In this document: piece after piece, positions 1 through 33,864 of the stretch
Layout of the letters: every line of letters starts with the position of its first letter
Numbering within the stretch: the stretch's first letter is position 1
Assembly (NCBI GenBank): GCA_001820175.1
Contig: MHOT01000005.1
Location: forward strand, 1-33,864
DNA from: Candidatus Staskawiczbacteria bacterium RIFCSPHIGHO2_02_FULL_42_22
Lineage (GTDB): Bacteria; Patescibacteriota; Minisyncoccia; Minisyncoccales; Staskawiczbacteraceae
Reading direction: 5' to 3'
Length of the DNA stretch: 33,864 nt
Notes under the pieces: generated by a model
Told to the model about the DNA's origin: nothing
Databases searched by the model: none
Seen by the model: the letters and a program-made list of their open reading frames with translations, nothing else
Position numbers and translations under genes: made by a program

Positions 1-974
1 CGGCACCGCCATCGTCGGCACCATCTCCGGTACTGATATCTCCTTTGGCGCCGAATCAGTGTTCAATAGCGCATCCTCCCCCTACACCTCCGTCTCCGCC
101 CTCGATTCCACCCACGTGGTGGCGGTGTATCAGGATGGGGGCAACAGCGACTACGGCACCGCCGTCGTCGGCACGGTCTCGGGTACCGATATCTCCTTCG
201 GTTCCGAAGCCGTTTTCAACAGCGCAGCTTCCTACTACACCTCCGTCTCCGCCCTCGACTCCACCCACGTGGTGGCGGTGTATCGGGACGCCGGCAACAG
301 CGACTACGGCACCGCCATCGTCGGCACCGTCTCCGGTACTGATATCTCCTTTGGCGCCGAATCCGTTTTCAACAGCGCATTATCCAGCTACACCTCCGTC
401 TCCGCCCTCGATTCCACCCACGTGGTGGCGGTGTACCAGGACTTCGGCAACAGCAGTTACGGCACCGCCATCGTCGGCACCATCTCCGGTACTGATATCT
501 CCTTTGGCGCCGAATCAGTGTTCAATAGCGCATCCTCCCCCTACACCTCCGTCTCCGCCCTCGATTCCACCCACGTGGTGGCGGTGTATCAGGATGGGGG
601 CAACAGCGACTACGGCACCGCCGTCGTCGGCACGGTCTCGGGTACCGATATCTCCTTCGGTTCCGAAGCCGTTTTCAACAGCGCAGCTTCCTACTACACC
701 TCCGTCTCCGCCCTCGACTCCACCCACGTGGTGGCGGTGTATCGGGACGCCGGCAACAGCGACTACGGCACCGCCATCGTCGGCACCGTCTCCGGTACTG
801 ATATCTCCTTTGGCGCCGAATCCGTTTTCAACAGCGCATTATCCAGCTACACCTCCGTCTCCGCCCTCGATTCCACCCACGTGGTGGCGGTGTACCAGGA
901 CTTCGGCAACAGCAGTTACGGCACCGCCATCGTCGGCACCATCTCCGGTACTGATATCTCCTTTGGCGCCGAAT
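1..974 (+). repeat. 459-bp tandem duplication (3 x 153 bp, 51 codons each) inside the surface protein gene
   Basis: Bases 1-515 appear identical to 460-974; divergence begins where GAATCAGTG becomes GAATCCGTT. Confidence 0.9.
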
Positions 975-2761
975 CCGTTTTCAATAGCGGAACTTCCAGC
1001 TACACCTCCGTCTCCGCCCTCGACTCCACCCACGTGGTGGCGGTGTACAGGGATGATAGCAACAGCAATTACGGCACCGCCGTCGTTGGCACAGTCGCTT
1101 CCAACACCGCCCCGTCCATCTCCGCCGGTCCCTCCGACGGTGGTTCTTCCTCCGCTTCTCCTACCACCGTCGGAAGCAACGTCACCTTCACTGCCACCGC
1201 TACGGACGGCGAGTCAGATCAGTATTATTTAGCCATATGTAAAACCAATAGCGTCACCGCCGTCAATAGCGCCGCTCCCACCTGCGGCGGAGGCAGCTGG
1301 GCCATTTCATCGGCCACCGCTTCGGGCTCGCAGGCATCGGTAACGTATGCGACGGTGGCGGGCGACAGTGAAAGCAACGCCTGGTTTGCGTTTGTGTGTG
1401 ATAACAATGCCTCGTCTTTGTGTTCCAGTTCCAGCCAAGGATCCGGCACCACCGGTTCTCCTTTTGAAGTCAACCACGTTCCCACTTTCACTTCGGTGGC
1501 CAACACTTCTGGCTATCTGAACACGGGAGACACTCTCACTTTTACTTCAGTAGCCAGTGATTCAGATACCAGTGGCACGGCCGACACCGTCACTTTGTAT
1601 ATCTGCAAATCCAACGACTTCACGGGTACCGCTTGCGGTGCCGGCGGAAGCTGGGCAACCTCCTCCGCTTCCAGTTCCAACCCATCTGCCACCTACACCG
1701 TTCTCTCCGGCGACACCGACGGCACCATCACCTACTACGCCAACCTAATTGATGACTCAAGCGCCGAGGCCTCCGCCAACCCTCTGACCGGAACTTTCCA
1801 AATTGACAACACCGCTCCCACGGTTTCCCTCACCGGCTCCCTGACCTGGCCGGCGCCGTTGACCACTTCATTCACTCCCACCGCCTCCGCTTCCGACGCC
1901 ACCTCGGGCATTGCCACCTACGCCTGGTCTCAAACCGCAGGCAGCGGCACCCTCACGTTTAGTTCCGCTTCCACCCTTTCCACTAGCATTACCGTCGATG
2001 CCACCGGAACCTATACCGTCCAGCTTACCGTCACCGACACTGCCGGCAACCAGACCACTTCGAGTTTCGACCTGACCTGGTCAAACCCCAGTTTTGGCGG
2101 TGGTGGAAACGGCTCCGGCGGCGGTTTCTCCGGCGGTAGCGGAGGATCCTCCTGTCCCGCCCCATCGGGTACCTGGACTTTCCAAATCAACCAAGGCCAG
2201 CCAACTACTCAAACCCGCGCCGTCACGCTTTCGTTTACCTCAAATCCTCCCATTACTCCCTCAACTCTCATTTCCGACACTCCCATTACCGTCACTCTTG
2301 CCAATGACTCCGCTTTTACCAACGCCGTCTCAAAACCCTACCAACCAGAACTTCCCTATACTCTCACCAAAGATCAAGGGACCAAGACCGTCTATGCCAA
2401 ACTCCAAAACTCTTGCGGCTCATTCACCCCAACCCTCTCGGCTGCCATCGATTATATCCCGCCACCCTTTACCTTTAAGATGCCATTCCTTTTCACCCGC
2501 ACCCTCGCCCCCGGCGACCAGGGCAACGACGTCAAGGAACTCCAACTCTTCCTTACCTCCTTAAATTTATTTCCTACCACCATTATTGCCAACGGCTACT
2601 ACGGCCCTACTACTACCGGCTCCGTCAGAAAGTTCCAGCAATCAAACAATATTCTCCAAACCGGCACCTTCGGCCCTCTGACCCGACGCGCCGCCAACAT
2701 CATCCAGTTAACCCGCGCCATCCGACAGTTGGAAGAATATTTGGCAAAATTGGCGGAGTAG
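2..2761 (+). CDS. Secreted/surface repeat protein, 5' partial: about seven 51-aa repeats (VFNS..YTSVSALDSTHVVAVY.D.GNS.YGTA.VGTVSGTDISFG), Ig/cadherin-like regions, C-terminal peptidoglycan-binding-like domain
   Basis: Frame 2 open from base 2 to TAG at 2761; internal repeats; C-terminus PGDQGNDVKELQLFLTSLNLFP..GYYGPTTTGSVRKFQQSNNI..TGTFGPLTRRAAN resembles PG_binding_1. Confidence 0.85.
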   Translation, partial: GTAIVGTISGTDISFGAESVFNSASSPYTSVSALDSTHVVAVYQDGGNSDYGTAVVGTVSGTDISFGSEAVFNSAASYYTSVSALDSTHVVAVYRDAGNSDYGTAIVGTVSGTDISFGAESVFNSALSSYTSVSALDSTHVVAVYQDFGNSSYGTAIVGTISGTDISFGAESVFNSASSPYTSVSALDSTHVVAVYQDGGNSDYGTAVVGTVSGTDISFGSEAVFNSAASYYTSVSALDSTHVVAVYRDAGNSDYGTAIVGTVSGTDISFGAESVFNSALSSYTSVSALDSTHVVAVYQDFGNSSYGTAIVGTISGTDISFGAESVFNSGTSSYTSVSALDSTHVVAVYRDDSNSNYGTAVVGTVASNTAPSISAGPSDGGSSSASPTTVGSNVTFTATATDGESDQYYLAICKTNSVTAVNSAAPTCGGGSWAISSATASGSQASVTYATVAGDSESNAWFAFVCDNNASSLCSSSSQGSGTTGSPFEVNHVPTFTSVANTSGYLNTGDTLTFTSVASDSDTSGTADTVTLYICKSNDFTGTACGAGGSWATSSASSSNPSATYTVLSGDTDGTITYYANLIDDSSAEASANPLTGTFQIDNTAPTVSLTGSLTWPAPLTTSFTPTASASDATSGIATYAWSQTAGSGTLTFSSASTLSTSITVDATGTYTVQLTVTDTAGNQTTSSFDLTWSNPSFGGGGNGSGGGFSGGSGGSSCPAPSGTWTFQINQGQPTTQTRAVTLSFTSNPPITPSTLISDTPITVTLANDSAFTNAVSKPYQPELPYTLTKDQGTKTVYAKLQNSCGSFTPTLSAAIDYIPPPFTFKMPFLFTRTLAPGDQGNDVKELQLFLTSLNLFPTTIIANGYYGPTTTGSVRKFQQSNNILQTGTFGPLTRRAANIIQLTRAIRQLEEYLAKLAE

Positions 2762-2769
2762 AATTGTTC

Positions 2770-2893
2770 GTCATTGCGAACCGCAGTGAAGCAATCTCGT
2801 AACCCCGTCATTGCGAGCCACAGCGAAGCAATCCCCGTTCAATTATTAGATTGTTTCGTCGCCCCGCCTGCGGGCGGGGCTCCTCGCAATGAC
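2770..2893. repeat. Dispersed GTCATTGCGAG..GAAGCAATC / CTCGCAATGAC palindromic repeat
   Basis: cgtcattgcgaaccgcagtgaagcaatc, gtcattgcgagccacagcgaagcaatc, inverted copy gattgtttcgtcgccccgcctgcgggcggggctcctcgcaatgac. Confidence 0.8.
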
Positions 2894-2922
2894 AAAAAAC
2901 AATAAATTGCTGAACAGAAAGT

Positions 2923-3047
2923 AATCCCCCACACCCCCGATGTCATTCCCGACGCGCACGATCGGGAATCCAGGGTATCTTGTTTGAAAATCTTCTGGAT
3001 CCCGGGTCAAAAGCCCGGGATGACAACGAGAGGTGTGGGGGTTACGA
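2923..3047. repeat. Nested palindrome: GTAATCCCCCACACC..GGTGTGGGGGTTAC around GTCATTCCCG..CGGGATGAC
   Basis: Inverted arms read directly. Confidence 0.75.
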
Positions 3048-3055
3048 AGAAAAAA

Positions 3056-3083
3056 ATTGACAGTCATGGTATTTGGAGTAATA
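3056..3083 (+). promoter_or_regulatory. Possible promoter TTGACA-N16-TAATAT just upstream of the YkuK-like gene
   Basis: ttgacagtcatggtatttggagtaatat; ATG at 3091. Confidence 0.45.
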
Positions 3084-3090
3084 TTAAAGT

Positions 3091-3618
3091 ATGGAGAGTC
3101 AATTACATAGTGGAACTTTTTTTAGTCCCAGTAAGGGTGATTTAGAATTTAAAGAAGTCATACGGGAAATTTATGACTATATTTCGGCCGAACCGGAATT
3201 TTTTTATGACATTGTAGTGGGTTGCGACTCACCTTCAAGTGACAAGCCGTTTTTTCCCATTGCTATTGTGGTGCTAAGGACGGGAGCTGGCGGTCGGTTT
3301 TTTTTAAAGAAAATGCATTACCCGGATGCCTACCTAAAAAAATTTATGCACATTAATTGGAAACAGAGGATTTTACAAGAAGTATATTTGTCATGTGAGC
3401 TGGCACTAACATTGCGCGAAACCTTGGAAAAAGAATTTGGCGCAGCGCGCCCGCATTTTAATTATCAGTTTGCCTACATTCATGCCGATGTGGGTGAGCA
3501 GGGAAAAACCAAGGAAATGGTAAAAGAGGTGACGGGGCTTATTAGGGGTAATGGGTTTGAGCCAAGGATAAAACCGTTTTCTTTCGCCGCGTCGGTGGTA
3601 GCGGATAGATATACTTAA
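3091..3618 (+). CDS. YkuK/DUF458-like RNase H-fold protein
   Basis: FFSPSKGDLEFKEVIREIYDYI....YDIVVGCDSPSSDK.. pattern. Confidence 0.7.
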   Translation: MESQLHSGTFFSPSKGDLEFKEVIREIYDYISAEPEFFYDIVVGCDSPSSDKPFFPIAIVVLRTGAGGRFFLKKMHYPDAYLKKFMHINWKQRILQEVYLSCELALTLRETLEKEFGAARPHFNYQFAYIHADVGEQGKTKEMVKEVTGLIRGNGFEPRIKPFSFAASVVADRYT

Positions 3619-3658
3619 GTGGATTAAAAATTTAAAAGTCAAAATGCAAAATTATAGA

Positions 3659-3692
3659 AGTGGCGCGCCTGCGGGCGCGCCACTTTTTCTTT
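3659..3692 (+). terminator. Intrinsic terminator
   Basis: gtggcgcgcc-tgcg-ggcgcgccac followed by tttttcttt. Confidence 0.8.
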
Positions 3693-3703
3693 AAAAAAAA
3701 ATG

Positions 3704-3712
3704 TGTTAAAAT
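3704..3712 (+). promoter_or_regulatory. Extended -10 (TGT-TAAAAT) 6 nt before the alaS ATG; probable leaderless start
   Basis: tgttaaaataatgccATG. Confidence 0.45.
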
Positions 3713-3718
3713 AATGCC

Positions 3719-5461
3719 ATGAATTCGGCTGAATTACGCCAAAAATTTCTGGAATTTTTTGAAAAAAAGGGCCACGCCATTATTCCCAGCGCCTCTTTAA
3801 TTCCCGATAAAACCGACGGTACGGCCTTATTTAGCACTGCGGGTATGCAACCACTGGTACCATATTTACTGGGAGAAAAACATCCTGAAGGCAAAAGAAT
3901 TGTGAGTATCCAAAAATGTATTAGGACAGGAGATATCGATGAAGTGGGCGACGATACTCATTTAACTTTTTTTGAAATGCTGGGAAATTGGTCGCTGGGC
4001 GACTACTGGAAACAAGAATCAATCCAATGGAGTTTTGAATTTTTAACCAAAGAATTGAATATTCCCATTGAAAAATTGGCATTTTCTTGTTTTGCGGGAG
4101 ATGAAAATGCGCCCAAGGATGAAGAATCAGCCAAGATTTGGGAGAGTATGGGAATCAAGAAAGAACGGATCGTCTTTTTGCCAAAAGAAGACAATTGGTG
4201 GGGGCCGGTTGGTGACACGGGTCCATGTGGTCCTGACACAGAAATTTTTTACTGGAAATCAAATGATATTCCTACTCCGAAAACATTTGATTCAACTGAT
4301 AAAAATTGGGTGGAAATTTGGAATAACGTTTTTATGCAATACATAAAAAATGCCAGTGGTGAATATGTGTTGGCAGAGCAAAAAAATGTTGATACGGGAA
4401 TGGGATTTGAAAGAACTTTAGCGATTTTAAATAGTTTTGAGAATGTTTATGAGACAGATTTATTTGAACCAGTGATGCAGTTATTTCCCGGTTTTACTAA
4501 CGAAAGAGCGAAACGAATTATTACTGATCATGCCCGGGCTTGTGTTTTTTTAATTTCAGATGGCGTGGTGCCTTCCAATAAAGACCAAGGATATATTTTG
4601 CGTAGATTGTTACGGAGAATGATGGTGCATATGCGAGGTATTGAGCACGATATATTTGAACCGATTAAAAAAACCATCGTAATATATAAAGATGTATATG
4701 ATTTGTCTGAAGAAAAAATTTTGCCAGTTATTAAAGACGAAGCCGATAAATTTGAAAAAACCCTAGCCGCTGGATTAAAGGCCATTGAAAAAATAGATGT
4801 CATTAATGGTAAAGAAGCATTTTTACTATACGAAACGTACGGGTTTCCATTGGAAGTTTTAGAAGAAATGCGTACTGTAGCAAACCGGGAACAGTTTTTT
4901 GAAGAACTTAAAAAGCACCAGGAACTTTCCCGGACTGCTTCCGCGGGAATGTTTAAGGGGGGATTAGCGGACCATGACCCTCAAACTATAAAATTACACA
5001 CGGCCCACCACTTATTATTGGCGGCGCTTCAGGAAATGTTTGGAAAACAGGTCAAACAGAAGGGAAGCAATATTAATTCTGAACGGTTACGTATTGATTT
5101 TTTGTTTGACAGGAAAATTACCGATGAAGAAAAAAAGCGGCTTGAGAGCATGGTAAACGAAAAAATTCAGAAGGGGTTGGATGTTGTAAAAAGAGAGATG
5201 CCGCTAGAGGAGGCCCAAAAAATTGGCGCCGAGATGGAATTTGGTGTAAAATACGGTAATACGGTGTCCGTGTATTTTATACAGGATAGTAAAGGTAATG
5301 TGATAAGTAAAGAATTTTGTGGAGGTCCTCACGTAAGCAATACGTTTGAATTAGCCGCCCCACAGGGCGAGCCTCGCCCCGATGGGCGGGGACCCTTTAA
5401 AATTATTAAAGAAGAGGCCTCCTCTCAGGGAGTTAGAAGGATTAAAGGCATACTAAAATAA
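3719..5461 (+). CDS. alaS: Alanyl-tRNA synthetase, short form (ends after the SAD-type editing region)
   Basis: ELRQKFLEFFEKKGHAIIPSASLIP..TALFSTAGMQPLVPYLLGEKHP; C-terminal CGGPHVSNT..FKIIKEEASSQGVRRIKGIL. Confidence 0.95.
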   Translation: MNSAELRQKFLEFFEKKGHAIIPSASLIPDKTDGTALFSTAGMQPLVPYLLGEKHPEGKRIVSIQKCIRTGDIDEVGDDTHLTFFEMLGNWSLGDYWKQESIQWSFEFLTKELNIPIEKLAFSCFAGDENAPKDEESAKIWESMGIKKERIVFLPKEDNWWGPVGDTGPCGPDTEIFYWKSNDIPTPKTFDSTDKNWVEIWNNVFMQYIKNASGEYVLAEQKNVDTGMGFERTLAILNSFENVYETDLFEPVMQLFPGFTNERAKRIITDHARACVFLISDGVVPSNKDQGYILRRLLRRMMVHMRGIEHDIFEPIKKTIVIYKDVYDLSEEKILPVIKDEADKFEKTLAAGLKAIEKIDVINGKEAFLLYETYGFPLEVLEEMRTVANREQFFEELKKHQELSRTASAGMFKGGLADHDPQTIKLHTAHHLLLAALQEMFGKQVKQKGSNINSERLRIDFLFDRKITDEEKKRLESMVNEKIQKGLDVVKREMPLEEAQKIGAEMEFGVKYGNTVSVYFIQDSKGNVISKEFCGGPHVSNTFELAAPQGEPRPDGRGPFKIIKEEASSQGVRRIKGILK

Positions 5462-5565
5462 CAGCGATCCTAATTTACGAATATCATCCGAATGATCCTA
5501 ATAACGCAACGGCGTATTCGGAACATTCGGATGCATGATTCGGATTATTCGGATCGCATCGCAAG

Positions 5566-6882
5566 ATGAGCAAAAAAATGCACGATATCATATCACCGAA
5601 GCACCGGGCGGCGAAGGCCGTCGTCTTGGAAAAGAAGGTGGGCCGACGGTCAACGGGTGTTAAAAAAAGGAAAACCACCTTGAAACCAGAAGTATTGGCA
5701 GAAGCGAAAAAAGAATTCCTGGAAAGAAAAGAGGGGCGTTTTCCTCTAAAAGAAATCGTCGCAGGGGCCGTGGTACTGGCGCTCTTACTGGGCGCGTATG
5801 GATTTTTAAAACTTCCAAAAGCAACCGTGCAGATGTGGCCGGTCATGGAAACGGTAACCTTGCAGGAAAAAGTGCTTGCCAGTACCTCAAAACAGGAGCC
5901 AGGTGCGCTTGAATCAACGATACCGGCCCATTACCTGGAGGTTTTAAAAGATGCCAGTCAGGAGTTTCCGGCCACCGGAATTACGACCCAAGACGGCAAG
6001 GCGACCGGCAACATTACCATATACAATAAGATAAATCCATCAACTCCTTTTACATTGATTAAGGGGACTCACTTTTTATCCGATTCGGGAAAATATTTTA
6101 TTACGTTGCAAAAGGTGACGATTCCCGCGGCTACCAATAAGACGCCAGGATCAATTACCGTGCAGGTGCAGGCCGAAACCGCAGGAGCCGAGGCGAATAT
6201 AGGACCCTCTAAGTTTTCCATACCAAAACTGAATGGCACTTCGTACTACCATAGTTTATATGCTTCATCAAATGCCGATATGAAGGGAGGATATACGGGA
6301 AAATTGAAAAAAGTAACCGATGACGATTTGGAAACCGCCAAGGATGTGTTGGTGGAAAAATTATTGCAGGAAGCAAAAGATGAGCTAAGAAATAATCTTG
6401 ACCCAAACGATGTGTTGCTGGATGATGCGGTTACCAGTAGCGTTGTGGCTTCCAGTGCTAATGCAAAATCAGGGGCGATTTACGATACTTTCCAGCAAAG
6501 CGCAAAAGTAAAAGTGACAGCACTCGTATTTAAAAAAATCGACGTGGAACAATTTGTTGTTGCCCTAGCCAAGGCACACCTGTCGGATGATAGTAGGTTG
6601 TTTGAAAAGAGTGTTACGATTAACTATCGCCCTTCGACTTTCGATGTCCAAAAAAAGATCATCACCCTTAATTTGGATTCGTCGTTTAAAAAGTATTACT
6701 ACATCGATACCCTTGAATTAATTAATCTATTTTCAACTAAGTCATCTGATCAAATAAAACAGATCGTCGACCAAAAGTATAACGGAAATATTTTTGAGCT
6801 CAAGGTCAACTTTTGGCCATTTTGGGTGCGCCGGGCGCCGAGTGATCAGGATAGGATTAAAGTTGATCTTATATTGGAATAA
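5566..6882 (+). CDS. Membrane-anchored protein with baseplate J-like domain
   Basis: TM segment IVAGAVVLALLLGAYGFL; GNITIYNKINPSTPFTLIKGTHFLSDSGKYFITLQKVTIPA.. Confidence 0.55.
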   Translation: MSKKMHDIISPKHRAAKAVVLEKKVGRRSTGVKKRKTTLKPEVLAEAKKEFLERKEGRFPLKEIVAGAVVLALLLGAYGFLKLPKATVQMWPVMETVTLQEKVLASTSKQEPGALESTIPAHYLEVLKDASQEFPATGITTQDGKATGNITIYNKINPSTPFTLIKGTHFLSDSGKYFITLQKVTIPAATNKTPGSITVQVQAETAGAEANIGPSKFSIPKLNGTSYYHSLYASSNADMKGGYTGKLKKVTDDDLETAKDVLVEKLLQEAKDELRNNLDPNDVLLDDAVTSSVVASSANAKSGAIYDTFQQSAKVKVTALVFKKIDVEQFVVALAKAHLSDDSRLFEKSVTINYRPSTFDVQKKIITLNLDSSFKKYYYIDTLELINLFSTKSSDQIKQIVDQKYNGNIFELKVNFWPFWVRRAPSDQDRIKVDLILE

Positions 6883-6890
6883 TAAGAGTA

Positions 6891-7061
6891 AACGTAACCC
6901 CTTACACCTCTCACTCCCGTCCGTCGTCATTGCGAGGGCATCGCAATGCCCGAAGCAATCTCCATGCAAAATGACGAGATTGCCGCGTCGCCCACGATTG
7001 CGATCGGGGCTCCTCGCAATGACGGTGAATGGGTGTGTGGGAGTGTGAGGGGTTGCGAGTA
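6891..7061. repeat. Long nested palindrome: GTAACCCCTTACACCTC..GTGAGGGGTTGCGAGTAAAC arms around GTCATTGCGAGG..CTCGCAATGAC
   Basis: Inverted arms read directly. Confidence 0.75.
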
Positions 7062-7064
7062 AAC

Positions 7065-7180
7065 GGGTTGACCCCGCACCACTTTCACTACGCCATCATT
7101 AACATATTTCATATTTTGTTACCCTAAAAAATTGTATTATCCTACCCCAAGTATCCCGTGAAAGTGGTGCGGGGTTGACC
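7065..7180. mobile_element. MITE-like element: 17-bp TIR CCCCGCACCACTTTCAC/GTGAAAGTGGTGCGGGG, bordered by direct repeat GGGTTGACC
   Basis: TIRs at 7072-7088 and 7158-7174; direct repeats 7065-7073 and 7172-7180 (overlapping the TIR ends). Confidence 0.6.
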
Positions 7181-7203
7181 TTTGCCCGTTAATTTGATAG
7201 TAT
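7175..7203 (+). promoter_or_regulatory. Sigma70-type promoter TTGACC-N17-TAGTAT for infA
   Basis: ttgacc tttgcccgttaatttga tagtat; infA ATG at 7218. Confidence 0.65.
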
Positions 7204-7217
7204 TAAAAATTGTAAAA

Positions 7218-7487
7218 ATGGATTCAGATCAAGTTATTAATAACCAAGAAAATTCTGCGGCCGAGGCCAAGGATTTAAACCAACTTATCAAGCGGGAGGG
7301 ACGAGTAATAGAGGCCTTACCAAACGCCTTTTTTAAGGTAGTATTGGACGACGGCAAGGAGATAACTGGTTTTCTGTCAGGAAAAATGCGACTGAATAGA
7401 ATCAAGATTTTGCCTGGAGACAAAGTGACGGTTCATATGAGTCCGTATGATGATAAGAAAGGAAGGATTGTATATCGACTAAAATAA
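7218..7487 (+). CDS. infA: Translation initiation factor IF-1
   Basis: [64 protein letters not shown]. Confidence 0.95.
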
Positions 7488-7489
7488 CT

Positions 7490-7621
7490 CAATTTTATTG
7501 CTTACAATAAAATTCGCAGATTAACGCAGATAAAACGCAGATTAACGCAGATTACGTAACGTATCCGCGATAATCCGCGTAACAATCCGCGTTTATCTGC
7601 GATTTTTACGGAGTAAAAAGA
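7490..7621 (+). repeat. Palindromic word-repeat spacer, word family cgcagattaa / tccgcgtaa
   Basis: cgcagattaacgcagataaaacgcagattaacgcagat ... atccgcgataatccgcgtaacaatccgcgtttatctgcg. Confidence 0.8.
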
Positions 7622-7622
7622 G

Positions 7623-7739
7623 ATGAAAGTTAGGCCCTCGGTAAAAAAAATTTGTAATGATTGCAAGATCGTCAAACGCACGGGCCGTATTTATGTTATT
7701 TGCAAGAAAAATCCAAAACATAAGCAAAGACAAGGATAA
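7623..7739 (+). CDS. rpmJ: 50S ribosomal protein L36
   Basis: [38 protein letters not shown]; translated by eye, absent from the ORF track. Confidence 0.93.
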
Positions 7740-7824
7740 GCGACAATTGACCTTTAACATTTGACCTGTGACACTTTTTTCACTAGTCAATGGTTAATTG
7801 TAAAATGTCAATTGTTAACTACGT
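7740..7824 (+). repeat. Palindromic word-repeat spacer upstream of rpsM, family shared with 27044-27128
   Basis: acaattgacctttaacatttgacctgtgaca ... gtcaatggttaattgtaaaatgtcaattgtta. Confidence 0.8.
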
Positions 7825-8214
7825 ATGCCACGAATCGCAGGGGTAAACATACCCGACAACAAAAGAATAGCAATTGCCATCACCTATATTTATGGGATAG
7901 GCAGGTCTTTGAGTGAAAAAATTATTAAGGAAACTAAAATTGACCCCAATAAAAAAGCAAAGGATTTGACTCCTGCAGAAATCAATGGTTTAAGGGAATT
8001 TATAGAAAAGTCATACAAGATTGAGGGTGACTTGCGAAGAGATGTGATGGTAAATATCAAACGATTAAAAGATATTGGAACTTGGCGGGGGAGTCGTCAT
8101 GCTAAAAAATTACCGGTGAGAGGTCAAAGGACAAAGACAAATACCAGAACAGTACGGGGAAATGTAAGAAAGACCATGGGTTCGGGAAGAAAACCGGCAG
8201 CGGCACCAACATAA
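7825..8214 (+). CDS. rpsM: 30S ribosomal protein S13
   Basis: MPRIAGVNIPDNKRIAIAITYIYGIGRSL..GTWRGSRHAKKLPVRGQRTKTNTRT. Confidence 0.97.
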   Translation: MPRIAGVNIPDNKRIAIAITYIYGIGRSLSEKIIKETKIDPNKKAKDLTPAEINGLREFIEKSYKIEGDLRRDVMVNIKRLKDIGTWRGSRHAKKLPVRGQRTKTNTRTVRGNVRKTMGSGRKPAAAPT

Positions 8215-8301
8215 TCTAAATTCAAAACTCTAAATCCTAAACTCTAAACCGTTTAGAATTTAGAAATTAGAATTTAGAATTTCTTTTACGAAGTAAAAGC
8301 T
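8215..8301 (+). repeat. Palindromic word-repeat spacer (actctaaatcctaa / gaatttagaaattag) plus start-adjacent hairpin CTTTTAC-GAA-GTAAAAG
   Basis: Read directly; hairpin 8283-8299. Confidence 0.85.
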
Positions 8302-8754
8302 ATGGGAAAAAAACATATTGCGACAACCAGCGGGGAAGATACCATAAAAGAGAAAGAAAGCGTTGATACGGCCTTAAAAAAAGAGGTGAAGGTCAAATCA
8401 ATTGATCGTGTTTCTGAAGCCAGAGTGTATGTATCTTCTTCGTATAACAATACCATTGTTACCCTTACCAATGCCAAGGGCGAGGTTTTGGTTTCAAAGT
8501 CGGCCGGCGCGGTAGGTTTTAAGGGTGCCAAAAAAGCAACTTCGTTTGCCGCTTCCCGGGTTGCCGAGGCCATTGTGAATGTTTGTAAAAAATTAGGGGT
8601 AGAAAGGGTAGAAGTGTTTATTAGGGGTGTTGGCGCGGGGCGCGAATCAGCAGTAAGAATATTGGTGAACCAGGGATTAAATGTAGTTTCAATAAAAGAT
8701 GTAACGCCTATTCCTCACAATGGAATCAGGCCCAAGAAGGTAAGGAGAGTGTAG
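8302..8754 (+). CDS. rpsK: 30S ribosomal protein S11
   Basis: EARVYVSSSYNNTIVTLTNAKGEVL..GVGAGRESAVRIL..VTPIPHNGIRPKKVRRV. Confidence 0.97.
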   Translation: MGKKHIATTSGEDTIKEKESVDTALKKEVKVKSIDRVSEARVYVSSSYNNTIVTLTNAKGEVLVSKSAGAVGFKGAKKATSFAASRVAEAIVNVCKKLGVERVEVFIRGVGAGRESAVRILVNQGLNVVSIKDVTPIPHNGIRPKKVRRV

Positions 8755-8756
8755 TG

Positions 8757-8843
8757 TGAAATCCTAAATCCTAAACTCTAAATCCTAAACCGTTTTAGAA
8801 TTTAGAAATTAGAATTTAGAGTTTCTTTTGCAAAGCAAAAGCT
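8757..8843 (+). repeat. Palindromic word-repeat spacer, same family as 8215-8301, with hairpin CTTTTGC-AAA-GCAAAAG
   Basis: Read directly; hairpin 8825-8841. Confidence 0.85.
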
Positions 8844-9407
8844 ATGGAGAATACTCAATTCAAAAACGTAAAACCGACCGGGCAGGGTGCCCCCGAAAAA
8901 AGAAAAAGGAAAAGCGCTGTTTCTGAATACAAAAAATCGCTGACCGAAAAGCAGACCCTTAAAAATTTGTACGGTTTATCTGAACGGCAATTTAAGCGTT
9001 ATGTGCTCCAAACCCTTGAAAAAATGGGTCGGGTCGAAAACGTGTCCAATGAACTTATTAGCCGTTTGGAAAAACGTTTGGACAATGCGGTATTTCGGTT
9101 GGGATTTTCAAAATCTCGCTCCCAATCGCGGCAAATGGTAAACCATGCCTATTTTTTGGTAAATGGAAAATCGGTTAATATTCCATCATTTCAAGTAAAA
9201 AAGGGAGATGTTATTGCCATGAAAGAGACCAAGAAAAAAAAGCCGATGTTCAAGGATTTATCAGAAACACTAAAAAAAATAGAGACACCAGTATGGTTGA
9301 ATTTAAATAAAGAAAAATTTGAATCAACGGTTACAGGTGAGCCAAGTTTGGCAGAAGTTAACCCGCCCGTTGAAATATCGTTGGTGTTTGAGTTCTACTC
9401 TAGATAA
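8844..9407 (+). CDS. rpsD: 30S ribosomal protein S4
   Basis: SERQFKRYVLQTLEKMG..SRLEKRLDNAVFRLGFSKSRSQSRQMVNHAYFLVNGKSVNIPSFQVKKGD. Confidence 0.95.
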   Translation: MENTQFKNVKPTGQGAPEKRKRKSAVSEYKKSLTEKQTLKNLYGLSERQFKRYVLQTLEKMGRVENVSNELISRLEKRLDNAVFRLGFSKSRSQSRQMVNHAYFLVNGKSVNIPSFQVKKGDVIAMKETKKKKPMFKDLSETLKKIETPVWLNLNKEKFESTVTGEPSLAEVNPPVEISLVFEFYSR

Positions 9408-9414
9408 TATTAAT

Positions 9415-9487
9415 TGCATGGAACAGATAGCATGGAACAATTAACCGTAGGTTATGTTTCATGTTTCATGTTTCATGTTTCATAAAA
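9415..9487 (+). repeat. Palindromic word-repeat spacer (gcatggaaca x2 / tgtttcatg x3)
   Basis: gcatggaacagatagcatggaacaatt ... gttatgtttcatgtttcatgtttcatgtttcat. Confidence 0.75.
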
Positions 9488-10291
9488 ATGATTCCACTTC
9501 CATTACCTGCTAAGGTGATAAAAAAGGATTCCCATCAAGCAACCTTTGAAATAGACGGCCTCTATCCGGGGTATGGGGTTACCATCGGGAATTCATTGCG
9601 ACGGGTTTTGTTATCATCTCTTCAAGGAGTTGCCGTTACTGAAGTTAAAATAAAGGGAGCGCCCCATGAATTTTCCACCATCCCCGGGGTGTTGGAGGAT
9701 GTTATTATGATTCTCTTGAATCTAAAAAATTTAAGATTCAAAATTCATGAAGGGACTATGCAAAAAGTACAGCTTCATGTAAAGGGAGAGAGAAAAGTAA
9801 CAGGAGGGGACTTTAAAATGTTTCCCCAAATTGAATTGGCAAACCCTGAGCTACCTATTGCCACCATTACTGATAAAAAAACGGAACTTGATATAGAACT
9901 TACCATAGAAAAAGGCATTGGATACGAGCCGAAAGATCATCGAAAAATAAAAAAAGCGGGGGCGGGCATTCAAGAAAAAGCGGAAATAGGGGCCATTGCT
10001 CTAGATGCTATTTTTACCCCCATTAAAAATGTGAATTTCCAAGTAGAAAATATGCGAGTAGGGGAAAGGACTGATTTTGATAAACTTCGCCTTGAAATAG
10101 AAACTGATGGTACGTTGACTCCGCAAGAAGCATTTTCCCAGGCATGTGACATATTGTTATCCCACTTTACCTTAGTTTCAGGAAAAGATTCATCTTTGAT
10201 TGACGGAGAAGGTGCCAATAATGCTGATCAAACACCTAAAGAAAAACCTAAAAAGAAAGAAGTAAAGCCAAAAAAGAAAAGCAAGAAGTAA
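9488..10291 (+). CDS. rpoA: DNA-directed RNA polymerase alpha subunit
   Basis: GYGVTIGNSLRRVLLSSLQGVAVTEVKIKGAPHEFSTIPGVLEDV; start set after the tttcatg repeat. Confidence 0.95.
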   Translation: MIPLPLPAKVIKKDSHQATFEIDGLYPGYGVTIGNSLRRVLLSSLQGVAVTEVKIKGAPHEFSTIPGVLEDVIMILLNLKNLRFKIHEGTMQKVQLHVKGERKVTGGDFKMFPQIELANPELPIATITDKKTELDIELTIEKGIGYEPKDHRKIKKAGAGIQEKAEIGAIALDAIFTPIKNVNFQVENMRVGERTDFDKLRLEIETDGTLTPQEAFSQACDILLSHFTLVSGKDSSLIDGEGANNADQTPKEKPKKKEVKPKKKSKK

Positions 10292-10397
10292 GTAGATGCG
10301 ATGCCAATATGCGAATGCATACTAATAATACCAATACGGAAACGTTATTCGTATAATTAGTATGAATTAGTATATTAGAATCGCATTGAGCGAAGCG
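10292..10397 (+). repeat. Palindromic spacer, family gatgcgatgccaatatgcgaatgcatact / tagtatgaattagtatattagaatcgcat
   Basis: Reverse complement matches the spacer at 33091-33364. Confidence 0.8.
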
Positions 10398-10748
10398 ATG
10401 CGAAAGTTAAACAAAGGGAGAATATTATCAAGGCCGAAAAACCAACGAGAAGCGTTGCTAAAAACCCTGGCGACCAGCTTGTTTTTGGGTGGAAAAATTA
10501 AAACTACGGAAGCCAAGGCAAAAGAATTAAGGGTGGTTGCGGAAAAATTCATTACCCGGGCCAAAGATAATACGGTTTCAAATAGGCGATTATTGGCAAA
10601 ATCATTATCTTCGTTTACCGTAAAAAAATTAGTGGATGAAATTGCGCCAACCTTTAAAGATCGCCAAGGTGGCTATACCCGGATAATGAAACTGGGGCCA
10701 CGAAAATCCGATGGGGCTAGGATGACAATTATAGAATTAGTGAAATAG
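10398..10748 (+). CDS. rplQ: 50S ribosomal protein L17
   Basis: MRKLNKGRILSRPKNQREALLKTLATSLFLGGKIKTTEAKAKELR. Confidence 0.95.
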   Translation: MRKLNKGRILSRPKNQREALLKTLATSLFLGGKIKTTEAKAKELRVVAEKFITRAKDNTVSNRRLLAKSLSSFTVKKLVDEIAPTFKDRQGGYTRIMKLGPRKSDGARMTIIELVK

Positions 10749-10838
10749 GTGTGAAATCCTAAACTCTAAATCCTAAACTCTAAACCATTTTAGAATTTAG
10801 AAATTAGAATTTAGAATTTCTTTTGCGAAGCAAAAGCT
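10749..10838 (+). repeat. Palindromic word-repeat spacer, same family as 8215-8301, with hairpin CTTTTGC-GAA-GCAAAAG
   Basis: Hairpin 10820-10836. Confidence 0.85.
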
Positions 10839-11201
10839 ATGGAAGTAATAAAACGAGACAATCATATTGTGGATGCAACTGATAGGCCCTTGGGCCGATT
10901 AGCTACCGAAGTGGCAGTTTTATTGCGCGGTAAAAATAAAGTGGGGTTTGCACCCTATAAAGATATTGGCGATTTTGTAACGGTAAAAAACGTTAACGGA
11001 TTAAAATATACGGGTAAGAAATTCCAAGATAAAATTTACTATCACCATACCTTGTATTTAGGAGGATTAAAACAGGCCACCATGAAAGAGGTGTATTTAA
11101 AAAAGGGGCCCGAAGAGATATTCAGAAAAGCGGTCATGGGAATGTTAACTAAAAATAAATTAAGGGCAAAACAAATTAAACGATTAAGATTCCAAAAATA
11201 A
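10839..11201 (+). CDS. rplM: 50S ribosomal protein L13
   Basis: HIVDATDRPLGRLATEVAVLLRGKNK..YHHTLYLGGLKQATMKE. Confidence 0.93.
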   Translation: MEVIKRDNHIVDATDRPLGRLATEVAVLLRGKNKVGFAPYKDIGDFVTVKNVNGLKYTGKKFQDKIYYHHTLYLGGLKQATMKEVYLKKGPEEIFRKAVMGMLTKNKLRAKQIKRLRFQK

Positions 11202-11333
11202 TTCAATTTTATTGCAAAGCAATAAAATTTCGCAGATTCACGCTGATAAAACGCAGATTAACGCAGATCACGTAACGTATCCGCGTAAATCCGCGTAACA
11301 TCTGCGAATATCCGCGATTTTTACAAAGTAAAA
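11202..11333 (+). repeat. Palindromic word-repeat spacer, same family as 7490-7621, ending in TTTTTAC-AAA-GTAAAAA
   Basis: cgcagattcacgctgataaaacgcagattaacgcagat ... tatccgcgtaaatccgcgtaacatctgcg. Confidence 0.85.
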
Positions 11334-11900
11334 ATGATGGTTACAGAAAAAACTAAAATAAAAAAAGTTACTTCTCCCATAAAGGAAAAGCCACGGGTAA
11401 AAAAAGCAGAAGAAGTAATGACGGTTACGCCAAAAGTTGGCGTGGATATTCAATTAGATGATATTATGCCGGAAGATTTTCCAACCGAAAAGGAGCTCGC
11501 CTCAAAGCCGGACCGGTATTTTGAAGCCATTGGCCGGCGCAAAACCGCTGTGGCACGCGTGCGGCTTTTTACTCGAGGCGATAAGCAATTTTTAGTTAAT
11601 GGCAAAAGCTATCAGGAATATTTCTCTTTAAAGGGAGATCAAGAAACTTCGGTGGCTTCTATGAAAAAAATGAAGTGTTTGGATAAATTTAAGGTAACCG
11701 TAATGGTAAAGGGTGGAGGAAGAAATTCCCAAGCCGAAGCGGTGCGTCATGGAACTGCCCGCGTATTAGTTGATTTTAATAATAATTTTAGAAAACGATT
11801 AAGAAAAGCAGGTTACTTAACCCGCGACCCAAGAATGAGAGAACGTAAGAAATTCGGACTCAAACGCGCCCGCAAAGCACCCCAGTGGGCGAAGCGGTAA
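11334..11900 (+). CDS. rpsI: 30S ribosomal protein S9 with N-terminal extension
   Basis: YFEAIGRRKTAVARVRLFTRGDKQFLVNGKSYQEYF..RKAGYLTRDPRMRERKKFGLKRARKAPQWAKR. Confidence 0.95.
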   Translation: MMVTEKTKIKKVTSPIKEKPRVKKAEEVMTVTPKVGVDIQLDDIMPEDFPTEKELASKPDRYFEAIGRRKTAVARVRLFTRGDKQFLVNGKSYQEYFSLKGDQETSVASMKKMKCLDKFKVTVMVKGGGRNSQAEAVRHGTARVLVDFNNNFRKRLRKAGYLTRDPRMRERKKFGLKRARKAPQWAKR

Positions 11901-11938
11901 TAGAACCCGTCAGAAAACGATTATCAAATTAAATTTTG

Positions 11939-11976
11939 ACACAAAACCACTCTTTTTAGAGTGGTTTTGTGTTTTA
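11939..11976 (+). terminator. Intrinsic terminator after the ribosomal cluster
   Basis: acacaaaaccactct-tttt-agagtggttttgtgt then ttt. Confidence 0.75.
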
Positions 11977-12031
11977 CGAAGAATGTTGAAATTGAAACGT
12001 GAAAAAGGTAAAATTAGATAAATTATTATTT

Positions 12032-13885
12032 ATGAGATTTATAGGAAACAAAGAACTGATAATTGATGAAATAAAGAATCTTTTGAAAGAAAGAGGGCTT
12101 TTAAATAACAAGCGCAGGTTAAAATTATTTGATGCTTTTTGTGGTACAGGAGCTGTTTCTGATTCACTTAAAGATTCATTTGATTTAATAGTTAATGACA
12201 TGTTGAAATGGTGTGTCATTTATACTAAAGGAAGAATAGTGGTAAAAGATTGTACATTTGAAAAACTAGGATTTGACCCTTTTGAATTTTTAAATTCAAA
12301 CGCACAAATAAGAAAAGGTTTTTTCTATAAAAACTACTCACCTGGTGGTTCAAAAAGAATGTATTTCAGCCCCGAAAATGCAGGTAGAATTGATTATTTT
12401 AGATATACAATCGAAAGATGGAAATTAGATTATTTGATAAACGATAATGAATACTCATATTTATTGGCAAGCATTATTGAGTCTATATCTTTCGTATCTA
12501 ATACAGCCGGTGTTTACGGAGCATTTTTGAAGCACTGGGATCCTCGTTCAAAGAAATTAATTATTCTTCAAAGAGTCAAATCAAGTAATTCTGGATATTT
12601 TAATGTTCAATTTTACAACGATAAAATAGAAAAGATAATAGATAAAATTAATTGCGACATTCTATACCTTGATCCACCGTATACCCAAAATCAATATGGC
12701 ACACAATATCACTTACTTGAAACATTAGTACTAGATGACAATCCAAGCGTAAGTAAAATAACTGGGTCTAGGCCAGTTTCTCCAATGAGATCCGACTGGT
12801 CCGTAATGTATAGAGCACATATTTTATTCGATGAAATTATTTCCAAAACAAAGGCCAAATATATTATTTTAAGCTATAGTACAGATGGATTTATGTCTAA
12901 AAGCTTTATAGAAGCTAGTTTAAAAAGATATGGGAAGACAAAGTCTTATAAATGTAAAAAAATTTCTTACAATAAATATACAAATTTTAAATCAAAAGGC
13001 AAAAAAGAACACTTTGAGTACTTATTTTTTATTGAGAAAAAAGATTCTGCCGACATTCATTATGAATCTCCATTAAACTATATCGGAAGTAAGGCAAAAA
13101 TGATACTAGAAATTAAAAAGTATTTACCTAAAAACATAAGTACATTTTTTGATATTTTTGGTGGTGGTTTTAATGTTGGAATAAATTCTGAAGCAAATCA
13201 CATTATTTACAACGATGTTAACCATTTTGTTAAAGATTTAGTAGAGTCATTTAAAACAAGCGACACTTACCAGTACCTTCTTTATGTAAAAAGACTGATT
13301 AAAAAATATAATTTGAAAGAGGAAGATACAGAAAGTTATTTGAAAATAAGAAAATACTACAATTCACTACCAATCGAAAAGCGGAATCCAAAACTCCTCT
13401 ACGCGATTATCTTATATGGATTTAACCAGCAGATCAGATTTAATGGAAATCATGATTTTAACAATCCAGTTGGCATGCGATGGTTCAATGATAAGGTGCT
13501 CGAAAAAAAGATTAGCTTTTCAAAGGCGATCAAAGAAAAAAACATCACTTTTTCAAGTGTTGAGTTTCCAAATTTTTTGGACAAAATAGAAAAGAACTCA
13601 TTTGTTTATATGGATCCACCATATCGTTTAACGAGGGGATCATATAATGACGGGAAAAGAGGATTTAATGGATGGGGACATGATGATGAAAGGAAATTAC
13701 TCGAGTTCGCTGATTCATTAAATCATAAATCAATACGTTTTATGATATCATATGTTATAGAGTATAAGGGAAGGACCAATATGGAAATAAAAAATTGGAT
13801 TAGATTAAACAACTATCGCCTTATAAATATAGATCAAAATTCTAGTATTCCAAGGAACGAGGTTCTTATATTAAATTATAGCTAA
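12032..13885 (+). CDS. Fused two-domain adenine-specific DNA methyltransferase (M.FokI-like architecture)
   Basis: Two half-modules: MRFIGNKELIIDEI..FDAFCGTGAVSD..LDPPYTQNQYG and LNYIGSKAKMILEI..FDIFGGGFNVG..MDPPYRLTRG; an upstream GTG at 11999 is also in frame. Confidence 0.85.
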   Translation: MRFIGNKELIIDEIKNLLKERGLLNNKRRLKLFDAFCGTGAVSDSLKDSFDLIVNDMLKWCVIYTKGRIVVKDCTFEKLGFDPFEFLNSNAQIRKGFFYKNYSPGGSKRMYFSPENAGRIDYFRYTIERWKLDYLINDNEYSYLLASIIESISFVSNTAGVYGAFLKHWDPRSKKLIILQRVKSSNSGYFNVQFYNDKIEKIIDKINCDILYLDPPYTQNQYGTQYHLLETLVLDDNPSVSKITGSRPVSPMRSDWSVMYRAHILFDEIISKTKAKYIILSYSTDGFMSKSFIEASLKRYGKTKSYKCKKISYNKYTNFKSKGKKEHFEYLFFIEKKDSADIHYESPLNYIGSKAKMILEIKKYLPKNISTFFDIFGGGFNVGINSEANHIIYNDVNHFVKDLVESFKTSDTYQYLLYVKRLIKKYNLKEEDTESYLKIRKYYNSLPIEKRNPKLLYAIILYGFNQQIRFNGNHDFNNPVGMRWFNDKVLEKKISFSKAIKEKNITFSSVEFPNFLDKIEKNSFVYMDPPYRLTRGSYNDGKRGFNGWGHDDERKLLEFADSLNHKSIRFMISYVIEYKGRTNMEIKNWIRLNNYRLINIDQNSSIPRNEVLILNYS

Positions 13886-13887
13886 AT

Positions 13888-15066
13888 ATGAATAAACCAC
13901 ATTTTACAATTAAAAATAATTTTCAAAAAGGGGGTATCTTGTATCAAGATTTATTAACTCCAGAAATACTATCTGATATTTGCTTGAAAGTTACGAATCG
14001 TCCTGATTATACATATGATTTTGATAATACCGGATATAATATAGGTAGACTTGTAGTGCTTGAATATCAAAATAAAAAACACTATGTTTCTATATCAGAA
14101 ACAGACATTAGAAGCAGAAATTCTAGCTTTCAGAGTCTTCCTAGCGCCCTATCGAGATATATTCTTGATAAAAATCCAAATAAGGAGATATCTTTTTACT
14201 TTTACCCTTCAATTACCGGTAACTACGAGACACCTTATTTTATTTTTATGTACCGTCTAATGAAAACTGCAAAGATTAGATTTCTAAATGAGACAAAATA
14301 TTTGAGCCATCCAGTGGTTCATTTTACAACAGCAGCAGATATTATTGCGAGTAAAGAGCAGCTTAGAACTAAAAATAGAGGAAATAGATCAACATATATC
14401 ACAAGAGGCCCTAATAACGAGTTACAAATTTACGGAAAAACGTATGGAGCTAATAAGTACGAAACAACCATCCTTTGTTTGGCTTTATCAGAAATCGCCG
14501 ACTCAAAAGTTCAATTATTTCAAATTGGAGACGGTGGTCTAACAGAGTTGCCGCAAACAGCAAAAGATGCTATTGAATCACTTGGGGTTGTTAAAATCTA
14601 TACCTCCAACAAAAAAATTGAAAAAATAGACTTTGAAGAAAATGATAGTTTGCGCTCCATCGAGTATGTATATAATCTTTTAGAAAAACTAGGTGGGAAA
14701 AAATGTGCTTTTTGTGGTTGTGAAATTCCTCAGATCATTCATGGTGCACACATTTGGCCTGTAACTGACATAAAAAAGGATAAAACTTTATCTAAAGATA
14801 AAAAATTGGCTTTCGCTCTCGATGGAGAAAATGGTCTTTGGCTTTGTCAAAATCACCATAAATTACTCGATGTAAACATTTTGAGAATATCAGAAAACGG
14901 AAAAGTTAAGTACAGTTCGGAAATCAATGGATTAAACGCAATATTTTTGAAATACATAACAAAACAAACTCAGCTTCAGGGCACAATTCTTTCAAGTAGA
15001 TTTATTTATTATTTAAGAAAAAGAAATAACATCTTAAAAGAATCATTATATTGCGAAATAACATAA
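13888..15066 (+). CDS. HNH restriction endonuclease, partner of the preceding methylase
   Basis: CAFCGCEIPQIIHGAHIWPVTDI..LDGENGLWLCQNHHKLLDVN HNH motif; starts 2 nt after the methylase stop. Confidence 0.75.
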   Translation: MNKPHFTIKNNFQKGGILYQDLLTPEILSDICLKVTNRPDYTYDFDNTGYNIGRLVVLEYQNKKHYVSISETDIRSRNSSFQSLPSALSRYILDKNPNKEISFYFYPSITGNYETPYFIFMYRLMKTAKIRFLNETKYLSHPVVHFTTAADIIASKEQLRTKNRGNRSTYITRGPNNELQIYGKTYGANKYETTILCLALSEIADSKVQLFQIGDGGLTELPQTAKDAIESLGVVKIYTSNKKIEKIDFEENDSLRSIEYVYNLLEKLGGKKCAFCGCEIPQIIHGAHIWPVTDIKKDKTLSKDKKLAFALDGENGLWLCQNHHKLLDVNILRISENGKVKYSSEINGLNAIFLKYITKQTQLQGTILSSRFIYYLRKRNNILKESLYCEIT

Positions 15067-15095
15067 AAAATATACCCTCACATACTGTGTTAAAC

Positions 15096-15123
15096 TTGAC
15101 TCCAGGAACCATTGTTATATAAT
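15096..15123 (+). promoter_or_regulatory. Promoter TTGACT-N16-TATAAT
   Basis: ttgact ccaggaaccattgtta tataat. Confidence 0.7.
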
Positions 15124-15129
15124 TAGCTA

Positions 15130-15266
15130 AATTAGTGATTGCCAGTTTATATCCCCGATATTGTTTCTCGCTTCAGTGAGGGTGGGTAACCACTCCTCAT
15201 CAGTGGGCCAAACGATAAAGAAATCCTCCAAGATTACACCAAGAAACCGCCAATGGCGGTTTTTTT
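15130..15266 (+). ncRNA. Candidate structured small RNA of unknown family
   Basis: Promoter, no convincing ORF, stem TATTGTTT/AAACGATA, hairpin GAGG-GTGG-GTAA-CCAC-t-CCTC, then a terminator. Confidence 0.5.
15244..15266 (+). terminator. Intrinsic terminator
   Basis: aaaccgcc-aat-ggcggt then ttttttt. Confidence 0.8.
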
Positions 15267-15286
15267 GGTGTTCAAATTCAAATATA

Positions 15287-15459
15287 ACCGTGAATTACGA
15301 AATGCTTTCGAGGGATTTTTTCCAAATTTTGAGCGAAAATGTGATAGAATTCTGAGGCATAGCCAAGGGCTCTGTCGAAGAATTATTGCACATTTGCAGC
15401 CAAAATTTGGGGAAAAGACCCGAAAAGTCATTCTCAAGCGGGCATTTCGTAATTCACGG
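15287..15459. mobile_element. MITE-like palindromic element, TIR CCGTGAATTACGAAATGC, TA flanks
   Basis: ATA-ACCGTGAATTACGAAATGC ... GCATTTCGTAATTCACGG-TA; central GAGGCATAGCC..GGCTCTGTCGA. Confidence 0.65.
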
Positions 15460-15464
15460 TATGA

Positions 15465-15500
15465 ATAAAAAAGTCGTTTCGGGGCCTCCGATACGACTTG
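15465..15500 (-). terminator. Terminator of the ClpN-like gene
   Basis: Minus strand AAGTCGTATCGGAGGCCCCGAAACGACTTTTTTATTC. Confidence 0.7.
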
Positions 15501-15516
15501 TTTGGTTCAAAAAAAT

Positions 15517-16080
15517 TTACACTTTCTTTATGACAATGGATTCTCCTTCTTTCATATCACGGAGAAACTGCATTATTTGTTCAAGGGTAGAATCATTGAA
15601 TTCCAGAATTGTTACCGTTTGCAGCTCTAATTTTGGCAACGGTTCATTTCCCAAAAGGAAATTAACTTCCTGTCTTACCTCTTCCAATTTTACTCCTAAA
15701 TTCATTAAAATCTTGCATGCGATGCTTTCTTGATCGCGCAAAATTGCAAGAAGCAGATGTTCAGTGCCAACGCGACGGTGGCCGAGTCCCCTGGCCTCCA
15801 AGTAGGAAAAGTCAAGAATTCTTTTGGTGGTTGGTGTGTTAGTTAACTTTCCTATGGATGGTCCGTCCGGACCAATTTGGACGATTTTTTCAACTTCAAG
15901 GCGAATTCTGTGAAGATCAACACCAATATTTTTAAGTGCATTAGCGCCAACCCCTGATCCTTCTTTGGCCAGGCCCAGCAAAACATGTTCGCTTCCAATA
16001 TATTGATGGTTAAAGCGTTTTGCTTCATGTTCGGCCCAGGCCATAACCCTGCATGCGCGGTCAGTGAAGTTTTCGTACAT
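15517..16080 (-). CDS. Stand-alone ClpA/ClpC N-terminal (Clp R) domain protein without AAA+ modules
   Basis: MYENFTDRACRVMAWAEHEAKRFNHQYIGSEHVLLGLAKEGSGVGANAL..RRVGTEHLLLAILRDQES; SD AAGGAG upstream. Confidence 0.85.
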   Translation of the reverse strand: MYENFTDRACRVMAWAEHEAKRFNHQYIGSEHVLLGLAKEGSGVGANALKNIGVDLHRIRLEVEKIVQIGPDGPSIGKLTNTPTTKRILDFSYLEARGLGHRRVGTEHLLLAILRDQESIACKILMNLGVKLEEVRQEVNFLLGNEPLPKLELQTVTILEFNDSTLEQIMQFLRDMKEGESIVIKKV

Positions 16081-16163
16081 GAAACCACTCCTTAAAAAGA
16101 AAAGCAGGAATGTGAAAGGTACTACTATTAAGTGTATATTAGCGCTAAACAATTATCAATATT

Positions 16164-17513
16164 TTACGGCACCAATCTTTCCGAAACCAGTAAACCGCCT
16201 TCGCTTAACAGGTATAACTTTTTATCCTGCTGATTAAAAAAGATGTCAGGGCTTTTTATGTCAATTAAATTCTCATCTGTCAGCAATGCTTTTTGCGGCA
16301 ACGTTACGGTATTTACGTTTCCGCGGGTGTCGATTTCAGAAATAACAATAGCGTCTCTTAGGGTAAAAATAACGTAATCGTTTCCCAGCCACTGAGCTTC
16401 GTTAATAGTGTCGGAAAATCTATTTAAAAATACTGCCGCTGGGTTTTGCATATGTGTCTTTGACAGTAATATTTCATGGTCGTTTTGGTATAGAATTTTT
16501 TGGCCATCGGGCGAAGTTATTATTTCATGAACGGAGCTGTAAAAGTTTTTAAATGCTTCCGATTCACTATCCAGTAAAAATAGCGACTGGTTTTCCTGCA
16601 AAAAAGTCATATCGGCTCGCCTCAATATTTTATAAGCCGCCTCGGTTTTAATGGGGAAGGGTTTTTTGGTTAAGGTATTTATTACTATGCCCCTGGTGGT
16701 TGAGGTATATAAAAATCCATCCTGCGATAACCAGCTAATACTATTATTTGCCACGTGCCAGGCGGCAATATTTTTTATTAAAGGAAGCGTTTGTTGATTG
16801 GAATACAGATTTTTGTTTTTAACAAAAAATATTTCATTAGGATTTTCCGGATTAAAAGAAGCGTCCTCCGCCTTAGTTAGCAAGGCAAGCACAGTAATTT
16901 TTGGGTTTTGCGAAACCGATGTTACCAAAAAATAATTGCTCCCCAGTCGCACTAATGTGCGGCTTGAATCGCCCGACCACGCTACGCTGGAAATGTTGCC
17001 AGTGGCGCCAAAAAGCAGGTCTTCTGTTTGATTATTTTCAAGATGCACTAATTGATAATTGATTTTTTGTCCGATTACGATTTTAAGTAAGATGTTTTTT
17101 TCATCGGGCGAGGGATAAAATTCTTGAACGTTATTTTGCAATAAAGTAAAGCGCGGTTGCTGTTTCATTAATATTACGTTTTCTAGTTTGGTAACCGATT
17201 GGTCCAGGACTTCTAAGTTTTTTTGGTAGTCAAAATAACCGTCTTTTTTTATGGTTACGGTATGCGGTCCGGGAAGAAGATTTTGCCGAAAAACAGAAGG
17301 AGAAAACAGTCCTGTAGTTTGGCTGGCAAGCGAATCAATGGTAATGGTTGCTCCCTGGGGCAAGGCCCGTACATACATTCCGCCCGTGGCCGTTATGTTA
17401 AACCGTCGTATGTCAATGCGGTATCCCAGCGAATAGAGTATAATGTAGGGCGCAATAACCACAAATAATGCCAGACAAATCAAAAATACAATAAATCGGG
17501 TTTTTCTTGTCAT
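16164..17513 (-). CDS. Membrane-anchored PEGA-domain protein with propeller-like region
   Basis: N-terminal TM; GGMYVRALPQGATITIDSLASQTTGLFSPSVFRQNLLPGPHTVTIKKDGYFDYQKNLEV. Confidence 0.7.
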   Translation of the reverse strand: MTRKTRFIVFLICLALFVVIAPYIILYSLGYRIDIRRFNITATGGMYVRALPQGATITIDSLASQTTGLFSPSVFRQNLLPGPHTVTIKKDGYFDYQKNLEVLDQSVTKLENVILMKQQPRFTLLQNNVQEFYPSPDEKNILLKIVIGQKINYQLVHLENNQTEDLLFGATGNISSVAWSGDSSRTLVRLGSNYFLVTSVSQNPKITVLALLTKAEDASFNPENPNEIFFVKNKNLYSNQQTLPLIKNIAAWHVANNSISWLSQDGFLYTSTTRGIVINTLTKKPFPIKTEAAYKILRRADMTFLQENQSLFLLDSESEAFKNFYSSVHEIITSPDGQKILYQNDHEILLSKTHMQNPAAVFLNRFSDTINEAQWLGNDYVIFTLRDAIVISEIDTRGNVNTVTLPQKALLTDENLIDIKSPDIFFNQQDKKLYLLSEGGLLVSERLVP

Positions 17514-17515
17514 AA

Positions 17516-17897
17516 TAGATAGAATATTCCAGAATCGGACTTAAGGCCTCGTCCGTAAATAACATACAAGTTTTTCGCCAAGATGTCTGTCGCCTTGGCT
17601 CAAAAAAATGTGAGGCATAATAAAGTTATGCCGAGCATTTTTTGGAGCCAAGATGGCGGGCAGATTGGATGAAAAAGTGTATGTTATTTACGGACGAGGC
17701 CTAAGACCTAGAACATTTGGCAATATTGGTTGTCTTGGAGTCAAGACGCGAGGGTAATGTGTCGCAACAAATTCGCCCCGTCTCCAAAAAATTTACGAGG
17801 CGTAGCCGAAGCTACGGCGAGTAAATTTTTTGGGAAAGACAGTCAAGATTGGCAAATGGGCAGGTTCTTGGAGTCCGATTCTGGAATGTTTTATCTA
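17516..17897. mobile_element. MITE-like palindromic element (outer), TIR TAGATArAAyATTCCAGAATCGGACT, interrupted by the element at 17544-17701
   Basis: tagatagaatattccagaatcggact ... agtccgattctggaatgttttatcta; central GAGGCGTAGCCGAAGCTACGGCGA. Confidence 0.7.
17544..17701. mobile_element. Nested MITE-like element, 24-bp TIR GGCCTCGTCCGTAAATAACATACA
   Basis: TA-AGGCCTCGTCCGTAAATAACATACA ... TGTATGTTATTTACGGACGAGGCC-TA. Confidence 0.75.
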
Positions 17898-17942
17898 TAA
17901 GCCGTATTCTATCAAAAATAGCCCTTTTTTCAATGATGACTA

Positions 17943-18121
17943 TAGATAAAACATTCCAGAATCGCCCTGATAACCTATAAAAATTGCGCCTCGGGGATGT
18001 TTTTCCCTTAAAAAATTCTCGATGCAGCTACGGCTGCATCTTTGGTTTTTTAAGCTCCAAAACACCCCGATGCATCAATTTTTCTGGCGATTCCAAGGGC
18101 GATTCTGGAATGTTTTATCTA
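17943..18121. mobile_element. MITE-like palindromic element, TIR TAGATAAAACATTCCAGAATCG, TA flanks
   Basis: TA-TAGATAAAACATTCCAGAATCG ... CGATTCTGGAATGTTTTATCTA-TA; central GATGCAGC-TACG-GCTGCATC. Confidence 0.75.
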
Positions 18122-18198
18122 TATGTGTTATAGTTAGGTCGGTTCTTTGAGGGGGTATTGGTGCCTGGCAAGAAAATGTCTAGCAAAAGGAGTCAGTC

Positions 18199-18429
18199 AT
18201 GTGGTTTTTCGTGCCGGTCAAGCGCCGAATTGATGGCTATACTGTCGGCAAACTGGTCGCTAATGTTTCGTGTGGCCAGGAAGCGGGTGCAGAGATTGAC
18301 AAAAGGTCGGCTCAATGTAGCGAAGAGTTTTACCTGGGCTATATAATTTACGGTCCCTTTAATACTTTCGAAGAATTAAACAAGTACTACGATTCTTTTT
18401 TTGCGCCCAAGGCCGAATTCGTTGCTTGA
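18199..18429 (+). CDS. Small protein, paralogue of the next ORF
   Basis: MWFFVPVKRRIDGYTVGK....FYLGYIIYGPFNTFEELNKYY; SD AAAGGAG. Confidence 0.6.
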   Translation: MWFFVPVKRRIDGYTVGKLVANVSCGQEAGAEIDKRSAQCSEEFYLGYIIYGPFNTFEELNKYYDSFFAPKAEFVA

Positions 18430-18476
18430 GTAGAGCTTAATAGGAATGCTCTGCGCAACACAAGAAAGGATTGTCT

Positions 18477-18677
18477 ATGTGGTACTACCGGACTGTAAAG
18501 GCGCGTGAGGAGGGGATTGGCATAACCTTCGGTCGGATTACCGGTGACGGCCAGACCGATAAAATTGCTGACGCAAAAATTCAGCAAACTGCCACAAATT
18601 TGCCCGATAATCTTTGTTTAGGGCTTATTCTTCATGGTCCTTTCAAAAACAAAGAAATAGCAGAAACCTCAGTATGA
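18477..18677 (+). CDS. Small protein, paralogue of the previous ORF
   Basis: MWYYRTVKAREEGIGITFGR....LCLGLILHGPFKNKEIAETSV. Confidence 0.6.
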   Translation: MWYYRTVKAREEGIGITFGRITGDGQTDKIADAKIQQTATNLPDNLCLGLILHGPFKNKEIAETSV

Positions 18678-18686
18678 TATTATCGA

Positions 18687-18722
18687 AAACCCGACTCTTC
18701 AGTGAGCTCGGGTTATTTTTTT
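18687..18722 (+). terminator. Intrinsic terminator
   Basis: acccgactcttcagtgagctcgggt then tattttttt. Confidence 0.7.
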
Positions 18723-19399
18723 TCAAATCCTTCAGATAACAATCGGGTTAAATATCTTTTAAATTCCAGCTGTTCTTTAATAGAATTGGTCATTTCCAGG
18801 GCGATGATTTTTCCGAATACAAATTTGGGCAGGGTTTTTAGGTAATCAAAGTCGCTCAAGTTTTTTATGGTATGCATATCAACATTTTTTTTCGCTTCCC
18901 AGCCATTAAGGTGATTACACATAAATAATTTTTTATCCCTGTGTTCAAATACGTATTCAAAGTCCCGGCTCAATTTTTCCAAACCGCATTTAAAGTGAGC
19001 CAGGTCAATGCAAAACCCGCCGATTTTTTCCACATTTACTTTTTTAGAGACAAAATTGTCGAAATTCATTTCAAGGTAAATGTGGTTATAAAACCCACGC
19101 CACTTTTCTATATCGTGGTGGGCGAAATTTTCTTCGTGGCAGGTAAAATATTGGGTGCCAAAGTTTTTTTTCAAAAATTCCAATTCATCGCGTGCCATAT
19201 CGTGGCGGATATGTACTAAGGGAATACTAGTAATACCGGATGTCAATAACGCATCATATATTTTTTGCTTTTCTGCTTTGTTGTACATTTCCAAAAACAA
19301 AGCCACTTCTTTAATGCCCAGTTTTTCAATTTCTTGTAATTTTTCCTGCCAATCGTTTTCGGTGTCCCCCGTAATTGATACCAATATATTATTTTGCAT
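18713..19399 (-). CDS. TIM-barrel protein, possibly xylose isomerase-like/AP endonuclease family 2
   Basis: VSITGDTENDWQEKLQEIEKLGIKEVALFLEMY..SIPLVHIRHDM. Confidence 0.45.
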   Translation of the reverse strand: MQNNILVSITGDTENDWQEKLQEIEKLGIKEVALFLEMYNKAEKQKIYDALLTSGITSIPLVHIRHDMARDELEFLKKNFGTQYFTCHEENFAHHDIEKWRGFYNHIYLEMNFDNFVSKKVNVEKIGGFCIDLAHFKCGLEKLSRDFEYVFEHRDKKLFMCNHLNGWEAKKNVDMHTIKNLSDFDYLKTLPKFVFGKIIALEMTNSIKEQLEFKRYLTRLLSEGFEKK

Positions 19400-19458
19400 A
19401 TTTATTAATTTAATATTAGTATATAAGAGGTTCTTTTCACTTGCAATAAGGAGACGTC

Positions 19459-20175
19459 ATGAAAAAGCGAGTATTGGTTACGGGCGGCAAAGGGAGAATC
19501 GGTACTATTATTTCCCAGGATCTTCGAGAAGAATTTGTTTTCAAGCTAGTGGATTGCCAATCCAGGAATGAAGAAACCGACGCTTTGCAAATCCACGTAG
19601 CCAATGATTATACAGAGCTGGAACAGGCCTGTCGGGGCATGGACGCAATCATTCATTTGGCCTGGAACAGTGGTGAAAATTGGAAGTCAAACATTGTGGT
19701 TTCGGAAAATAAAAAAATGGCGGAAAATGTCTACAGCGCTGCCGTAAAAGCCGGAGTGCCCCGGGTGATTATGGCAAGTTCCATTCACGCTGATAATTTC
19801 CAGGAATGCCTGGACTCAACGTTTAAGCTGACTTGCGACATGGAGCCAGATCCTCTAAGTTTTTATGGTTGCACTAAGGTGTACATAGAAACGTTGGGGA
19901 AAATGTATGCCAGCCGAGGCCTTGAAGTTATCTGTGTGCGTTTTGGCGGGGTCAGCCCCGATGACCAATTTCGAAAAGAAGACGGCTTTGAGAAAATCTG
20001 GCTTAGTCGGAGGGATTGCGCCAATCTGATCCGATGTTGCTTAGAAGCGCCACGGGTTCCATGGAATTTTTCGCTCTTTTATGGCGTTTCTAATAATACT
20101 GCCAGAATACATGATTGGTCAAATCCTCTGGGCTGGGTGCCGCAAGATGATAGTGCCACCAAAAAGAACATGTAA
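19459..20175 (+). CDS. NAD-dependent epimerase/dehydratase family protein
   Basis: MKKRVLVTGGKGRIGTIISQDL Rossmann motif; MASSIHADNF..YGCTKVYIETLGKMY; SD AAGGAG. Confidence 0.85.
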   Translation: MKKRVLVTGGKGRIGTIISQDLREEFVFKLVDCQSRNEETDALQIHVANDYTELEQACRGMDAIIHLAWNSGENWKSNIVVSENKKMAENVYSAAVKAGVPRVIMASSIHADNFQECLDSTFKLTCDMEPDPLSFYGCTKVYIETLGKMYASRGLEVICVRFGGVSPDDQFRKEDGFEKIWLSRRDCANLIRCCLEAPRVPWNFSLFYGVSNNTARIHDWSNPLGWVPQDDSATKKNM

Positions 20176-20177
20176 GT

Positions 20178-20203
20178 CCGTTGCAGAAAGCGACGGATTT
20201 TTT
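20178..20203 (+). terminator. Intrinsic terminator
   Basis: tccgttgc-agaaa-gcgacgga-tttttt. Confidence 0.65.
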
Positions 20204-20236
20204 ATACAAGCGTTATATAAAAGATTCATTTATATA

Positions 20237-20280
20237 AAAAAAGAAGCCCATCCGCGTTTTGGAAAACGCGGATGGGCTTA
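20237..20280 (-). terminator. Terminator for the DUF218-like gene
   Basis: Minus strand AAGCCCATCCGCGTTTTCCAAAACGCGGATGGGCTTCTTTTTTT. Confidence 0.75.
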
Positions 20281-20287
20281 TAATATT

Positions 20288-21019
20288 TTAGTCCATCATT
20301 TCGGTCAAGCTCTTGCCCTCGGTGAGCAGGTCCCGCATGCGATCCACGTCGTACTGCTTGCCACCCTTCGGTGTTTTGTAGTATTCGCAGACCCTCTCGA
20401 TCTCCCTACTGCCACTATCGGCCAGGACGTTCTCGGCGAATAGGGGATCGACATTGAGACCAGCGCTGCGAAAGACCGCGAGTGCTCCGGGCTTTCTTTT
20501 GTCTCCCTCAGGAGCTTTGACGATGCTGTCTGACATGTGGTACAGGAGCGTTAGGATGGCGAGCTTCTCATTGCCCGTGAACATGGGTCGGCGCTTGAGC
20601 ATGATCTTCACGAATTCCGCATTCTCCTCCGTGGTGGCCGAGAGCGTTTCGGCGAACACCTTGGTGGACGGGACCCCTAACTCCTTGACGAGCATGTCCT
20701 TAATGACGGCGGCCTCCGATTTGCGGTGGTAGTCCGCGTCTGCGAATGCTTCGAAAGTGAAGGCAGCTTTATTCTGGGTCGGGTGCTCTGCGTTGAAGAT
20801 CTTTTTGTCGTCGTAGCGGACGCCGAAGTTGGAGCCACCGGAGATCATCAGGCGGGGAGCGATGCCCTTTCTAATGACGATAGCCGACGCATCTGTTCGC
20901 ATTCGCGTGTGAGGTGCCAGGAAGTAGGTGGTGATGCGCGTACCGTCCATGTCGATTAATTCCTCTTTGCACATCACCTGTGAGCCGAGCTGGATCACGA
21001 GATCATACTGCTTTTTCAT
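20288..21019 (-). CDS. DUF218/YdcF-ElyC-like protein
   Basis: YDLVIQLGSQV..MRTDASAIVIRKGIAPRLMISGGSNFG..SEAAVIKDMLVKELGVPSTKVFAETLSATTEENAEF; SD GAGGAG. Confidence 0.6.
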   Translation of the reverse strand: MKKQYDLVIQLGSQVMCKEELIDMDGTRITTYFLAPHTRMRTDASAIVIRKGIAPRLMISGGSNFGVRYDDKKIFNAEHPTQNKAAFTFEAFADADYHRKSEAAVIKDMLVKELGVPSTKVFAETLSATTEENAEFVKIMLKRRPMFTGNEKLAILTLLYHMSDSIVKAPEGDKRKPGALAVFRSAGLNVDPLFAENVLADSGSREIERVCEYYKTPKGGKQYDVDRMRDLLTEGKSLTEMMD

Positions 21020-21175
21020 GAGAATCTCCTCTGGGCGATTGAAAAGTACTGTTTTGGAACATTTCCAAAACCTAGCGAAACATTAACATTTTATTAGTTG
21101 AATGTCAAATTTAGCGGAGGATTTAGCGGCGGATTTTTCGCAAAAAATCCGCCGCTAAAGCCGTGTTATAGAGGG

Positions 21176-21204
21176 TTGACATTAGTGATAAAAAGGACTA
21201 GAAT
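21176..21204 (+). promoter_or_regulatory. Sigma70-type promoter TTGACA-N17-TAGAAT upstream of murA
   Basis: ttgaca ttagtgataaaaaggac tagaat. Confidence 0.75.
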
Positions 21205-21218
21205 GAAACATGTTTTTC

Positions 21219-21352
21219 TAATTATCAAGTATCAATTATCAAGTATCAATTAAGTATTAAATTACTAAATTATCAAATTCGTATTTTCGTCATTGAAAAT
21301 TCACTCTATTGATAATTTATTGAAAATTGAAAATTGATAATTGAAAATTTCG
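21219..21352 (+). repeat. Palindromic word-repeat spacer, family attatcaagtatca / attgataattgaaaa
   Basis: Nearly identical stretch recurs at 25795-25905. Confidence 0.85.
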
Positions 21353-22615
21353 GTGCCGGATACCTTCATCATCAATGGCAATAGGGAATTGGCTGGAGAA
21401 ATTGAAGTGCGCGGATCAAAAAATGCTGCAGGGCCTTGCCTTGCGGCCGTTTTGCTTACCCAGGAGCCATGCATTATTGATAATTTGCCATTAATTGAAG
21501 ATATTAAGGCCACCATTGCGGTACTGGAAAGTATGGGGGTTGCCACGGAATGGCTGGGCGACCGAAAATTAAAATTGCAGGCGGCTCAAGTAAACCCCGA
21601 AAATATGAATTTGGAAAAAGTGTCAAAGACCAGGATGTCGGTGGTGCTGTTTGGATCGCTTTTGGGCAGGGTAAAAGAATTTAAAATTTCTTCTCCGGGT
21701 GGCGATGTTATTGGTTTGCGGCCCATTACCATACAATTAAAGGCCCTGGAAAAAATCGGTGCGCACATTGAACGGGAAGGAAATGTCTACCATATATGGC
21801 GCGATGAATTATTGGGTAAAGAAATTATTTTAGGGGAATTCAGTCCCACGGCTACTGAGGCGTTGATGTTGGCGGCAGTGCTGGCAAAGGGAAAAACGGT
21901 GATAAAAGGGGCGGCTTCTGAACTTTCAGTCCAAGACCTTTCAAAAATGCTGGTGAATATGGGGGCTAATATTACCTGGAAAGGCAGCCATACTATTGAA
22001 ATTGAAGGAGTTGAGGCGTTGCATGGATGCGAACATTCGGTGGAGAGCGATCACCTGGAAGCCGGCACATTTATTGTTATTGGAGCGCTGACCCCGGGCC
22101 GGGTGGTGGTAAAAAATATCAATTTTGAATACCTGGATATGTTTTTGTATAAACTGGAAGAAATGGGGGTTAATTTTGACCGCGGCGAAAACCAGATTAC
22201 CGTTTTTTATTCTCCGTTTATAAAACCCTTGAAAGTGCAGGCCTTGCCGCATCCGGGTTTTCCTACTGATTTATTGCCTATTATTATTCCATTATTGGTA
22301 AAAGCCCAAGGCAAATCACTGATCCATGATCCGTTGTATGAAAACCGGCTTGGGTATGTGCAAGAATTGCGTAAAATGGGCGGAGACCTGGAAATTGTTG
22401 ACCCTCACCGCGCTTTTGTTTTTGGGCCAAAGGAATTGGAAGGCACTCACGTAAATTCTTTGGATGTGCGAGCGGGAGCGGTGCTAATTGTAGCCGCGCT
22501 GATGGCAAACGGAAAAACGGTGATCGACGACATCTTTCATATTGACCGCGGATATGAGAAGATAGAGGAAAGGTTACAGCGACTAGGTGCTGATATAAAA
22601 AGAGTATCAGCTTAA
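21353..22615 (+). CDS. murA: UDP-N-acetylglucosamine 1-carboxyvinyltransferase
   Basis: GNRELAGEIEVRGSKNAAGPCLAAVLLTQEPCIIDNLPLIEDI; GTG start after the repeat by analogy with other spacers. Confidence 0.95.
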   Translation: MPDTFIINGNRELAGEIEVRGSKNAAGPCLAAVLLTQEPCIIDNLPLIEDIKATIAVLESMGVATEWLGDRKLKLQAAQVNPENMNLEKVSKTRMSVVLFGSLLGRVKEFKISSPGGDVIGLRPITIQLKALEKIGAHIEREGNVYHIWRDELLGKEIILGEFSPTATEALMLAAVLAKGKTVIKGAASELSVQDLSKMLVNMGANITWKGSHTIEIEGVEALHGCEHSVESDHLEAGTFIVIGALTPGRVVVKNINFEYLDMFLYKLEEMGVNFDRGENQITVFYSPFIKPLKVQALPHPGFPTDLLPIIIPLLVKAQGKSLIHDPLYENRLGYVQELRKMGGDLEIVDPHRAFVFGPKELEGTHVNSLDVRAGAVLIVAALMANGKTVIDDIFHIDRGYEKIEERLQRLGADIKRVSA

Positions 22616-22726
22616 AATTATCAATTATCAAGTATCAATTATCAATCAAGTATTAAATTACTGAATTATCAATGTGCAAGTCGTCGTCATTGAAAATTGA
22701 TAATTGAAAATTGAAAATTCGTTGAT
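22616..22726 (+). repeat. Palindromic word-repeat spacer (attatcaagtatca family)
   Basis: attatcaattatcaagtatcaattatcaatcaag ... attgaaaattgataattgaaaattgaaaatt. Confidence 0.85.
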
Positions 22727-23734
22727 ATGTTCAACAACCGCATAGCAATTGACTTGGGCACCTGTAATTCCCTGGTGTATGTGCACGGAAAAGGAGTGGT
22801 ATTAAATGAACCGTCAGTCGTGGCGGTGTCTTTGACTGACAATAAAATTTTGGCAGTGGGCGAGGGTGCTAAAGAAATGATTGGCCGTACTCCCGCTGAT
22901 ATTAAAGTGTATCGCCCATTAAAAGATGGCGTCATTGCTGATTACAAAGTAACTCAGGCCATGATGCGCTACTTTATAAAAAGGACGACGAGCCACTTTA
23001 AACTATTTAAACCGGAATTAGTTATTTCGGTTCCCGCCGGTATCACTTCAACCGAACGGCGAGCCGTTATTGAAGCGGCCTTGTCGGCCGGTGCCCGTCA
23101 GGCATTTGTGGCCAAGGAGCCCATTTTGGCAGCCATCGGCGCTGGTATTCCCATTAATTCAAGTTCGGGCCATATGATTATCGACATTGGCGGAGGCACT
23201 TCGGAGGTGGCGGTCATTTCCCTGGGCGGCATTGTAACGGCTCATTCAGTAAGGATAGCCGGAGATAAGATAGATATGGCCATTGCCGAATACATTAAGA
23301 AAAAATACAATTTGGCGGTGGGTACTCAGTCGGCCGAAGAAATTAAAATAAAAGTGGGGACGGCCTTGCCCCAAAAAGAGTTGCGGTTTATGGAAATCCA
23401 GGGCCGCGATATGATTTTGGGCCTGCCGCGCAATATTAAAATTTCCAATAACGAAATATGTGAGGCCATTTCTGATGTATTGGGTGAAATTATCCAGGCA
23501 GTCAAACACGTGTTGTCAGAAACGCCCCCAGAATTGTCGGCCGATATTATGAACAAAGGAATTATCATGGCCGGCGGGGGAGCGCTGCTGCCAAAAATAA
23601 ATGAATTGGTGGCTCAAAGCACCGGCGTACCTTGCTTTGTAGCCGACGAGCCGCTCTTTTGCGTGATCCGCGGAACGGGAACGGTTTTGGAACACTTGGA
23701 GGAGTATAAGAAAGTGGTGATGAGCAAGAAATAA
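22727..23734 (+). CDS. mreB: Rod-shape-determining protein MreB, copy 1
   Basis: RIAIDLGTCNSLVYVHGKGVVLNEPSVVAVS..MIDIGGGTSEVAVISLGGIVTAHSVRIAGDK. Confidence 0.95.
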   Translation: MFNNRIAIDLGTCNSLVYVHGKGVVLNEPSVVAVSLTDNKILAVGEGAKEMIGRTPADIKVYRPLKDGVIADYKVTQAMMRYFIKRTTSHFKLFKPELVISVPAGITSTERRAVIEAALSAGARQAFVAKEPILAAIGAGIPINSSSGHMIIDIGGGTSEVAVISLGGIVTAHSVRIAGDKIDMAIAEYIKKKYNLAVGTQSAEEIKIKVGTALPQKELRFMEIQGRDMILGLPRNIKISNNEICEAISDVLGEIIQAVKHVLSETPPELSADIMNKGIIMAGGGALLPKINELVAQSTGVPCFVADEPLFCVIRGTGTVLEHLEEYKKVVMSKK

Positions 23735-23835
23735 GGCGACACTAATCTACTAATCGCATTCGAATCTACGAATAACACTTTCGTCATTGTGAGGCGGCGG
23801 CCCCGTGGGGCCGCCGCGAAGCAATCTGAATTTTA

Positions 23836-23876
23836 TGTAAAAAAACAGCCCGTGAACGCGCGCGTTCACGGGCTTT
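23836..23876 (-). terminator. Terminator for the small membrane protein gene
   Basis: Minus strand AGCCCGTGAACGCGCGCGTTCACGGGCTGTTTTTTT. Confidence 0.8.
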
Positions 23877-23899
23877 ACATCGGCGAATTTTTCGGGCTT

Positions 23900-24133
23900 C
23901 TATTCAACCTCTTTTACTTTAGCTTCCTTGGTAAGTCCAATCCATCGCTCAAGATTAATTTGAATAATAAGGCAGATGGAAAAGAAAAAGACAGCCCCTG
24001 TCTCAAAAAAGATGATTCTTATTTCCTCTTTCCATTCTGGTTTTTCAAAGAGCAGGTGCACCCATATCAATCTTGTTAAAGCCGAGACAATAGTGAATGT
24101 AATTGCGGTGATCAAAATTTGAGTTGCCCGCAT
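23900..24133 (-). CDS. Small two-TM membrane protein
   Basis: MRATQILITAITFTIVSALTRLIWV..RIIFFETGAVFFFSICLIIQI; SD AGGAG; own terminator. Confidence 0.6.
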   Translation of the reverse strand: MRATQILITAITFTIVSALTRLIWVHLLFEKPEWKEEIRIIFFETGAVFFFSICLIIQINLERWIGLTKEAKVKEVE

Positions 24134-24235
24134 CTTTGGTCTCCTAAAACATGGCCATAGGAAATGAGCGACTTCGAATTAAGTACTATATTTAAATGTG
24201 GCATTTGTCAAGGTCTTTTCTTGCCTCATTAATTC

Positions 24236-24244
24236 TGCTAGAAT
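24236..24244 (+). promoter_or_regulatory. Extended -10 TGC-TAGAAT upstream of holB
   Basis: ttgtcaaggtcttttcttg..taattctgctagaat; shared pattern with gatC. Confidence 0.5.
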
Positions 24245-24257
24245 AACTTCATAAATC

Positions 24258-25130
24258 ATGACACAGCATCTAAAACAGCAGGAGTTTTTACGGGGTAAAT
24301 TTAAAGCAGGGCAGTTAAGTCACGCCTACTTGCTTTGCGGGCAGGCCGGAATCGGAAAAAAGAATTTCGCCAAAGAGTTTGTAAAGGCAATAAACTGCCT
24401 ATACTCAAATTTTAGCGATCGCGAAAATTTGAGTATACAAAAAAAATATTGTGGCAATTGCGTAACTTGTAAGCAAATAGAAAAAGAATTATTTCCCGAT
24501 TTGCAAATCATAAAATCCATTAACAGTGATTCGTCGGTAAAAAATGAAAAAGATATGATGGAAATTGATGTGGCGCAAATCCGCCAGGTCAATAATTTTT
24601 TAGGGCTTAAATCATATTATGGAAATTATAAAGCGGTTATCATTGATAACGCCGACCGTATGAACGTTGAGGCCCAAAACAGTTTTTTAAAAACTTTAGA
24701 AGAACCAAAGGGAAATACCATTATTTTTTTAATTTCATCTTCGCCTGCTACACTTTTGCCGACTATTTTTTCGCGCTGCCAAACCATTACCTTTTTCCCC
24801 TTCGAAAACTATACGGCATCAAGTATCGAAGAAAAAACATTGCGGGAATTACTGCCTATTATTCATGCTGAACTTGCGGTAAAATTCAATTGGACAAAAA
24901 AAGTGAATTTAGAGGGTGAACATTTTGGCACCATATTAAAAGTGTTGCAGCGATATTTTAGAAATATATTGCTGGCAAAATTAGGAGTGCAGCCATCGGC
25001 TATGCAAAATAATTATTCCATAGGGAAATTAAAAAATATCCTCCGATTAATAGAATCGTTGCATAGGCAAGTATCAACTACCAACGCTAGCCCAAAGTTG
25101 GCGCTGGAAGTACTATTGCTAGAATTCTAA
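24258..25130 (+). CDS. holB: DNA polymerase III delta' subunit
   Basis: AYLLCGQAGIGKKNFAKEFVKAINC..CGNCVTCKQI..VIIDNADRMNVEAQNSFLKTLEEPKGNTIIFLISSSPATLLPTIFSRCQ. Confidence 0.9.
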   Translation: MTQHLKQQEFLRGKFKAGQLSHAYLLCGQAGIGKKNFAKEFVKAINCLYSNFSDRENLSIQKKYCGNCVTCKQIEKELFPDLQIIKSINSDSSVKNEKDMMEIDVAQIRQVNNFLGLKSYYGNYKAVIIDNADRMNVEAQNSFLKTLEEPKGNTIIFLISSSPATLLPTIFSRCQTITFFPFENYTASSIEEKTLRELLPIIHAELAVKFNWTKKVNLEGEHFGTILKVLQRYFRNILLAKLGVQPSAMQNNYSIGKLKNILRLIESLHRQVSTTNASPKLALEVLLLEF

Positions 25131-25232
25131 TTTTATAATTTTTAATTTTTCAATTTTATAAATAATTTCTTAATTTTTAAAAATTTAAACATTATTTAAA
25201 AATTAAAAATTGGAAATTAAAAATTAATTTTC
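25131..25232 (+). repeat. Palindromic A/T-rich word-repeat spacer (tttttaattttt / aaaaattaaaaattgg)
   Basis: Read directly. Confidence 0.7.
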
Positions 25233-25787
25233 ATGTCATTTAAAGAACTTATCGACAAAGTAAAACCGGAATTTGAAAAGGCCTTTTCCTTTTTGCAAAA
25301 AGAAATGGATAAGGTGCGGACTTCCCGGGCCAATCCTTCCATGGTAGAGGATATTCAAGTGACCTGTTTTGGCAGTACGTTTTCGTTAAACCAATTGGCC
25401 TCTATTTCATCGCCCGAACCAAACCAAATTATTATCCAACCCTGGGATGGTTCATATATAGAACCCATACAAGCGGCTGTGGCCAATTCCGGCCTTGGCA
25501 TGTCGTCGGCTGTTGACAAGAATGCGATACGGTTGAGTTTACCATTACTTACCGAGGAGTACCGAAAAAGTTTGGTAAAAGTACTGCATGCCAAAGCCGA
25601 AGAAGGCCGTCAAACCCTGCGGCACTGGCGGGAGGATTGCTGGAATAAAATTCAAAAAGCAGAAAAGGAAGGGGTGCTTTCTGAAGATGATAAGTTTCGC
25701 GGAAAAGAGGAATTACAAAAATTAATTGACGAATACCAGAAAAAGATTAAAGAGTTGGTGGAGAGGAAAGAGAAGGAGTTAATGTGA
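25233..25787 (+). CDS. frr: Ribosome recycling factor
   Basis: MDKVRTSRANPSMVEDI..IIIQPWDGSYIEPIQAAVANSGLG..RQTLRHWREDCWNKIQKAEKEGVLSEDDKFRGKEELQKLID. Confidence 0.95.
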   Translation: MSFKELIDKVKPEFEKAFSFLQKEMDKVRTSRANPSMVEDIQVTCFGSTFSLNQLASISSPEPNQIIIQPWDGSYIEPIQAAVANSGLGMSSAVDKNAIRLSLPLLTEEYRKSLVKVLHAKAEEGRQTLRHWREDCWNKIQKAEKEGVLSEDDKFRGKEELQKLIDEYQKKIKELVERKEKELM

Positions 25788-25927
25788 GTTACCAAGTATC
25801 AAGTATCAATTATCAAGTATCAATTAAGTATTAAATTACTAAATTATCAAATTCGTATTTTCGTCATTGAAAATTCACTCCATTGATAATTTATTGAAAA
25901 TTGATAATTGAAAATTGAAAATTCGTT
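25788..25927 (+). repeat. Palindromic word-repeat spacer, near-copy of the murA spacer
   Basis: caagtatcaattatcaagtatcaattaagtattaaattactaaattatcaaattcgtattttcgtcattgaaaattcact shared. Confidence 0.9.
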
Positions 25928-27043
25928 ATGTTAATAACGTTGCTTATCGCATTTTTATCCCTAATAATACTAATGATCATCCATGAATTTGGCCATTTTA
26001 TCATTGCCAAAAAATTCGGGGTGCGCGTAGAAGAATTTGGCATTGGCTACCCGCCACGGATTTTTGGCAAGCGCTTTGGGGAAACCATATATTCGGTTAA
26101 TCTTATTCCGCTTGGAGCGTTTGTGAAGATTTATGGAGAGGAGTCGGATGTAGACGATTACCGGAGTTTTTCGGGCCTGGCCATTTGGAAGCGCATATTA
26201 ATTGTGCTTGGCGGGGTGATTGCGTTTTGGGTTGCTGCCATTATCATTTTTTCGGTGTTATTTGGTATTGGGGCTAAGGTTCCAGTAGGCGATAACGATG
26301 TTCCTGGCGCGGGTGATATACAGGTGCAGGTGATGGTGGTCCAGGTAGGTTCTCCTGCAGAGGTGGCGGGTATTCAAGCAGGGGATTTCATTACCAGCGT
26401 GAAAAGCGCTGCCGCGGGGGTTGCGGTAAAAAAAATAGCGGACTTCCAAAATTTTGTGCAAGAAAACAAGGGGTCATCGGTAAATATTACCGTGGACCGC
26501 CAAGGAACGGAATTTAATTTCAATGTGGTTCCGAGGGTCCTGCATGAGCAAGACCAAGGCGCGGTGGGAGTTTCCCTAGAACGATTAGCTACCATTATAA
26601 AACAGTATCCTTTCTATGAAGCGCCCGTGCGGGGAACTATGTTTACATGGGAGGTGACGGTGAAATCGCTGGAAGGCATTTTTGGATTTTTTGCCAATAT
26701 ATTTGCGGGAAAAGGAGTTCCCGCGGGGGCTGAGTTGGCGGGACCCATTGGCATTACCATTTTTCTTGCCAATGCCGCCAGTTACGGACTAGGTTTTTTT
26801 CTATATTTTATCGGTTCCATTTCGGTACTGGTGGCCATATTTAATTTGTTTCCCATTCCGGCGCTTGACGGTGGAAAATTGGTATTTTTAATCATCGAAA
26901 AAATAATGAAAAAACCGGTTCCGGTGCGCTGGGAACAAACCATTACGGCCGTATTTTTCTTTATACTAATCGCTATGTCGCTGTTTGTGACCGTACGGTT
27001 TGACATTCCGCGGCTGGTGGATTTTGTGAAAGCCAGCATATAA
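25928..27043 (+). CDS. rseP: RIP metalloprotease RseP (site-2 protease) with PDZ domain
   Basis: IIHEFGHFIIAKKFGVRVEEFGIGYPPRIF; C-terminal NLFPIPALDGGKLVF. Confidence 0.93.
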   Translation: MLITLLIAFLSLIILMIIHEFGHFIIAKKFGVRVEEFGIGYPPRIFGKRFGETIYSVNLIPLGAFVKIYGEESDVDDYRSFSGLAIWKRILIVLGGVIAFWVAAIIIFSVLFGIGAKVPVGDNDVPGAGDIQVQVMVVQVGSPAEVAGIQAGDFITSVKSAAAGVAVKKIADFQNFVQENKGSSVNITVDRQGTEFNFNVVPRVLHEQDQGAVGVSLERLATIIKQYPFYEAPVRGTMFTWEVTVKSLEGIFGFFANIFAGKGVPAGAELAGPIGITIFLANAASYGLGFFLYFIGSISVLVAIFNLFPIPALDGGKLVFLIIEKIMKKPVPVRWEQTITAVFFFILIAMSLFVTVRFDIPRLVDFVKASI

Positions 27044-27128
27044 TCTAACTATTAACATTTGACAATTAACAATTGACTAAAGGTGACGCGATGTCACAGG
27101 TCAAATGTCAATGGTCAATTGTCATTAA
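27044..27128 (+). repeat. Palindromic word-repeat spacer (attgac/aacatttgac family, shared with the rpsM spacer)
   Basis: aacatttgacaattaacaattgac ... gtcaaatgtcaatggtcaattgtca. Confidence 0.8.
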
Positions 27129-28373
27129 ATGTTACAATCAAAACTCTTCTACAAAACCAATAAAAATAAATCCGCTTTGGCGGATTCTGTTTCGCACGAC
27201 CTTTTGGTGCGGGCAGGATACATTGACCAATTAATGGCCGGGGTGTATTCTTTTATGCCCCTGGGATTTAGAGTTTTAAAAAATATTGAAGATATTATTC
27301 GAAAAAATATGGAAGCAATTGGCGGGCAAGAGTTATTATTACCGGTTTTGCAGCCCAAAGAAAATTGGCAAAAAACGGGCCGGTGGGAAACCTTGGATAT
27401 ATTATTTAAAGTAAAGGGATCGGGCGATAAAGAGTACGCCATGGGTCCGACCCACGAAGAGGTGGTGACCCCCTTGGCAAAAAAAATGGTATTTTCGTAT
27501 CGTGATTTGCCATTTTCAGTTTTTCAAATTCAAACAAAATTCAGGGACGAATTGCGTGCTAAGTCGGGGATTTTAAGGACGCGCGAATTTTTAATGAAAG
27601 ATTTGTATTCTTTCCATGCAACACAGGCGGATTTTGATGCTTATTACGAAAAATTAGCAAAAGTGTATACCAATATTTTTAAAGAAGTCGGCATTGGAAA
27701 AATTACCCATAGAACCTTGGCTAGCGGTGGCAGTTTTTCAAAATATTCTGACGAATTCCAGACGATTACAAATGCTGGCGAAGACATTATTTATATTTGC
27801 AAAAAATGCAGCACTTCAATTAATAAAGAAATAAAAGCAGAATATCCAATATGCCCAAAGTGCAAGGCAAATGAATTTGAAGAAAAAAAATCAATTGAAG
27901 TTGGCAATATTTTTCCTTTAGGGACGGGATTTTCAAAACCGTTTGATTTGAAATTTACCGATAAAGACGCCACCGACAAACCCGTGTTAATGGGATGCTA
28001 TGGAATTGGCTTGGGCCGGCTCATGGGAGCTATTGTTGAGGCAAGTCACGATGAAAAAGGAATTATCTGGCCAAAGTCAGTCGCCCCATTTTTGGTGCAT
28101 TTAATTCAACTTGGGACTGACAAAAAAATTACAACATCGGCGCAAAAATTATACAAGAGTTTACAAATGGAACATCTTGAAGTACTATATGACGACAGGG
28201 TAAAAACTCCTGGGGAAAAATTTGCCGAGAGCGATTTACTGGGAATTCCATATCGAGTGGTTATTTCAGAAAAGACGCTGGCAAAAAATTCAGTGGAGGT
28301 TAAGGAAAGAAGCAAAAATAGCGTGAAGTTGGTGAAGATAAGCCAACTTCATAAAATTTTCAATTATCAATGA
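27129..28373 (+). CDS. proS: Prolyl-tRNA synthetase, short form lacking the usual bacterial editing insertion
   Basis: LLVRAGYIDQLMAGVYSFMPLGFRVLKNI..YAMGPTHEEVVTPLAKKM..MGCYGIGLGRLMGAIVEASHDEKGIIWPKSVAPF. Confidence 0.95.
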   Translation: MLQSKLFYKTNKNKSALADSVSHDLLVRAGYIDQLMAGVYSFMPLGFRVLKNIEDIIRKNMEAIGGQELLLPVLQPKENWQKTGRWETLDILFKVKGSGDKEYAMGPTHEEVVTPLAKKMVFSYRDLPFSVFQIQTKFRDELRAKSGILRTREFLMKDLYSFHATQADFDAYYEKLAKVYTNIFKEVGIGKITHRTLASGGSFSKYSDEFQTITNAGEDIIYICKKCSTSINKEIKAEYPICPKCKANEFEEKKSIEVGNIFPLGTGFSKPFDLKFTDKDATDKPVLMGCYGIGLGRLMGAIVEASHDEKGIIWPKSVAPFLVHLIQLGTDKKITTSAQKLYKSLQMEHLEVLYDDRVKTPGEKFAESDLLGIPYRVVISEKTLAKNSVEVKERSKNSVKLVKISQLHKIFNYQ

Positions 28374-28463
28374 TCAATTTTCAATAACGACGCCGTTTAA
28401 TTGATAATTTAGTAATTTAATACTTAATTGATAATTGATACTTGATAATTGATAATTTGTTTT
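28360..28463 (+). repeat. Word-repeat spacer of the murA family in reverse orientation
   Basis: aattgataatttagtaatttaatacttaattgataattgatacttgataatt is the reverse complement of the murA/rseP spacer left arm. Confidence 0.85.
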
Positions 28464-29537
28464 ATGACTAATCCTCTCAAAAAAATATTCTCATTCTTAT
28501 CCCTTGACATGGCCATTGATTTGGGAACTGCCAATTCTTTGGTATATGTCAAAGACCGGGGAATTATTATCAACGAACCATCGGTGGTGGCGGTTAATAA
28601 TAAAACGGGGCAGATTTTAGCTATTGGAGAAGAAGCCAAAAAAATGGTGGGCCGTACGCCTTCCTACATTACCGCGACTCGTCCGCTGGTTAGCGGTGTT
28701 ATTTCCGACTTCGAGGTAACAGAACAAATGTTGCGCTATTTTATTGAAAAAGCGGTAGCGGGAAGTAAACGAAAATTTGGTATTTTTGGATATTCGCCTC
28801 GTGTCATTATTGGTATTCCCTGTGGTGTCACAGAAGTGGAAAGAAAAGCCGTGCGCGATGCTGCTAAAAACGCCGGGGCCCGCACCGTCTTTTTAATTGA
28901 AGAGCCCTTGGCCAGCGCCATTGGCGCAAAATTACCCATTCAGGATGCAGGAGGTAACTTTATTGTTGATATTGGCGGAGGTACCACGGAGGTTGCAGTC
29001 ATTTCCATGGGTGGAATTGTTACGTTTCGCAGTTTGAGGATTGCTGGAGATAAATTAAATGACGATATTATCCAATTTGCCCAAAAAGAATATAAATTAT
29101 TAATTGGTGAACGAACCGCCGAATTTATCAAAATTAATATTGGCAGCGCCATGCCGCTGAAAGATAAAAAAGAAATTTCCATGCGTGGCCGGAATTTGGT
29201 GACCGGACTCCCGGAAGAAGTGGTGGTATTTAATGATGATATCCAGCGGGCACTGGAGCGATCCGTGCGACAAATTGTGGCAGCTATTAAAACGACTATT
29301 GAAGAGACGCCGCCGGAATTACTGGCAGATGTGATGACCAACGGCATTCATTTGGCCGGCGGCGGCTCATTGCTTAAGAGTTTAGATACGCTTATTGCTC
29401 GGGAAACAAAAATACCCTGCATGATTATTGATGATCCTTTGACATCGGTGGTCCGGGGTTGCGGTTTGGCTTTGGAAAATCTTGATACGCTGCAGAATTT
29501 GGTGGAGAAGGATGAAGAATGGGGCGCGCCGTTGTAG
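28464..29537 (+). CDS. mreB: Rod-shape-determining protein MreB, copy 2
   Basis: DMAIDLGTANSLVYVKDRGIIINEPSVVAVN..VDIGGGTTEVAVISMGGIVTFRSLRIAGDK. Confidence 0.93.
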   Translation: MTNPLKKIFSFLSLDMAIDLGTANSLVYVKDRGIIINEPSVVAVNNKTGQILAIGEEAKKMVGRTPSYITATRPLVSGVISDFEVTEQMLRYFIEKAVAGSKRKFGIFGYSPRVIIGIPCGVTEVERKAVRDAAKNAGARTVFLIEEPLASAIGAKLPIQDAGGNFIVDIGGGTTEVAVISMGGIVTFRSLRIAGDKLNDDIIQFAQKEYKLLIGERTAEFIKINIGSAMPLKDKKEISMRGRNLVTGLPEEVVVFNDDIQRALERSVRQIVAAIKTTIEETPPELLADVMTNGIHLAGGGSLLKSLDTLIARETKIPCMIIDDPLTSVVRGCGLALENLDTLQNLVEKDEEWGAPL

Positions 29538-29543
29538 CTTCGC

Positions 29544-29737
29544 GCGTTTTACCAAAAGAGCGCAACCTCGTTTGAAATTGCAGTTATTTTTATGCAATTT
29601 CAAACGGGTCTAGATCTCGGTCGCCACAACGGGCGCCCTCCGATATGCTCTTTTGGCAAAACGCTCTCGCTTGGCGCAAATAAAAGCCAGGCGCAGAATT
29701 TTTCTGCTGAAAAATTGCCTGCGGGCCTGCGCCTGGA
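29544..29737. repeat. Composite of nested inverted repeats
   Basis: GCGTTTTaCCAAAAGAGC 29544-29561 / GCTCTTTTGGcAAAACGC 29647-29664; inside it CGTTTGAAATTGCA/TGCAATTTCAAACG 29569-29606; then CCAGGCGCAG..CTGCGCCTGG. Confidence 0.75.
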
Positions 29738-29757
29738 GAGGATTGCGGATTTATTTT

Positions 29758-29799
29758 TAAAAAAAAGAAGCCCAGGAGTGTAGCGCTCCTGGGCTTTTG
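29758..29799 (-). terminator. Terminator of the 88-aa ORF
   Basis: Minus strand AAGCCCAGGAGCGCTACACTCCTGGGCTTCTTTTTTTT. Confidence 0.75.
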
Positions 29800-29818
29800 G
29801 TTGAGGGGGGTAGTATCT

Positions 29819-30085
29819 TTATATACCCTTTTCGAGCCATTTCAAAACGAATTCATGGAATTGGCGAGGATAGTGGAATACTCCTTGGTTTTCCACTTCT
29901 TCGATTGTGAATACCACGTCCCTGGGAAGGGTCGGCGAGAAATAGTCATTCTGGCCATCAAATTCATTGACTCGAGAGAAAAGGCCGAGTCTTTTTGCGA
30001 CCGTTGCCTGCGATGGACACTCTACGACTCCGATGATGGTGCCTTCATCTCGGTCGGGCGAAAAGATCTTGATCTGGTAAAGCAT
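29819..30085 (-). CDS. Small hypothetical protein (88 aa)
   Basis: ORF with its own downstream terminator; AAAGGG upstream of ATG. Confidence 0.5.
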   Translation of the reverse strand: MLYQIKIFSPDRDEGTIIGVVECPSQATVAKRLGLFSRVNEFDGQNDYFSPTLPRDVVFTIEEVENQGVFHYPRQFHEFVLKWLEKGI

Positions 30086-30129
30086 AGTATCCCTTTCGTA
30101 AAAGGAGTTGGGTCCTACATTCCCATCTG

Positions 30130-30254
30130 AAGCCGAACACTCCGAATTTTATTATTTTTTAGAGGAGAAATATCAACAATATGATTTTCTCTCTGAATTG
30201 CCCTTTTTTTCTTCTTACAAGCAATTAAATAATCAAGTTCAAAGTGTTCGGCTT
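30130..30254. mobile_element. Possible MITE-like element, 12-bp TIR AAGCCGAACACT/AGTGTTCGGCTT
   Basis: TIRs at 30130-30141 and 30243-30254; inner hairpin AGAGGAGAAA/TTTTCTCTCT. Confidence 0.5.
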
Positions 30255-30341
30255 GAGGGGGGGGTCCGTAGGTGTCTCGCAACAATCCTATAATAAATCA
30301 ATTATTAATATTTGTCAATTCTTTTCTTGGTTTGCTAATTT

Positions 30342-30350
30342 TGCTACAAT
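30342..30350 (+). promoter_or_regulatory. Extended -10 TGC-TACAAT 7 nt before the gatC ATG; probable leaderless start
   Basis: ttgtcaattcttttcttgg..ctaattttgctacaatctattcaATG. Confidence 0.5.
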
Positions 30351-30357
30351 CTATTCA

Positions 30358-30651
30358 ATGCTTCCAAAAGAAGAGATAATACATATTGCCAAATTGGCGC
30401 GGCTGGAATTGACCGAACAAGAAATCGAAAAAATGCAAAAGGACTTGTCGGCGATTTTGGATTACTTTCATGTGCTTAAAAAAGCCAAAAGCGATCCCAA
30501 TCTACGAATAACATCCGAATCTACGAATGTGTCAAGCAACGCGACGAGAAAAGATTTGGTGGTAGAAAGGCCAGCCAGTTTAGCCAACAACTTAGTTCAA
30601 GCCGCGCCGGATAAAAAGGACGGATATGTTAAAGTCAAAGCGATACTTTAA
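30358..30651 (+). CDS. gatC: Asp/Glu-tRNA amidotransferase subunit C
   Basis: MLPKEEIIHIAKLARLELTEQEIEKMQKDLSAILDYFHVL; C-terminal DGYVKVKAIL. Confidence 0.9.
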   Translation: MLPKEEIIHIAKLARLELTEQEIEKMQKDLSAILDYFHVLKKAKSDPNLRITSESTNVSSNATRKDLVVERPASLANNLVQAAPDKKDGYVKVKAIL

Positions 30652-30809
30652 CTTTGAAATTATTCTAATTAATCTAATTGTTCTAATTATTCTAAATAAT
30701 ACCCAATGCCCAACCTCTAAACCGTTTTAGAATTTAGAGTTTAGGATTTAGGATTTCAAACTTGGGATTTGATTAGGTTAATTAGAATAATTAGGGTAAT
30801 TAGAAATTT
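30652..30809 (+). repeat. Palindromic spacer: outer word attctaattaat / attagaataattagg, inner family ctctaaaccgttttagaatttag
   Basis: Two word families nested in one spacer. Confidence 0.8.
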
Positions 30810-32234
30810 ATGGAAGATTTATTAAATCTTACAATTGCGCAACTTCACCAGGGATTTAAAGATAAAAAATTTATTTCCACCGAAGCAACTAGGGCTTACT
30901 TGGATCAAATAAAAAAAACCGATGAAAAGATCGGGGCTTATTTGACGGTAACGGAGGAATTGGCACTGAAGCAAGCAAAAAAAGCAGATGAAATTATTTC
31001 TTCCGGTAAGGATTTCCCCATGCTCTGCGGTGTGCCCTGTAGTATTAAAGACCTGATTTTGGTTGAAGGAGAAAAATGCACCGCGGGCTCAAAAATATTA
31101 GAAAATTATGTAGCTCCTTATGATGCCACGGTTATTACAAAATTAAAAGCCCAAGGCGCAGTTATTTTAGGAAAAACTAACTTGGATGAATTTGCCATGG
31201 GTGCTTCTACTGAAAACTCCGCTTTTAAGGTGACTAAAAACCCCCACGATCTTACCAAAGTTGCAGGGGGAAGTTCTGGTGGTTCTGCTGCCGCCGTTGC
31301 GGCAAAACAGGCAGTATATTCATTGGGGTCGGATACCGGCGGGTCAATTCGCTTGCCCGCCTCTTTTTGCGGTGTCGTTGGATTAAACCCTACTTATGGC
31401 GCGGTTTCCCGGTACGGAGCCATTGCCTTTGCTTCTTCACTGGACCAAATTGGTCCGTTGGCAAAAAACATTGAAGACGCTAAGATTATTTTTGAAGCCA
31501 TTAAAGGCAGAGATCCATTAGATGCTACGAGCGTCGAGGCACCAATTTCAAATTTCAAATTTCAAATTTCAAATTTGCGGATTGGTATTCCAAAGGAATA
31601 TTTTAAAAAGGGAATTGACCCTGAAGTTGAAAAAATAATAAAAAATGCTATTGCTAAGGCAAAGGAGCAGGGCGCCAAGATTGTGGAAATAAGTTTACCT
31701 AATACCGAATACGCAGTTGCCTGTTATTACATTATTGCGCCATGCGAGGCCTCGGCAAATTTGGCCCGATTTGATGGTATTAAATATGGAAAAAGCGTGC
31801 AAGGGGGAAATAATTTATTGGACGTGTATCTAAAAAGCCGCGGACAAGGTTTTGGGGCCGAACCTAAAAGAAGAATCATGATAGGAACCTACGCGCTTTC
31901 CAGTGGGTACTATGATGCCTATTACAAAAAAGCTCAGGAAGTCAGAAAGTTATTACAACAGGATTTTAGAGAGGCCTTTAAAAAAGTGGACGTCATTTTC
32001 TCGCCGGTCTCGCCCTTTACCGCCTTTGGCGTAGGGGAAAAAGCAGATGATCCATTGGCCATGTATTTAGTTGACGTGTATACGGTGGCCGTAAAATTAG
32101 CAGGTATACCCGCACTTTCATTGCCTGTAGGCAAGGTGGGAAAGTTGCCAGTTGGTTTACAGATTATTGGTAACTATTTTGAGGAAAACAAAATCTTAGG
32201 AGTTGGTGAAGCCATGGAAAAGATGATACAATAA
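30810..32234 (+). CDS. gatA: Asp/Glu-tRNA amidotransferase subunit A
   Basis: GVPCSIKDLILVEGEKCTAGSKIL..AGGSSGGSAAAVAAKQAVYSLGSDTGGSIRLPASFCGVVGLNPTYGAVSRYG. Confidence 0.97.
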   Translation: MEDLLNLTIAQLHQGFKDKKFISTEATRAYLDQIKKTDEKIGAYLTVTEELALKQAKKADEIISSGKDFPMLCGVPCSIKDLILVEGEKCTAGSKILENYVAPYDATVITKLKAQGAVILGKTNLDEFAMGASTENSAFKVTKNPHDLTKVAGGSSGGSAAAVAAKQAVYSLGSDTGGSIRLPASFCGVVGLNPTYGAVSRYGAIAFASSLDQIGPLAKNIEDAKIIFEAIKGRDPLDATSVEAPISNFKFQISNLRIGIPKEYFKKGIDPEVEKIIKNAIAKAKEQGAKIVEISLPNTEYAVACYYIIAPCEASANLARFDGIKYGKSVQGGNNLLDVYLKSRGQGFGAEPKRRIMIGTYALSSGYYDAYYKKAQEVRKLLQQDFREAFKKVDVIFSPVSPFTAFGVGEKADDPLAMYLVDVYTVAVKLAGIPALSLPVGKVGKLPVGLQIIGNYFEENKILGVGEAMEKMIQ

Positions 32235-32390
32235 GCAAAAGAAATCACAAATCACAAATTACAAATAAATTCAAATTACCAAAATCACAAATCCAAAACC
32301 CGTCACGTTTTGAATTTAACACTTTTGGATTTTGATATTGTTTAGGATTTCGGATTTAGAATTTAGAATTTCTTTTACGAAGTAAAAGCT
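32235..32390 (+). repeat. Palindromic word-repeat spacer (aatcacaaatt / tttggattttg) ending in the CTTTTAC-GAA-GTAAAAG start-adjacent hairpin
   Basis: Hairpin 32372-32388, same as rpsK. Confidence 0.8.
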
Positions 32391-32987
32391 ATGGATATCA
32401 CCGTTTTTAACTACACGTTTCATGATGTCCAGTGGACCGGTTTTGGTTGGGAGAAAATCTATGATTTTTTGGGTATAAAAGATTTTATTTATTTTATTTC
32501 TTCCCCCAGCATTCAAGAAGCCGTTTTCCCCATAAAACTGGTTTTTATTTTTTTTACCGTTGTCTTTTTTTGTGCCGTTATTTGGTTTTACTACAATAGC
32601 ACTTATTTGCAGTATAAATTTTTGCAAGACGTGTCGGAATTTTTTTCCAAGGAAAAGTACGGTTTGCAAAAGGTCTCCCGGAATTGGAATAAGATCAAAA
32701 AACGGGCCGATTCGGGGTCTGAATCGGATTTGAAATTAGCCATTATAGAAGCGGACGACTACTTGTATGAGACCCTGCAAGACATGGGCTATCAGGGCGA
32801 TACCTTTGAGCAATTACTTGAAAATAGCGATAGCAAAAAAATACTTTCTAATATGGATGAAATTTTGCAGGCGCACACGGTGCGTAATTCCATCGTATAT
32901 GAAGCAGGGTACGCTCTGGATATATCAACGGCCAAAAGAATATTATCAATATACGAAAATGCGATAAAGAATTTGGCTGCTTATTAG
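32391..32987 (+). CDS. Conserved-looking membrane protein (198 aa)
   Basis: TM PIKLVFIFFTVVFFCAVIWFYY then a soluble helical region. Confidence 0.7.
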   Translation: MDITVFNYTFHDVQWTGFGWEKIYDFLGIKDFIYFISSPSIQEAVFPIKLVFIFFTVVFFCAVIWFYYNSTYLQYKFLQDVSEFFSKEKYGLQKVSRNWNKIKKRADSGSESDLKLAIIEADDYLYETLQDMGYQGDTFEQLLENSDSKKILSNMDEILQAHTVRNSIVYEAGYALDISTAKRILSIYENAIKNLAAY

Positions 32988-33082
32988 TACAAACCCATCC
33001 CTACCGACCAGAAAATCATGCTTATTCCCACCAAAGAGATAAGTATGACCCAAACTATTTTTAGTATTTTTTTTGCCTTCAT
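32984..33082 (-). CDS. Putative 32-aa single-TM micropeptide
   Basis: MKAKKILKIVWVILISLVGISMIFWSVGMGLY translated by eye; stop overlaps the convergent gene's stop. Confidence 0.4.
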   Translation of the reverse strand: MKAKKILKIVWVILISLVGISMIFWSVGMGLY

Positions 33083-33090
33083 AAGTATAA

Positions 33091-33364
33091 TGCGATTCTA
33101 ATATACTAATTCATACTAATAATACTAATGCGAAAACGTTATTTGTATCATTATGGACATCACATCCAGAAACCGCACTTAAGTTGCCGACGGTTTGGCA
33201 ATCTTGGGCGGCTTGGAGCAAAAAATTTGTGAGGCCTAGCCGTAGCTACGCCGAACAAATTTTTTGTGAAAACTGCCCAAGATTGGCAAATCCGGCAAGA
33301 CTTGGAGTGCGGTTTCTGGATGTGATGTCCATAGTATGCATTCGCATATTGGCATCGCACTTCA
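33091..33364. repeat. Spacer homologous (inverted) to the rplQ spacer, interrupted by the element at 33154-33331
   Basis: tgcgattctaatatactaattcatactaataatac .. tagtatgcattcgcatattggcatcgca. Confidence 0.85.
33154..33331. mobile_element. 178-bp MITE-like palindromic element, about 25-bp TIR TGGACATCACATCCAGAAACCGCACT, TA duplication
   Basis: TA-TGGACATCACATCCAGAAACCGCACT ... AGTGCGGTTTCTGGATGTGATGTCCA-TA. Confidence 0.85.
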
Positions 33365-33769
33365 ATGGTAGCAAATTTTAAGAAAAAGGGGAAGAGAAAT
33401 AGCGCTAAAAAGTTTTTGTTGCACACGGTCGGAGTAGCTGCAATAATTCTTTTGGTGGTTTTAGTAGTAGTGGATGTAAGGGTATATAAAAGGCGCCAAG
33501 AATTGCATTTCCAAGTTTCAAATTTAGAGCAACAAATAAAAGATATTCAAACCAGTAACGATAATTTAACCCAAAAAATTCAAAACCAAGACAACCCTCA
33601 GTACATGGAAAAAATTGCCCGAGAAGAATTAGATTTACAAAGACCGGGAGAAAAAGCAGTTTCTTTTATAATGCCGGAAACCCTTCCGCAAAATACTGAA
33701 GCCAGCCAGAAAAATCCTTGGTCAAAATGGTTTGGGAATGTGTTAAATATGATAACCGGAAAAAAATAA
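33365..33769 (+). CDS. Septum formation initiator family protein (DivIC/FtsB/FtsL-like)
   Basis: Basic N-terminus, one TM, coiled coil LHFQVSNLEQQIKDIQTSNDNLTQKI, PQYMEKIAREELDLQRPGEKAVSFI. Confidence 0.8.
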   Translation: MVANFKKKGKRNSAKKFLLHTVGVAAIILLVVLVVVDVRVYKRRQELHFQVSNLEQQIKDIQTSNDNLTQKIQNQDNPQYMEKIAREELDLQRPGEKAVSFIMPETLPQNTEASQKNPWSKWFGNVLNMITGKK

Positions 33770-33771
33770 TA

Positions 33772-33864
33772 TTAGACCTGTCCCTAAATAAGATTTGTTA
33801 CGAAAATTACAAATTTTGAGCTGGAAATTTGATAGAATTTTTCGGCTTGCCCATAGGCCCGCCG
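33772..33864. mobile_element. 5' part of another MITE-like element cut by the window edge
   Basis: AGACCTGTCCCTAAATAAGA resembles AGGCCTCGTCCGTAAATAACA (17544); CAAATTTTGAGC..GATAGAATT resembles 15287 element. Confidence 0.45.

Follow-up and report, generated by a model that had tools for sequence, protein, structure and literature searches.

REP, BIME and REPIN sequences, which are associated with RAYT (TnpA-REP) transposases, are described as short, non-coding intergenic palindromes present in many copies (PMC3116915, PMC8266576). In a single cyanobacterial intron loop, heptad units of variable copy number flank a stem on both sides (PMC3488679). At the chemical level, d(GCGAAGC) is an extraordinarily stable DNA mini-hairpin with a GNA loop, and GCGAAGC has a Tm of 78 C (PMC4686876). 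Here, we analysed 33,864 nucleotides of a Candidatus Staskawiczbacteria contig (MHOT01000005.1, positions 1 to 33,864; hereafter the window), in which six perfect 17-nt hairpins were found at the sites originally predicted:

7603 to 7619, + strand, hairpin TTTTTAC-GGA-GTAAAAA before rpmJ; ATG at 7623, GAG between stem and ATG
8283 to 8299, + strand, hairpin CTTTTAC-GAA-GTAAAAG before rpsK, then CT-ATGG
8825 to 8841, + strand, hairpin CTTTTGC-AAA-GCAAAAG before rpsD, then CT-ATGG
10820 to 10836, + strand, hairpin CTTTTGC-GAA-GCAAAAG before rplM, then CT-ATGG
11318 to 11334, + strand, hairpin TTTTTAC-AAA-GTAAAAA before rpsI, with its stem extending into the ATG
32372 to 32388, + strand, hairpin CTTTTAC-GAA-GTAAAAG before the 198-aa ORF at 32391, then CT-ATGG

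The original prediction placed all six directly 5' of ATG, in genes without an obvious Shine-Dalgarno sequence. This placement holds for the four copies followed by CT-ATGG, but the rpsI stem enters the start codon and the rpmJ copy is set off by the GAG spacer; moreover, the rpmJ loop provides a GGAG 9 nt before ATG, which is a possible Shine-Dalgarno sequence. When up to three mismatches were allowed, the hairpin pattern had 7 matches in the window versus 1.35 expected, and none of 100 shuffles reached 7. The genome searches used exact patterns rather than a covariance model: TTTTRC(RRA)GYAAAA has 30 exact matches in the 821 kb genome and its reversed control none, and the stem with any loop occurs at 34 sites. 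Turned to the purine-rich strand, the loop is GAA, AAA, GGA or AGA at 30 of these 34 sites, and GAA or GGA at 26; GAG, CGA and AGC/GCT are also present. The claim that the loop varies only among purines does not hold in the sense of the gene, where some start-side copies have the complementary loop (TTC at C18:53426, TTT at C22:3624). In the counts by sequence class, runs of N were scored as hairpins in the coding (89) and other-noncoding (45) classes and are to be subtracted. Twelve genomes of the same genus have 0 to 7 copies, compared with the 30 in this genome.

A longer quasi-palindromic element of about 85-130 nt spans the gap from stop to start codon, and the hairpin makes up no more than its 3' end; the original prediction, although right about the hairpins, had overlooked this element. 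Family A consists of heptads (left arm AAATCCT/AAACTCT, right arm TTTAGAA/TTTAGAG), and family B of units of about 10 nt (CGCAGATTAA / ATCCGCG). The following copies lie in the window:

7509 to 7602, + strand, palindrome of ~10-nt units (CGCAGATTAA ... ATCCGCG) upstream of the rpmJ hairpin
8215 to 8301, + strand, whole rpsM-rpsK junction from stop to start, heptad palindrome (AAATCCT/AAACTCT ... TTTAGAA) plus hairpin
8755 to 8843, + strand, rpsK-rpsD junction, heptad palindrome plus hairpin
10749 to 10838, + strand, rplQ-rplM junction, heptad palindrome plus hairpin
11225 to 11317, + strand, palindrome of ~10-nt units upstream of the rpsI hairpin

Other palindromic families, which lack this hairpin, occupy many other junctions. 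Intergenic gaps of 50-300 nt were called palindromic by our own threshold, a score more than 1.15-fold that of the best among 20 dinucleotide shuffles. This applied to 218 of the 351 gaps between co-directional genes, compared with 20 of 44 between convergent and 6 of 38 between divergent genes. Period 7 was the best in 104 of the 218 palindromic co-directional junctions, with a mean identity of 0.372 versus 0.282 for shuffled sequences. Because the hairpins are end pieces of much longer repeated palindromes filling the gaps between genes, they resemble spreading repeats more than a dedicated start signal, and the earlier interpretation is borne out only in part. We consider it probable that non-coding, REP/BIME-like palindromic repeats have expanded in number within the spacers of these small genomes, and that the hairpin represents their terminal mini-hairpin.

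Related loci were found in Staskawiczbacteria and on one Parcubacteria contig. The sites in relatives were sought with RRA loops, which biases their loop statistics, and were read as short pieces around the matches; the copies are mutually related. There, the same hairpin lies beside other heptads (TTTCGAA, as in L117, TTGGTTA and TTTGGAA), such that the unit varies between genomes and is common to the copies within one genome. In relatives, the equivalent junction may lack the element or hold another family instead; the element is found in either orientation. Among eight genomes compared at rpsM-rpsK, four have the hairpin at the start of rpsK (the window genome, L117, L201, L210) and two have it at the stop of rpsM (L085, L179). 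L179 also has CCACTGC-GAA-GCAGTGG before rpsK, with the same loop on a wholly different stem. L116 has no insert at this junction and is nearly spacer-free in the same operon; in L115, different families occupy most junctions, elements of the same kinds are present at rpoA and rpsI, and the perfect stem is lost at rpsI.

The elements also reach rRNA. The 16S rRNA gene of the window genome, on contig C19, exceeds the model by 133, 190 and 758 bases at three loops; the inserts there contain family C, A and B palindromes, the family B one ending in the same hairpin. Also within this locus (L067:4734-8285) are an ORF-holding insert and a group I intron (7536-8070), and the 16S match stops at model position 873.

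As in the REP/RAYT system, the palindromes are intergenic and high in copy number. Unlike in that system, the arms are made of heptad or ~10-nt tandem units and the genome contains no RAYT/Y1 transposase: PF01797 is absent from this 95% complete genome, while 5 of 14 control genomes have it. IS200/IS605-type (Y1) mobilisation was therefore rejected. Of the REP tags GTAG and CGTC, GTAG was not seen at the hairpin foot in a non-systematic look at the printed copies. The cyanobacterial heptads likewise flank a stem on both sides, but that case concerns one intron loop, whereas here many gene junctions and rRNA are involved and a separate terminal mini-hairpin is present. Most copies share the C-GAA-G or C-GGA-G apex of the GNA mini-hairpins, which are a chemical motif and not a genomic family. 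By their definition (GNA or GNNA loop and at least two G-C pairs; PMC4686876), the TTTTAC form, with one G-C pair, and the AAA and AGA loops fall outside. The relation of the GAA and GGA loops closed by C-G to stable DNA mini-hairpins is suggestive only. In the limited collection searched, we found no paper on such repeats in CPR bacteria, an absence that is weak evidence.

If the hairpins belong to spreading repeats, both the propagation of copies and the maintenance of their symmetry would take place in DNA, either through single-stranded hairpins or through copying between arms or copies, and the C-GAA-G and C-GGA-G loops would aid this spread by forming very stable DNA mini-hairpins. Copies would survive where nothing breaks, namely between stop and start codons or at the tips of rRNA helices. 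The start-facing bias may reflect that an AT-rich folded end with free CT or ATT before ATG is tolerated, or it may be selected for initiation. Against this reading, no mobilising enzyme was found, PF01797, the sole enzyme family searched, being absent; no target-site duplication has been demonstrated; the loops AAA and AGA are not of GNA type; and neutral spread does not account for the strong orientation bias towards the start. If the reading is correct, the spacer DNA of a strongly reduced genome consists largely of a few families of palindromic repeats turning over between relatives, which reach ribosomal operons and even the 16S rRNA gene itself without the known transposase of REP elements, and what copies them becomes directly testable. 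It would also be a warning that covariation next to start codons can stem from repeats.

Alternatively, the hairpin may be an RNA translation element that shapes initiation of non-Shine-Dalgarno genes, keeping the start open or insulating it from the upstream stem. Reading of the printed sequences revealed a start codon 0-5 nt after the hairpin at all but a few of this genome's sites, with starts that are approximate, as they come from our own simple gene finder. The exceptions are C18:34671, which falls within a coding region; two sites in 16S rRNA, one midway through a longer palindrome (C19:44866) and one terminating an insert (C19:46101); and C27:3910, the first element of a tandem pair. 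About 30 copies here face a start and 0 face a stop, and a manual count of array-linked copies in relatives gave about 35 and 5, respectively. Moreover, rpsK, rpsM and a PilC-like gene carry the hairpin in different families, predicted RNA folds often contain it, and Shine-Dalgarno-like motifs occur at 14% of palindromic junctions versus 29% of first genes by our own gene calls. The start-side bias is real and strong.

However, the hairpin is not restricted to sites before start codons. The predicted enrichment is seen in this genome and several relatives, but many genomes of the order show no such preference: the hairpin is present in 140 of 246 sampled genomes and lies within 6 nt of ATG in 44 of the 246. 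Relatives with many copies can have none before ATG (G050, 0/13; G177, 0/16; G032, 0/10), and in those of these genomes that were read, the hairpin is the tip of other palindromes. Heptad-linked copies also occur at stop codons, and one copy lies in 16S rRNA, such that a genome-wide lack of preference for starts, which was to count against the prediction, is found in part. The TTA search is an impure test for stop codons, as GTTATG and GCATTATG match too. In addition, the predicted minimum-energy fold drops the hairpin in 2 of 5 window copies, L115 retains rpsI without the perfect stem, and non-Shine-Dalgarno genes generally have reduced structure near the start (PMC5397173). No cis-acting RNA family reached the Rfam gathering score in the window. 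A thermodynamic distinction of the GAA loops proved uninformative, since the energy model scores every triloop tried alike.

Covariation of the inner pair was part of the original prediction. Among the 30 copies here (R left, Y right), this pair is A-T in 17, G-C in 12 and A-C in one; among 42 heptad-flanked copies in relatives, it is G-C in 24 and A-T in 18, with 0 mismatches. Both sides of the stem indeed change together, but the changes distinguish paralogous copies of a repeat, and wobble intermediates are almost lacking; for these reasons the covariation does not demonstrate an RNA element. In the long arms, there are 326 G.U mismatches versus 273 expected and 383 A.C versus 291 expected from arm composition. 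Both transitions are therefore raised and wobble is not favoured; RNA selection on the long arms was rejected, as G.U shows no excess over A.C. The absence of a wobble preference argues against selection for mRNA pairing, but falls short of proof that the mechanism acts on DNA. Taken together, we regard a translation element as unlikely; the real but unexplained start-side bias is the main reason for still considering it. It is likewise unlikely, to our minds, that the mini-hairpin has been taken over as a start-side cassette that sets downstream initiation, with repeat spread rewiring the translation of ribosomal and pilus genes.

The palindromes could also be a pure mutational product, generated in place, with no movement between sites, by slipped-strand growth of heptad tracts combined with template switching at palindromes. 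Consistent with this, tandem heptads occur in both arms, the unit is genome-specific yet common to that genome's copies, and the arms show both kinds of transitions. However, a single genome has the same hairpin and unit at many unlinked positions, which requires copying between sites and makes this origin quite improbable. A transcription signal, such as a terminator or processing site between cistrons, would fit the concentration between co-directional genes, but is very improbable given that the palindromes are rarer where genes converge, the place at which terminators would be expected, and that a start codon rather than a T-run comes after the hairpin.

Several other repeats were observed. 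Two 135-nt spacers in the window (21215-21349 and 25789-25923) are 96% identical and belong to another palindromic family (TTATCAA/TTGAAAA), and a further repeat pair (17785-17857 and 33219-33291) has a palindromic GCTACG core. Elsewhere in this genome, a miniature-transposon-like repeat of about 190 nt with the ends TAGACCTGTTGCGTA...TACGCAACAGGTCTA is present at C10:288-491, 830-1033 and 23151-23341 and at C27:14151, and spacer repeats with inverted ends, TCATTGCGAG...CTCGCAATGACG, are found at C10:51754, C22:35897 and other sites. Positions 1-1096 of the window contain a 153-bp tandem repeat in seven copies, within a long open frame.

Follow-up and report, generated by a model that had tools for sequence, protein, structure and literature searches.

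A palindromic, TA-flanked element upstream of divIC in Candidatus Staskawiczbacteria is a likely MITE of an orphan family with matched end classes

Results

A transposon-like palindrome lies upstream of divIC. The spacer upstream of divIC in Candidatus Staskawiczbacteria RIFCSPHIGHO2_02_FULL_42_22 contains a 182-bp palindrome that is very likely a MITE (a non-autonomous DNA transposon) with a duplicated TA target, and it was probably moved by an enzyme of the Tc1/mariner/IS630 type. It belongs to an orphan MITE family with an unusual pattern of matched end switching. The genome (G000) comprises 821 kb in 30 contigs, and the window analyzed here, 33,864 nucleotides in length, is the whole of contig C5. 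Analysis of the divIC spacer revealed the following features:

33152..33333, plus strand: MITE copy with terminal repeats of class T1 (TATGGACATCACATCC), a near-complete palindrome from TA to TA (assigned by arms, fold, genome matches, and end class)
33152..33179, plus strand: left arm, terminal inverted repeat of 28 bp including TA
33306..33333, minus strand: right arm, terminal inverted repeat of 28 bp including TA
33152..33153, no strand: left TA of the target-site duplication (empty-site alignments)
33332..33333, no strand: right TA of the target-site duplication (empty-site alignments)
33365..33769, plus strand: divIC-like septum formation gene (PF04977), downstream of the insertion

At 182 bp including both TAs, the element is too small to hold a transposase gene. 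The two arms are 100% complementary over their 28 bp, and the element folds back nearly end to end with a free energy of -123.9 kcal/mol (z = -17.8), a value matched by none of 200 shuffled sequences. A preliminary description made from the sequence had reported a 178-bp element between two TAs at this place, with a near-perfect 25-bp terminal inverted repeat; the length is borne out (33154-33331), and the repeat is better than stated. The other neighbor of the element is a 32-amino-acid minus-strand frame (33082-32984). In other species of the genus (L078, L083, and L086), clear relatives of this membrane-like frame, MKAKKILKIVWVILISLVGISMIFWSVGMGLY, occupy the same position.

The element interrupts a host repeat at a TA. 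The sequences on both sides of the element form two parts of another repeat, an uninterrupted copy of which is present in the same window:

33089..33151, no strand: host palindromic repeat of ATACTAAT type, part to the left of the insertion (host-repeat alignment)
33334..33360, no strand: right part of the interrupted host palindromic repeat (host-repeat alignment)
10286..10392, minus strand: uninterrupted host-repeat copy in the rpoA-rplQ spacer, a paralogous empty site (joined-flank alignment, gene scan)

When the divIC flanks were joined with one TA, they aligned with the rplQ spacer (10297-10384, minus strand) over 88 nt without gaps at 85% identity, which confirms the related uninterrupted site that had been proposed. 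The rpoA-rplQ spacer belongs to the ATACTAAT-type palindromic repeat family, which has about a dozen copies in the genome. The dinucleotide at the insertion point is TA in 11 of the 12 uninterrupted host copies (rplQ included) and TC in L165. The single TA at the join in the host copies indicates that the element is nested in another repeat and that TA was duplicated. The repeat family itself, with one copy at 10286-10392 and about 12 elsewhere, is built of ATACTAAT- and ATTCGTAT-like units around a variable center; the divIC spacer of G017, a relative, holds a similar palindrome.

The joined-flank test revealed gapless empty sites for five insertions (L001, L004_948, L020, L023, and L024), which span end classes T1, T2, and T3. 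TA is kept in the uninterrupted paralogue at L023. The paralogues of L004_948, L020, and L024 read TG, CG, or CA where TA is expected, and these three insertions therefore support only the 2-bp length of the duplication, not its sequence. Comparison with paralogous empty sites thus points to a 2-bp (TA) target duplication, which is well supported and agrees with the insertion and TA duplication claimed at the outset. A TA duplication is also a mark of MITEs derived from IS630/Tc1-mariner elements. The orthologous divIC spacers of the genus, where an empty site with a single TA junction had been suggested as a check, do lack the element, but they are too diverged for empty sites to be defined at the base level; the exception is the spacer of G010, a gapless match of 70% in which the exact TA is not conserved.

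The family is dispersed in the genome. A DNA search with the element gave 71 matches at about 37 distinct places, as palindromes match twice; 17 of the copies are full length at 90 to 100% identity. About ten further places were found in G010, a sister species of the same genus (Candidatus Staskawiczbacteria), and one in G017 (L033). G010 is very probably Candidatus Staskawiczbacteria RIFCSPLOWO2_01_FULL_38_12b, since this was the only named assembly with paired MITE ends. Most copies are located outside long reading frames: of 35 empty junctions, 10 fall in a frame of at least 100 amino acids, compared to 74% of random positions at the same loci. Shortened copies (63 and 133 bp) and copies with further inserts also exist. 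Two relatives are located in the window:

17785..17899, plus strand: fragment of a related element, its right end of class T4 (TATAGATAAAACATTCC)
17942..18124, plus strand: MITE relative with a diverged interior and ends of class T4

Another repeat, GACGCGAGGGTAATGTGTCGCAACAAATTCGCCCCGTCT (about 45 bp, window about 17740-17785), is present at many genomic sites and recurs at one and the same position within several MITE copies. Two identical MITE copies stand in tandem at L008 1501-1896 (G000 C27:17783-18178). A shared flank of about 32 bp comes before each of them and TA bounds the unit, as if the flank had been duplicated locally together with the element.

The two ends of most copies belong to the same class. 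Every MITE end starts with TATRGA, with TA outermost, and seven types of terminal repeat were distinguished:

T1: TATGGACATCACATCC
T1b: TATAGACATCACATCC
T2: TATGGAACAAACATTA
T3: TATAGAACAAACATTA
T4: TATAGATAAAACATTCC
T5: TATAGAACACACATTCC
T6: TATGGACACCACATGA

For the count of matched ends, single end sites of any class were taken as the starting point, and the class opposite was then recorded. Matched ends were found in 39 of 41 two-ended copies. The remaining two are hybrids, T1/T3 at C12:49169 (L054) and T2/T5 at C17:1752 (L049). Further ends have no partner within 420 bp; in the genus these are mostly truncated or diverged copies, and elsewhere they are single sites. Interiors with different ends are sometimes closer to each other than interiors with the same ends. 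The interior tree gave seven class changes for the five classes present, where the minimum is four, an exact number that is uncertain as most inner branches are weak. For T2, which is found on two clearly distinct interiors, branches with good support require no fewer than two changes. End types and interiors assort independently in part. Tentatively, both ends may switch class together: one arm would gain a new end by recombination, giving a hybrid, and the other arm would then be copied from it within the fold-back. The copies at C12:49169 and C17:1752 could be examples of the hybrid stage.

The arms covary, probably through a DNA-level process. Comparison of the copies revealed changes on both sides at 30 of 70 arm pairs, compared to a mean of 18.3 after shuffling and 3 to 8 with the partners slid. 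The structure was derived from the same alignment, however, and end classes differ from each other in blocks that account for many of the changes, so that fewer events are independent. Pairs of the inner stem covary as well (column 77/109 is T-A in 15 copies and A-T in 11), and the effect is therefore not confined to the ends. A strong hairpin in which paired changes exceed every shuffle and slide might suggest that the element is selected as a transcript, acting as a regulator or mRNA stabilizer, and that its copies are kept for this reason. A folded transcript of one strand under selection should favor G-T over A-C mismatches, but when the arms were aligned in a strand-neutral manner, 29 versus 23 distinct events were counted, and 6 versus 6 in the outer 28 pairs. 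Counted by cells, the numbers are 106 versus 72 among copies that are related to each other. There is no significant excess of G-T, so an RNA fold is not a likely reason for the covariation; the window also had no Rfam match, and an RNA element is considered improbable overall. The RNAalifold pair table, with G-U cells far above A-C cells, had suggested RNA-level selection, which proved to be an artefact of that method in view of the strand-neutral 29 versus 23. A process at the DNA level, such as copying from arm to arm, is the preferred explanation and would account for the covariation.

Search for the transposase. No transposase was recognized among those window genes that were scanned (some of the total), as had been stated before. 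The preliminary description had linked the TA duplication to IS630/Tc1-mariner-type transposition and proposed a search for an IS630-like transposase with matching ends. The part concerning a TA-duplicating insertion bounded by terminal inverted repeats, with dispersed copies, held; matching IS630 ends were not found. IS630-type (DDE_3) genes are present in 9 of 247 genomes of the order; among the 36 genomes of the family, this one has a single gene (contig C30) and the remaining 35 have none. The C30 gene belongs to a single 1.1-kb element (L031 912-2027, G000) with perfect 35-bp terminal inverted repeats (TATAGCCTGTTAAAAACAAAATGTCGC...). The contig is short (5.7 kb), and contamination is possible. 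As the only DDE_3 gene of the genome, in an element whose ends likewise start with TATAG and have TA outermost, it might be taken for the resident mover of the MITE. Its 35-bp repeat, however, shares just the first few bases with the MITE ends and is unlike any of their classes, and G010 carries MITEs but has no DDE_3 gene, which makes this origin very unlikely. The order's other DDE_3 elements with recognizable ends differ from the MITE in these ends as well, and some DDE_3 elements showed no clear ends. Because the match of terminal repeats was tested and not found, membership in an IS630-derived group is not claimed.

The search of 247 genomes of the order yielded no autonomous element with MITE ends. 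None with a T1 end turned up among contigs of named genomes or of viruses, and no cut-off T-class element was seen at any of this assembly's 60 contig ends. Within the order, exact T1 ends are restricted to two genomes, both from this genus, and T2 and T3 ends outside the genus are single sites. In G020, G028, G187, named genomes of other phyla, and viral contigs, single sites resembling the terminal repeats lack a second end in their vicinity. The partner could have been missed through an assembly gap, lost, located on another replicon, or of another transposase family.

IS5-type (DDE_Tnp_1) genes in G000, G010, and G017 were also considered as partners and rejected, as they have no matching ends; the DDE_Tnp_1 gene on C25 of G010 goes with another repeat family, TAGACCTGTCCC. 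The end of the contig (window 33769-33864) lies inside yet another repeat, with the end TATTAGACCTGTCCCTAAATAAG. In G010 (L241 954-2055), this end also delimits an element of 1.1 kb that carries a DDE_Tnp_1 transposase, and this repeat family does seem to have a transposase partner.

Two other explanations are scarcely credible. TA is self-complementary, and the palindrome by itself could account for the TA at either end without any target being duplicated, but the host copies without insertion have one TA at the join, and the 88-nt alignment shows neither gain nor loss of bases. Palindromic form, repetition, and a position mostly outside genes would also suit a REP-type element that depends on an HUH (Y1) transposase instead of a DDE enzyme, and Y1-like genes are present in G010 and G017, but the element's own genome has no Y1 match, and a 2-bp duplication with matched terminal repeats does not fit Y1 transposition, which leaves no target duplication.

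Discussion

These results are best explained by a MITE. Most likely, a TA-specific transposase of the Tc1/mariner/IS630 type, acting in trans by cut-and-paste, would have inserted the element into the right arm of a pre-existing palindromic intergenic repeat upstream of divIC and duplicated the target TA. Different end classes may be read by different transposases. The class of mechanism is probable; a named family is unproven.

In general description, the element resembles the Stowaway MITEs of plants, which are of the Tc1/mariner type, duplicate TA, and are highly self-complementary over their whole length; unlike it, these are eukaryotic and have known mariner-like transposases.

The repeat unit of pneumococcus (RUP) is a non-coding 107-bp element with a TA target, hairpin-paired terminal inverted repeats, and many intergenic copies, for which an IS630-type transposase has been proposed as the mover (PMC2229807, PMC3049150). 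The present family shares its non-coding nature, hairpin ends, TA target, and many intergenic copies. RUP has a contiguous terminal repeat of 9 bp, compared to 28 bp here, and a partner with similar ends (IS630-Spn1), whereas none was found for this family. Correia/NEMIS and ERIC elements carry TA at both ends, terminal inverted repeats, and a long stem-loop in less than 200 bp (PMC2229807), traits shared by the element described here. Their known hosts are Neisseria and enterobacteria; what sets the present family apart is that one kind of interior carries several end classes. Insertion of ISY100, a member of the IS630 family, is almost confined to TA, which is duplicated in the process (PMC2170065). 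IS630 family insertion sequences share this target duplication with the MITE, which differs from them in having no transposase gene inside and in its ends, which are unlike those of the order's IS630-type elements.

No description of MITEs in Patescibacteria was found in the limited literature searched. With its dozens of orphan palindromic elements, some of them inside other palindromes, this 0.8-Mb genome is well suited to testing how such elements persist when no transposase is visible. If end switching is true, one interior could be handed between transposase specificities and outlive its original partner. Matched end classes on shared interiors offer a concrete, testable idea of how MITEs may change their transposase.
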